Source: Siniperca chuatsi (taxonomy: Eukaryota > Chordata > Actinopteri > Centrarchiformes > Sinipercidae). From it: DNA of 64,000 bases. Every line of letters starts with the position of its first letter. The first letter of the stretch is position 1. The stretch is taken from the NCBI RefSeq assembly GCF_020085105.1, contig NC_058060.1, positions 7,881,398 through 7,945,397 on the forward strand, read 5' to 3'. Both the position numbers and the translations under genes were made by a program. This document shows positions 1 through 64,000 of the stretch, in pieces. The notes under the pieces are model-generated. The model saw only the letters and a list, made by a program, of their open reading frames with translations, was not told the origin of the DNA and searched no databases.

Positions 1-483
1 GAGAGTGAGTGCGATATCTGTTCATGGCAATTTCAAACCAGACTTCTGTTAAATCTGATTTCATTCAGTCCTTCCATTCCCCAATTTGATTTAAGTTAGA
101 GTAACTTGTGTCGGTTTTGTCTGAAGCTCAGGATATGTCTGGAAGGTGCCTCAGTAATATGTGACAATCAATATGTGACAATCCAGCAGCAGGCCATGCC
201 CAAGGTGCAGCTCTGGCCACTTTTTTAAATCTGCAGACTTTAAACACTGTATAGAAATATTATGTATTATTATGTTAAGATACTCCGGTTGCCACTCAGT
301 GTACAAATCTAAGAGTTAAAAGTTATGGATTAGGGCAGTTATTGTTTGAAGCAGGGCTTAAAACTTAACTGTGTGCTTTCACAAGACTATCCAGTGGACT
401 TAGGTGTATGGTGTTTGGCTAATTAGACTTCTCCTCAGGAAAGTGTGTGCCTGTGCAGATCAGTTTGCCTGGGAGGCTTGCTG

Positions 484-545
484 GGTCAGTGGTTTTTGTT
501 GTTGCCTCACAGTGAGGAGGTTCCTGTTTTGATCCTTACTATGGC
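484..545 (+). repeat. Fragment of a dispersed teleost repeat
   Basis: The phrase tcagtgg...gttgcctcacagtgaggaggttcctgtttt-gatcc resembles the common teleost repeat module 'gttagcactgttgcctcacagcaagaaggttctgggttcgatcc'. It is short and diverged. A better copy lies at 57358-57490. Family assignment is uncertain. Confidence 0.35.
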
Positions 546-2198
546 TAGCTTTCGTGATGGTTCATAGAGATGACATCACAGGGCTCAACAACAAGGTTTG
601 CCCGATTGCCCGGGGCAAGTAAAATGCCACGTTGGGTAAAAAAGAATTAAACGCACGTATTTTTCCGGAGCTGATGATGGAACATCACTCAGTATTTTGA
701 TGTCAGGAATATGATTTATTTTTCAAACATTTTAGATTTGTTTCCAGTGAGATATTATTGAGTTTATATAATGACTTTTCTGTTAGAAACACTGTTGCTG
801 CTCTAGAAACAAGGTTTAGGTATATTTAAAATATTCAAATTCTAATCCTGTTCTGAATGTATTCTTTTTTAAAATAATATATATTTTTTTAAAAGCAATT
901 ATTTAGTAATGAAAAAGAACCGATAAGAGCATCAATAAGAATAGTAGTATCACTAAAATCCTAACGATAGCCTCCCTGCTCACAAGAAAATGGCGGCGGG
1001 TAGAGAAAAAGTTTATTTAGATCATTTATCACTCACTCACAGTTAGGGAGTGCATCTCTGGGGAGAAGGAGAGGGGACTGTCACACCATTTTCGATATGC
1101 AAGAATCTTTGCAAGAGTTTGCTGCTTTGCATCTATGACACACTGTGTCCTTGTTCTGATTCATTTACTTTATTTCTAAAGATTAAACATGACAATTAAC
1201 TTTAGTTATTGTTGTTATTTTTTTTGCTTTTACCAAGGATGTAAACGCTCCAGGGTTCAGTTCATCCGGACTAAACAAGACTGGTGTGAACCCGCCCTAA
1301 GGCTCTGTGAAGCTGAAGCAAGCGCAAGAGCATGTTGCTTTTTTTTTTTTTTTTTTTTTTGTGCTCTGGTTTTCCAAATACGTTTAGCCAGTGTGTAAAC
1401 TGTAACCTGTGTCCTTTGGGATGTGTGTCCAATATATGTTATGGTTGACATTCATAAAAACTGTAATAATGGCAATGTTGAGCTGATGTTATTCTGTCAT
1501 CCAAAAAAAAAAAGGTAATTATTGTTATCTTGACATCACTGTGATCTCTGGGAAGGTCAGTCCAGAAAAGCAAAGGACTAATTGACATAAAGATGCAGAC
1601 AAACTAAAACAAAGATTTCACAGATGATCAGTTCTATACAGGTAAGACTGAGATGTTTTTGGAGAAACCTACAGTCTTTATGTGTTAAACTGAAGTTATT
1701 CTTTATGAAGGCCTGCAATGACCACTCTTCAGTGGACTTTAAGGGTTGCAAACACAAGTGGGTTTTTTGCTCGACATTATACTAAGTAGAATATGTTGTG
1801 GTGGTTTTACTATTTTAACTTTTATTGGGTTGACTGGACGAGAAAGGACTGGGTCTGTCCTTCAAGTGATGAGATGGTCCAGAGTGAACAGTCTGAAAAT
1901 GAACATATAACTACCAGAATCTTGCTAAAATCTCAACAAGTCATTTAGAGAGGACTGCACAATCTCCAGACTTTCACTGCCTGAGCAAAGAGCTTAGACA
2001 CTACCATTAGGCTGTGACCTCTGACCTCTGGGAGTGCAAACCTCCCCGTGAATCACCAGTTCAACCCAGTAGTTCAACTTCCCACTTTCAGAGTTTGCGC
2101 CCTGCAGCACAATAACGGCTGTGATTTATGGAGTGTGTGTTGTCCCCTGTGAGTCATAAACACTATTGTCACAAACTATTTCTGCCTCGCTTGTGCAT
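546..2198. other. Intronic DNA without recognised feature
   Basis: AT-rich unique-looking sequence in pard3 intron 1. A poly-T run lies at about 1340-1360 and a poly-A run near 1503. No exon, RNA gene or clear mobile element was recognised. Confidence 0.5.

Positions 2199-2200
<2 letters not shown>

Positions 2201-2238
<38 letters not shown>
2201..2238. repeat. (AC)n microsatellite
   Basis: A perfect AC dinucleotide run of about 38 bases. Confidence 0.97.
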
Positions 2239-2244
<6 letters not shown>

Positions 2245-2474
2245 ATAGACAGGCTACTGCTACTGTCTTATACTACTGCAAGGCCACATGTAGAGCAGCT
2301 TATGCATGTTTGTAAAACACAAAAAAGTTTTTTTAAGGAGGGTAAGTCCTTACATCTTAAATCAAGAAGTGTCAGTGTGTCATAAAGGGCTTTTTTTTTT
2401 CCACATAGAAAAACAATGTATGACAATGACATATCATTGTACGTAATCACAGGTGAGAAGTGGGTGTGTGCATG

Positions 2475-2476
<2 letters not shown>

Positions 2477-2511
<35 letters not shown>
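2477..2511. repeat. (AC)n microsatellite
   Basis: A perfect AC dinucleotide run of about 35 bases, 240 bases from the preceding AC run. Confidence 0.97.
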
Positions 2512-2513
<2 letters not shown>

Positions 2514-5119
2514 ATCACACAAATACACACACCTAAAAAGCAACAGCAGTTGAAGAATGTGCTGTTGATGAAAGGCAAACAAAAGCCTCACATAATGCTC
2601 ATTATCATTAAATGGCTAAGTTTACCAAGATTTAGCAAAATCTTGAGAGAATAACTTCACTTTTATGTCATCCTTAACAGGCTGTAGAAATTTCCTCTTA
2701 TGCAAACAAACACTGAATGAGGAATTTAGGCAGCTCTGCTATAGTGACAGCCTTTGTCAACTAGTGAAAATTCCCCTGTGGCGCTTATTCATACAGAGCC
2801 AATTACTGGTTGTTTATAAAAGTCTTCTTTTGCCCTAATCGACCCAACAGACTAGTTGGCTGGCTGACATCATACGTTGGAGGTGAGACAAACTCCTGTC
2901 TGTGGGAGACACTCGTTGATTTTCCAGTTTAGCTTAGTTCACCAGGTTTGTTTTAGCGCACAAAAATAGACTGAATGTCCCTCCGGGGCATACCGGTTGC
3001 TTCTGGTGTGAAAACCGCAGTCCCAAACTGTTGGCTAAGTCTCACTGTGTGTAGGCAGATAGTAACGGGCTAAAGAACTAGTCTACTGAGGGAAGCCTTG
3101 CACTGGTATTCCTCTGAGACAAAGTCACCTCCAGGGTCTCTGCATTATTGATGCCCTGCCTGCCCAAAGCAGCCGCAGCCTGCAGAGTACAACACTGAGA
3201 GAAATATGACACCTCGCTACACACATAGATGCAGCACTGCACACACTGGAGGCCCACTGCCTGTTATTATCCATAGGCGCACGTCCATAGTTTACAGCAT
3301 GATACAAAGGAACGGTACTGGAGACTCAAAAGCTACATTTAATGGCCATGAAGAACTTTCAAGGGCTTTCTGGTAATTAAGTTTAAAAGATTTTCACACA
3401 TTGTACATTGTGAGGAGTTGCAGACACTGTAATTGGGCAACACCCAAACATCCATATAACTTTACAACTTTGTTTCGGAGAGCAAAATGCATCTACTCCA
3501 CCCTGACGGAGAGAGAAAGACAGGGGTACTCACCCACAGGGACAGAGAAAGAGGAGGGGAGACTTCATGTTTGAACATTTGCTTTGTTAACACTTGAGTT
3601 GGATAGTCCGCTGCTAAAACTCGACCGTCACGTGACAAAAAAGATGTTGCACCAGTGCACCACTGACACCCAAAACTGACCACTTTTCGAATCACAACCC
3701 TACATTAACCCAAATGTACATATTAAATAACAATACACTACTTTTCACACTACTGAGAAACTGGGTGAGGTGATGTTTGACCTACTTACATAGAGTAGTT
3801 GGTTACTGTACTATTAGTGTCTCCACAATTACTCTATTAAAAGATGACCCATGCTTTTCTTAAGCTTCTGTAGTGGTAATTCTTCTTTTCAACACAGTGA
3901 TACTTTTTTCAGATTATTCCGCCAAGCATTACAAAAATCACACATCAAGTAAAATCCATTTGTATAGCTAACTACCTGATTTTCACTTAGGATAAATCAA
4001 CTTACATTTAAGCATGTATTTTAATGGCAATACAATGAGTTAAACAGAAACTTCATATTGGTTTAGCGTCAACAGTTGGACTGCACTCAGTACAGTTTTA
4101 GGCACTTGTAAATACAAAGTGAGCATCCGGGACAGTTGCTATCGGCCTACCTTGGCAATGAGTACGATATTGGCTGGCTGCTCTCAAAAATGGGACAACT
4201 ACAAATTCTCAAAGTCTCAAACTTCCCCGATCGTTCAATCATTGTCACTGTTCCAAAAAACAACATACTTCACGATAAATCATTCAGCTCATTCAACAAA
4301 TCAGTTGCGTGTACAGTATGTGGGTTAGTGGCTCAGTTGCTCTAAACAACATCTTGCATTTAGACTGAACAAAGTGCTCAGAAAGCCCAAAAGAACCCAC
4401 ATTAATGAATCATTCTTCCAAACGACTTTTTCAAATGGAAACAAGCAAAGAATTCCCACACAACTGGCAGAAATTTGCACTTGTACTAAGAAACGTAATT
4501 TTAAAAGAGTCGACTACAAGGAATGGCTTGTTAAGATGGATATGTTTGTGGTGCAGGCACATATGAAAGTCTAAAAGAGATATATGTATATTTCTTTTGG
4601 CCGACAGTGAACATTTCCCCACTGTGTGCACTAAATGAGTGGCAGTATTAGTGCCAGAGAGGTTAGCGAGGGATCAAGCTGGTATTACAGGCCAGCCCGT
4701 CAAACACCGAGCCAAATCCTGCAGCCTCTTAACACAGAGACCCACCAAATATCTGCCACACCTACACACACTGAGCCAGAGCAGAGACCATTGTCATTTA
4801 TCTGGAGTCTCATTCTGTAGCTGTGGAGAGGATAGAAGCAGAGAGCCAGAGAAAATATCCTACCGTCACTTTAAGTCAAAGGCACAGCCATTATTTAGAC
4901 AAACGACACCTGATTTTCCAAGCTTTTCTGATTTGGCATGAGTTGTGTGCTAAACCTCTGTAGTCGTCCTCCCTGCTGTGTGATCTGCTTGAGTGGGGGA
5001 TTTGTAGTTCCTAAACCTTGTTTCTTCAGGACTACAACTGCACATATCACCCCTCATGATAAGTACAACGTGGAAAGCTGAGCATCTGGTCTGGATAAAA
5101 AAAAAAGCAGGTCGGACTG

Positions 5120-5124
<5 letters not shown>
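2512..5124. other. Intronic DNA without recognised feature
   Basis: No coding exon, RNA gene or confidently assigned mobile element is seen in this part of pard3 intron 1. Short open frames here lack conservation-like features or splice context. Confidence 0.5.

Positions 5125-5175
<51 letters not shown>
5125..5175. repeat. (TG)n microsatellite
   Basis: A perfect TG run of about 51 bases. Confidence 0.97.
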
Positions 5176-5177
<2 letters not shown>

Positions 5178-6239
5178 ACACAGGCCAGACATGCTGCCTC
5201 ATGGCTCAGCATGAGCTGGAACCGCTGCTGCGTTGAAGCTTTCACCAACAAATTAAAACAGACATTATCACATGAGGATCTCATTGAGTAGTTTCATAAC
5301 GATACATCATTAAGCCAATTAAAGAGTAAACCTTCAGACAGGATGTGCCGGTGATTAAGAGGCATGACAGACTTAAAAAACACAGCAGTTTGTTGTTGTA
5401 TGACAGAAAATCTGAGAAGTAATATCAATTAATAATTTTTTTTTTTCAAAGTTCTTTAAACATGATATCTTCCTTATGGTCCTAAAGCAACCATCTTATT
5501 GAACTTATGGCCACATGAATGTTCAAAAACTATTTACATGCATTACTTAGTAAATGGCCAAAATGTAGCTTAAAGTAGTAATTGCATAATTTCCATAAAA
5601 ATGTACCTTTTGATTCAGTCAGTGAAAAAAAAAGAAGATTGGACTTTGAACTGTAGACAGCTCACAGTCTATGCTTAAGCCTAGCTGGCAGCTAGCATGT
5701 TGGCTTGCATCCCAACGCCATGTTTTTATTAGCTTGTTTATTAGCAATCTGTCTGGAGTGCCAGGATAGGTAGCTTGTTTGGGCAGCTAGCCAGTTTCAT
5801 CCCATCTGAGACAAGTGGTCATTAGCAACAGCGGGAGGGCTTTACACACACATGCACACACACCTTACACACATTTACGGTCTTGGGCATCAAAAACTTG
5901 TGGGAATATGGGACATGCAAAGTAACATGCATGATTTGGCAACTGGGGTGCACAAAAGAGAAAATTGTAATTACATTTGCATGGGTTATAAGCATGAATG
6001 TATTTGATACCATAAAGCTAAAATAAAAATAGAATCAAATATATATCCTATAATACATCCTATGGTATATGGTTAGAGTATCAGTTGCTTTATAACATGG
6101 ATATGGCTAAATGGCTTACTAATGCCTAGAAGCTAATAAACCTTGATGAGCAGATAAGCACAATGGGCTATAAGAAGCACCGTTATTATGTCTCAGTTGC
6201 CAGACTGAAATGTCCTTAGCAAAACACAGAATTCTTACA

Positions 6240-6285
6240 GGGACACAGTTCTAAAATAATAAAGTATTTCTGATTCTGATTCTCT
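6240..6285 (+). mobile_element. LINE-type 3' tail fragment
   Basis: The sequence aataaagtatttctgattctgattct is the typical 3' tail, with terminal imperfect repeat, of a fish non-LTR retrotransposon. A second example ends at 61975. Only the tail is recognisable here. Confidence 0.45.
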
Positions 6286-6333
6286 AGTTATCCCTGACCT
6301 CTGACCTCCCAGTGGACAGGAGAAAGCAAAAGA

Positions 6334-6404
6334 AGATAGACTCTTCATCAACCCCCTTTAGGAAATGGACAGTTTCCTAAAGGGGGTTGATGAAGAGTCT
6401 ATCT
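6334..6404. repeat. Perfect 32-bp inverted repeat (hairpin)
   Basis: The left arm 6334-6365 and right arm 6373-6404 are exact reverse complements over all 32 bases, separated by a 7-base loop (tggacag). Pairing stops abruptly at 6333/6405. The stem includes the CCCCCTTTAGG / CCTAAAGGGGG block. It is not flanked by terminal repeats or target-site duplications that I can see. Confidence 0.97.
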
Positions 6405-7724
6405 ATCAGTTTCAGAGATCAACCAATAGAAAGAGAGGGTGAGGGTGTCATGTTACTGAGAGGACACTTTAGTCTCAGACCCTGAGGCAGATGGCCCATC
6501 CAGGCCATCTGCTCAGCCTTGGACTGGGAAGAGGAACAGTCAGATTTGGTGCAGATGTGAAATATCTGTGTATTATTGTACGATGGATATAGATTTTCAT
6601 CATGTAAAGAAGCTGTGACAGACTTTAAAGAAAGTTATCAATTACCTGTCATTCATTGCCAGTGTGTCATTGTCTTTGCATACTCACAAGGTTTAGTCAT
6701 AAATTAGGGAAAACAATGACAACTGCAAACATGCCAGTGCCAATCTGCAACAGTATGGGTGTGCAGACAACTAACTCGAGACAGGAAGACAACAATGAAT
6801 GAATGTCCTCATTTGGATGTGCCACCTTGAAGCTATTGTTACTCAGAGCATTCAATATTCAAAACAGCCGCGCCAAAATTCCCAACATAAACTGAGCAAC
6901 ATAATAAATCTCTGTAATTTTCAATTAGCAACTCAGCTTGCCAGTTTCTACTTGAACAATGTCTAACATTGGCTACAAAATACTGCAAATGGCACTGAAA
7001 GTCAGTGTAGTCCCTGCAAGTGAAGGCCTGCTAGTTCAGTAAAATTGGTTGAGTACTGCGAGACTCTTTGTCTACTTACACAGGCAGCAGTCAGCATAAT
7101 TTCGGCACACTTTTGTTTATTATTTCATAAGCACAGAGGTTATGCTTGCCAGATGGGACCTCTAAGCGAGCCAAGAGAAACACAGAGCACAGAGTGAATC
7201 ATCAAGAACAGACAACCCGCAGTGGAGATGTCACGACACACACAGCTCTCTCACAGACTGCAGATGTGGAACACAGAGAGGTCTCAGAGTGTTTTCTAGG
7301 ATTTGTGTTTGTGTGTGTAGAGGAGGAGGTGCCTGGGATCTAAATGTGGAACAAACATCAGGGAAAAGAGGAATGCCATTTCATTGTTTAGACACACAGT
7401 TAAATGTCAATGAGGATCTATGCTATGGGAACTCAGTGTGCTCAGGTATTCACCCTAATGTGTACATTATCACTTTTAATATCTAAATATTACAGAATAT
7501 CTACAAAGTGGCTATAGTTGCGATTCAGGTTGACGACTGCGAACGTGACCTCGCAGAACATGTCCAGTCCAGAAACCATGACGTACAGAGGAGTGTGCTG
7601 GTCATGGTTTGTGAAGACGCAACAGACCGTGACCATGAAACCCTCTTACACACTTTACACAAGAGCACACACCTCACATTTCACACAGAAGAAAGGAGGG
7701 AGGATCAGTTCATTGAGAGAGAAC
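6405..7724. other. Intronic DNA without recognised feature
   Basis: No gene, RNA gene or assigned repeat was recognised between the 6.3-kb hairpin and the TG run near 7.7 kb. Confidence 0.45.

Positions 7725-7751
<27 letters not shown>
7725..7751. repeat. (TG)n microsatellite
   Basis: A perfect TG run of about 27 bases. Confidence 0.95.
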
Positions 7752-7756
<5 letters not shown>

Positions 7757-8280
7757 AATCCCAGAAGGTTCAAGAACAACATATGTAGAGCAGAGATTGG
7801 GATGGCCAGCAAGAGGGCGTGGCAACTCTTTGGTTTCACATGTTGAGACAGTGCACCATGCTCGCCACCCAATAATAAAATAAAGTTCTCTAATACCATA
7901 TATACTATATATACCACACATGCAATATTACAGTAAGTATAATTATTGCTAATTTATTTAAAGTATGTAAAATAAAAAATATGTATGAAACATACTGTGG
8001 GCATACAGCTTGGCAACTTGGAGATCACATAATCTCAGCCTACTGTGTATTTACCACCTTGTTTTTATGGTTCATCCATTCTCACCTTGTCATTCTGGTT
8101 ATTCTGTTTGTTTTTAAGAGGTACCTGAAGCCAGTATACTGTAATTAATTTGTTAGGCCAACTCACTCTCAAGTTATGCAGCTCTGTCACACACTATGCA
8201 TGTCTGTCAAGGCAGAAAAGACAGTTAATAGGTCCACCATGGAAACACACACACAGTAGAGCAGCCAGTCTTGATGACAA

Positions 8281-8349
8281 TATGAAGTGACCATGAAGAC
8301 GCAACCTTCTGATCTGGAGTCAGACGTGCTACCATTGCACCACAAGGTC
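8281..8349 (-). pseudogene. tRNA-Trp-derived pseudogene
   Basis: Read on the minus strand from 8349, the sequence follows tRNA-Trp closely through the D arm, the anticodon arm (CCA kept) and the variable region. It then loses the T arm and the acceptor 3' strand. Most differences from the intact copy at 41012-41083 are C-to-T or G-to-A at former CpG sites, as expected for methylated decaying DNA. It cannot form the acceptor stem and is presumed non-functional. Confidence 0.8.
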
Positions 8350-8471
8350 TGGTCCTCTGTGGGGCACGACTTCCAGTTCCAACCTGCACTCAAGTCACTC
8401 CCAAGACATCGGGAGACTGTCGGGACAATGGAAGCCTGTTCTTCTCGTCATCTTCTTTGTGACAGACAGGA

Positions 8472-8511
8472 AGTCAGGTCATCATTAACAGCGGTTAATG
8501 ATGACCTGACT
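8472..8511. repeat. Perfect 18-bp inverted repeat (hairpin)
   Basis: Arms 8472-8489 and 8494-8511 are exact reverse complements with a 4-base loop (agcg). It lies about 120 bases from the tRNA-Trp pseudogene. Confidence 0.95.
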
Positions 8512-8643
8512 AAAGGCAGTGCTGTGAAAATATGTTGTGCAGTGAATGCCACAGTCAATAAGTTAACTTAGGCCACTCAAGGCAAACTGCAATTCTCCTG
8601 CCTCTTGGCCATATAAAACTGTTTAGTATAGCCTATAATGTGA

Positions 8644-8646
<3 letters not shown>

Positions 8647-8691
<45 letters not shown>
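8647..8691. repeat. (AT)n microsatellite
   Basis: A perfect AT run of about 44 bases, itself self-complementary. Confidence 0.97.
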
Positions 8692-8695
<4 letters not shown>

Positions 8696-10462
8696 AAGAT
8701 ACTTCTTATAGAACCCTTTTGCATCACACATATAATGAGTAGTACAGTCAGGATGGCAAACAGGATACTGTATATATAAAAAAATGAAATAATGAAACTA
8801 CTGATGTCAATGTGTCAAAAAATGTTTGATCATCTAAATAACTGTATGTGGCATTGGTCATAGAGATATCATACTACATCTTCTAAATTGAATGGATTAT
8901 ATGATAAATGGTCATTTGCCAATGCAAGGTTTTGAGTCATGTATTAGAAACACGGTCCAATTTGAGGTATCGTAACACAGTAAAACGCCAGAGTTTCCAG
9001 AATCCTTGTCAGGAAAAAAAGACACACAAGACACAGTTAGACAGAGGGAAGAGGCAGGAGAGAGAGAGAGAGCTAATGAAAGCCACTTTCCAAAGGATCA
9101 CCGGGGCAAACATCCAAAATCCACAAACACTGACGTCTGAAACTCCGAGCCACAGAGAGTAACAGAAAAGTGAGGCACTCAAAAATACATGAGATGTAAG
9201 GAGAAAGTCCAGATGTGTGACTGTATTTGGAAAGAGTTGGACTTTGTGTTTCTGTAATCGCTGTGTTTATGCCTTGCCAATCCTCAAACTGAGCCCTACT
9301 CAAACAAATCCATTACCTGGTGATAATAAGTGATTGCTTGGACAAGAACTGACAAAGTAAAGTGGAAGTAGAAGCACTGTGTGTGTGAGGACTATCATAG
9401 TTCAATATAAGCCTGCAAGTAACAGCTCTATTTACAGTAATATGTCTCTGGAGGATCTGCATCTGTTTGTGTGCGATTTTACGACTGCTGGAAGAGGAAA
9501 CATGCAGGGCACTTAGAAAGGGTCTGTTTTTTGTCTAGGGCAGTATTGCAAGGAAGGAACGATGAAAGAAGATGCAGCAACAGTAAACTAGGTGAAGAGC
9601 TGCATTTAACAATTGCTACTGCAATTTGCCTGAACTTACTGTAAACCTACAACACATCATCCAGGTATGCATGCTTTTACTATGCTGTTCTTGTCATAAG
9701 GAAAACCACTCATGCCTTGCCCACAGCATGGGCTCTGATCACAGTTGCACACAATATGAACTAAGAATTATCTCAGTTGTAAGGTAAAATCAACCAATTC
9801 TTGATGATGATTGATCGATCAGTACGCCATGTTACACAGACATTGCATATATTGTATATACAGTACTGTACAGCTGTGGCCCACTTCAGTTGCCTGATTT
9901 CCATTGCAGCTTGAAGTGCAACATCTCAACCTGGATAAATGTCACACTTGCCATTGTGCATAGTGAACAGGTACTATGTTTTAGTCTCATATCACCATTT
10001 TGCTTTGTAGCTGGGGAAATGCACAGGAAACAGGCGACACATAGCAGGCTGACTACAGGCAACATCAGCGGGAAACGTTCGTGTAGGTTAAAGGAGAGAG
10101 ACAGAAGGCACTCACCAGGGCTCTACCAACTCCTTTAAACTCCCCCTATAAACACTTTATGTTTGTTAACAGCTTGACGTCTGGGTTTGATTTTCTAAGA
10201 AACATCATGTAAATACAACTAGAAAGTTGCACTTACAGCTAAAACATCTATTAATGTGGAAATCCTAGATCAGGATGAACAAAATGTAATCAAAGTTTGG
10301 TCAAGAGCAATCTGTCTCCTAGAGTTCAGCCAAATTCATGTCTCACTATCAGATGGATGAGGATCTGAATCTTCACGGAAAGAAACGATCATCCAAACTA
10401 TCTGCTGTTGTGTTCAATGGCAGAGGTAACAATTTCAGAAAAAAGATGCGATGGGTCAAAAA
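8692..10462. other. Intronic DNA without recognised feature
   Basis: AT-rich intron sequence. Nothing beyond short low-complexity stretches, such as the GAGA run near 9060, was recognised. Confidence 0.45.
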
Positions 10463-10534
10463 GATTTTGTGATGCGACGGTAGGATATCTGACTCCAGAT
10501 CAAACGGCTGTATGTTCAAATCATGTCGAGGTCA
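10463..10534 (+). pseudogene. tRNA-Trp-derived pseudogene
   Basis: Exactly 72 bases long, the length of tRNA-Trp, and alignable end to end with the intact gene at 41012-41083. It retains the anticodon loop gactCCAgatc, the T loop GTTCAAATCA and the 3' end GTCGAGGTCA. Mutations in the 5' acceptor strand (GATTTTG instead of GACCTCG) break the acceptor stem, and the anticodon stem is damaged, so it is probably non-functional. Confidence 0.75.
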
Positions 10535-12659
10535 GTGCAACGGAGCAAAGCCTTCAAAGCTTCAGTCTTCTGTCTGGAAAGAGCCTTATGTGAGCAAAAA
10601 TGAACAACCTGCTCATCTCATCATCATACTTCCCCAACATAACCTGCTTTCTGGGATGTCTCTTGCATTTTGTAATTTACTTGGTTGTGCTGACGGAGTA
10701 CTCCGCTATCAGCACCTCCATTAACGAGCTGCCAAGTGGCAATGGGATTTGTTCTTGTTTGTTCTAAAATGTAAAAAAAAAAACACAGCCAAATGATGTG
10801 GCATGCAAACACAGATAAAAGCATGGCGTTATCGAGATGAATTAGTTGAAGATCCAGGCCAGGAATTTTCACCACATAATGGCGTGGTTTCATGTCTCCC
10901 TGGGTTTTTGTTCAGGGTTAATGTGCTACCTAATGTTTTTATTTTGGAGCTACTCATATTTGTCTGTTTAAATAGAGGTGCCATTTGCCACTTTTCCATC
11001 TTTATAAGTGCATGGCTGTGTGTTTATTTAGTTTGAGCATTTATTATGTAAAGTATATTATGCAGCCAAAATCATTCACTATTCTCCTATAGTGCTGACT
11101 ACTGTTGTATGATAATGAATAGGCTTCCATTTACTTTGCAAACATTAAGCAGGGCATTTTAATCTTTCATTAATCCAGACAAAGCTTTGCTGAGCACATG
11201 TACTTCTTTTAAGCACTTCTGTGCATTACTCTACATGTTTGCACCTTGATAACGCCCAGCATACAGTCCAGCCTCTCAGCAACTCCACTGAAACAGCTAC
11301 AGGGTTCTATTGAAATTAATCATGGATCACAACCCCTGTAACACACAGCTTCACATTCGGCAAATGATTCACAGGTGGTTGGACAGATTGTATTTGTGCT
11401 ATCCAAGCAAATATCTCATAATTATCATGTAATTATGTTATAATTCTGACATAAGGATCTCAATAAATCAGGGGTCCAGCTTTACTTCAGCCTTGGTTTG
11501 AGATGTGAGGAAGTGCAACTTGACAAGCATGCATCTTCTGTCAAAGTCTACTCAGATTTATTGAGATCATTAAGAATCGTGGGATAATTATCTCAGAGTT
11601 ATGACAATTCTTTTTTAGAATCATGACAAACTATGTCACTAATGTAAAAAAAAAAAAAAGAAAAAGAAAAAATCCAGATGAACGCAATCTGCTTCTGTAT
11701 CTTGGTGAGTCCCCTGTGTCTACTCTAAGAGCAAAGTTAGGGAGGAAACACACATGGCCACTTGGCCACTCAGCTGCTTTTCTGTTCACTGTCTTGAAGC
11801 TTGGCAGCATAAGCAGCATTCAGAGCCAAAGTCTGACGGTGACGCCTGGCTCACACACACACTGTCAGCAGCCAGTGTGCAGACGTGTGTTTGTTTGCAG
11901 TGTCACTGAAAGAAACTTTCTGCATTAATGTCACTATTCTGGTCTTATCAGCGTAATTGTGACTAAACGCTGGAATACAGCATTACCAAAGTCAAATCTG
12001 AGGAGTCTGAGAATATCCAGATTGAGGGACACGGATCCCCCATTCCCTCTGTACAGACATAAATATGGAGGAATTGTTTGTCTCCAGCACACAAGAACAG
12101 CAACACGCTTTTGCTGTCAACACCAAGAGACAAGTCTCCTCTTTAATATAAAAACATAAATCATTCTCTCCAAGTCTGTCTGAAAAACTTTATAATAATT
12201 CCAGTCACCATCGATCCACTATAAAAAACTTTCCCTCCAAAACGATGTAAAGTGCCAAAAAGAGGGAAATCCCTAACCTCAAAAACATAATGTATCTTCC
12301 TTGTGTTTCTGCCTTGTAATTTTTCCGATTTTCCCATGGTGCCCTTCTAAAGGCAACTGAGTCTTCCAAACGTAATGACATTATATTTACATGTAACTTT
12401 CAGGGTACCCACCCACATCTAAGGAAGTGCCTGTGAAGAGAGAAGCAGTACCATTCAAGATGTGCACTAAAAAGGGGGTTTGCATGTGAAATGTTCACTA
12501 TGGTACAGAAGCACATTAATAGTGTGTTCACATGGGTTTGATCATCTCTCCTCAGGAGCACCAGCTGGAAAATATAAAGTTTAAGAAGTTAAACAATGGA
12601 CAATATTGAATAAGCCATGTCTCCAGGCTGCGGCGCTATGACACTGCTCCTCCTACTCT

Positions 12660-12660
<1 letters not shown>
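10535..12660. other. Intronic DNA without recognised feature
   Basis: No exon, RNA gene or clear mobile element was recognised. A short A-rich tract is present near 11647-11672. Confidence 0.45.

Positions 12661-12728
<68 letters not shown>
12661..12728. repeat. (ACT)n trinucleotide repeat
   Basis: An essentially perfect ACT run of about 22 units. Confidence 0.97.
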
Positions 12729-12974
12729 GACTACTCTGTATTACTTTCTCCTGTCTGCTAATGGACTAACCACACAACCTTCAAAAACCTTGGAATGTAC
12801 TGCACCACTTTATTCTCACGTCTTAACATGATCCACCATCATGCTCTTCGCTTTTATCTCCAAATCAAAATGTCTCTGATGTTTTTCTCAACATTTAATT
12901 TGAAATGTATAATCAGATAATGAGTGTGAACTGGTGGGTGTGAATATCTTAAAAGCATCTTGCAAGATTGTGTA

Positions 12975-13205
12975 ATGTAAAGAGAGTAAAAAAAAGAGAG
13001 AGACGGGGAAGTATATGAGAAAGAAAGGATGATAGCAAGAGAGATAAAGAAGAAGAAAAGAGAGGAGAAAACAAAATACGGGAGACAGGAAGGGAGGGTG
13101 TTAAAGGAGGATAAAAGAAAAGACAGAGGTGGAGATAAAAGAGGGAAGACAACAAGGTGAAGAGAAGGGAAGGAGGTTGAGAGAAAATAAAGACGATGTT
13201 GAGAG
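12975..13205. repeat. Polypurine-biased tract
   Basis: For about 230 bases the plus strand is overwhelmingly A and G (AAAGAGAG, GGGAAG, GGAGG and similar), with only scattered pyrimidines. Such homopurine stretches are common in vertebrate introns and can adopt triplex structures. The derived long open frame on the minus strand (Ser/Leu/Phe-rich) is a composition artefact. Confidence 0.8.
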
Positions 13206-13305
13206 AAAGCACCGAAGGCTGTGCTGCAAGGTTAAATCTAATGAGCTCAGTGTTCATCGACGAGTGAATTAGGGACACAATTAAGGCAGGGAGAGTACAA
13301 ATTTC

Positions 13306-13326
13306 CACACACACACACACACACAC
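13306..13326. repeat. (AC)n microsatellite
   Basis: A short AC run followed by imperfect CA-rich sequence up to about 13352. Confidence 0.9.
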
Positions 13327-14220
13327 GCACACATGCATACATACACACACATCCATTCTAGGTAATTTCAGGACCTGCTGATGCTTGAAACAAGACTGTA
13401 ACGTAATGCAACCTCAATACATCTCATTCCCTTTGGCTGTGCATGAAGACAGGGTGTCGCTAAGCTGAAAATAACCTGCAGGGTTGATTCAAACCAGCTC
13501 AGAGCTGCAACTGTGAAGAACATGGACACTTCCATAAGAACCATGAATTCAGTCCAACCTACAACATCGCGACAGAGATGAACAAATGCAACAGGCTCAC
13601 GCCAGTGAGGGCACCAGCCAGTGAGCCAACTTTGCTGAGGTTCAGTCTGAGACGCAAGGTGATGTAAGTGGCATTGTATCTGTTTGACTGCCTACAACCC
13701 CCCTTGCTGCTCCATCACCCCGCCTCCCACTCCGCCCAGTACTTTCATTGAGGCTGCTCTCATTAAAGTCAGTGAGTGATGGAGGAGAGCACCATCAGTC
13801 TCTTTAGGACCACCAGAGCTGAAGGCGTGGTGTGAGAGGAGGGCCACTGGAGAGGGAAAATGTTCTTGTTTCACCCCGATGTCAGGATTTATGTGCAACC
13901 CCCGGCTGGTGGTGATAAGAGTAAGAGGGCAGGGGTGGAGGGGGTGGAGAGGGCGGTGTGGAAATTGTGCCAGAGTCCCATGCAGTCTGTTTGTGAAGAT
14001 GAAGAGGTGCAAACCCACTGTAAACAACACTGGGCTGATTCAGATACTTTAAAGCAGAGGGAGCTCAAGTGGGAAGGTGCGTGTTTACTTCGGAGCTAGT
14101 TTTTCAATCGATTCCTGGCCAGTGCAAAAACCCTTTGGAGAACCTGTTTTGTTTCTAAAGGACAAAGTGCTTTTCATGCTATTCTAATCAGCTTTTTCCT
14201 GAACCCTCAGAAGAAAGCAA

Positions 14221-14290
14221 AAGCCTGTGGTGCAATGCTAGAACTTCTGACTGCAGCTCAGAAGGTTGTGTGTTCACATCATGTCAAGGG
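14221..14290 (+). pseudogene. tRNA-Trp-derived pseudogene
   Basis: This is a degenerate but alignable tRNA-Trp copy. It keeps CCTGTGGTGCAATG in the 5' half and CAGAAGGTTGTGTGTTCACATC across the variable region and T arm. The anticodon position reads GCAGC rather than TCCAG. It is non-functional by structure and one of five decayed copies in the window. Confidence 0.65.
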
Positions 14291-17200
14291 ATTTCAACTA
14301 ACACAGCTTATGACTCTGGTTTCTAAAACTAAGCTGATGATTGATGCAGTGTTGCTGAAGCCTACTCCATAGTGGATTCTTTTATTTTATTTTTTTTAGC
14401 CAATCTGAATGCCACAATGATCAATATGTGGTGAAAGCTTATGTGCTCCTTGACTACAAATTTGAGCTTAGAAGAAAGCAGATTTTGCCTGGTTTTGCCA
14501 AATAATGAATGTCTAAGAAAGACCTGAAACTTGGCCATGGATCAACTGAGATCCGAAGGGGGAGTTTTTGGGAACACTGAGGCCAACAGGCTGAAAAGAG
14601 GTGATGAAAGTTTAAGTGCCTTCGGGCACTCTGTCATTTGCTGGGAAATTTGTTTGGTTGACAGACAGAGGGTTGAAGCTGACAGTGAGAAACCGGCTCA
14701 ACCAGATCATTTACCTGCACCTAACAGCCAATACACGGAAACACACGTACACACACACACACACCCACACACTCTCTCCAGGACTACATTACCACATGCC
14801 GAAGCAAAAGCAAACATTCATCTGTAAGGAAGTTGCAGTGTCTGACACATGTACTACAGGTGGAGGATGTTTACATAGCCTTGCTTTGTAGAAGTATTCA
14901 AATTCATTAGTACACAAGTAGACGCACACACAAACACTCAGAGGTCTTGTTCTGTCAGAGGTACATCAGGCAGCAGACTCTGTGGTGTAATGTGATCAAA
15001 GATACCTAACACCAACTGCCAGTCAGCCTTCTCTCTGCTAAGAAAAACCTACTGAGCCAGTCACTTTGTGCAATAGCAAGGATGTAAAGACAAAAACCCA
15101 GTGAAACCTCCAGTAGAGTCTCTGTACAGAAATTAACGCATATACCTTAAAGGGGTGCTCCACTACTTGTAATGTATATCTTAGGCCTATCTTGAATGTT
15201 ACTTTTAAGTAAAACGTTTTAACTACAACCAATCCTGGTCAAGAAAAAGCCTCTTTATGCTTACAGTAAAGCTCTGACTGTTTTCAAGAGTTACTACAAT
15301 ACCCAGCAGGCCCAGACCATTTCTTTATTATAAAACGAGGATAGACATTTTTAGCATTCAGAAACAGCAATCTTCTATCCTGCCAGTTCAAAATACATTC
15401 CCTCCTGTGTACAGAGAATTCAGAGACTGCAGCTATCATTTCTGGTCCCCATCTTTTAGGCACATGTTTTGGAGACGTGAGAATTTGTTTTCAGGAAGCA
15501 GATGCTATTTGCAGGCTGTCTCCTACCCTCAGGCATTACTGATCACTGATCATAGGGTGTGACATGGCTGGCCTGTCAGTGGCAACTCAGCATCCTCGCA
15601 GCCTCAGAAAACAGATGAGCAGAAACCCATCTGTCATCAATCTACTGTAACTCTACTGCAACAGGAACACCCAACCATGATTCCTCGTGACATCTTCAAG
15701 TCAGCCTAAAGTGTCTCTCAATTGTTTTTGGGGAGTGGAAATGATAGCTGAGCAGGCTGACTTTCACTATTCAATGTTGTTATAAGACACAGAAGTCTAA
15801 GACTATGAGTCAGTGTCCTGCAGAAACGTAGCAAGGTTTTTTAAATACTGAAATAACTGGTTGAGATTTCTCCGACTGCAGCACATTTTCACATTTCCAA
15901 TTTGATCCAACATGTTGTACCCACAGTGTGAAATACAAACTCAAAGTTAAATTTAAAGTCATTATTGGGGAAAAAAACATGTTTGTAATGAATTCTTACC
16001 ACACAGAAAGGTCAGGACAAACACATGAACGCACTGTGACCGTCCCCTGATTTCACATTTAAATAGTTCCCATGTCTTTCAGCCGCACTTCCTTAGTCTG
16101 TACCGAATGACCCCATTTCATGGTCCAAGCAACAACTAATCATACCGCAGCATGTTCTGTGACCAGAAAAAATGTCTGGGCAGGAAATTACTCTGCACAG
16201 ATAAACCAGAAATTTTACATATTCATCAGTCAAATTCTCCCAACCAAATCTCTCTGTTGGCCATCAAAACCAGATGTGCTGAATTTACGACTCATTTGCA
16301 AAAACACGGTGTCATACTAAGTTGAAAATGAAAATGTGAATAGTAGTCCAGTCTACCCATGAGCCCACAGCTTAGTGCTTTGGGATGAGCTCGTAGTTGG
16401 TGCATGTTTTTAAACACCAACCTGCTTTCTTCTGCACTTGGACTGGACACCAGCACCTTTGTATCTATCAGCCTATTTACACTAAATGCACAAAAACAGG
16501 GAAATGCCAGCAATTATATATTTTTTATGATAAAAACAAGACAAGATCATTGGATTCCTGAGATGTTTGTACTGTTGCCGGCTTTCTTCTCACAAACACA
16601 GGTGAGTATAAAACCAACATCGTCAAACAAACAACATGAAATCACTATCGTTATTAATCTGCCAGAGCACCAAAGCAGACTGCAGTCAGATATTAACCTT
16701 TCAAGTGGAGCTATCCTTGCAGCAAACCAGTGTCAAGATGGCATTTCTTTGTGTGATGTGGCTCTCCTTAGGTGTCCATGAGACAAACCATTCATCATGC
16801 TATTGCACCTCTGGGCGCACGTCAATTCAAATCAAAGGCATCTCAGTCAACGTGACAAAAAGACTGAGTCATCTCTGAATCGTTTTTCTCATGAAGAACT
16901 TGGTAGCCTTGGGCTGCGATCGCATAATTGTCCTTGTCGAGGAGCAGTGAAGAACTAGTTCACTTACTCAAAAGGCCATGCACAGTGAAGCTACAGTCAA
17001 GGTCAAACAGCAATGCTCTGTGTTACGGTAATAACAAACAGGACAAACGGCACCAGCAAACTAAAACTAGACGATGCGTGCATATCAAGAGAATTAGCGG
17101 ATTTCTGCCATAAATCTTTTGTCTGTAGGCTGTGGGAATTTTCAGCAGAGGGTCCAAAGTGAGAACTTTCAACATCAGTCTCATTCATACGTGATAGGAC

Positions 17201-20200
17201 TGCTGAATGGGAACACACCAGAAACTGCCCATTTTAGGCCTCAAGTCATTGTGATAATAATACCAATCTAAAAGATCATTCATCAGCGTTAAGCCACATT
17301 GAACTCCTGACTACTTTAGTATATTTCCACAACAGAAACTCACTTGAGTCAGTGCCCTGAGAACTGACGAGAGTGAATTCCCAGCAAGGGAAGTTCTAAC
17401 TTTGATTTTAAATACTTTAAGCTCCAGAGCACAAAATCTGTCAAAAAACCTTTTCCCTTGCATTCATTAACTTCACAAAGAGAAAAATACACTCCAGCAC
17501 AGCAGCAGAGTTTTCCTATCACTCTGTTCATACTGCACTGCTTGATTCGAAATAAATCTGTCCAAATGACTGCAATATCCCAGAGTCCCGCCAACGTCTA
17601 AGCCCTTCTAACATCACAGATTTATCTTTCTCCTGTAGCCCTGAGCATGCCATTTCCATTTCACAGCTCTGTCTGGATGTTTGAGAGGATATCTGGGTGG
17701 GCAGATGTTTGGAAAAACCCAGACAAACAAATTCATGTGCACGCCAGTCATCTCAATGTATGAGCAGTGACACATTAAGATATTTTTCAAAGAATTTCTA
17801 TGAGGGATAGTGCAAAAGTACACACATTTTCAGTACTGCAATCACAGGTGAATAATTGTGTCAGTGTGAAATCTGGTACACTGGTGGACAGTACAATGAT
17901 TTGTTTTTCAGAAAAACAGGTTTGTTTGCAGATGTGTTTGCAGTTGTATTTGCAGCATATGCAAAAAAATGGGAAGTAGAGGAAGATCATATATCACAGG
18001 GAGGAGGGATTATTTAGTTATTTGGTAAAGGAAATGAAAAGTGCCCTTGACAGACTAACAATGATTCAATTTGACAACATAATAGATTCCAACCCAGTAG
18101 GGAACAGTTCATGAGAACAATTATGGCTGATCAATAGATGTGCGATTCGAAAGACACTAGTCACCTCGTTTTGGCAGGAGGCTTTTTTTGAGCATCAGTA
18201 AGTTAATCCGGCTAAACTGCATCCAGGGAACAGCTGTATCAACAGCATGAAAAATAAAGCTCATGCTGATAATGAATACTGAATAATGAATGCTGAAAAG
18301 ACCTAAAGCCAAATCCAGTTTAAAGTTAAAATTGGGGTTGAAAAACATCTTGGAATTAGATAATCTACTTCCTTTACTTAAGTTTTTTATGTCTCAGCAC
18401 ATTGAAAAGGCATCAGGTCGTGATGTTGCCTAAGTCACTGCTATGGCCAGATCACTAGTTGGTATTTTAGTATACTATTAGTATACTAGTAGTTAGTATA
18501 TTATTATACTTATATGTTAGTAAACTATAAGTAGTATTGATACCAAATTACAATGCCACACAGCCGCTGAATTAACAATTGCTGATTAGGTTTAGCATCT
18601 TTCAAGCTCATCTACTAATACCAAAATGTAGGTTGAATGGCGTTTGATAAAAGCTCAGTGCAGCTACTGACTATACACAGCCATGTTTATTTACTTTATC
18701 CATCGAAAGAAAAGACTTTGCGTGGGCGTCATGCTCGAGGGTTGAAAGCCCCAGAGTGCATTAGTGGGATCCAAAGCCTCATGACAAACAAAGCCACAGG
18801 ACCACTTTTGATGTTGTAGTGGAGTCATGCAGGGAGAGATAACACCAGTGGTAAAGAGGTCAAAGAAAAGCAAAAAAGAAAGCAAATTGAGAAGAGATAA
18901 GCATTTGTCGCAAAGTAGCAAATTGAACCTGCTGAGAGTAATAGTAACCTGTAACAAAGGTGGTTAAGTTAGCTAAAGCTTGGCTAATACGTTTTGTTAT
19001 GCTGACAATTAAATAAATTTATATGTGTAGTGTGACAGAGGTCGCTCACAGCAAACACACAAAGAATTATTTTAACAAAGAATTATCACCCGACTGTATA
19101 GCTGTAAGCTCAAGGCAACATTTTAGCATCTTTAGCTCATTAGCAGCAACGGGCAGCTCATTTACAGCAAAGACGTAAGCAGTTAGCTAGCTAGCTGGTG
19201 AAGAAAGTCGACTCCTAACAAGCTAAGAGCCAGATATTTTTCACAGTAGTTGGTAGAGAAAACAGAGCTAAAAGGAGAGTGAATGGTGGACTTACATTTG
19301 TCAGTTGGCCAGATACACAACTCCAAGTAAATGCTAATGTTGCTCCATATCTGCTGGATGTGAATAGACACTTTTTTGTTAACATGCTAGCCATAGCAAC
19401 TTTATAAATAATATAAATAATATGTCAAGGCTATTTGTCAGCTCATATACAAGTTGTTCTGCAACCTTGTGGTCAGAAAGAGAAACAATTATGTAACTAT
19501 ACAGGTGTCATTAATAGCCTAACATTATTAAGGGTTGCATTCCATTTAGGTGTAGCCTACTAGTTCTATGGGCCTGGTATTGTGAATGCTGAGTCCACAC
19601 ATAAAATGGAACAGACCCATCGTTAGAATTATTAGTTCCACCAGCTGGGCTTTCCTTGCATTGAAAAGTCAAAATGTCTGCCATTAAAAAGGTCGTTTGC
19701 AGCTTTGCTACCATAAGCTTTTGGACAGAGAAAACTTGTACATTTTAAAACTTCTTTTCAAACTTTTAGAACTTTTTATCATCTTTAATTAAGGGTTGTT
19801 TTCATCCATTTTGCGTTACACACATGGTCTACCTTTTTTCAAGGTGTCACATTTATTTGGACAGATAAGGCCACTGCATTAATAAGCATTTAAGATTATG
19901 TAAGCAAGGTGTATAAAGCAGCAACAAAGAAAAAAAACGTGTCCTGGTCCTAGTGCTACAAACCAAATATCCTTGCATTGTAAGAGGAAAGCTACGCCAA
20001 CATCTGTAACTCCTCATCCATACATGATCCAAATATAACCTTACAAGAAATGTATCAGGTGTTCCCTCTGAAAGACAATCATTCAGAGGTCTTGTTCTTA
20101 ATTCTTTGACAAACACCAGTACTTCGACAAGTGAGTGCGCTGTAACTGCAATCATGATCACAGAAATAAGCTGTTGACAAAACAGTGGATCACACCCAAG

Positions 20201-21591
20201 AGGGCCTGGCGTGGCCTGCATGTCGAAACACCGCAAACCACATAGTTGGCCTTTGCTACAACTTGCTCAGAGTTGGATCCAGCTGGAGGCAGGAATTGTC
20301 ATCTCACTGAGACGTGGGATGAGAAAAACAAGGGAAACAACTCAAAGCACTTCAGAAGGCTACTGTACTCAAAACAAAAGGAAATGTGCTTTGAATTGGT
20401 CTTATCCAAATTACTGCATTGACCCGATAATAATAATACAGCAATACAATACACATTGAGAATGAACTAGACGTCCTTGACTCTGTGGTCAGCTTTAACT
20501 GCAGTCCACTCCATCAGCCAGTGAAACAGCCAGCCAGTCAAGCCTATCATATGAACCCTCAATCATTGTTCTACAGCTCTGACGAGAGTAGATCGGAGTT
20601 TTAGTTTCGCAAACAGATGAGCTGCTCTGAGGGCAGAAAATATCTCTGTGGGTGAGTTAGATGTTGTATATTCAGTGTCAAAAGGACTTTTGTTTCTTTT
20701 TTCTGGCTTAGAAACATTTAAGCCCATTGCAAAAGTAAGAGAGCAAGAAGCTAAGATCATAGTCTCTCTCTCTCTTTCTTTCTGCTAACTGAAATACTGC
20801 TGATGACCAAACGTTATTGCCTTAACTGACCCTCCAAGTTAATTATATATTCATGTTTTTCAAACCATTCAAGTTTGCCAGTCTACAATGCTGTGTTTCC
20901 TTTGCTGAAGTTTAAGTGAACCAATTCAAATATTTCCGCCTCCAGAGCAGCTCTGCCTCTGAGAAATGACTGTATAACTATAAGTGGAATCTATAAAAGC
21001 TGGGGAAAAGCTTCTCCTCTTCACAGGGCCAGATTTGGGAACTTATCCTGAATAAAAAGTGGAGCTACAGCAGTCTATACCATTACTGAATGGAAAAGTA
21101 ATGCATGTGTGTATTTTAAGAGCGGCAAAAGGGGGCCTCCGTGTTAAGACGTGCGAGTGTAGACAGTGGGAGCTGTCAAAACAGCCTTTAAGAGCGTGTC
21201 GGAGAGGCTGAAAATGCTTTTCCATCTTAGCAGCATTAGCAAACGTTAGCCCTTTCTGCCTGAAATATATTTAATTCAACAGCTTGTCACCTTGGTCAAA
21301 GTTTCCAATAAAAAAAGTCCAAATGTGGGTTATGCAGTTCATCTTCCAACCCATCCAATGGCAACAGCAGCTGAACAATGTGTTAATCTTTGCTTTTATG
21401 AAGGCATATTGCTACTACACACACATCAGAATACAGAGAGGGTATTTTGACAGTTCAGGGAGAAGTAGATTTATATTTTCTCAACTCTCCATCCAACAGG
21501 CAACAGTCCTGCAGCAACTTGCCCAGCAAAAGGTGGAAAAGACAAAATCATCTTCTTGAATCCATCAGAAAATAAGACAGAGGGTAAGGGT
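14291..21591. other. Intronic DNA, mostly featureless
   Basis: No exon or RNA gene was recognised in about 7.3 kb of pard3 intron 1. Minor items are a CA-rich stretch at 14750-14766, an AT-rich stretch with imperfect TAGTATACTA repeats at 18465-18540, a GCTAGCTAGCTGG patch near 19187 and a TC run near 20762. Any conserved regulatory elements would need cross-species alignment to find. Confidence 0.45.
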
Positions 21592-21622
21592 AAACCCTCC
21601 TGCATAAGCTGCAGGAGGGTTT
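21592..21622. repeat. Perfect 13-bp inverted repeat (hairpin)
   Basis: Arms 21592-21604 and 21610-21622 are exact reverse complements (AAACCCTCCTGCA / TGCAGGAGGGTTT) with a 5-base loop (taagc). A GC-rich stem followed by TTTTG resembles an intrinsic terminator, but this is a vertebrate intron and no such role is implied. Confidence 0.9.
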
Positions 21623-21907
21623 TGTATGACAAAAAAATCACCAGTCATTCTGTCATGCGCTACTGTGTTTCAGTTGGCTGTGGTGAAACTAATTCCTTTA
21701 TCTCCCAAACATTGGCCAGTCAGGTCAACAGAATGTTGAAAGGAGCATGCTGACCTTTCCCAAAGCAAACCCATTATCTTCTGCTGACTAATCTGTGATA
21801 ACAAACAGGAGCGTTAGAGGTGAACAGCAATGAATGGAGTGAGAAGGGTAAACAGCAGTGTTAGGAACAAAAGAGACGGGGAAACGCAAAATTAGCGCCG
21901 TTAATGA

Positions 21908-21972
21908 GACCTTGTGGCTCCGTGGTTGCGCGTCAGATCAGAGGGTTGGTTGTTCAAATAATGTCGGGGTCA
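21908..21972 (+). pseudogene. tRNA-Trp-derived pseudogene with deleted anticodon
   Basis: It begins GACCTTGTGGC and ends GTCGGGGTCA, matching both acceptor strands of tRNA-Trp, with the T loop GTTCAAATAA between. About seven bases covering the anticodon stem-loop, including CCA, are missing. It therefore cannot decode and is a pseudogene. Confidence 0.8.
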
Positions 21973-23552
21973 AGGTTTTAATAGACATAGCAAACTACCT
22001 GTCAGATAAAGAAAAAACAGGTCCTCCTGAACTCTATACATTACTACAAGCAGGACCTCAAATCTCCAATGAAACACTTTTTTTTTTAAAATAACAAGTT
22101 CATCCTAAGCTTTCTCACCTCATCATAAACAATTGCAACATATGTGAAATGACTGATTCAGGATGTTGCAGATGCACCAGTGTGTCAGTCAATCAGATGG
22201 TTAAAATTTAAACGCTCATGCTACCAGATAATCTGAGCCAACCATCATTTGCCAGGATGGTTAAATCTGGTATAAATCTTCCTAATAATACTAAAAGGGC
22301 CCTTCGAAACAGATAAATACAAACCATTTATGATGGCTTAACAAAAAGTATCTGCTGACACAGTTTAGGTAGGTAGGTATTCACCGTCTTGAAAACAAAG
22401 GAACTTCAGGGTCTTTCGGAGGCTCTCACAGCTATCTCTGAGGTCTAACATTCCTGAAGCTACAGTATAAAGAGAAGCCTTACAACACAAGCGCACACCT
22501 AAGTTATGCGAGATCAAGTGCAGTGCATTGCTTCTATTGTCTTGCTTCTAACGGTTCAGGGTAATGATTAGCCGGATTATCTGAACCAGTGGGTTGAGAT
22601 AACAAAACGGAGTCCCCACCATCACAAGGCTGTGGCTGGTGATAGGAAAACACAAGCAAGCAGCTATCGAGAGCTCATGTTTGATATGTCAGCGTGGTCA
22701 AACTGAGCTATGTCTGAATGGAGCCACGTTATCTCTGAAAGAAAAATATCACTGAAGAACACATGTACACACATACCGTATGCCTGCATAGAAAGCACAT
22801 GCATACACACCCGCAAAGTCAGCATGTGCTTCTCTGCGTTGAGTCCTGCTCAGTCTGTAAATGATTTGTCAACAATGGCAGTGGATAAACACGGCAAACC
22901 AGAAAAGAAGCAAGAAACATCAGTATCAACTACTAACACCACATCGGCAGTGACAACAGAAGCTGAACCTGACACTGAATGCCCCAACACAGAATATATG
23001 TAGCCGGAAAACCAGTCACGCAATGGCTTGGCATGGCTGTGGCATCCTCAGACTTTGGCAGTTACCATTATGGCATGTGGCCTGCTTGCATTGCTGTGTT
23101 TAGCAGCTGCTGCCAGAAATTCTCCCAGCTTTGTCTGAAACACTGAATGCTTTCAATTCAGCATCCATAGTAGCTGATGTATTGCTCTCTGGAGTCTTTG
23201 CACGCATGCCCCCTCCCTACCACGTGCATACCATAAATCAGCACCTGTGTGTACACCTGAGATGCATGCTAGCCAGTGAGGGGGCATCTTAGCTTGACAC
23301 TGAAGAGAGACGCTGTTTGGGAATGATAAGGGACTCGCCGTGGTGTCATTGTCCTTGGTGTCGTCCACGTGAGTAGGGAAGCTCGCCAGACAGTCAGTTA
23401 GACAGGAAGGTTGTACGGAAGTACTCTCAAATGACCCACATGCAAAACCACACAAATGTAGACTAAAGTATGTAGCACCTGCAGTGCAGTCCTTATGTAT
23501 TTAGGTATTTTTCAGGCAGCTTTTGTTGTTTTGGCTGTAAACTGCACTACAC
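21973..23552. other. Intronic DNA without recognised feature
   Basis: No exon, RNA gene or assigned mobile element was recognised. Confidence 0.45.
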
Positions 23553-23950
23553 CGGATTTCAAATGAAACGACTATGAGGTTAAATTGCTAACTTTCAACT
23601 TTAATTTGAGGGCATTTGTATCTTTAACGGGTGATCGGTGTAGGAAATGTAGACCCTTTTGTGCATAGTCACCCAAATTTGAATTGGACAGATTATGTAA
23701 CATACACTTCAATACAATCACCGCATTTAATATTTGGTTACAAATCCTTCGCAGTCTGAGATGGACGTCTCCAACCCACAGATATATCAGACACTTGATA
23801 TCTTTCCTGTTGACGCTATGTCGGGCCTGTGCTGCAGCCAGCATCACCTCTTGCTGTATGTTTGGGATCATTGTGCTTCACGGTCCACCAATCCTGCACT
23901 GTTCATCCAATATGAATGGGAACACTTTCAAACACCCTTAAAACTGGAAG
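23553..23950 (-). mobile_element. Tc1/mariner-type DNA transposon remnant
   Basis: The segment resembles the terminal part of a widespread teleost Tc1/mariner-class element: 'actatgaggttaaattgc...tttaatttgagggcatttgtatc', then 'atttaatatttggttacaaatcctt-cgcagtc' and 'tgtatgtttgggatcattgtgcttcacggtcc'. The last portion corresponds to the region encoding the transposase on the opposite strand. It is internally deleted and frame-broken. The boundaries are approximate and the family call is from memory. Confidence 0.5.
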
Positions 23951-25370
23951 TCACCACTTTAACCGCATAGTAACTGTGTCATTTCAATACCATGTGTAAT
24001 AACAAAATAACAAAAAACGCATCACTGTCCAGCTACTTATAGACTTTATATGTTTCTACCCTGACTGAACTATACTTACATTGAAGTAGTTCTTTAAGAT
24101 CTCTCTTCCAAATTTTTAGACTAGCATTTAACTACTAGTCTGCTTCTCCATTTACTGTCACGACTATACAGTAAACATGCTGTTACCAGCCTCCATGTGA
24201 AATTACAGGCTATTTTGCATGGTGCAATCTGTTTTCTGCAAACACTTTCCCAATTTAACATGTTAGTTTTAAAGCAAGAAACTCAAACGATTGAGTAAAT
24301 CACTGTCTTGGATCTCAGTAAACAGACGGTGAAGCAGGTGAAGCAGGCCAGGGCTACGGAACATCTTTTCTGGATGCTTGGGCGAACCTCAACTCGTGAC
24401 TTTGGGAGGTGTGTGATGTTTTACTCAAAAACTGGCAGGCAACAATTCCCCTGGGAGGAGTTAGCACGAAAGCAAGGGCACTGCTCAGTCAGCTGGAAGA
24501 CAACACTGTGTCGACCAGCTGGAGAAGAAGGGAAGAAAGAAAAGAGAGAGATCAAGATACAAGAAGAGAAAATACAACAAGAAGAAGAGAGCCTATTGAG
24601 TCCACATTTCTCCTCTTCTTTCCCTGCTTTGTTCCCTGCTGTGGTAGAAATGAACTTTGAAAAGCACCGCTGCTTGAACACTGTTGAACCATAGACTTAC
24701 TCAGTTACCATCAGTCGCATTGCATCATCCTACAGGGCCTATACAGCTCAGCCTTGTACAGTCCACTCACATGACAATCCCCCAATAATATTCCACTACT
24801 GTAATATTCCTACTCACATACAGCAGATCCTCTCCATTACATAAGCAGTGAGCCGCTGAGCGTAGTGAGCTAATGAGCACTGACAACTCTTCCAGCGCCA
24901 CTTCCCACTTTCTCTTTGCGGTGTGTTTCTGTACAGCTGCACTGGCTGTTAGGTCCTTACCTGAGAATAGATAAGGATTACAAACTCTAGCTGTACTTTT
25001 AGTAGAGGCTGACGATTCCCAGGACAGGCAAGTGATGTTTTAAAGCAGTGACTTGGAAGCAAACTGTGCATTGCGTTTTAGATGCAAAATAAGCAGTTGA
25101 AACTTAAATAACAGCATTGCCAGTCCCTTCTTTGAATATGCCTAGACAGAAATATTTCTCACCATATGTTTTGCAGTGTCTTGTCTTTCATTTTTCCAAC
25201 AAATCAACATCAATTTGGTGTTTCAAACATTATGTCACAAACAGATGCGAACTTGTCTAACTCTCTGCCCTGCAGCAGAGAAGTGTCTATCCTGAGTTCT
25301 CCAATATTGCTAAAGGGTGCGGCTTTCCCTCCGTGTATTTGTTTTCAAGACTCCTGAAAAACTGTAATTA
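23951..25370. other. Intronic DNA without recognised feature
   Basis: A purine-rich patch at about 24520-24595 is the only compositional oddity. No exon or RNA gene was recognised. Confidence 0.45.
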
Positions 25371-25777
25371 TAAAGGAATAGTCTGACATTTTGGAAACTA
25401 CTCCTATTTACTTTTGTCCCGAAGGTTGGATGAGAAGGTTGAAAGCACTTTCGTGTCTGTACGCTAAATATAAAGCTCCAGCCAGCAGCCGATTAGCTTA
25501 GCTTAGTATAAAGACTACAAACAGGGGGGGAACAGCTTTCTTGGCTCTGCATTGTAAAATTAACATGTTGTATCCTGTATGTTTAATACATACGAAAAAC
25601 CAAAGTGTAAAAATGGCCATTTGTGCTAGCTGTTTCCCCCTGCTTCCAGTATTTATGCTAAAGTAAGCTAATTGGCTGCTAGCTTCATATTTTATGGTAT
25701 TCATCTTCTCATCTAACTCTCATCAATAAAACAAACAAAAAAAAGCATATTTCCCAAAATGTCCAACTATTCCTTTA
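25371..25777. mobile_element. Long-TIR teleost MITE (complete, both ends)
   Basis: The element starts TAAAGGAATAGTCTGACATTTTGG and ends with the reverse-complement-like ccaaaatgtccaactattccttta. The inverted similarity extends inward about 150 bases: 'gcagccgattagcttagctta' on the left against 'taagctaattggctgctagc' on the right. This is an abundant foldback-type non-autonomous element in percomorphs. Fragments of the same family occur at 40063-40217 and 62371-62590. Confidence 0.8.
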
Positions 25778-27017
25778 AGGTTAAATGATCAGTTTTTTGT
25801 AGAGGGCTTGTAGTTTGGAGCAGTGCAGAGGAGTGGTATGGTGACAATAACAGTGCTAGAGCCGAAATATTTCATGGTAGAACTGCTATTTAAGTGGCTG
25901 TCAAGTCAGACAATAGTGCACTGCATCAAATCAGATGGTCCTATAAATACCAAGTAATACCACTAATTTCACCAAATCAAAGGATTCCAAGTGTTACCTT
26001 ATATCAGTATTAACAGATATTTTGGAACAGTTATGTGGGACTTTGTATTACTTAACCGTCTTCGTCCCCTTAGGTTCTGCATCTGTGTATTTCAAAAACT
26101 TGCCTTTGCTGTGACATGTCTGCGAGGCAGAATTTGTGGAATTTTGGGAGGAAAAAAGGGGCAATTACGTGCTTTAAGGCCTTAGCCTACATTTAGGTTG
26201 AGTATCTGTGGGAAAATGGGAGGACAAATAGGACCTAGAGATGCAGCTCTTCAAAGAGTTTGAGCCGCAAATTATGGATCCAGTGATTGAATGAGTATTC
26301 TTTTGCTTTATGTCTCTGACGGTGTACCAGATGTGAGTGAAACCAGACTGGACTGTAAGAGGATGAGCCAAGATCTCAACCTCCCAGTCACATCTACGTG
26401 GTGTTTTGTATGCCAACAGGAAAGCCCAACATAATAACATCTTCATGTTGCTCTTGCATACATGACTAAAACTATGGTAAATACTCAGTTATTACTCGAC
26501 TGGCCAAGTGCTAAAAACAACAGCCTTGGGAAGAGAGAGAGGCAGGATGAGACGCTCAATCCTTCATGACTGTGCATACTGTAGAGCAGATTGACTCTGA
26601 AGTTAATGGTGCTTGAGTGGGCGACTGATGCGTACTTCCTTGTCCCACTGAGACTGTGACAAATGCCTCAAGAGTCCCCAGAGAAGATCAGGTACACCGG
26701 CGCAGCTTGTGACACTGTCTGATTGGGTTCGGCCAATTCAACACAACGCAGAGAGGAATGTAAGTCTAATTTCACAGATCACCGATATTACAGGCAACTA
26801 AGAGCAAAGGCTGCAAGAGTAAAAAGCATCACAGAGTTGCCATGGCAATACATGTGGCAAATGTCTTTGCAACCCAAGATGGTTCATGTACAATAAAGAG
26901 GTATATAAAGACACTGGAGTCAGGCAGAATGTAGGTGGAGGCGAGATCAGTTTTAAGTATAGAGAAGAGGCGGCTGTGAAGTAGTTGCTGAAGAGATGAG
27001 TTTTTAGCTCGAGCAGG

Positions 27018-27020
<3 letters not shown>
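25778..27020. other. Intronic DNA without recognised feature
   Basis: No exon, RNA gene or assigned repeat was recognised. Confidence 0.45.

Positions 27021-27050
<30 letters not shown>
27021..27050. repeat. (TG)n microsatellite
   Basis: A perfect TG run of about 30 bases. Confidence 0.95.
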
Positions 27051-27052
<2 letters not shown>

Positions 27053-28948
27053 GGTGCAACCGTCGCGAGACCACCGCAGAGCGAACTCTGTGTGCAGTTT
27101 GACAGCTGCACGGATTAACCACAGGATTTTATTTTAGTAGGCCAGACATGCGATTTTAGATTAAATTAAAAAAAAAAACTAAGCTACTATTAAATCCATC
27201 TTTTGGCCGTGAACTGCCAAGGAAGCTATCTTAAAAGCGACCCGTGTTAAGCGACGTATATATTTGTATGCAAACCATCTGGCAACAATGGTAACACGTA
27301 TGAGTGCTGGGATTATCCCTGATCAATCAGACAGTGAAAGGCAGTTCAAACAGAGGTGTGTTGAGCTTGTATCCTACTCCCCTGTTGTCATTAAGTCAGT
27401 GAAATGAAGCGGCCACACAGTAACTTTCCCCTGTTGTAATATTACAGTAAAAGACGCCTCTTTTTTGTATTTTTTCATAAAATGAGGTCGAGCTGCAGTC
27501 CTCACTAATGATACTCAAACTCAGTTAATTCTTCGTGAGCTCTTTGTGAAGACATATCACACGAGAGGGAGCGCTGTTGTTCTGAACATGAGACCGCAGG
27601 CCGAGCGTCCGAAGAAGAAAAGGCCCAGCGCTGTTGTACTGTAGCCTACATCAGCACTCACGGGATGCCTCTTCTCCAATCAAATAACTTGGTCGGGACT
27701 AACTGCTGTATAATAGAATCAGATATTTTTTGTTACATTATAATGTCAGCCATAACAAAAAACAACTTGTGCACTTTTAAAAGAAGGGTTAAAGCAATAT
27801 TGTGTTGCTGTCAGCTGCAGCAATATTATAAAACTCATGTGACCTGTGTGTGATTATATCTTCCTGCAGTCCAAAGGTCTTTGATACAGGAGTTAGTGTT
27901 GACCCAGAGCCAAGTGTTCTCCAGAGGGGAAGCCTACACTTCTACATTTACAGTACCACTCCATGGATCAATGGGCCAGTCGCCTCCATTCTGCTGAACC
28001 ATGGAAAACCATCAAGCACTGGTAAACAGAGGAGTGAATGTGTGTGGGTATGTGTATGTGATTGCTAAGTGTGTGTCTAAAGAGGAAGTGCACTTCAAGC
28101 AATGCATCTCTGAGGCTACATTTCCAAACTACTACAAAAACGTGTGGATGTAGCCTGAGTCTGCTGAACCCACATCTGCCATCACTGTACTCTCACACAG
28201 GATTTCACCAAAAACCTGTCTAAAGGTCACTGAAAGGCCTTCTCTCTGAAACAGAGAACCTAGGTTTTCCGACGCTGAAACACAGAAAAGAAATAACTTG
28301 GCAAAACCGCCGCGGGTTTCATCAAGGTATTCCAAGCCCTTGAAGAGGAACTGCAGCATTAACGTGACTCCAATGGTAATACCACCCACTGGCAAAGAAG
28401 GGAAAGCGCTGTCACTAACCATGGAAACAGTACCAAACTTTAATTCATTCATTAGTCATTTAATGGGCTTTAAAGTGCAGCCACTAGAAACCCACAAAGG
28501 GAAAAGCAATCAGTGTCCTAGTCAGGCCCCATTCAAATTTGGCATAGGGGTTTCACACAGTCATGCGTTCTGTCATTTAATAGATGAAACTTGGATGAAC
28601 TTAAAAACTTTTTTTGGTCGGCATGTAATTGCAAAGGGCAGCCAGTGTAAAAAGCAGGGCTCCTCCACCATTAGACATGGGCCTATTACCACTCTTTCCT
28701 GTGTTATGAGACATGAATGCACACGCAAGAGATTAAAAATGTGTTTTAAGTGTCAAACAGTGAATTTACACTAGAGTAAATGGCATTTGTAACTCGTGAA
28801 TAACTAATAGTCCTGCTGGGACTTAAAATGTGTATGCAGTAGCCAGTTTATTATGTTTTTGAAGATTAGATTTGATGTGTTTTGATCTGGTTGCACACAT
28901 GTTTGTTTTTTTGTTTTTTTACTGTGATATTTTAAACTGCAGTGTTGG
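27051..28948. other. Intronic DNA; unassigned open frames near 28.1-28.8 kb
   Basis: A 158-codon open frame (28298-28774, plus) and an overlapping 106-codon frame (28132-28452, minus) lie here, unusually long for this AT-rich intron. Neither translation resembles a family I know, and no splice or Kozak context is convincing. They may be chance frames or a GC-richer conserved noncoding element upstream of pard3 exon 1. Confidence 0.35.
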
Positions 28949-28970
28949 CACACACACACACACACACACA
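28949..28970. repeat. (CA)n microsatellite
   Basis: A perfect CA run of about 22 bases followed by GAGAGAG. Confidence 0.9.
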
Positions 28971-29280
28971 GAGAGAGCGGGTTACACTCCTCAATGCTCC
29001 ACACACTCCCTAGACAGACTCCGGCGCACTTTTGTGCAAGTACAACTAGTATGGAACGGGAGCAATTCCTGAGCCTTTTCCATGGACAGCCTACACAGGA
29101 GAGCAGAAAGCGGCCTGTTCCTTCACTTCTTTCTTCTTCTTTTTTTTTTTGATTACTTGTGGAGGAAATAGTGAAAAATAAAAATGCCCCCCCTTCACTC
29201 CCCCTTCACGAGGGGCCCCTGGGGGTCCTCACTGGCTCCCATTCTAGGGGCAGCCACTGGCTCTCTCTCTCTCTTTCTTA

Positions 29281-29880
<600 letters not shown>

Positions 29881-30823
29881 CGAAATTCAGTGTGCATGTC
29901 TTTGCTTTCATATCATAAGAAGTTGCGCAACACTTTGCAACGCTTTTTCATCGTAGAGTCGCGGACTGTATAATAGTATGATGAAGGAGATTTTGTTGAT
30001 TTGATATCTTTGTGGTGCTTGATGGTCATTATGAGGAGAAACATCCCTTAAACCACATTTTTATTTTCAGTATGATCAGTGGCTATAATCTAGATTCCAG
30101 AACTAGAGTCCGGGACTTCCGTCCTTAAAATGGTGGGGCTGGGGCCAGATTTGCCTGCAAAGAGGGTCCCTGAGCCAAAGTGAGCTGCGGGCCCCATCCG
30201 GCCCTCATGCAAACATTTTGTCCCAGAAACCAAGCAGTATTCCCAGAGCAGGGCTCTTCCTCGGGATAGCTGTATGACAGTTAGCTTGTAACACAGACAG
30301 CTTTTGGGGGCCTTTGGGGACCCTGAGGGTGCGGGGTTAAACCCTGATTTAGGCTCACACAGTACTTAACCTGAGCCTGTATCTATTGTGACAAGTATTG
30401 CGCACGTTACCACACTAGGTTTTGATGTATCTGCGACTGCCTGGATGATTGAGCACATGGCAAATATAAAGATTCCAACTTGCATGAGTCAGCCTGAAGG
30501 GGAGGAACTCGGCAGCAGAATGAGTTAGAAGAGTCATGCTGAGAATACACCAAAGTCGAAACTGTATCTGATTGAGCTGCACTTATGAAACTGATAGCAA
30601 TCATATATTAATGTTACATAAATGACTAAATTATTGAACTGAAGTGCAAAATGAGAAATCGGCCCAAGGCTGGATCTACCGCCTGACCCAGTTTACTGAC
30701 AAAAGCTGCAACCTTTCTGCGGAGCTTCGCTCACTCCCTGCAGCTCTCATTCTTTATGATCCGATGTATGAGCGAACAGCAGTACAGAAGGGAAATGGTA
30801 AACAAAGTATGTGTGTCCCTGCA

Positions 30824-30825
<2 letters not shown>
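29881..30825. other. Intergenic DNA upstream of PARD3
   Basis: No gene is visible. The GC-richer block at about 30115-30340 (gggggcctttggggaccctgaggg) resembles fragments of a dispersed repeat, but I cannot name the family. Confidence 0.4.

Positions 30826-30876
<51 letters not shown>
30826..30876. repeat. (TG)n microsatellite
   Basis: A perfect TG run of about 51 bases. Confidence 0.97.
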
Positions 30877-30878
<2 letters not shown>

Positions 30879-32166
30879 CTGACAGTGAGGTGTTTCTTCC
30901 ATGGCGGACGTGCTCCAACATGGTCTCGAGAGTGGAGGAGGTCATTCCTGACAGATCCCTCTGTCATCACGGACTTACCTCACCACCGGAGAATTCAACA
31001 CTCACATACACGCTGCCTTTATATAGATTCATTCATACACATGTGTAATTTACTGTGTCCTTCCTCTACCTTCACCACAGCCTTCTGATACCACCTTTCT
31101 TTTTATACCTCCATCAAAGACAGCTTGAAACTTTTATTGATAAACCTAAACAAACCTTCACTTTAAATTTGTATCCTACTTACAGAGAAGGCCCAACAGC
31201 GACAACGTGAGGAATCAATCATGATTTACTGTCTCCTTAGTTGTCCACCCCTGGTCAAATATTACGTCAGTATAAGTGAAAGTTGTTCAGCCAAAGTTTT
31301 ACATGAGTTTAAGTACTGGAGAACTTGCTTTCAAAAGTATGTTTTCTTTTTAATATCAACGCATTGTTATTTTATTTTGAATAAAACAAATATTTCTGAA
31401 AGGACTTTAGTCAGTGACGTTTAACTCTGCATTTTCGCAAGATAACTATCAGTATGTGTCAGCAGTGGATTCACACAGGAACCGGACCCAATACGGGCAA
31501 ATCCATAAAAATCCATAAAAAGTCCTTTTGGCCAACCATAACACAAAAACTGCACTTACTACAAGCACAGATAACTTTGTTTAAATGTTTATCTAGAATC
31601 AAACAAATCCTCAAATTTCTCAGGTTGGATGGCAAAATTCTCAATCATTTAAAATGATGTGAATCTTTCTTCACCTCGCAAATCTCAAACATGGACTTCA
31701 GATATAGCCATGGGTGCCCTCGTGAGGAAGCGGCATCTTTATCTGCCATCGCCCTCATTACCACCGCCGAGTTCAAACTGAAGCTTTCAAAAGATGCAGC
31801 AAGCACTTCGAACGTGACTGCCAGCGTAGGAGTAGTTTACCGTGATTACTGTGGTGTTTCTCCTGTGACGAACACAGCGTATGGCCTATCGCTCCACGTG
31901 CAATACCTATTTGAAATGATTAAGGCTGATTTAAAAAAAAAAAAAAGAATGATCTGTGCTTGTAATCTTTATTACATCAAGACTGTGGGAGGGAGATGCG
32001 AGAGCGTTGACATCAGTGTTTTGTAACTGGTTTTCTGTGTACCCACATTATTTCATCATTTCATCTGTGTGTAATTCTTTTTCATGCGAGTCTGCTTGTG
32101 AATATACAGTAATTAGTTGATATTGCCCAATTGCCCCAGTTGCAGATACATCATAAAACTTGTGAT
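30877..32166. other. Intergenic DNA without recognised feature
   Basis: A 111-codon frame at 31691-32026 has no recognisable homology and contains a poly-lysine run from an A tract. No RNA gene was recognised. Confidence 0.4.
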
Positions 32167-32552
32167 TTAAAGGTCCAGTGTGTAACATGTAGGAGGAGCT
32201 ATTGGCAGAAATGGAATATAATATTTATAAGTATGTTTTCATTAGTGTATGAGAGTAAGAATCATAGTGCTTTCATTACCTTAGAATGAGCCCTTTATAT
32301 CTACAGAGGGAGCGGGTCCCCTTCCACGTAGGCCGCCACGTTGCACCGCCATGTTTCTACAGTAGCCCAGGATGGACAAATCAAACACTGGCTCTAGATA
32401 GGGCTTTTTTTTTTGCGTTTTTTGCGAGTATCGCGGCCACCGTAGTTTCTCCTACACGCTTGGAAGGGAAAGGTGAGGCGAGCGGTATTCAAATGGTTGC
32501 ATACTCCAGTTTCACAACTTGATGCCACTAAATCCTACACACTGGTCCTTTA
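32167..32552. mobile_element. Teleost MITE with 'aaaggtccagtgtgta' terminal inverted repeats
   Basis: The left end TTAAAGGTCCAGTGTGTA is matched at the right by tacacactggtccttta in inverted orientation, and the element ends in a 'gatgccactaaatcctacacactgg' module typical of an abundant teleost non-autonomous DNA transposon. It has no coding capacity. The internal CpG-rich part at about 32310-32480 is part of the element. Confidence 0.8.
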
Positions 32553-34547
32553 AATCCCACTGAGCAATGTACAACAATTCTTAAATATAACGTTTGTTAA
32601 TCATCACAGTCTGATGCAAGCTGATGAACCAATGAAGGTTAGCGGCTGTTACTACAGCACCTTGATTTTATAAGAAATCATTAATAGCTCAAGGCAAAAC
32701 AACCCTACAATCTAACCCTAACTCTGACTAATGCAACGGAACACTTAAAATGGAGTAAGACTTTAAGCTACTAAGCCTCAAAACAAATACCAGGATCTGT
32801 TCATGGCTTTAATTGAGTCATGTTGTAACTGGTGGATCCACAAAACTATTAATAAACTAGTTATGTTTATAATTCATATAATGTCTCCTTCACAGACCAA
32901 CAGCTTGACATGTCCAACAGCCTGTAGCACTAAAACGAGCTTCGCTGCTGCACATTTTTTCTGAAAGCTGAAAGGCCCCATCTGCTGGGTCTTAAAAGTA
33001 TCACACCATGTCTTGTCTTCTTTTCAGGAATCCTCTTTGTTTGGATTTGGCCTAGAGCCTTTAATTGCTGTGTTTCTGGGGATCGGGCCCGGCGTACGCT
33101 GTAAACACTGAGAACGGTGTTAGCACAGCCTCAGCACTCTGATTTCACGGATTTGCAAATGCTGTCAGTTGCTGTTACGCTGCATACACTTTCTGACTTG
33201 TCATTTTTTTGATCCCCCCCTAATTTTAAAATTTAAACTTCCTGTTGTGCATATGATATTCTACCTCAGCCTAATAATCCTAGTATAGATAGTTCTCACA
33301 TCAGAGGGTTTATACACATCTCTGCCGTGGCAGATGTGCAGAGCCCGGTGATAATGCACAGTACTGGATATTTTGAGTGGACACTCACAATTAGACTCGA
33401 CTATTCAGAAAATTCTGCATATTTCAAAATAGAGAGAAGCTTATTCAACAGCCAGTTTATTTGTTAATATACTGTAGTAAAAATGATGGTAAGAAGCTGT
33501 AACTGTTGGCTGGTTCCTTCTCTGACAATATTGGTTGTATTTATACCATAGCTAATGTTAGTGGCACCTATTTGACATGGGATATCAATTTCATACATTG
33601 ACAGGTTTTAATACCCAGAAATCCTGTGAAATGACGACATCGGTCACCAATACGGTTTTATAACAAAAAGTAAGGACAGGGGAAGCCAAGGATCTAAGGC
33701 TGGTACGTCCAAATTTAACTGGACAGTGTTTTCTACCTATACAATTAATGGACATAGTATAAATCTGGTACAGTTGCTCATGTCCAGGTCCACCTCTGTC
33801 TCCTCGGACTTGATTCAATTGTTGGGTTTTTTTTAGATTTAGATTTATTGTTTGATTTGTTTATGGGCTCACAAGACACCAGACAGGTGGTCACATGACA
33901 AATTATGATATACAGTTCCACGAATTTAAAAAGAGAACATTTCTAAAGAAATTCAAGCTGCCCAATCTCTGTCACGTTAACTCTGCTCTCCATTGAGTCC
34001 ATCTCAACAATCTCTTAAAAAGACCATAAGGTAAAACTCTAGTAGGGTGTATACAGACACTCCTGACTGTACTATACTGTAGGGCGTGCTCCTGCACGGT
34101 AAAGGTTTCAGCTGCACATTGACAGATCAAAAGGGGAGGCAAGTCCCCGACCCTCTGCCCGATGCCTGCTAAAGCTTGACTGATGATCCTGTTTGCAGAC
34201 TACAGGGATAAATCAGAAATTTCGGATTATTGGCAATAATGCGCAGTGAAGCAGAAGGAAGGGAGGTGTGTAGAAACAGCTGTTTGCAGCTTGCAGCTCT
34301 CCCTCCCTCTCTCTCTCTCGCTCTCTCTCTGACTGTCCCTTCACTTCCCCGTCACACAACAAACAGCTCTGTCCATTGTTCTGAAACAACAGCTATAGCT
34401 CCGACGATAGTCACATCTATCTCAGCCAATAATGTTATAGATACATGTATAGATACATAAAGCTTAAACACAGAGGGCAAAAAATACAACTGAGCAAGCT
34501 AAGCCCCCTTGACACGCTCCATTGAGATCTAAAATACATATGTATGT
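32553..34547. other. Intergenic DNA without recognised feature
   Basis: AT-rich. A CT run at 34304-34330 is the only low-complexity item noted. No gene was recognised. Confidence 0.45.
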
Positions 34548-34619
34548 GACCTTGTGGTGCAATCATAGCGCATCTGACGCCAGACAGGAAGGTTGCATCA
34601 TCAAATCAAGCCAAGGTCA
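34548..34619 (+). pseudogene. tRNA-Trp-derived pseudogene
   Basis: It is 72 bases long and aligns end to end with tRNA-Trp: GACCTTGTGGTGCAAT at the 5' end, GGAAGGTTGCAT in the variable/T region, AGGTCA at the 3' end. The T preceding the CCA anticodon is G and the T stem no longer pairs, so function is unlikely. Confidence 0.75.
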
Positions 34620-34846
34620 GAGCTTGTTTCATTACTTGTGAAGGGATCTTCCTTTCACTTCTCATTACAATTGTCTGAATAAAGCAATTGATGTGACAGA
34701 GTAGGTGCTTTCATTCCCATGAGAAGGCCCATAAAGTGCATTTCATCTTATTAAAACACATTGAATTACTAACCAGGAGTAATTTAACTAAGGTGCCATC
34801 TGGTGTATGGATACATGCCTGCATTACAGCATTTTCAAACCATGTG

Positions 34847-34885
34847 AATAACATTTTTATTTTAATTTAAAATAAAAATGTTATT
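34847..34885. repeat. Perfect 18-bp AT-rich inverted repeat
   Basis: Arms 34847-34864 and 34868-34885 are exact reverse complements separated by only 3 bases, giving a near-perfect 39-base palindrome. Confidence 0.9.
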
Positions 34886-35065
34886 TTTTCATACAACTCT
34901 GAGGAGCTCTATCAGTCCTACTGATGGATTAACATCTCTGTGGAAATGTGTGGGACAAACTGTTTGGTACGCTTTATGTGACAAGTGTTTTGTTTCCATA
35001 CTTTTATGTTACATTAAATTACATTGGCAGGAGACGTCATTTTGCACCTGTATGGAGGATTAAAA

Positions 35066-35275
35066 ATGACCAATAAATGATCAATAAATAAATAAATGTA
35101 TAAATAAATACAGAAATAAATGAACAAAAAATTATTGCATAAATAAAAGAGTAAATAAATGCATAAATAAATAATAATAATAAATAAATAAAATAATAAT
35201 TAAATGCACAAATAAATAAATAAAAGGTAATTAAACAGGACATAAAAAATAAATGACTTAAATCCATTTCTACAT
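35066..35275. repeat. Imperfect (AAAT)n tract
   Basis: About 200 bases composed mostly of AAAT/ATAA units with interruptions. The Phe/Tyr/Ile-rich open frame on the minus strand derives from it and is not a gene. Confidence 0.9.
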
Positions 35276-35995
35276 TTTTGCTCACCTACATTTATTTATT
35301 TTTGTTTCCGGTAACCATTAACTAGGTTATGGTTAACTTAGGTTACCTTTATGAATCATGGGAAGTTCTCACAGGGGATCACAAAACTTTAGCATCCGAG
35401 TCACACTGACAAATGTTAGCTAACGTTAGCTAGGTAGGTAGGTTAGCTAACGGTAACTCCCTCCAAAATGCATCAAGAAGTTCAAATTAAAACGACTTAA
35501 CTTAGCATTAATGGTGTGGACGGCACCGGCGGAACTGCACCTTGGAGTGCAGCCCTCACAACTGCCATAACCGCCTGTTGAATCTCTCTCTTTTCCTCAA
35601 AATCCCCGAATATGACATGTTCATAAAATAATGCAAAGTATTCATACAAGATACCAATAACACATTTTTAAACATCTTTCCATATTTTTTTTTTTAGAGT
35701 ATTGACAATGCCAGAAAAGATGGGGCACAGTTTCTGGATGAGCTGTGTAAAAAGAACAATTTATATAAGGTTATGCATGATGGTGACGTTACACTGCACC
35801 AGAAAGAAGGTGTAGGTTCCCCTGAATCTGACACTTGATACTGACTGAAAGAATAAGCTCAGAATTGGCAAAAATATAAAACTATGCCCATGCGTTTCTT
35901 TGTTAATGTAGGTTTAAAAGGGTTGCATCGGTAATGATAATCCAAGAATATAAGATATTTAATGATATAATACGCTAAAAGGGGCCTTTCTGCAT
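35276..35995. other. Intergenic DNA without recognised gene
   Basis: Contains a patch of GTTAGCTAACG-type motifs at about 35415-35455, common near teleost promoters, but no exon or RNA gene that I can support. Confidence 0.4.
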
Positions 35996-36130
35996 AAAGA
36001 GTACATTTACTTTTTATACTATACTATAAGTATATTTTATAGATAAAACATTTGTGCTTTAGTTTAATTAACATTTTGAATGCAGGACATTTACTTGTAA
36101 TGGAGTATTTTTACATTGTGGTGGCCCCCT
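35996..36130. mobile_element. Fragment of the 'aagtacatttactcaagta' repeat family
   Basis: 'agagtacatttactttttata...cttgtaatggagtatttttacattgtgg' matches one end of the abundant teleost element whose longer copies are at 58130-58440 and 58455-58870. Boundaries are approximate. Confidence 0.5.
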
Positions 36131-36989
36131 CAGGCTACTCCTCATCCGTCACACCGATGCTTATCCCAAATGGTCTCTAAAAGTCTCTGAAAAGTTTTGG
36201 GCTCGTGTTAGAAATGGTCATAATAGAGGTGGCATCCTCTCCCGATCAGGGCTGGACTGGGAATGAAAAATGGCCCTGGACTTCTTGACTCACATCAGGA
36301 GCCGGCCCAACCAGCCCTGCTCCTGATGTGTGACTCATCCACGAGTGACGTGACCACGTCTGGGTTTCCACAAAGCCTTGCTCGCATAGCTGATGGTATC
36401 ACAGAGTGGCTTGAGACGGCGCAGCGGGTCACGGTCAGGAGTGCCCTTTTTAACCCTGTCATTTACCATATCGTCAGCTGGGTCACTCGTGCACATTTCT
36501 TGCAGTGGCCAAGAACCCGTCTGTGGTCATTACAGCGCGGGGAGAGGGAACGGTGAAAATGTAACGTTGCCTCCAGTAATCCACTAGTCTTAGAAGTTGG
36601 AGAATGGTCATGTAGTCAAACTGAAAAAACTCAGTGGGCTCGAGTTTAAACTTTCTCCCCTGTGCAATCCCTTTAGCTGCATTGTGGTTCGTATACTGGC
36701 CGACTGTTGTCACATCCCATCAAAAAACTGTTTGAATACATTGACTGCTGGTGTATTGTCCTCACCAATCAAGGTCTGCAGACCTGGGATAGAAATTGGG
36801 AAGCCTGTCCCCCTTCTCAGCATAGTCAAATGTGAAATGGTAAAAGACACAAAAAATTATCTCAGTATTGCACAGATACATAATATAGCACGTCATCTCT
36901 CAATCCTGCGGTTTGCAGTTTGTTTGGTTTTTTGGGGTTTTTTTTTACCCTTTTGATTACCTGCTTTTCTTTCTCGTGTAATAGTATGA
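36131..36989. other. Intergenic DNA, possible repeat fragments
   Basis: The phrase 'cagggctggactgggaatgaaaaatggcc' near 36245 looks like the end of a dispersed element, but I cannot define boundaries. No gene was recognised. Confidence 0.35.
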
Positions 36990-37240
36990 TTTAAAGGTGT
37001 AATATGTAACTCTTCTGCATTAAAATGTCTGCAAACGGCTAGATCTGTGTTATATATTATGTTGAGTTGTGTACATATATTATTCCAAATGTTTCCAACA
37101 ATTTTCAAACCCAGAGAAATCCGGAATTTTAATCAAGTTAATGGTGCGTTTCATCTGGTCGCCTGTCAATGGCGTCATATCCCCTGTGCGCTGCCAGAAG
37201 CTGTCAGAAAACTGACATTTTTTTATCCCATTTAAAGCCA
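36990..37240. mobile_element. Teleost non-autonomous element ('ttaaaggtgtaatatgtaa' family)
   Basis: It starts 'tttaaaggtgtaatatgtaac' and continues with the characteristic 'cccaaatgtttccaacaa', 'cagagaaatccggaatttt' and 'gttaatggtgcgtttcat' modules of a common percomorph repeat. The far end appears truncated or diverged. Confidence 0.6.
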
Positions 37241-37939
37241 CATTTTTTCTACTCTGCTGATAATTCTTGCTTATCCAACTTTGATCAAACTTGCTCTGCA
37301 GACTGACTTCAATAAATTCCATGAAATTCATACTTTTTAACTCTAAAAGGAAGCGAGTCCACCACCGGGCTAATACAGAGGCACTCTGAGTCATACCTGT
37401 GGAGAATGTGTGAGCAAGTATACTGTCGTACTTATGCTATAAGGACGACACCTGGGGAACATCAAATCTTCACCCGTGGCAGCCAGTTTTTACAACCTTG
37501 TCTATCGTGGTAACGTAGCCTGCCTGTTCTTTTTCAGCAGCTTCTGTGCTGTTCCTTTGTAAGGTAGATGAGAGTGCATCTTTTAACACCCAGTATTCCA
37601 CTTCTGTACAAACTTAACGTCCCATTCTACTTTTCTTTCAATACACATGATGCTGAGTAATGTGTAAAGTACTGATACTTAGATACTTTTTCAATACCAT
37701 GTGTTTAAAGCGAGACAATCTCAGTTAATTAGGTATTGAAAGCATAAAAATAACACACATATACAATCAGCTTTTCAACACAAGGCTGCACAGATGAAAC
37801 AACAGGGAAGAAAATCAACTGTTCCTTAATGTGTTCAGTGACCTTTTCTGTACCAGCACTGTGTGCAGGTTGTTAATGAAAAAAGAAACATATAATCCTA
37901 TTTTGTGTGCCGAGGACTTATTTTGTCATTTGGGGGACA

Positions 37940-38215
37940 AAATGAAGACTTTGTAGTGGCCTAGACAAAGTCCTGACCTGAATCCTATTGAGATGCTGTG
38001 GCATGACCTTAAAAAGGCAGTTCATGCTCGAAAACCCTCCAATGTGGCTGAATTACAACGATTCTGCAAAGATGAGTGGGCCAAAATTCCTCCACAGCGC
38101 TGTAAAAGACTCATTGCAAGTTATCGCAAACGCTTGATTGCAGTTGTTGCTGCTAAGGGTGGCCCAACCAGTTATTAGGTTTAAGGGGCAATCACTTTTT
38201 CCTACAGGGCCATGT
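37940..38215 (+). mobile_element. Tc1-like transposase C-terminal remnant with 3' end
   Basis: The plus-strand frame reads SPDLNPIEMLWHDLKK, then ...NVAELQRFCKDEWAKIPP..., ending ...KGGPTSY at a stop (38176-38178). This is the C-terminal end of a Tc1-family transposase, including the last catalytic-domain region (PDLNPIE). It is followed by 'ggggcaatcactttttcctacagggccatgtaggtttggatt', the usual 3' terminal region. Everything N-terminal is missing, so the element is dead. Confidence 0.9.
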
Positions 38216-38239
38216 AGGTTTGGATTTTGTTTTCCCTTA

Positions 38240-38830
38240 ATAATAACAGCGATTCTTGCCCAGGTCCTGGACAAAGCAGCAGCAATGCTTGCTCTGATTT
38301 TGGAAAAAATCAGCTGCAAATCTTCCGCTGGTCTTCTAAAAGCCACATGTACACCCCCCTCGGTCCGTGGAGACAACAGCTTCAGTCCTGGTTCTGGTTC
38401 TAGTTCTGGAAAAACCAGCAAAAATTTCTTGCTCGCGTTCTTCTAAAACCAACCAGCAAAGTCGCTTTGTGTCTAGAAAAATTAGCAGCAATTTTCGCTC
38501 AGCTCCTGGAAAAAAGCAGCAGTTCTCCCTCTGATGGTACAGACCACAGGATCAATTGTCGCCGTGTCCAGGGAAAATCAGCAGCAGAGCAAAAATCTCT
38601 GATCCTGGAAAAAACTGCTGTAATTCTTGCTCAGGCCACAGTGGAAAATAGTTGCAATTGTTGCTCGAGCCATGGCAACTCTGAGCCTGGTGATACATGT
38701 TAAAATCGCTGCTTTGTTCATGGAATAACCAGCTGCAATTTTTGCTTGGGCTGTGGTGGGGAAACTGTTGCAACTGCTTCTGTCCTTCCAGCAGGCTGTG
38801 GTGTCTCTGGGTCAAGTGTTTCGATATTTT
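38240..38830. repeat. Degenerate minisatellite
   Basis: A variable unit of roughly 50-65 bases recurs about ten times, with core 'cctggaaaaa-cagcagcaat...tcttgctcagg'. Examples of the core lie near 38270, 38300, 38410, 38475, 38505, 38575, 38605, 38640, 38720 and 38755. Units are too diverged for precise boundaries. Open frames across it follow from the repeat structure. Confidence 0.7.
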
Positions 38831-38876
38831 CCCAGGCTCTCTCTCATTCACTGGGCAAGAGCAGATATAGAGACAT

Positions 38877-38878
<2 letters not shown>

Positions 38879-38921
<43 letters not shown>
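38879..38921. repeat. (GA)n microsatellite
   Basis: A perfect GA run of about 43 bases. Confidence 0.97.
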
Positions 38922-38927
<6 letters not shown>

Positions 38928-39295
38928 GGAGGAAGCTTAAGTGTCTCACTGCCAGAATGCCACGCATGCAGAGGTGCTGTCCTGCTCTTGTTTCTTTTGC
39001 TGAGCTTCATTACCCAGACAGTCCAAGCCTGTGGAGCGGCTGCCATTATCCCGATAGCAGCATCCTGAGATCACTGTAGCTTCTGTCTTCGAAGTCCATC
39101 TGGGCTGTATGCGGCCTTGTGTTCAATATCCACGACTCTATGTTGTATTTTGGCTACAGGTTACATCAGCACCACGGACAGAGCCCGCCAGGAGCTGGAA
39201 TTTTACATCGAAGCTGCAGCTTGAATAGTAACAACGTAAATATGGAAGACTGTGCAGGCAGAGGTGTGCAGGGCAATAGCCTCACTTCGTCCCAC

Positions 39296-39299
<4 letters not shown>

Positions 39300-39367
<68 letters not shown>
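39300..39367. repeat. (GA)n microsatellite
   Basis: A perfect GA run of about 68 bases. Confidence 0.97.
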
Positions 39368-39368
<1 letters not shown>

Positions 39369-40062
39369 ATTTTGCTTCAACTCTTTATGTAGGCTTACAT
39401 AGACATCGGTTTAAGTTGAACTACCTTCTCACACCGATACGAAACTGTTAAAATGCTAATTTCTGTAAATTCTGAGTGTTAAATGCGTATATATATTTAA
39501 TCCAGCCTACATATAATGACAACAAAATTTACTGTGAAACAGTAAGCTATTCGTCCCTCTCAGACTTGTTCATGTCTTACGTTTTTTAACACACTGAATC
39601 AGAGTGTAATGAGGTTTTTTCGATGATGGCAAAACAACAGAAAAGCGGCTTAAAATGAGACAAATCTTTATCTAAAACACTAAGGAATTATTGCTCTACG
39701 CATCCTTTACAACTTGTTTATTGCAAAGTACCGATCAGGAGGAGGAGGCACTGAATCCCTCAGAATACAGTAGGGCCACTTACAGGAAAAGGAAGCAATG
39801 TGGCACAGCTGTAGAGCCGTATGTTACTATGTCCTAGTAGAACCGATGACACCATCTTCCATCCATCATGACACTAGATGACAACACTGAACTCACACAA
39901 TCCCTCAGTAGGACAGCACTTGTAGCCAGCAAACACAACAAGAGTGAAACTGTGCTAATATCTTTACTTTAAATGAAGTTGTTTTTAAGGAGCTTTCATA
40001 TTAAGACAAGTGCCAACGTCAGAATGTTCCCTGTTGTTGGAGAACGTTTGATTAAAGCACCT
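39368..40062. other. Intergenic DNA without recognised feature
   Basis: No gene or assigned repeat was recognised. Confidence 0.45.
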
Positions 40063-40217
40063 CCGTTTCCAGTCGTCGTGCTAAGCTAAGCTTACTGGCT
40101 GCTGGTGTCAGCTTCACATTTAGCATGCAGACACGAGACTGGTATCGACCTTCTCATCTTCTCGACTCTCTTCCAGCGAATAAGCATATTTCCAAAAATG
40201 TGGAGCTGTTCCTGTAA
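40063..40217. mobile_element. Right-arm fragment of the long-TIR MITE
   Basis: 'gtttccagtc...gctaagctaagcttactggctgctg' through 'cgaataagcatatttccaaaaatgtggagctgttcctgta' corresponds to the right arm of the element at 25371-25777. The left arm is absent. Confidence 0.7.
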
Positions 40218-40219
40218 GT

Positions 40220-40420
40220 ACAGTTTGAGGTACTTCATTATTATCGTTGTGTGCAACTTCTGCTCCACTAAATTTCAGCGGGAAATATTACTATACTATA
40301 CTTTTTACTCTACAACATTTATTCAACAGGTATAGTTGGTTACCTTGCAGATTATTAAATAAATGAATTTGAATACAAAACATCTGATGAACTTATAAAA
40401 TCTGATGCATTTTCATAGAT
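40220..40420. mobile_element. Fragment of the 'aagtacatttactcaagta' repeat family
   Basis: It shares 'ctactatactttttactctacaacatttattcaaca', 'ttaccttgcagattatta' and 'acaaaacat-tgatgaacttataaaat' modules with the copies near 58.3 kb. Internal fragment only. Confidence 0.5.
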
Positions 40421-41011
40421 ATCACTTTATCAGTTTATGCAAAGCTTTTAACATTATGCCTGCTTAAGTAAACCTCTTGTGTGGATGTGTATATTATGTA
40501 TGATTTTTTTTTTCTTGTTCTCCTTATGCATATTTCTGTCTTGGAAGTAAATTGTTCTCACTTGTAACTTTTTGTTTATTCTGTGCCACATTCCATCATT
40601 CCCTGATGATTATAAAATATAGTATTGTGAAAGAAATCATTTTCAATAAGTGTTATAAAAAAACAACAACAAAAACAAACAAAACAATGGGTGATGTCAC
40701 ATGTACATGGAAGATTTGCTAGGAATCATTTGCTTCTGTCTGGCTCACCTAGTCCTCCCACCTCATTAAGAATACAAAACAGAATAATATAACCACTGAC
40801 TTTTACTTATTTACTTCAGCATTTACTTATTTTCACATTTATTCATTGTTGTATTTATGCAATTATTGATACCTGTATTTATTTGCACATTCATTCATTA
40901 ACTGACAGTTTAACATTTTTCGTCCTCCATCCACCGGACAATAATTTTGTGTATATTTACATTCTATACCATTGCAGTAGCCATAACCTTCAGTATAGTA
41001 TTGAAAAGACA
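40421..41011. other. Intergenic DNA without recognised feature
   Basis: AT-rich, with no recognised gene. It immediately precedes the tRNA-Trp gene in coordinates, which lies on the opposite strand. Confidence 0.45.
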
Positions 41012-41083
41012 TGACCCCGACGTGATTTGAACACGCAACCTTCTGATCTGGAGTCAGACGCGCTACCGTTGCGCCACGAGGTC
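41012..41083 (-). tRNA. tRNA-Trp (CCA)
   Basis: Read on the minus strand, the 72-base sequence is GACCTCGTGGCGCAACGG... ending ...AAATCACGTCGGGGTCA, which I recognise as identical to the vertebrate cytosolic tRNA-Trp. The acceptor strands GACCTCG/CGGGGTC pair with a G-T wobble. The anticodon CCA lies in ACTCCAGAT. The D loop (A box) and GTTCAAATC (B box) are intact. A TTTT run follows within a few bases (from 41005 downward) as a Pol III terminator. No intron is present. It delivers tryptophan at UGG codons. It sits about 1.6 kb downstream of cul2 and is the only intact member of six tRNA-Trp-like sequences here. Confidence 0.96.
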
Positions 41084-41219
41084 TTCGACAGAACATTTCG
41101 TGACAGAAGCCAATAGAAATTCCTAAAAGTGTACGGAGCAGTAGAACATAGCATTTATATTTATTTTTTATGTTTGCGCGTATGTCACCGTTTAAAACAA
41201 TACATTAGAAATGAAATAA

Positions 41220-41510
41220 ACATGGCGAATACGCGTTCCTGCATGGAAAACATTCTCAACGATTTCTTCCTCCCGCAGCAGTCTCGTGGATAACTGCATC
41301 CACTACTGCTGTACGTTCTGAGCACCGGGTTTTCTCCCTCCTCCCGATAAGGAAGATGTTCTCACTCATTCTGGCCTGCGTCAGCACCATGGACAGCGGA
41401 CAGCACAACGGCCGCCTCACGCGCTCACCTCGCGAGCGCTGTGGTTGTAGTAAAACGCTGCCGAACGCGCATGTGCGCGTGACGCTTTTTCTTCTTCTAG
41501 TTGCCATTCA
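41220..41510. promoter_or_regulatory. Orphan CpG-rich patch
   Basis: About 290 bases unusually rich in CpG (for example gcctcacgcgctcacctcgcgagcgctg and cgaacgcgcatgtgcgcgtgac). It lies between the tRNA-Trp gene and the cul2 3' end, where no known gene starts. On the minus strand an ATG at 41507 opens a frame that meets a strong donor-like GCGAG|GTGAGC near 41430. It may be a promoter of an unannotated transcript, or open chromatin tied to the tRNA gene. Confidence 0.45.
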
Positions 41511-41986
41511 TTCGATGGAACTTCAAATTTGTTCATACCCAGTTGTTCATTACAGAAGTCTAACTCGCTATTATTTTACTATTACTTTACTATATTTACC
41601 ATTATTTGAGTCAATGTTTAATATCCGTCGAGAGGAACGCTGGGAAAAGTTTTCACAAGACTGCTTTAAGGTCTCTGCACTTTTACTACGATGAGTCAAA
41701 ATGTCTGCTGCCCGACTCAGTGGCTTCTGTTCAGTTACAGTTGTTCTTTAGTTTCTTGACAGGGTGATTTGAATTTCCTCATTTTGTTGCCGGAGATTCC
41801 TGGCTGCTGTGCTGTGTTGACGTCATGACGAATGATGATCAGCTTGATGATCAGTAAATCAAAGGGAATCAGAAAACGTGGTGGTGAAAACATTTCAGTA
41901 TCAGAGTACACGTTCATTGACAAACAATCGAAATGACTAAAATATGGATACACTTGACAAACGTTTACATAAAACCTTTCAGTGTT

Positions 41987-42000
41987 TTTATTTATTTATT
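41987..42000 (-). terminator. cul2: Candidate CUL2 polyadenylation signals
   Basis: On the minus strand this gives three overlapping AATAAA hexamers about 640 bases past the cul2 stop. Another AATAAA lies at 42547-42552, only about 85 bases past the stop. Either or both could end the mRNA. Confidence 0.4.
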
Positions 42001-42633
42001 TGACAAGCAGCAGGATCATGTTTGTCACCTCATTTTTTCTTTACATTTGAAAGTAGATACAATAGTCAGTATACCAGTTTTATTACAATATTTTTTCCTA
42101 ACTTCAGTACATTTAACAAAGAAAGAAAAATAAAACACACAACAACTGCAAACGTGAGAAAAGAAAGCATGTTTTTTTTTTTGAAATGTGTAGCCACCAA
42201 TGTGTCACTGATGTCACAACTGGCTCTTTCCCCGGTTTTCTTTTTTTCCTTTTTCTTTTCGGTCGAATAGTATGTTTAGCAGCTCTTTCCTCTCGAACAG
42301 CTGTAGGCATTTTCTTTTTGTCGTTTGACGCACAGGTGCGTGGCACTGGTGATGTTGTAAACAGCTTAAAAATCAGAAGGTGGGTGGGGATGGGAGGAGG
42401 GTCTTGTGGGGTGCTGTCTGACGCGACACGATGACCTTTCTTGTTTTCGAAGATGGAGGCACCAGTCCTACTTTTAGTCACCGCATAGAATCACAGCAGA
42501 CAACGACAGTCCAAAACCTAAATGGATGAATGAGTCTGTTTTGTTATTTATTTCACGTTTTAAACCTGCATCTGCCGGTCAGTCACACAGGCGAGTGTTT
42601 GTGTGTAAGCGCTCCCTGGCTCGGCTCTTCTGC
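42001..42633 (-). other. cul2: Probable CUL2 3' UTR / downstream flank
   Basis: The region following the cul2 stop codon contains no recognisable gene. It includes a T-rich stretch at 42230-42265 and A-rich stretches near 42120. It is presumed 3' UTR at least to the first polyadenylation signal. Confidence 0.5.
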
Positions 42634-52605
<9,972 letters not shown>

Positions 52606-52610
52606 TCAGC

Positions 52611-53785
52611 CTTAAAGAAAAAACAAAAACACATGAATACAGAAGTGAATAAAGGAATGACCACATGAACAGATAAAATTGCTTGGCTCTTGGCTTCAGT
52701 TTCTATATCATCTGTCATCATGTAACTATCCACCTGCCCATCCGTCAGTTTGGACTGTTATAGCAAACATATGATTCCCAAAGTGAGTGGATTAAATTTT
52801 AGTATTGAACCAGGCCTAAGAAGGAGCAGTAGGAACACAAAGGAAAGACACAGGTATCCTTGGCAAGGTGACACAATAACCATAATGATAAAAAGATTAA
52901 TGTATGAAGCTTGTGACTCCGAATATATAGTAATTACAAAATAATGTCAAAATTTGTAGTCAAATTTTTTTAGAATAACATTCACCATTATAAAGATTTG
53001 AAAATAGCATTAATCAAGAGTGACTGAATTAGACAGATGTCAGGATATAGGGCAAAGTGAAATTAGTCTCATGATAAATAGCCTGCTTCGAAACAGCTGC
53101 TCACATTACTATGATAGCAACAGATGAGATAAACATTGAGCTCAAGTTCATGGAGGTAATACTGACGTTCATCAACAGTGAAAACATTGGGGTAGCCATC
53201 AGGTATCAATACTACTGTCGCTGGTCAATTTACCAAGCGAGACTGATGCATATAAAAATATATAGCTAAACTTCCAGAAGAATCACTGATTCCCTTCAAG
53301 TAGGAGAAACAAGGCCCTGTGTTGTTTCTCGTCATTCATACCAGTTGATTTCACGTCAGAGAAAACATTGCAACATCATCATGAACAGTGTTTCTTGCTA
53401 GCCATTTCACATATGCCGATATCCGTCTTTCAAAAGGAAGTGTTAACGTTACTATATAAACAGCCTCCTTACAATCAGAAAAAGGCAGCTAAGTTAAGGT
53501 TACTAGCTAGCGGAATGCCAATCCCAAAATAGGATGGCTAGCTAAAAGGCTAGCTAGCTTCTAGCAAGCTTGCTACTTCTTCCTGCTCAAGTCCCAACAG
53601 TTTTGAGGCATCGGCTAGCAGCTAGTCAGTTAGCAGGAAGCTAACGAGAGCTCAGCTATCGCTAGCAAATGGTCATCTTCTTTGCAATTTCCCCACATTT
53701 GTACTGACAGCTCGGCAAAACATGGTGCTGTTGTTAAACAAAACAGGTTACTGAAGTCAAGCGTGGACTTTTGAATAGTACGTAC
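52611..53785 (-). other. cul2: Presumed CUL2 intron 1
   Basis: This lies between the candidate first exon and the acceptor before the start codon. It is rich in GCTAGC/TTAGC motifs at 53501-53667 but contains no recognised exon, RNA gene or mobile element. Confidence 0.4.
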
Positions 53786-53880
53786 CTCTATTCAGTATTT
53801 AGTTGTTATAAAACTCAAGTTTCTCCGCTGTCACAGGCTTGATTTGTCTCACTTACAGGTCTTTCCTACCTCTTGGATTA
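53786..53880 (-). other. cul2: Candidate CUL2 noncoding exon 1
   Basis: A strong donor (GAATAGAG|GTACGTAC on the minus strand, exon end 53786) lies about 1.2 kb upstream of the acceptor used by coding exon 1 (52610), placing a 5' UTR exon here. Many vertebrate CUL2 genes have a noncoding first exon. The upstream boundary is a guess. Confidence 0.4.
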
Positions 53881-55276
53881 TACCATTGTATTAGATGGGG
53901 GTGTATTATGAACAAGCGTAAATTGGTCGTTTAGCTTTTTTGCTTTTTACCATGGTCAAGTGTCTTTGGGAAATTTTCGATTTTAAATCATGTATTCTAT
54001 ATGTATACATATTGATGAGAATAACACCAAACTCACGCGGATCCCATTCATAAGAACACCCATATATTTATAGTATCGCCTAAAACTACGGAAACCTCTT
54101 AGGAATTGAGTATTAAAAATATACCCACAAACGTTCTGTAGGTTATAATGAATTTTATCTCTGTTATGATTAGAGAGGGTAAACATTTTGCCCAGCGTTA
54201 GCGTTAGTTGTTCACCACGTATGCATATACAGAGATTCACCAAGCAGCTGTTTAAGTTTTATATGTCCTATGATATTTTTAGAGAAATACCTCAACACAA
54301 ATTGACACAAACGGGACAGTTGTGGGAGAGAAATATAAATTAATAAATTGAAAGTCGTTAGCAAATAATGGTGTATGCCGTTTTTTTTTTGTTTTTTTTT
54401 TAAATCATATGAGCCTAAAAATACATACGTGGATGCATGGTGTTGTGTCATATTTGGAGAAAGAATAGAAGAAAAATCAACCAATCAGAATCGTCGAAAA
54501 AGAGAATTACTGCTTAACGTTGCTTGGGGTTACCCAACGTTAACATTTTAAATAACGCTAAGTACAAAACACAATTTATAGCAATTTATCAGTCTATTAT
54601 TAACTGAAGCTAAGGTTTTTCTGATCGTCGCCCAGGCTCATCAAGTTGCACACAACAGCTACAGCATAATTTAATGTGAGTACAATGCCAGTAGCGTCCG
54701 GCTAACTCGGACAGGACACTACCGTTAGCTAACATATCGGTTTTAGATAGTTTGGCCGAAATAATCCATTGATGTGATTATTTAAACAGCTATATTTAGA
54801 TTGGTTAGCAAATTGTTGTTATTAGTTTTGTCAAACTACTTGACATACTTAACTTTAACCTATAAGTTAACGTTAATTAAACAAGAGTAAAAAAAACCCA
54901 AAAAAAAAACCCTTCATTAGCTAACGTTACTTGAGTTAACCAGCAGGTGGAGCCACCCAAGGCCAGTTTGTTAGTAGTCTACTTTTTTCGACAGGAAATG
55001 GCACTTTCAATGTTAACATACCCCCCAAAATCAGTAGTTGAACATGCTACAGTTGTGTCTTAATAAGAGATATATTCACATTAGGCAGCACTAGTGCCTC
55101 ATTACAAACTAACCTCCCCCAACTTTTATTTACTCAATAATTCAAGGCAGAGAAAGTACTAAGGAGAAACGAAAGAGAAGTGCTTCACAAACTCCGGGAA
55201 CAGGTTGAGTCATCATGCCTGAGTAATTGGTTTAATTCATTGTTTAAATGATCAAGCTATTGTCTAGTAAAATAAG
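53881..55276. promoter_or_regulatory. Shared CUL2-CREM intergenic promoter interval
   Basis: Cul2 and crem diverge from this interval, so both upstream promoters should lie in or near it. A donor-like AAT|GTGAGT at 54676-54682 could end a noncoding crem exon. TTAGCTAACGTTA motifs recur at about 54726 and 54917. No TATA box or CRE consensus was identified with confidence. Confidence 0.4.
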
Positions 55277-55640
55277 TAAAGTAAGTAAGTGCACTTTTAT
55301 TTATATAGCGCCTTTTAAAACCAAGGTTACAAAGTGCTTTACAACGGGATAAAAGGTTCAAAGAAAAGAACAAAACAGAGTAGAGTGAACGAGACAAGCA
55401 CAGAAACACTTAGAAAAGAGATGGGTCTTCTGTTTAAAACATCCAAGGGAGTTTTGCTGACCTGACTCCCAGGGGGAGACCGTTCCACAGCCTGGGACCC
55501 AGGACGGCGAACACACAGTGTTTTCAGTCTTGAACGAGGTACAACTAGCAGGCCTCGTTCAGAGGACCTGAGAGGCCTAGCAGAGGTAAAAGGCTTTAGT
55601 AGTTCACAAATATACGCTGAGATTATTCCTTAAGCCTTAT
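55277..55640. mobile_element. Dispersed teleost repeat ('tttatttatatagcgccttt' family)
   Basis: It begins 'gcacttttatttatatagcgccttttaaaaccaaggttacaaagtgctttaca' in form and continues with 'gagaccgttccacagcctgggaccc' and 'ctagcaggcctcgttcagaggacctgag', modules that recur in many fish genomes. No open frame is retained. I cannot name its class. Confidence 0.55.
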
Positions 55641-55888
55641 AAAAATCATTTAAAATAATAAAAGGATAAACCTCTTTAAGATACTGGTAAGAGGAGGATT
55701 AAGGGGTGGCAAAGCAGATAGTGGCAGCTCAGGAGCAACTCATTTAATTGTCTTACTGTACCTAACATTGGCTTATATCTCTGTTCTTTAGGTACACATG
55801 AAAACCCTAACTCTAACCCTCTCTAATCCCTAAGGAGAAATCAGAGTGAGCACCCTGATCAGCAGCCTCAGTCAGCGTGCCTGTCACA

Positions 55889-55985
55889 ATGAACCAAGTG
55901 AAGACAGATGAGAAATATCAGCCACACGCACGTGTGCCCAGCGTTCACGCACCTGTTTACCAGCAAACCAGCCACAACCAGTGCC
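55889..55985 (+). CDS. crem: Candidate CREM upstream coding exon
   Basis: An open frame from the ATG at 55889 encodes 32 residues and ends in phase 1 at a strong donor (GCC|GTAAGC). Its end, HAPVYQQTSHNQ, resembles the human segment PTSIYQTSTGQ that precedes the Q2 domain, and the phase fits the next exon. An acceptor at 55791 (tctgttctttag) gives about 97 bases of leader containing a short upstream frame. It has no PKA site. The similarity is short, so the call is tentative. Confidence 0.45.
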
Positions 55986-58900
55986 GTAAGCATGTCTGAA
56001 AGCACATTTCCTAGCACAGTTTGTCCTATTACTGCTACTACGCCTACTACCTCTTCTACTACCATCACTACAGACGCAACAACGTCTGCTGTTGTTAAAG
56101 CTAGGGTAGGTAACGTCGGAGAAACTGGCAAGAGACAGGTAGATTTTGAAGAAGTATCCAACCGAAAAAAAATTCCACCCCCTCCCTTCAGGCCCTCCCT
56201 CCAAAGCCACTCCCCCAAAAGACATTTTCATGCGCAATGAGTGCACTAAGGGCAGAGTGCGCGCAGGTAGGTAGACGGGAAGGAAATGATTGGAATATTA
56301 CAGGCATGTGACAGCCACAGATACCGATAGAATTTCAACAAATCTAACAAAAAATGCTTCTGAAATACATTACCCACCCTAGCTTTAACAGTGCTACCAC
56401 CACTACTGTTAATAATAATAATAATTCTAATAAAGCAAGTAGACAGATTAACATGAAAACTGTATAGAAAGCGACTTTACGTCTGAAATAACTAACTTAG
56501 CATTAAAACAAGCTTACAGATACACTGCCGCCGCCACCACACTCCCGGCTTATAAAGTTGTTATGGCGAATGCTTTATTAAACAGTTGACTATGTTCAAA
56601 TGCAGCAGACACAGAGCAACATTATCATCCCATTGGAGTTGTGTTTCTGTCCACCTGACGAATGTCAGTCCAATATTCTCCTTTTAGCTCTGTTTCGGAC
56701 TTCACTAACTCCTGAGGGAAATACTTAGGTCTTTAGATAGCCAAACAACGGCCATTTTTTTGTGTCTGCCATTTGGTCCTGCTAAATTATGTAATATAAT
56801 GGACATACCCCTATATAAGGGGTTTACAGACCCTGCTTAATGTTTCGCAAGCACGTGTGACCCATCATGACTGATGATGTAGTTATTTCAAAGTTAAAGT
56901 CCTTTGTCATGAAGCATTATGTTGCTCAGCATTGAATCATTGTTCACGTCTTCTCATTTAGGCTTGCGTATTTGAGAAAGTTACGTCTTGCACATTAATA
57001 AACTGTTGCATTAAGAACATTACTGTATAAAAAAAAAGAGTTTCTTTGATTGTTGCCACAATCACAGATGAATTAAATTGCCTATCCTATGATTATTTTA
57101 CTATTTTACCCTCCCAGATGGGTTTTTTCAAGGAGGTCCTGTCAAGTTCCTGCCTGAGGGGACACAGAACCTGCCTTCTGTGGCCATGACCAGCACACAA
57201 ACACCACAGCCTCTGTCAAGCACCCTTCAATACTACGGGGAGACGCTGAATTGCTCGCAGCACTATTGCATGCTCCCACTGCCAGGTAACACTTGATAAA
57301 CAGACTTGTGTATACTATAGAAGCGTCACGACTAATGCCACTGCAGCATGCCGTTTAAAGGTTAGCACTGTTTCTTCACAGCAAGAGGGTCCGGGGTTGG
57401 AATATTTGCCTTGCATAGGGTGTGCCCTTTCTTCTTCTGTCTGTGCAGTTCCCTCTGAGTGCTCCAGTGTCTTCCCCCATCATAAAACAAGCCTTTTCAA
57501 GGCAACGACACTCCTGCCATTGCCTATAACCAAGGCGATGTTCTCAGAGCTGCATCTTACAATTGATAAATAATGTCATATTAATCTTATTCTAGCGTAA
57601 GAAAGAGGTAAGAAACGTTGATGTGGCCATAATCACAACCAGGTTGTGTAGAAAAACCCCTGATCTGTTATTATTTACTTGGTACCCTTACCTTTTTAAC
57701 TACCTAGTCGGATTTTCTCAAGCAGGTTCCGTCAGGTTCCTGCCTGAGGGGACACAGAACCTGCCGTCTATGGCCATGACCAGCACACAACCACCACAGC
57801 CTCCACCAAGAACCCTTGAGTACAACGGGGAGACGTTGGATGACCCGCAGAAGAAGGGTAAGCCAACATGACCGGGTGACACCTGACGTCCAGACCACTG
57901 CATCTAAGTAATTTAGGATGGGCAGCAAACAAGTGTAGAAGACAAGAACAGTGTCAGTTGCTCGGGGTTAGTAAAGCGAAAACGGCAAAAAAAGAAAAGA
58001 AAGTGTTCTAAGGTTCACTAGTCAAATGTTAAACCGACAGGTTCAGTTAGTCAAACCCTGTATGCTGACTTTGGGACTAAACAAAGACGAATGCCTTTTT
58101 ATTCAGTATGATTTCATTTGATCCCACTGCAGTGGTGGAATGTAAGTAACTACATTTACTCAAGTAGTGTACTTAAGTACAAATCTGAGGTATTTGTACT
58201 TTACTTGAGTATTTCCACTTCTCTTATACTTATAACTGTAAATGTAGTGGAGTAAACAGTGCAATATTTCCCTTTGAATTGTAATAGACTATATTACAGC
58301 TGTAGTAACTAATTCCAGATTAAGATTTTACATACAAAACATATGATGAGCTTATAAAATACCAGTATGATGCATACCTCCCTTTATATAACTAATAGAA
58401 TAGAAAAATTTGCTCCACCTCAACCAACTACAATAGTAACATGCTGCCTAAATACCCCCAGTGGTGGAAAGTAACTAAGTACATTTATTCAAGTACGTAA
58501 TGCCTTTAGTTACTAGTAACTTTGCAGATTCAGATGAATAATACAAAATATAATCGACAAATCAATTATTAATTATTATTATAGATTAAGATAAGACTTT
58601 ATTAACCCCTTGTTGAAATTCACAAGCTACCAGAACGTATAGTAAAAAATAAGCTCTACCTTTAATAGCTGCAACATTAAAGTAATGTACGTATTCATGC
58701 ATCAATAATTATAATTCAATAATATAATATATATTATATTATATTATTCTGCATAGTGAGTACTTTTCTTATTGATGCATCAATAATAATAATAATATGA
58801 TATACAGTAGAATATAATATTTTAACACTCACAGGGGCCATTTGAGTACTTTTACTTTTGTAGCGTAGTAGAGTATTTTATAGTGTGGTATTGCTGCTTT

Positions 58901-60096
58901 TACCTTAACAGAACGTTGGTCCTCTGTTTCCCTCTGTAATACCTGCAGAGGGAGCCAGCTCCTTTAGCTCTGAGTATGAAAGGAATCAGTTGAGAGCTAA
59001 TGTTTTGCTGTGACAGTGCACTGCATATACATGCACATAATAACCCGGCTGTATGAGTAACCTGGCTTTATAGTGTCGCTCTTATTTGGATTAAGGTATT
59101 CACGTGAATGTTTTACACCCAGTGAGCCTTCCTTCGACATGCAGTGAAAATGCAGTGTGTGTGTGTGGTGGTGGTGGTGGTGGTGGTGTGTGGGGGTGGG
59201 GGTACTGTGATAATACTGTGGTAATAAAACCATTTTTGCAACGACTTTCATCAAGATATACCATTGAGATTATAGCCATGAAAATACACAAAATGTTATC
59301 AAATCCCTATTTCTGGTGTAAGTTTTAAACCGTAAAAAAAAAAAAAGGGGAGGGGGGGCTTGAGTGATTGTGGAGCTAAAGTCCAAATCATCTGTGCCTC
59401 TACTGACTGTCCGTCTTCAACAAGTCGCGTTCTTCAGTGTTGTGCGCTCCAGTCCAGCTGAAGAAAATTCCTTTCCAAAGACAAACAGCAGAGCCCCTGA
59501 CTCATAGCGCTGTGTCGGGGGAGAGAGCGAACCATACTGTTGACATCAGGAGGCCAGTGATGTCATGGTGATGTCAATGCCTCTAATTGTAAATTGCACA
59601 CATAGCCTTGCTGTTGGCTGTGGTAACATTTCAGTCAGAGAGAAGACACTGAAGGGGACAGTTTCTCTTGGAAAACCTTGGGAGTAGATACAGTATGGCT
59701 GTAACTGGGGATGAGACAGAAACAGGTCAGTTTGCTATCATCTGTTTTTACTAAAAATAGGGATTTTTTTTTTTTTTTTACACTGTTGTTCAGTTGAAAT
59801 ACTCATTTAATACTCTCAAAATATAGTTAGTGATTGTTGACATTAATAGTCAGCATTGAAATTGAAAAAAATCCTGATTATTGGGATTTGGCTTTTTAGA
59901 CATTATGTATTTGTTTGTATTTTTTTTTCCAAAACCACTATTAGAAAGCTCAGTAATGCCATCAAATAACATCACAAGTAGGCTGCTCTGAAAAAAGTAG
60001 CAAAGGACCGTTGAAAACTAATTTTCCACAGTCAGCAGCAACAAGCTTACCCCGATAAGAAACATTTTCACAGGGTCTGCTTGTCTCTCAGTCATC

Positions 60097-60146
<50 letters not shown>

Positions 60147-63100
60147 TCCCTCTCCCTCTCTCTCTGTGAAATGCTTCAATGCTCTGCCCACTCAGAGCAC
60201 ATAGCAGCAGGAGCTGACGTCGCTGCTTTTCCTGGAACAGGCCCCCAGCAGCGTCATGTAAATCCGAACCAGCGAATAAGATGTGCATTGACGTCAGTTG
60301 CTGGCCACGCTGCGATTATATGCTGTTTCCTTTGCGTTTCCAACATATCACAGAATTAATCATCAGTGGGTTACATGATATGAGGGGCAATGAACTGAGG
60401 GGGAAGTAGATAAGAATGGCACCATCTCTCAGTGTGTATTCCTTTCTTTTTCAGTGTCACACACCCATTTGATAAGATAAAAGAAGAGAGAATGAAATGT
60501 GGAATTCAGTCACTTACACTTTCTAATAATATCTATTTATTATTATCTATTTAGCACAGCCGCATATGCGATCCTGCATTTCACAGCACACACTGAATGC
60601 GCATGTGATAAATTAAACCTTTGAAATCTTGAAAACCTGGACTCTGTTTAAACTTCAGTGGATTTACAGTATGGTTTGGTTGCCCTCTCTGAAACAGTCT
60701 AATGGAACCTCTGAGAATAAGAGCTGGTTTATGAGAGCAAAAGTCATATGCGAAAAGGTTATGCGTTACAGGATTATTTAGGCTTGTGTGTCATAGTTTT
60801 ATCTGTCACTAAATTGAAAATAATAGACATGCTGACTGACTGAGTCGGACTAAGCTGTCGCACCAGATCTTCATAAATTCAAACTAGTTATAAGTGTTTA
60901 TTAAGTGAAGAATTGCCCATTACTAATTATTACTAATTTAATCAAAACTTAATTTAAAGGATGCATCACACAAACTAGTTCTTATGTAGAGATTAGTTGT
61001 TAATAATATTTACACCCAGTATGCGCCCGGTGATACTGTTGCGTAGCTAACTGACCAAAATGACAAAACTGACATTATAGTAGCTTGCTAATATCTGGGA
61101 TATGGTCGACATATCTATCTGAATAATGATGTAAACTGGGAAGATTTTAAATGACATTTTACAAGAAAAAAACCAACAACACACAATATACTTGAAGTTA
61201 CAAAATGTTACGCTAATAACTTTAGCCGCAATGACCTAAAGTAGCACCAGTTAGGTTAGCATAATCAGATATTTCCATGTATGCATAAACAAATCAAAAT
61301 CACTTGGCCCCCTAAAGCTGTTGTTTTTTGCAGTTACGTTACAGCTTGCGATGCTCTAGTGACTTCCTGGTTACATAGTGAATTGCTTGATTGGACGGCG
61401 GTACAGTTGTTTTTCTAGCAACCGGTTTACACATTGCTTAAGGCTTTTCAAACTATTTCAAACATTTCTTAAGTTTTATTGGTGTAACCCAGTTTAGTAA
61501 ATCACTAGTCTGAAACTAGCTAGTAGTTACTTACAACTTCAGATGGACTTTACACACGTGCTTCGTAATAGATTTACAAATACCAATATCCTGTGTTAAT
61601 ACTCCTGTGCAATATACCCTTTTCAGTTTAAAATTCCCTATTTATTGATATTGAAATTTATCCATACCTCTATTACTGCTGTGCAATATCCTCCGTCTCA
61701 TTATAATCTTAATAAGCTACACTTAACTTGGCAGTTCATGCACTATTACTGTATACCGTATTATTATCATCAACCGGTAAACCCACTTTGTACTTCACAC
61801 TTATTTTATTTTATACTTATACCCACTTGGTACTTAATTTATTTTCTGACCTGTATTATAGCGTATTATATATATTTTTTTGCTTAGAACTTCTATTCCT
61901 CTGTGACATGATAGCGAGCTGCTGTAGCAAAAGAGTTTCCCCTCGGGGATCAGTAAAGTATTTCTGATTCTGATGAATACCAACCCAATCCCGTTGTCTG
62001 ACATGTTGTTTTGTGTCTCCCCAGGCACCGCAAGTGACTTGACTGCCTGCCAGCTGCGTAACCCCAGCTCCAGCCTCCCACAGGAGGTGGCAGGGGCCAG
62101 CGCTCATAGCTCCCACAAACCTGTAGAGGACGCCTTACAAAAGAGGGAGCATCGCTTGATGAAGAACAGGTAAAGACCAGGACCATTCACACTCATCAGC
62201 TTGGACATTAAAATGCCCGGACGGTAAATCAGCCATACCGATATTAGCAGCCGATATTAGCTATATTAGGTATATTGGCATCAGTTAAATGGTGGCTCAT
62301 AATTAACATGAAATTGCAGTATAGAATGCCAAAGATAGGTCCGACATATTTTTAAGCAATACTGCACTCAGCGTTTTGGGAAAACACGCTTGTTTGCTTT
62401 CTTGCTCAAGAGTCAGACGAGAAGATCGATACCACTCTCATGTCTGCACGCTAAATATGAAGCTACAAGCCGGCGGCCGATTAGCTTAGCTTAGCATAAA
62501 GACTGGATACAGGGGGGAAGGCACCCACTGCACCAGCAGCTCTGAAGCTAACTAATCAACATGTTATATATTGTTTGTTTAAGAATATCTCCGTTACAGA
62601 GTTTTTCCAACAGAGAGCACTGACAAGCACTGCCATGTAAAATGTCCCACTCAATACATGTCTTGGTTACTAAAAACTAAAGGGATCCTTACCACAAGTT
62701 TCTAAGTTCTAAGTTTATGTGAAAAAATTAATATCGGCCAATATATTGTTAGAACTCTCAAATATGAATATCGGTATTGGCCTTAAACACATCAGTCTGG
62801 CTCTATTGGACACAGTCACTGCATACCTTCTTCCAGTGCCCTTTCTGCTGTGTAATGTAACACAAACACCAAGTGACAATTAATGACATTAACTGCACGT
62901 AATAATAAGATCTACAAGCCTATCATCATTCCACCGTGTGACTCTCCTCCATCCAGTGGGTTTAGCTGCTAAATCTTAAGTTGTCTGACCCCCCCATTAT
63001 CTGGTCTGTAATGTTTGGAGTGAAGAGTGAGTAGGCTGACACGACCAACCTTGTGTTTGGAAGTAGGTCAGTTGTATGTGGAGAAGTCTGGTTTGCTGGT

Positions 63101-63815
63101 GCGCAAAATTGATTACCTTATGCTTGCCTTTTGCTTGCTCTCTGTAGAAGGCTTTGGGCTTACCGTGTGTTTGCTGTAAACACTGTTGTGTCACTACTGG
63201 GGCGTCCCGGTAGTTCACCTGGTAGAGCGCGTACCATTAATGGCTGCCTAACCTGTCTTTATCTGCAGCTGTCACTGTCCAATAAAGGCAAAATGCCCCA
63301 AAAATGTATCTTAAAAACACTTTATTTCCTCCCACATGATTATTTTACTACGGTCAATCATCATTGAATCGTTTTGGATGCTTTTTAAAAAATTATTATT
63401 TGTTTTTTGGTTTTAGCATCCTCCTCCTTTGGTTGACTCTATTTTGTTAAGTTCGATCCCGAAGGTATCTAATGTCACAAACATGTTCATAATCATCACC
63501 ATCTAAACATTCTGTGCCCACATGAGAAAACCTTTTGTAATTTTTGTAACGTGAGCCTTCTTTTTCCCCTTGGTGCAATCTGATTTATGGCTAGAATCAC
63601 TTCTCTGTTGTATCTGGGAGAAAAGCCAAGAGGGCTTCTTTTTCACGGTAACTGTTGTTGTCGCTTCCAGGGAAGCCGCCCGGGAGTGTCGACGAAAGAA
63701 GAAGGAATATGTGAAATGCCTCGAAAATCGCGTGGCTGTGCTCGAAAATCAAAACAAGACTCTGATTGAGGAGCTCAGAGCCTTAAAAGACATATATCGA
63801 CACAAAGTCGAGTGA
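55889..63815 (+). CDS. crem: CREM-like bZIP transcription factor (P1-type model)
   Basis: CREM is a cAMP-responsive bZIP factor that binds CRE sites as homo- or heterodimer. The model joins 55889-55985, 57118-57285, 57708-57857, 62025-62169 and 63671-63815: 705 bases, 234 codons plus stop, every junction GT-AG in phase 1 except the last (phase 2). The bZIP (basic region KNREAARECRRKKK; leucines of the zipper up to DIYRHKVE) is diagnostic of CREB/CREM/ATF1. Adjacency to cul2 and the ICER exon identify CREM. The upstream part is unusual: a duplicated exon replaces the usual glutamine-rich Q2 region, and the kinase-inducible domain (RRPSY) was not found. The start at 55889 is the least certain point; earlier exons may exist. 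The bZIP ends in the DBD II form. Confidence 0.7.
56095..56388. mobile_element. MITE with 19-bp TIRs at TTAA sites
   Basis: The left end TTAAAGCTAGGGTAGGTAA and right end TTACCCACCCTAGCTTTAA are inverted repeats with one mismatch. TTAA at both termini could be a piggyBac-style target duplication or part of the repeat. It has no transposase. It interrupts a degenerate CTA/ACC trinucleotide-rich stretch 110 bases past the candidate crem exon donor. The 110-codon frame at 55908-56240 runs into it and is therefore not a conserved gene. Confidence 0.85.
57118..57285 (+). CDS. crem: CREM Q2-like exon, copy 1
   Basis: Acceptor ctcccag at 57117, donor CCAG|GTAAC, 168 bases, phase 1 at both ends, open throughout. 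The translation (GFFQGGPVKFLPEGTQNLPS..., VAMTSTQTP..., STLQYYGETL...) loosely matches the human Q2 order AQGGTIQI - GLQALTMTNSG - TIVQYAAQS - QQFFVPG. It is about 80-90% identical at DNA level to copy 2 over the central 120 bases. Confidence 0.65.
57358..57490 (+). mobile_element. Dispersed teleost repeat fragment
   Basis: 'gttagcactgtttcttcacagcaagagggtccggggttggaat' through 'tctgtgcagttccctctgagtgctccagtgtcttcccc' is a diverged copy of a very common teleost repeat module. It sits between the two Q2-like exons. Confidence 0.55.
57708..57857 (+). CDS. crem: CREM Q2-like exon, copy 2
   Basis: Acceptor ctacctag at 57707, donor AAGG|GTAAGC, 150 bases, phase 1 at both ends. The translation runs GFSQAGSVRFLPEGTQNLPS, then MAMTSTQPPQPPPR, then TLEYNGETLDDPQKK. 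It is proline-rich in the middle and ends earlier than copy 1, with an acidic/basic DDPQKK tail. Splice phase allows copy 1, copy 2, both or neither to join the downstream exon in frame. Confidence 0.65.
58130..58440. mobile_element. 'cagtggtggaatgtaagtaac' teleost repeat
   Basis: It starts 'gcagtggtggaatgtaagtaactacatttactcaagtag', with self-complementary 'caagtagtgtacttaagtacaaatctgaggtatttgtactttacttgag'. This is the terminal part of an abundant teleost hAT-like non-autonomous element. Confidence 0.7.
58458..58870. mobile_element. Second copy of the 'cagtggtggaaagtaac' repeat
   Basis: The left end 'ccagtggtggaaagtaactaagtacatttattcaagtac' matches the previous element. An inverted-type end ('gagtacttttacttttgtagcg') occurs near 58845. 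The interior is AT-rich with AATAAT repeats. Confidence 0.6.
59155..59203. repeat. (GT)n(GGT)n repeat
   Basis: A GT run followed by GGT units and G-rich sequence, upstream of the ICER promoter. Confidence 0.9.
59541..59576 (+). promoter_or_regulatory. crem: CREM P2 (ICER) promoter: three CRE-like octamers
   Basis: TGACATCA (59541-59548) is followed by TGATGTCA (59558-59565) and TGATGTCA (59569-59576); the last two are spaced 11 bases start to start, one helical turn. They lie about 120 bases upstream of the ICER ATG. In mammals the intronic CREM promoter P2 carries clustered CRE-like autoregulatory elements (CAREs), through which cAMP/CREB induces ICER and ICER then represses itself. The same arrangement here supports conserved cAMP induction with negative feedback. 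Confidence 0.85.
59695..59725 (+). CDS. crem: ICER-specific first coding exon
   Basis: The frame reads MAVTGDETET and one further base before donor AAACAG|GTCAGT. The human ICER exon begins MAVTGDDT, so this is the inducible cAMP early repressor start. Phase 1 matches the exon at 62025. The ICER product would be 106 residues: this exon plus the two bZIP exons, without activation domains, acting as a dominant CRE repressor in the nucleus. Confidence 0.9.
60099..60166. repeat. (CT)n repeat in a CREM intron
   Basis: A CT run with a few CCCTCT interruptions, about 400 bases after the ICER exon. Confidence 0.95.
60167..61639 (+). other. crem: CREM intron without recognised feature
   Basis: Between the ICER exon and the LINE-type segment I see no further exon, RNA gene or named repeat. 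Confidence 0.45.
61640..61975 (+). mobile_element. LINE-type 3' region with tail
   Basis: An AT-rich segment containing 'cactattactgtataccgtattatt' and 'tctgacctgtattatagcgtattat', closing with 'tttcccctcggggatcagtaaagtatttctgattctgat'. That is the conserved 3' tail of a widespread fish non-LTR element. It ends about 50 bases before the next crem exon. Confidence 0.55.
62025..62169 (+). CDS. crem: CREM exon with start of the basic region
   Basis: Acceptor tctccccag at 62024, donor AACAG|GTAAAG, 145 bases. It encodes TASDLTACQLRNPSSSLPQE..., corresponding to human ATGDMPTYQIRAPTAALPQG..., then a Ser/His-rich linker and DALQKREHRLMKNR, the N-terminal part of the DNA-binding basic region. It is shared by CREM and ICER isoforms. 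Confidence 0.92.
62371..62590. mobile_element. Left-arm fragment of the long-TIR MITE
   Basis: 'cgttttgggaaaacacgcttg' through 'ccgattagcttagcttagcataaagactgg' matches the left arm of the element at 25371-25777 and continues into its typical 'aactaatcaacatgttatat' interior. The right arm is not seen. Confidence 0.75.
63199..63304 (+). mobile_element. tRNA-derived SINE, internally deleted
   Basis: The head 'ggggcgtcccggtagttcacctggtagagcgcgtacc' contains a Pol III A box typical of a common percomorph SINE. The tail 'cagctgtcactgtccaataaaggcaaaatgccccaaaaa' is its 3' end. The middle with the B box is missing, so it is a dead truncated copy. Confidence 0.8.
63671..63815 (+). CDS. crem: CREM terminal bZIP exon
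   Basis: Acceptor cgcttccag at 63670. The frame encodes EAARECRRKKKEYVKCLENR..., the leucine zipper, and ends ELRALKDIYRHKVE before TGA (63813-63815). All basic-region DNA contacts (N and R residues of KNREAARECRRKKK) are intact. The ending matches the mammalian CREM DBD II (LYCHKVE) rather than DBD I. The 3' UTR continues past the window. Confidence 0.96.
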
Positions 63816-64000
63816 TTCTCTCTCTGACGAGAGGAGGAACCGGGATCGTGTGGACTGTTTTGCTGTACTTCTGCGGGGTGTCTTGAGGACTCTGGTTTTG
63901 CTTATGCACATAAAACACACACTCACACAAAACACTCCCTTGTCCTTGCAGTTAAATGTGTTTACACGATGATGTCAATGTTTCTGGCTCTGAATCATCC
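63816..64000 (+). other. crem: CREM 3' UTR (start)
   Basis: Sequence after the stop codon with no further open reading; no polyadenylation signal is reached before the window ends. Confidence 0.7.

Follow-up and report, generated by a model that had tools for sequence, protein, structure and literature searches.

A tandemly doubled Q2-like exon in a crem gene of Siniperca chuatsi that has no detectable KID

A Q1-KID-Q2-bZIP layout is described as conserved from hydra to human in the excerpted text of PMC11333461. Together with excerpts of PMC10454534, the same text assigns the constitutive role to Q2, which contacts TFIID/TAFII130, and the inducible role to KID (PMC11333461, PMC10454534). Among the matches listed in the open-licence PMC literature, the excerpts describe neither a doubled Q2 exon nor the loss of KID in a fish crem. 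The window analysed here is the whole 64,000-nucleotide (64 kb) stretch of Siniperca chuatsi DNA, and it holds a crem gene in which a Q2-like exon stands twice in tandem.

The gene is CREM, judging from its gamma and bZIP exons, its neighbour cul2 and an ICER-type exon, and the crem assignment made in the earlier note was upheld on these grounds. The gamma and bZIP exons were placed by tblastn with CREM proteins, the bZIP is of the CREB/CREM/ATF1 type (PF00170, 68.4 bits) and matched CREB1 bZIP structures, and cul2 adjoins the gene head-to-head on its upstream side, CUL2-CREM being the order that we take to hold in human. The gamma exon is accompanied by an ICER-type MAVTGDE exon with a phase 1 junction, and between F and gamma lies the Q2 domain, here in two copies. 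The neighbour and the framing exons are:

52471..52590, minus strand: first coding exon of cul2 (40 residues used), the head-to-head neighbour upstream of crem
55834..55985, plus strand: exon F equivalent, likely start ATG 55889, MNQVKTDEKYQ...NQC, ending in phase 1, from tblastn with Perca P0007 and Micropterus P0001
62025..62169, plus strand: gamma/H exon, in every modelled isoform, from the exon model and tblastn
63671..63815, plus strand: bZIP DNA-binding exon with the stop, from CREB1 bZIP structures and PF00170 (68.4 bits)

The acceptor of exon F at 55834 was placed from the models of relatives. Because the first coding exon of cul2 begins at 52590, about 3 kb is left for any crem exon upstream of F. 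The teleost genome duplication would have given two crem paralogues, the window gene being one of them; when a second, KID-bearing crem was looked for (147 candidates considered), no percomorph name with a pKID domain was present among the matches listed.

Several KID-less percomorph CREM models (P0002, P0016, P0018, P0022, P0025, P0027) carry an alternative, highly divergent second bZIP half, for example DSARKYRKKKKDHMDELQTR, which is perhaps the old second DNA-binding exon of CREM. No such alternative exon was found in the 64 kb, where the alternative ends of seven relatives clearly match the known bZIP exon alone (best E 7e-8 to 8e-5, next best 0.039), and it may lie beyond 64000. Elsewhere in the window there are a tRNA-Trp gene (41012-41083, minus strand, 67.6 bits) and weaker tRNA matches at 8288-8349 (minus strand) and 10463-10534 (plus strand), the latter possibly tRNA-derived repeats.

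The two Q2-like exons are:

57118..57285, plus strand: Q2-like exon copy 1, phase 1-1, full-length tail YCMLPLP; Q2 profile 23.9 bits; groups with percomorph copy 1
57708..57857, plus strand: Q2-like exon copy 2, phase 1-1, short charged tail DDPQKKG, donor AAGG/GTAAGC; Q2 profile 16.9 bits; groups with percomorph copy 2

These exons are a genuine tandem duplication. The repeat finder (seed 14) returned direct copies at 57098-57305 and 57688-57895, 208 nt long, 76% identical and spaced 590 nt apart, the distance given in the earlier note, and it found no other direct-repeat family of 80 nt or more within the 64 kb. The local alignment of copy 1 with copy 2 runs for 163 nt without gaps, and over 48 aligned codons 23 of 144 nt differ (84% identical, gapless). 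Outside the exon, on both sides, matches number 14/20 in the first 20 nt and 6/20 in the next, so that homology is lost by about 20 nt. The encoded units share 33 of 47 residues (z = 30.8, 200 shuffles). Both copies are open, as had been claimed, the coding frame being free of stops in each and every other frame holding one to three per copy. Copy 1 is 168 nt and copy 2 150 nt long, both with phase 1 at either end in the exon model, as the earlier note had it, and a 422 nt intron separates them; adjacency, homology and identical phases are those of a tandem-duplicated exon pair. Further downstream, a 37-nt motif occurs twice (89% alike) within 58130-58495 and is presumably a dispersed fish repeat.

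The proposal that either copy, both together or none at all could be included was confirmed at the level of reading frame, since in the exon model F+1+2+H+bZIP, F+1, F+2 and the form with neither copy all reach the common stop in frame. The two copies can stand together because both exons are symmetric. An obligate mutually exclusive pair, with a single copy per transcript, would follow a frequent behaviour of tandem homologous exons, as described in excerpts of PMC9013439 and PMC9741552; it is scarcely credible at this locus, where joint inclusion keeps the frame (168 and 150 nt), the intron between the copies measures 422 nt, and 26 protein models of relatives hold both copies. Annotated models of relatives include both copies (P0007), copy 1 only (P0020) and copy 2 only (P0032, Oreochromis aureus). 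The contrast is found within a species only in Perca fluviatilis, where P0007 with both copies and P0020 with copy 1 come from different annotations; across species an absent copy may have been lost rather than skipped. The Q2 exons are presumably used in Siniperca chuatsi.

The likeness to Q2, first offered as a loose alignment, became considerably firmer. A Q2 profile built from 22 single-Q2 CREMs scored 23.9 bits on copy 1 and 16.9 bits on copy 2, both above all of 920 shuffles (top score 7.7), and in tblastn the Q2 of gar CREM matched copy 1 at E = 7e-4 and copy 2 at E = 0.059. Both duplicated exons are, on these scores, homologues of the Q2 activation-domain exon. Among percomorph units, 17/46 exceed 7.7 bits with the canonical profile, the others being too divergent for direct recognition. 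The statement that known vertebrate CREM has a single Q2 also stood, within a mostly tetrapod set: each of the 72/198 proteins with an intact KID (SRRPSYRKILNEL, exact) matches Q2 once and only once at 8 bits or more (72/72), the set containing several isoforms per species and some proteins that trained the profile.

The 3' ends of the two exons had been described as diverged. That the tails differ is correct; simple divergence does not describe them, since the donor of copy 2 (after 57857) lies 18 nt upstream of the donor homologous to that of copy 1 and a TGA sits between the two.

57858..57895, plus strand: sequence that once formed the 3' part of copy 2, with its flank; now intron, holding an in-frame TGA at 57869-57871 and then a donor homologous to that of copy 1 (57875/57876, GTGACA); Etheostoma spectabile has one model with the short end (P0022) and one with the long (P0027)

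Read further in the window, copy 2 would give KKGKPT*PG, which this TGA closes, and this is why copy 2 uses the upstream donor; as that donor preserves the frame, the charged tail reflects a change of donor. Copy 2 of Perca ends in PQKNDMPALPG, and in Etheostoma spectabile it ends in CLQKN spliced to gamma in one model and in CLQKNSKPALPG in another (P0022, P0027).

The distribution of the doubling was determined in 46 hand-picked proteins and the window, with a leave-kin-out profile for each copy and 100 shuffles per protein. Besides the window, 26 models from 23 other species hold both copies, at separate places, and 13 models hold one (13/40 of the KID-less family proteins). A second unit is missing from all 7 outgroups, of which P0167 and P0198 give weak single matches barely above their own shuffles. 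Decay of these segments in close relatives, which the earlier note had named as the observation that would count against functional exons, was not seen in the 26 two-copy models from 23 species, protein models of relatives being prone to favour open frames. Eupercaria, Carangaria, Pelagiaria and Ovalentaria all contribute two-copy species, among them Thunnus and Kryptolebias, whose placement was looked up.

The units sort mainly by position and not by species. Window copy 1 has copy 1 as its better partner in 18/22 other two-unit proteins and the other copy in 4/22; window copy 2 pairs with copy 2 in 17/22 and with the other copy in 5/22. For 8/23 two-unit proteins the likeness between the units does not clearly exceed that of 200 shuffles; P0002, P0025, P0027 and P0035 also have two units and lay outside this 23-protein comparison. 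A tree of 30 units and 6 outgroups, which took 15/23 two-unit proteins and 6/22 single-Q2 sequences and omitted P0015, P0017, P0018, P0022, P0024, P0034, P0041 and P0050 as more divergent or near-duplicate, groups by copy, with copy 2 of P0014 falling among copy 1 and copy 2 of P0021 unplaced. Window copy 1 stands within a group supported at 96/95 and window copy 2 within one at 87/75. Many forks are without resolution because just 56 columns were retained. When the window copies were constrained together the log-likelihood was 34.6 lower (p-AU 0.012), and the copy-specific tails are common to the window and Micropterus. The comparison indicates that the duplication is old and common to percomorphs; most simply, a single duplication event would predate the split of the sampled percomorph lineages.

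Low synonymous divergence at first suggested a recent lineage-specific duplication, which was ruled out by the tree and the copy-specific tails. A duplication private to the window lineage, with second units elsewhere of independent origin, would suit the 84% DNA identity over 144 nt, the 17/19 identical four-fold sites and a unit-unit score in the window that tops the 23 two-unit proteins compared; with the tails shared by copy with Micropterus, the units grouped by copy and the window copies rejected as sisters, it is very improbable, and gene conversion of the core would account for the identity. At the four-fold sites common to both copies, identity at 17 of 19 has P = 0.00036 for a match probability of 0.5 and P = 0.046 for one of 0.7. 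Taken with the old age drawn from the tree, this agreement points to sequence exchange between the copies: their core has probably been homogenised by gene conversion, with the 3' ends remaining independent.

KID and Q1 were sought across the whole window. The KID regions of 8 CREMs (six intact, together with Salmo and Esox) gave a best tblastn E of 0.36 in the 64 kb, and the Q1 regions of 4 CREMs a best E of 0.32. No pKID match was found across the three plus-strand frames of 53.8-58 kb, where the single family listed, GILT, is unrelated and under its cut-off, and the precomputed pKID domain is absent from the window protein's 30 best relatives. A hidden KID was also rejected: short-motif matches in the 64 kb are scattered and single (RR.S[YFH] at 14554 and 34402, SYRK at 38119, NELS at 13240, SRRP at 62468, and RRPS at 27595 on the plus strand and at 23770 and 43905 on the minus strand), with no second KID motif alongside. 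The 38119 region also contains an open frame, which from its motif we take to resemble a Tc1/mariner transposase fragment. Of the marks of an inducible activator, namely a KID with the RRPSY phospho-site and a Q1 domain, neither was found in the window gene; as the KID with RRPSY is absent, the gene is not classed as a PKA-inducible CREM activator.

Relatives suggest how KID was lost. Megalops, with an intact KID, scores 69.2 bits for pKID, Salmo 13.1 and Oncorhynchus 14.8 (cut-off 25), and there is no match in Esox, Osmerus, Aplochiton, Perca, Pseudochaenichthys, Micropterus or the window. RRPSY is altered to RRQPY in Salmo and RRQAY in Oncorhynchus; the salmonid proteins P0167, P0182 and P0181 show the phospho-site changed variously (RRQPY, RRQAY, RRQTY) with Q2 well conserved, a possible intermediate stage in the loss of KID. 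The corresponding stretch reads RRPCRRNQSDTPP in Aplochiton and RRNQSDQQPQ in Perca. In the window, 55833-55874 encodes RRNQSEHPDQQPQS in a frame differing from that of ATG 55889, and in Perca P0007 the stretch equivalent to RRNQSEHPDQQPQS is joined in frame to MNQ; the window stretch is probably a remnant of the KID region with its frame broken. This stretch aligns weakly across relatives, and the decay series is one that we infer from it. The relatives so ordered suggest that Q2 was doubled after a stepwise decay of KID.

Downstream of the Q2-like exons lies a candidate internal promoter with an ICER-type first exon:

59541..59576, plus strand: three near-CRE octamers (59541, 59558, 59569; TGACATCA/TGATGTCA) upstream of the ICER-type exon, candidate internal promoter
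59695..59725, plus strand: ICER-type first exon, coding part only (MAVTGDETET), ending in phase 1, from the exon model

The start of Dicentrarchus labrax P0126 ('cAMP early repressor I') is identical to that of the window exon. The near-CRE octamer pattern occurs 14 times in the 64 kb, with 0.03 expected in 150 bp; none of the three octamers is a full TGACGTCA CRE, the nearest of which is at 60289, downstream of the ICER-type exon. A 5' extension of this exon (59631-59694) matches the relatives' version in two different frames in the window and is open to MAVTGDE in the models of Micropterus, Scatophagus and Pempheris (P0001, P0033, P0037).

Selection on the two copies was estimated from their comparison. 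The NG86 estimates are dN 0.174 and dS 0.197 and those of YN00 dN 0.212 and dS 0.125, giving dN/dS of 0.89 (NG86), 1.7 (YN00) and 0.87 (LWL85), with a bootstrap value of 0.88 (0.39-2.80); by segment, dN/dS is 0.091/0.141 for codons 1-31 and 0.346/0.326 for codons 32-48. The comparison of dN and dS between the copies, proposed earlier as a check, thus gave a ratio near 1, and purifying selection is not demonstrated. The N-terminal half of the protein evolves fast and the bZIP is nearly invariant. Neutral evolution was simulated in 4000 runs per exon, with the indel rate fixed at 10% of that of substitutions; the probability that both exons stay open is 0.0009 once 0.2 substitutions per site have accumulated and 3e-5 after 0.3.

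These figures bear on the reading of the exons as relaxed remnants, slowly decaying and rarely spliced in, in a KID-less paralogue where ICER alone matters. A dN/dS of about 1, a rapid N-terminus beside a near-invariant bZIP, as expected if ICER alone matters, the broken frame of the KID remnant, the stop within the old end of copy 2, the single copy in 13/40 models and the many ICER-only percomorph entries of about 106 aa among the matches listed all speak for it. The simulated probabilities speak against it, as do both copies being open in 26 models from 23 species, though such models favour open frames, and we regard relaxation as unlikely.

The reading that we prefer, and hold to be likely, is that of an old percomorph doubling of Q2 in a KID-less, cul2-linked crem, with the two exons as optional cassettes and ICER alongside. 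The doubling would have taken place in a paralogue that had probably lost its Q1 exon and KID beforehand. The gene would make an ICER-type repressor from the internal promoter, giving cAMP-inducible repression, and longer proteins in which F is followed by one or both Q2 copies and then by gamma and bZIP; the symmetric phase-1 ends would allow 0, 1 or 2 Q2 units with the remaining protein unaltered. The long proteins would bind CRE as other CREMs do, without activation by PKA through KID, and would act mainly as CRE-binding competitors beside ICER, and the number or choice of Q2 units would tune a weak constitutive activity against a mainly repressing background. A more far-reaching version, in which percomorphs rebuilt CREM by dropping KID and doubling Q2 so that splicing of 0-2 units replaces phosphorylation, beside a cAMP-inducible ICER, is conceivable and rather doubtful. 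A large fish clade appears to carry a CREM without KID and with a doubled Q2, natural material for the classic question of how Q2 acts alone once the CBP-recruiting switch has been lost. Should the exons be in use, reporter assays could test copy-number splicing directly.

Compared with CREM tau (Q1-KID-Q2-gamma-bZIP), the window gene shares the order of F, Q2, gamma and bZIP, phase-compatible cassettes and the cul2 neighbour, and differs in having no detectable Q1 or KID and a doubled Q2 exon. It resembles the CREM repressors (alpha/beta/gamma, S-CREM) and ICER in combining a CRE-binding bZIP with the lack of an activating domain, and it has an ICER-type exon and near-CRE sites; unlike those repressors, its long forms would retain one or two Q2 units, and KID is gone from the gene and not merely spliced out. 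In salmonids, pike, smelt and Aplochiton the divergent crem paralogue (P0167, P0187, P0194, P0198) has a decayed KID, shares the F-Q2-gamma-bZIP order and, in the models examined, also lacks Q1, but these models have one Q2, and some an alternative bZIP end. Tandem duplicated alternative exons elsewhere, as far as the excerpts of PMC9013439 and PMC9741552 describe them, are likewise adjacent, homologous and symmetric, whereas the pair in the window lies in a putative, probably disordered activation domain and both of its members can be included in frame.
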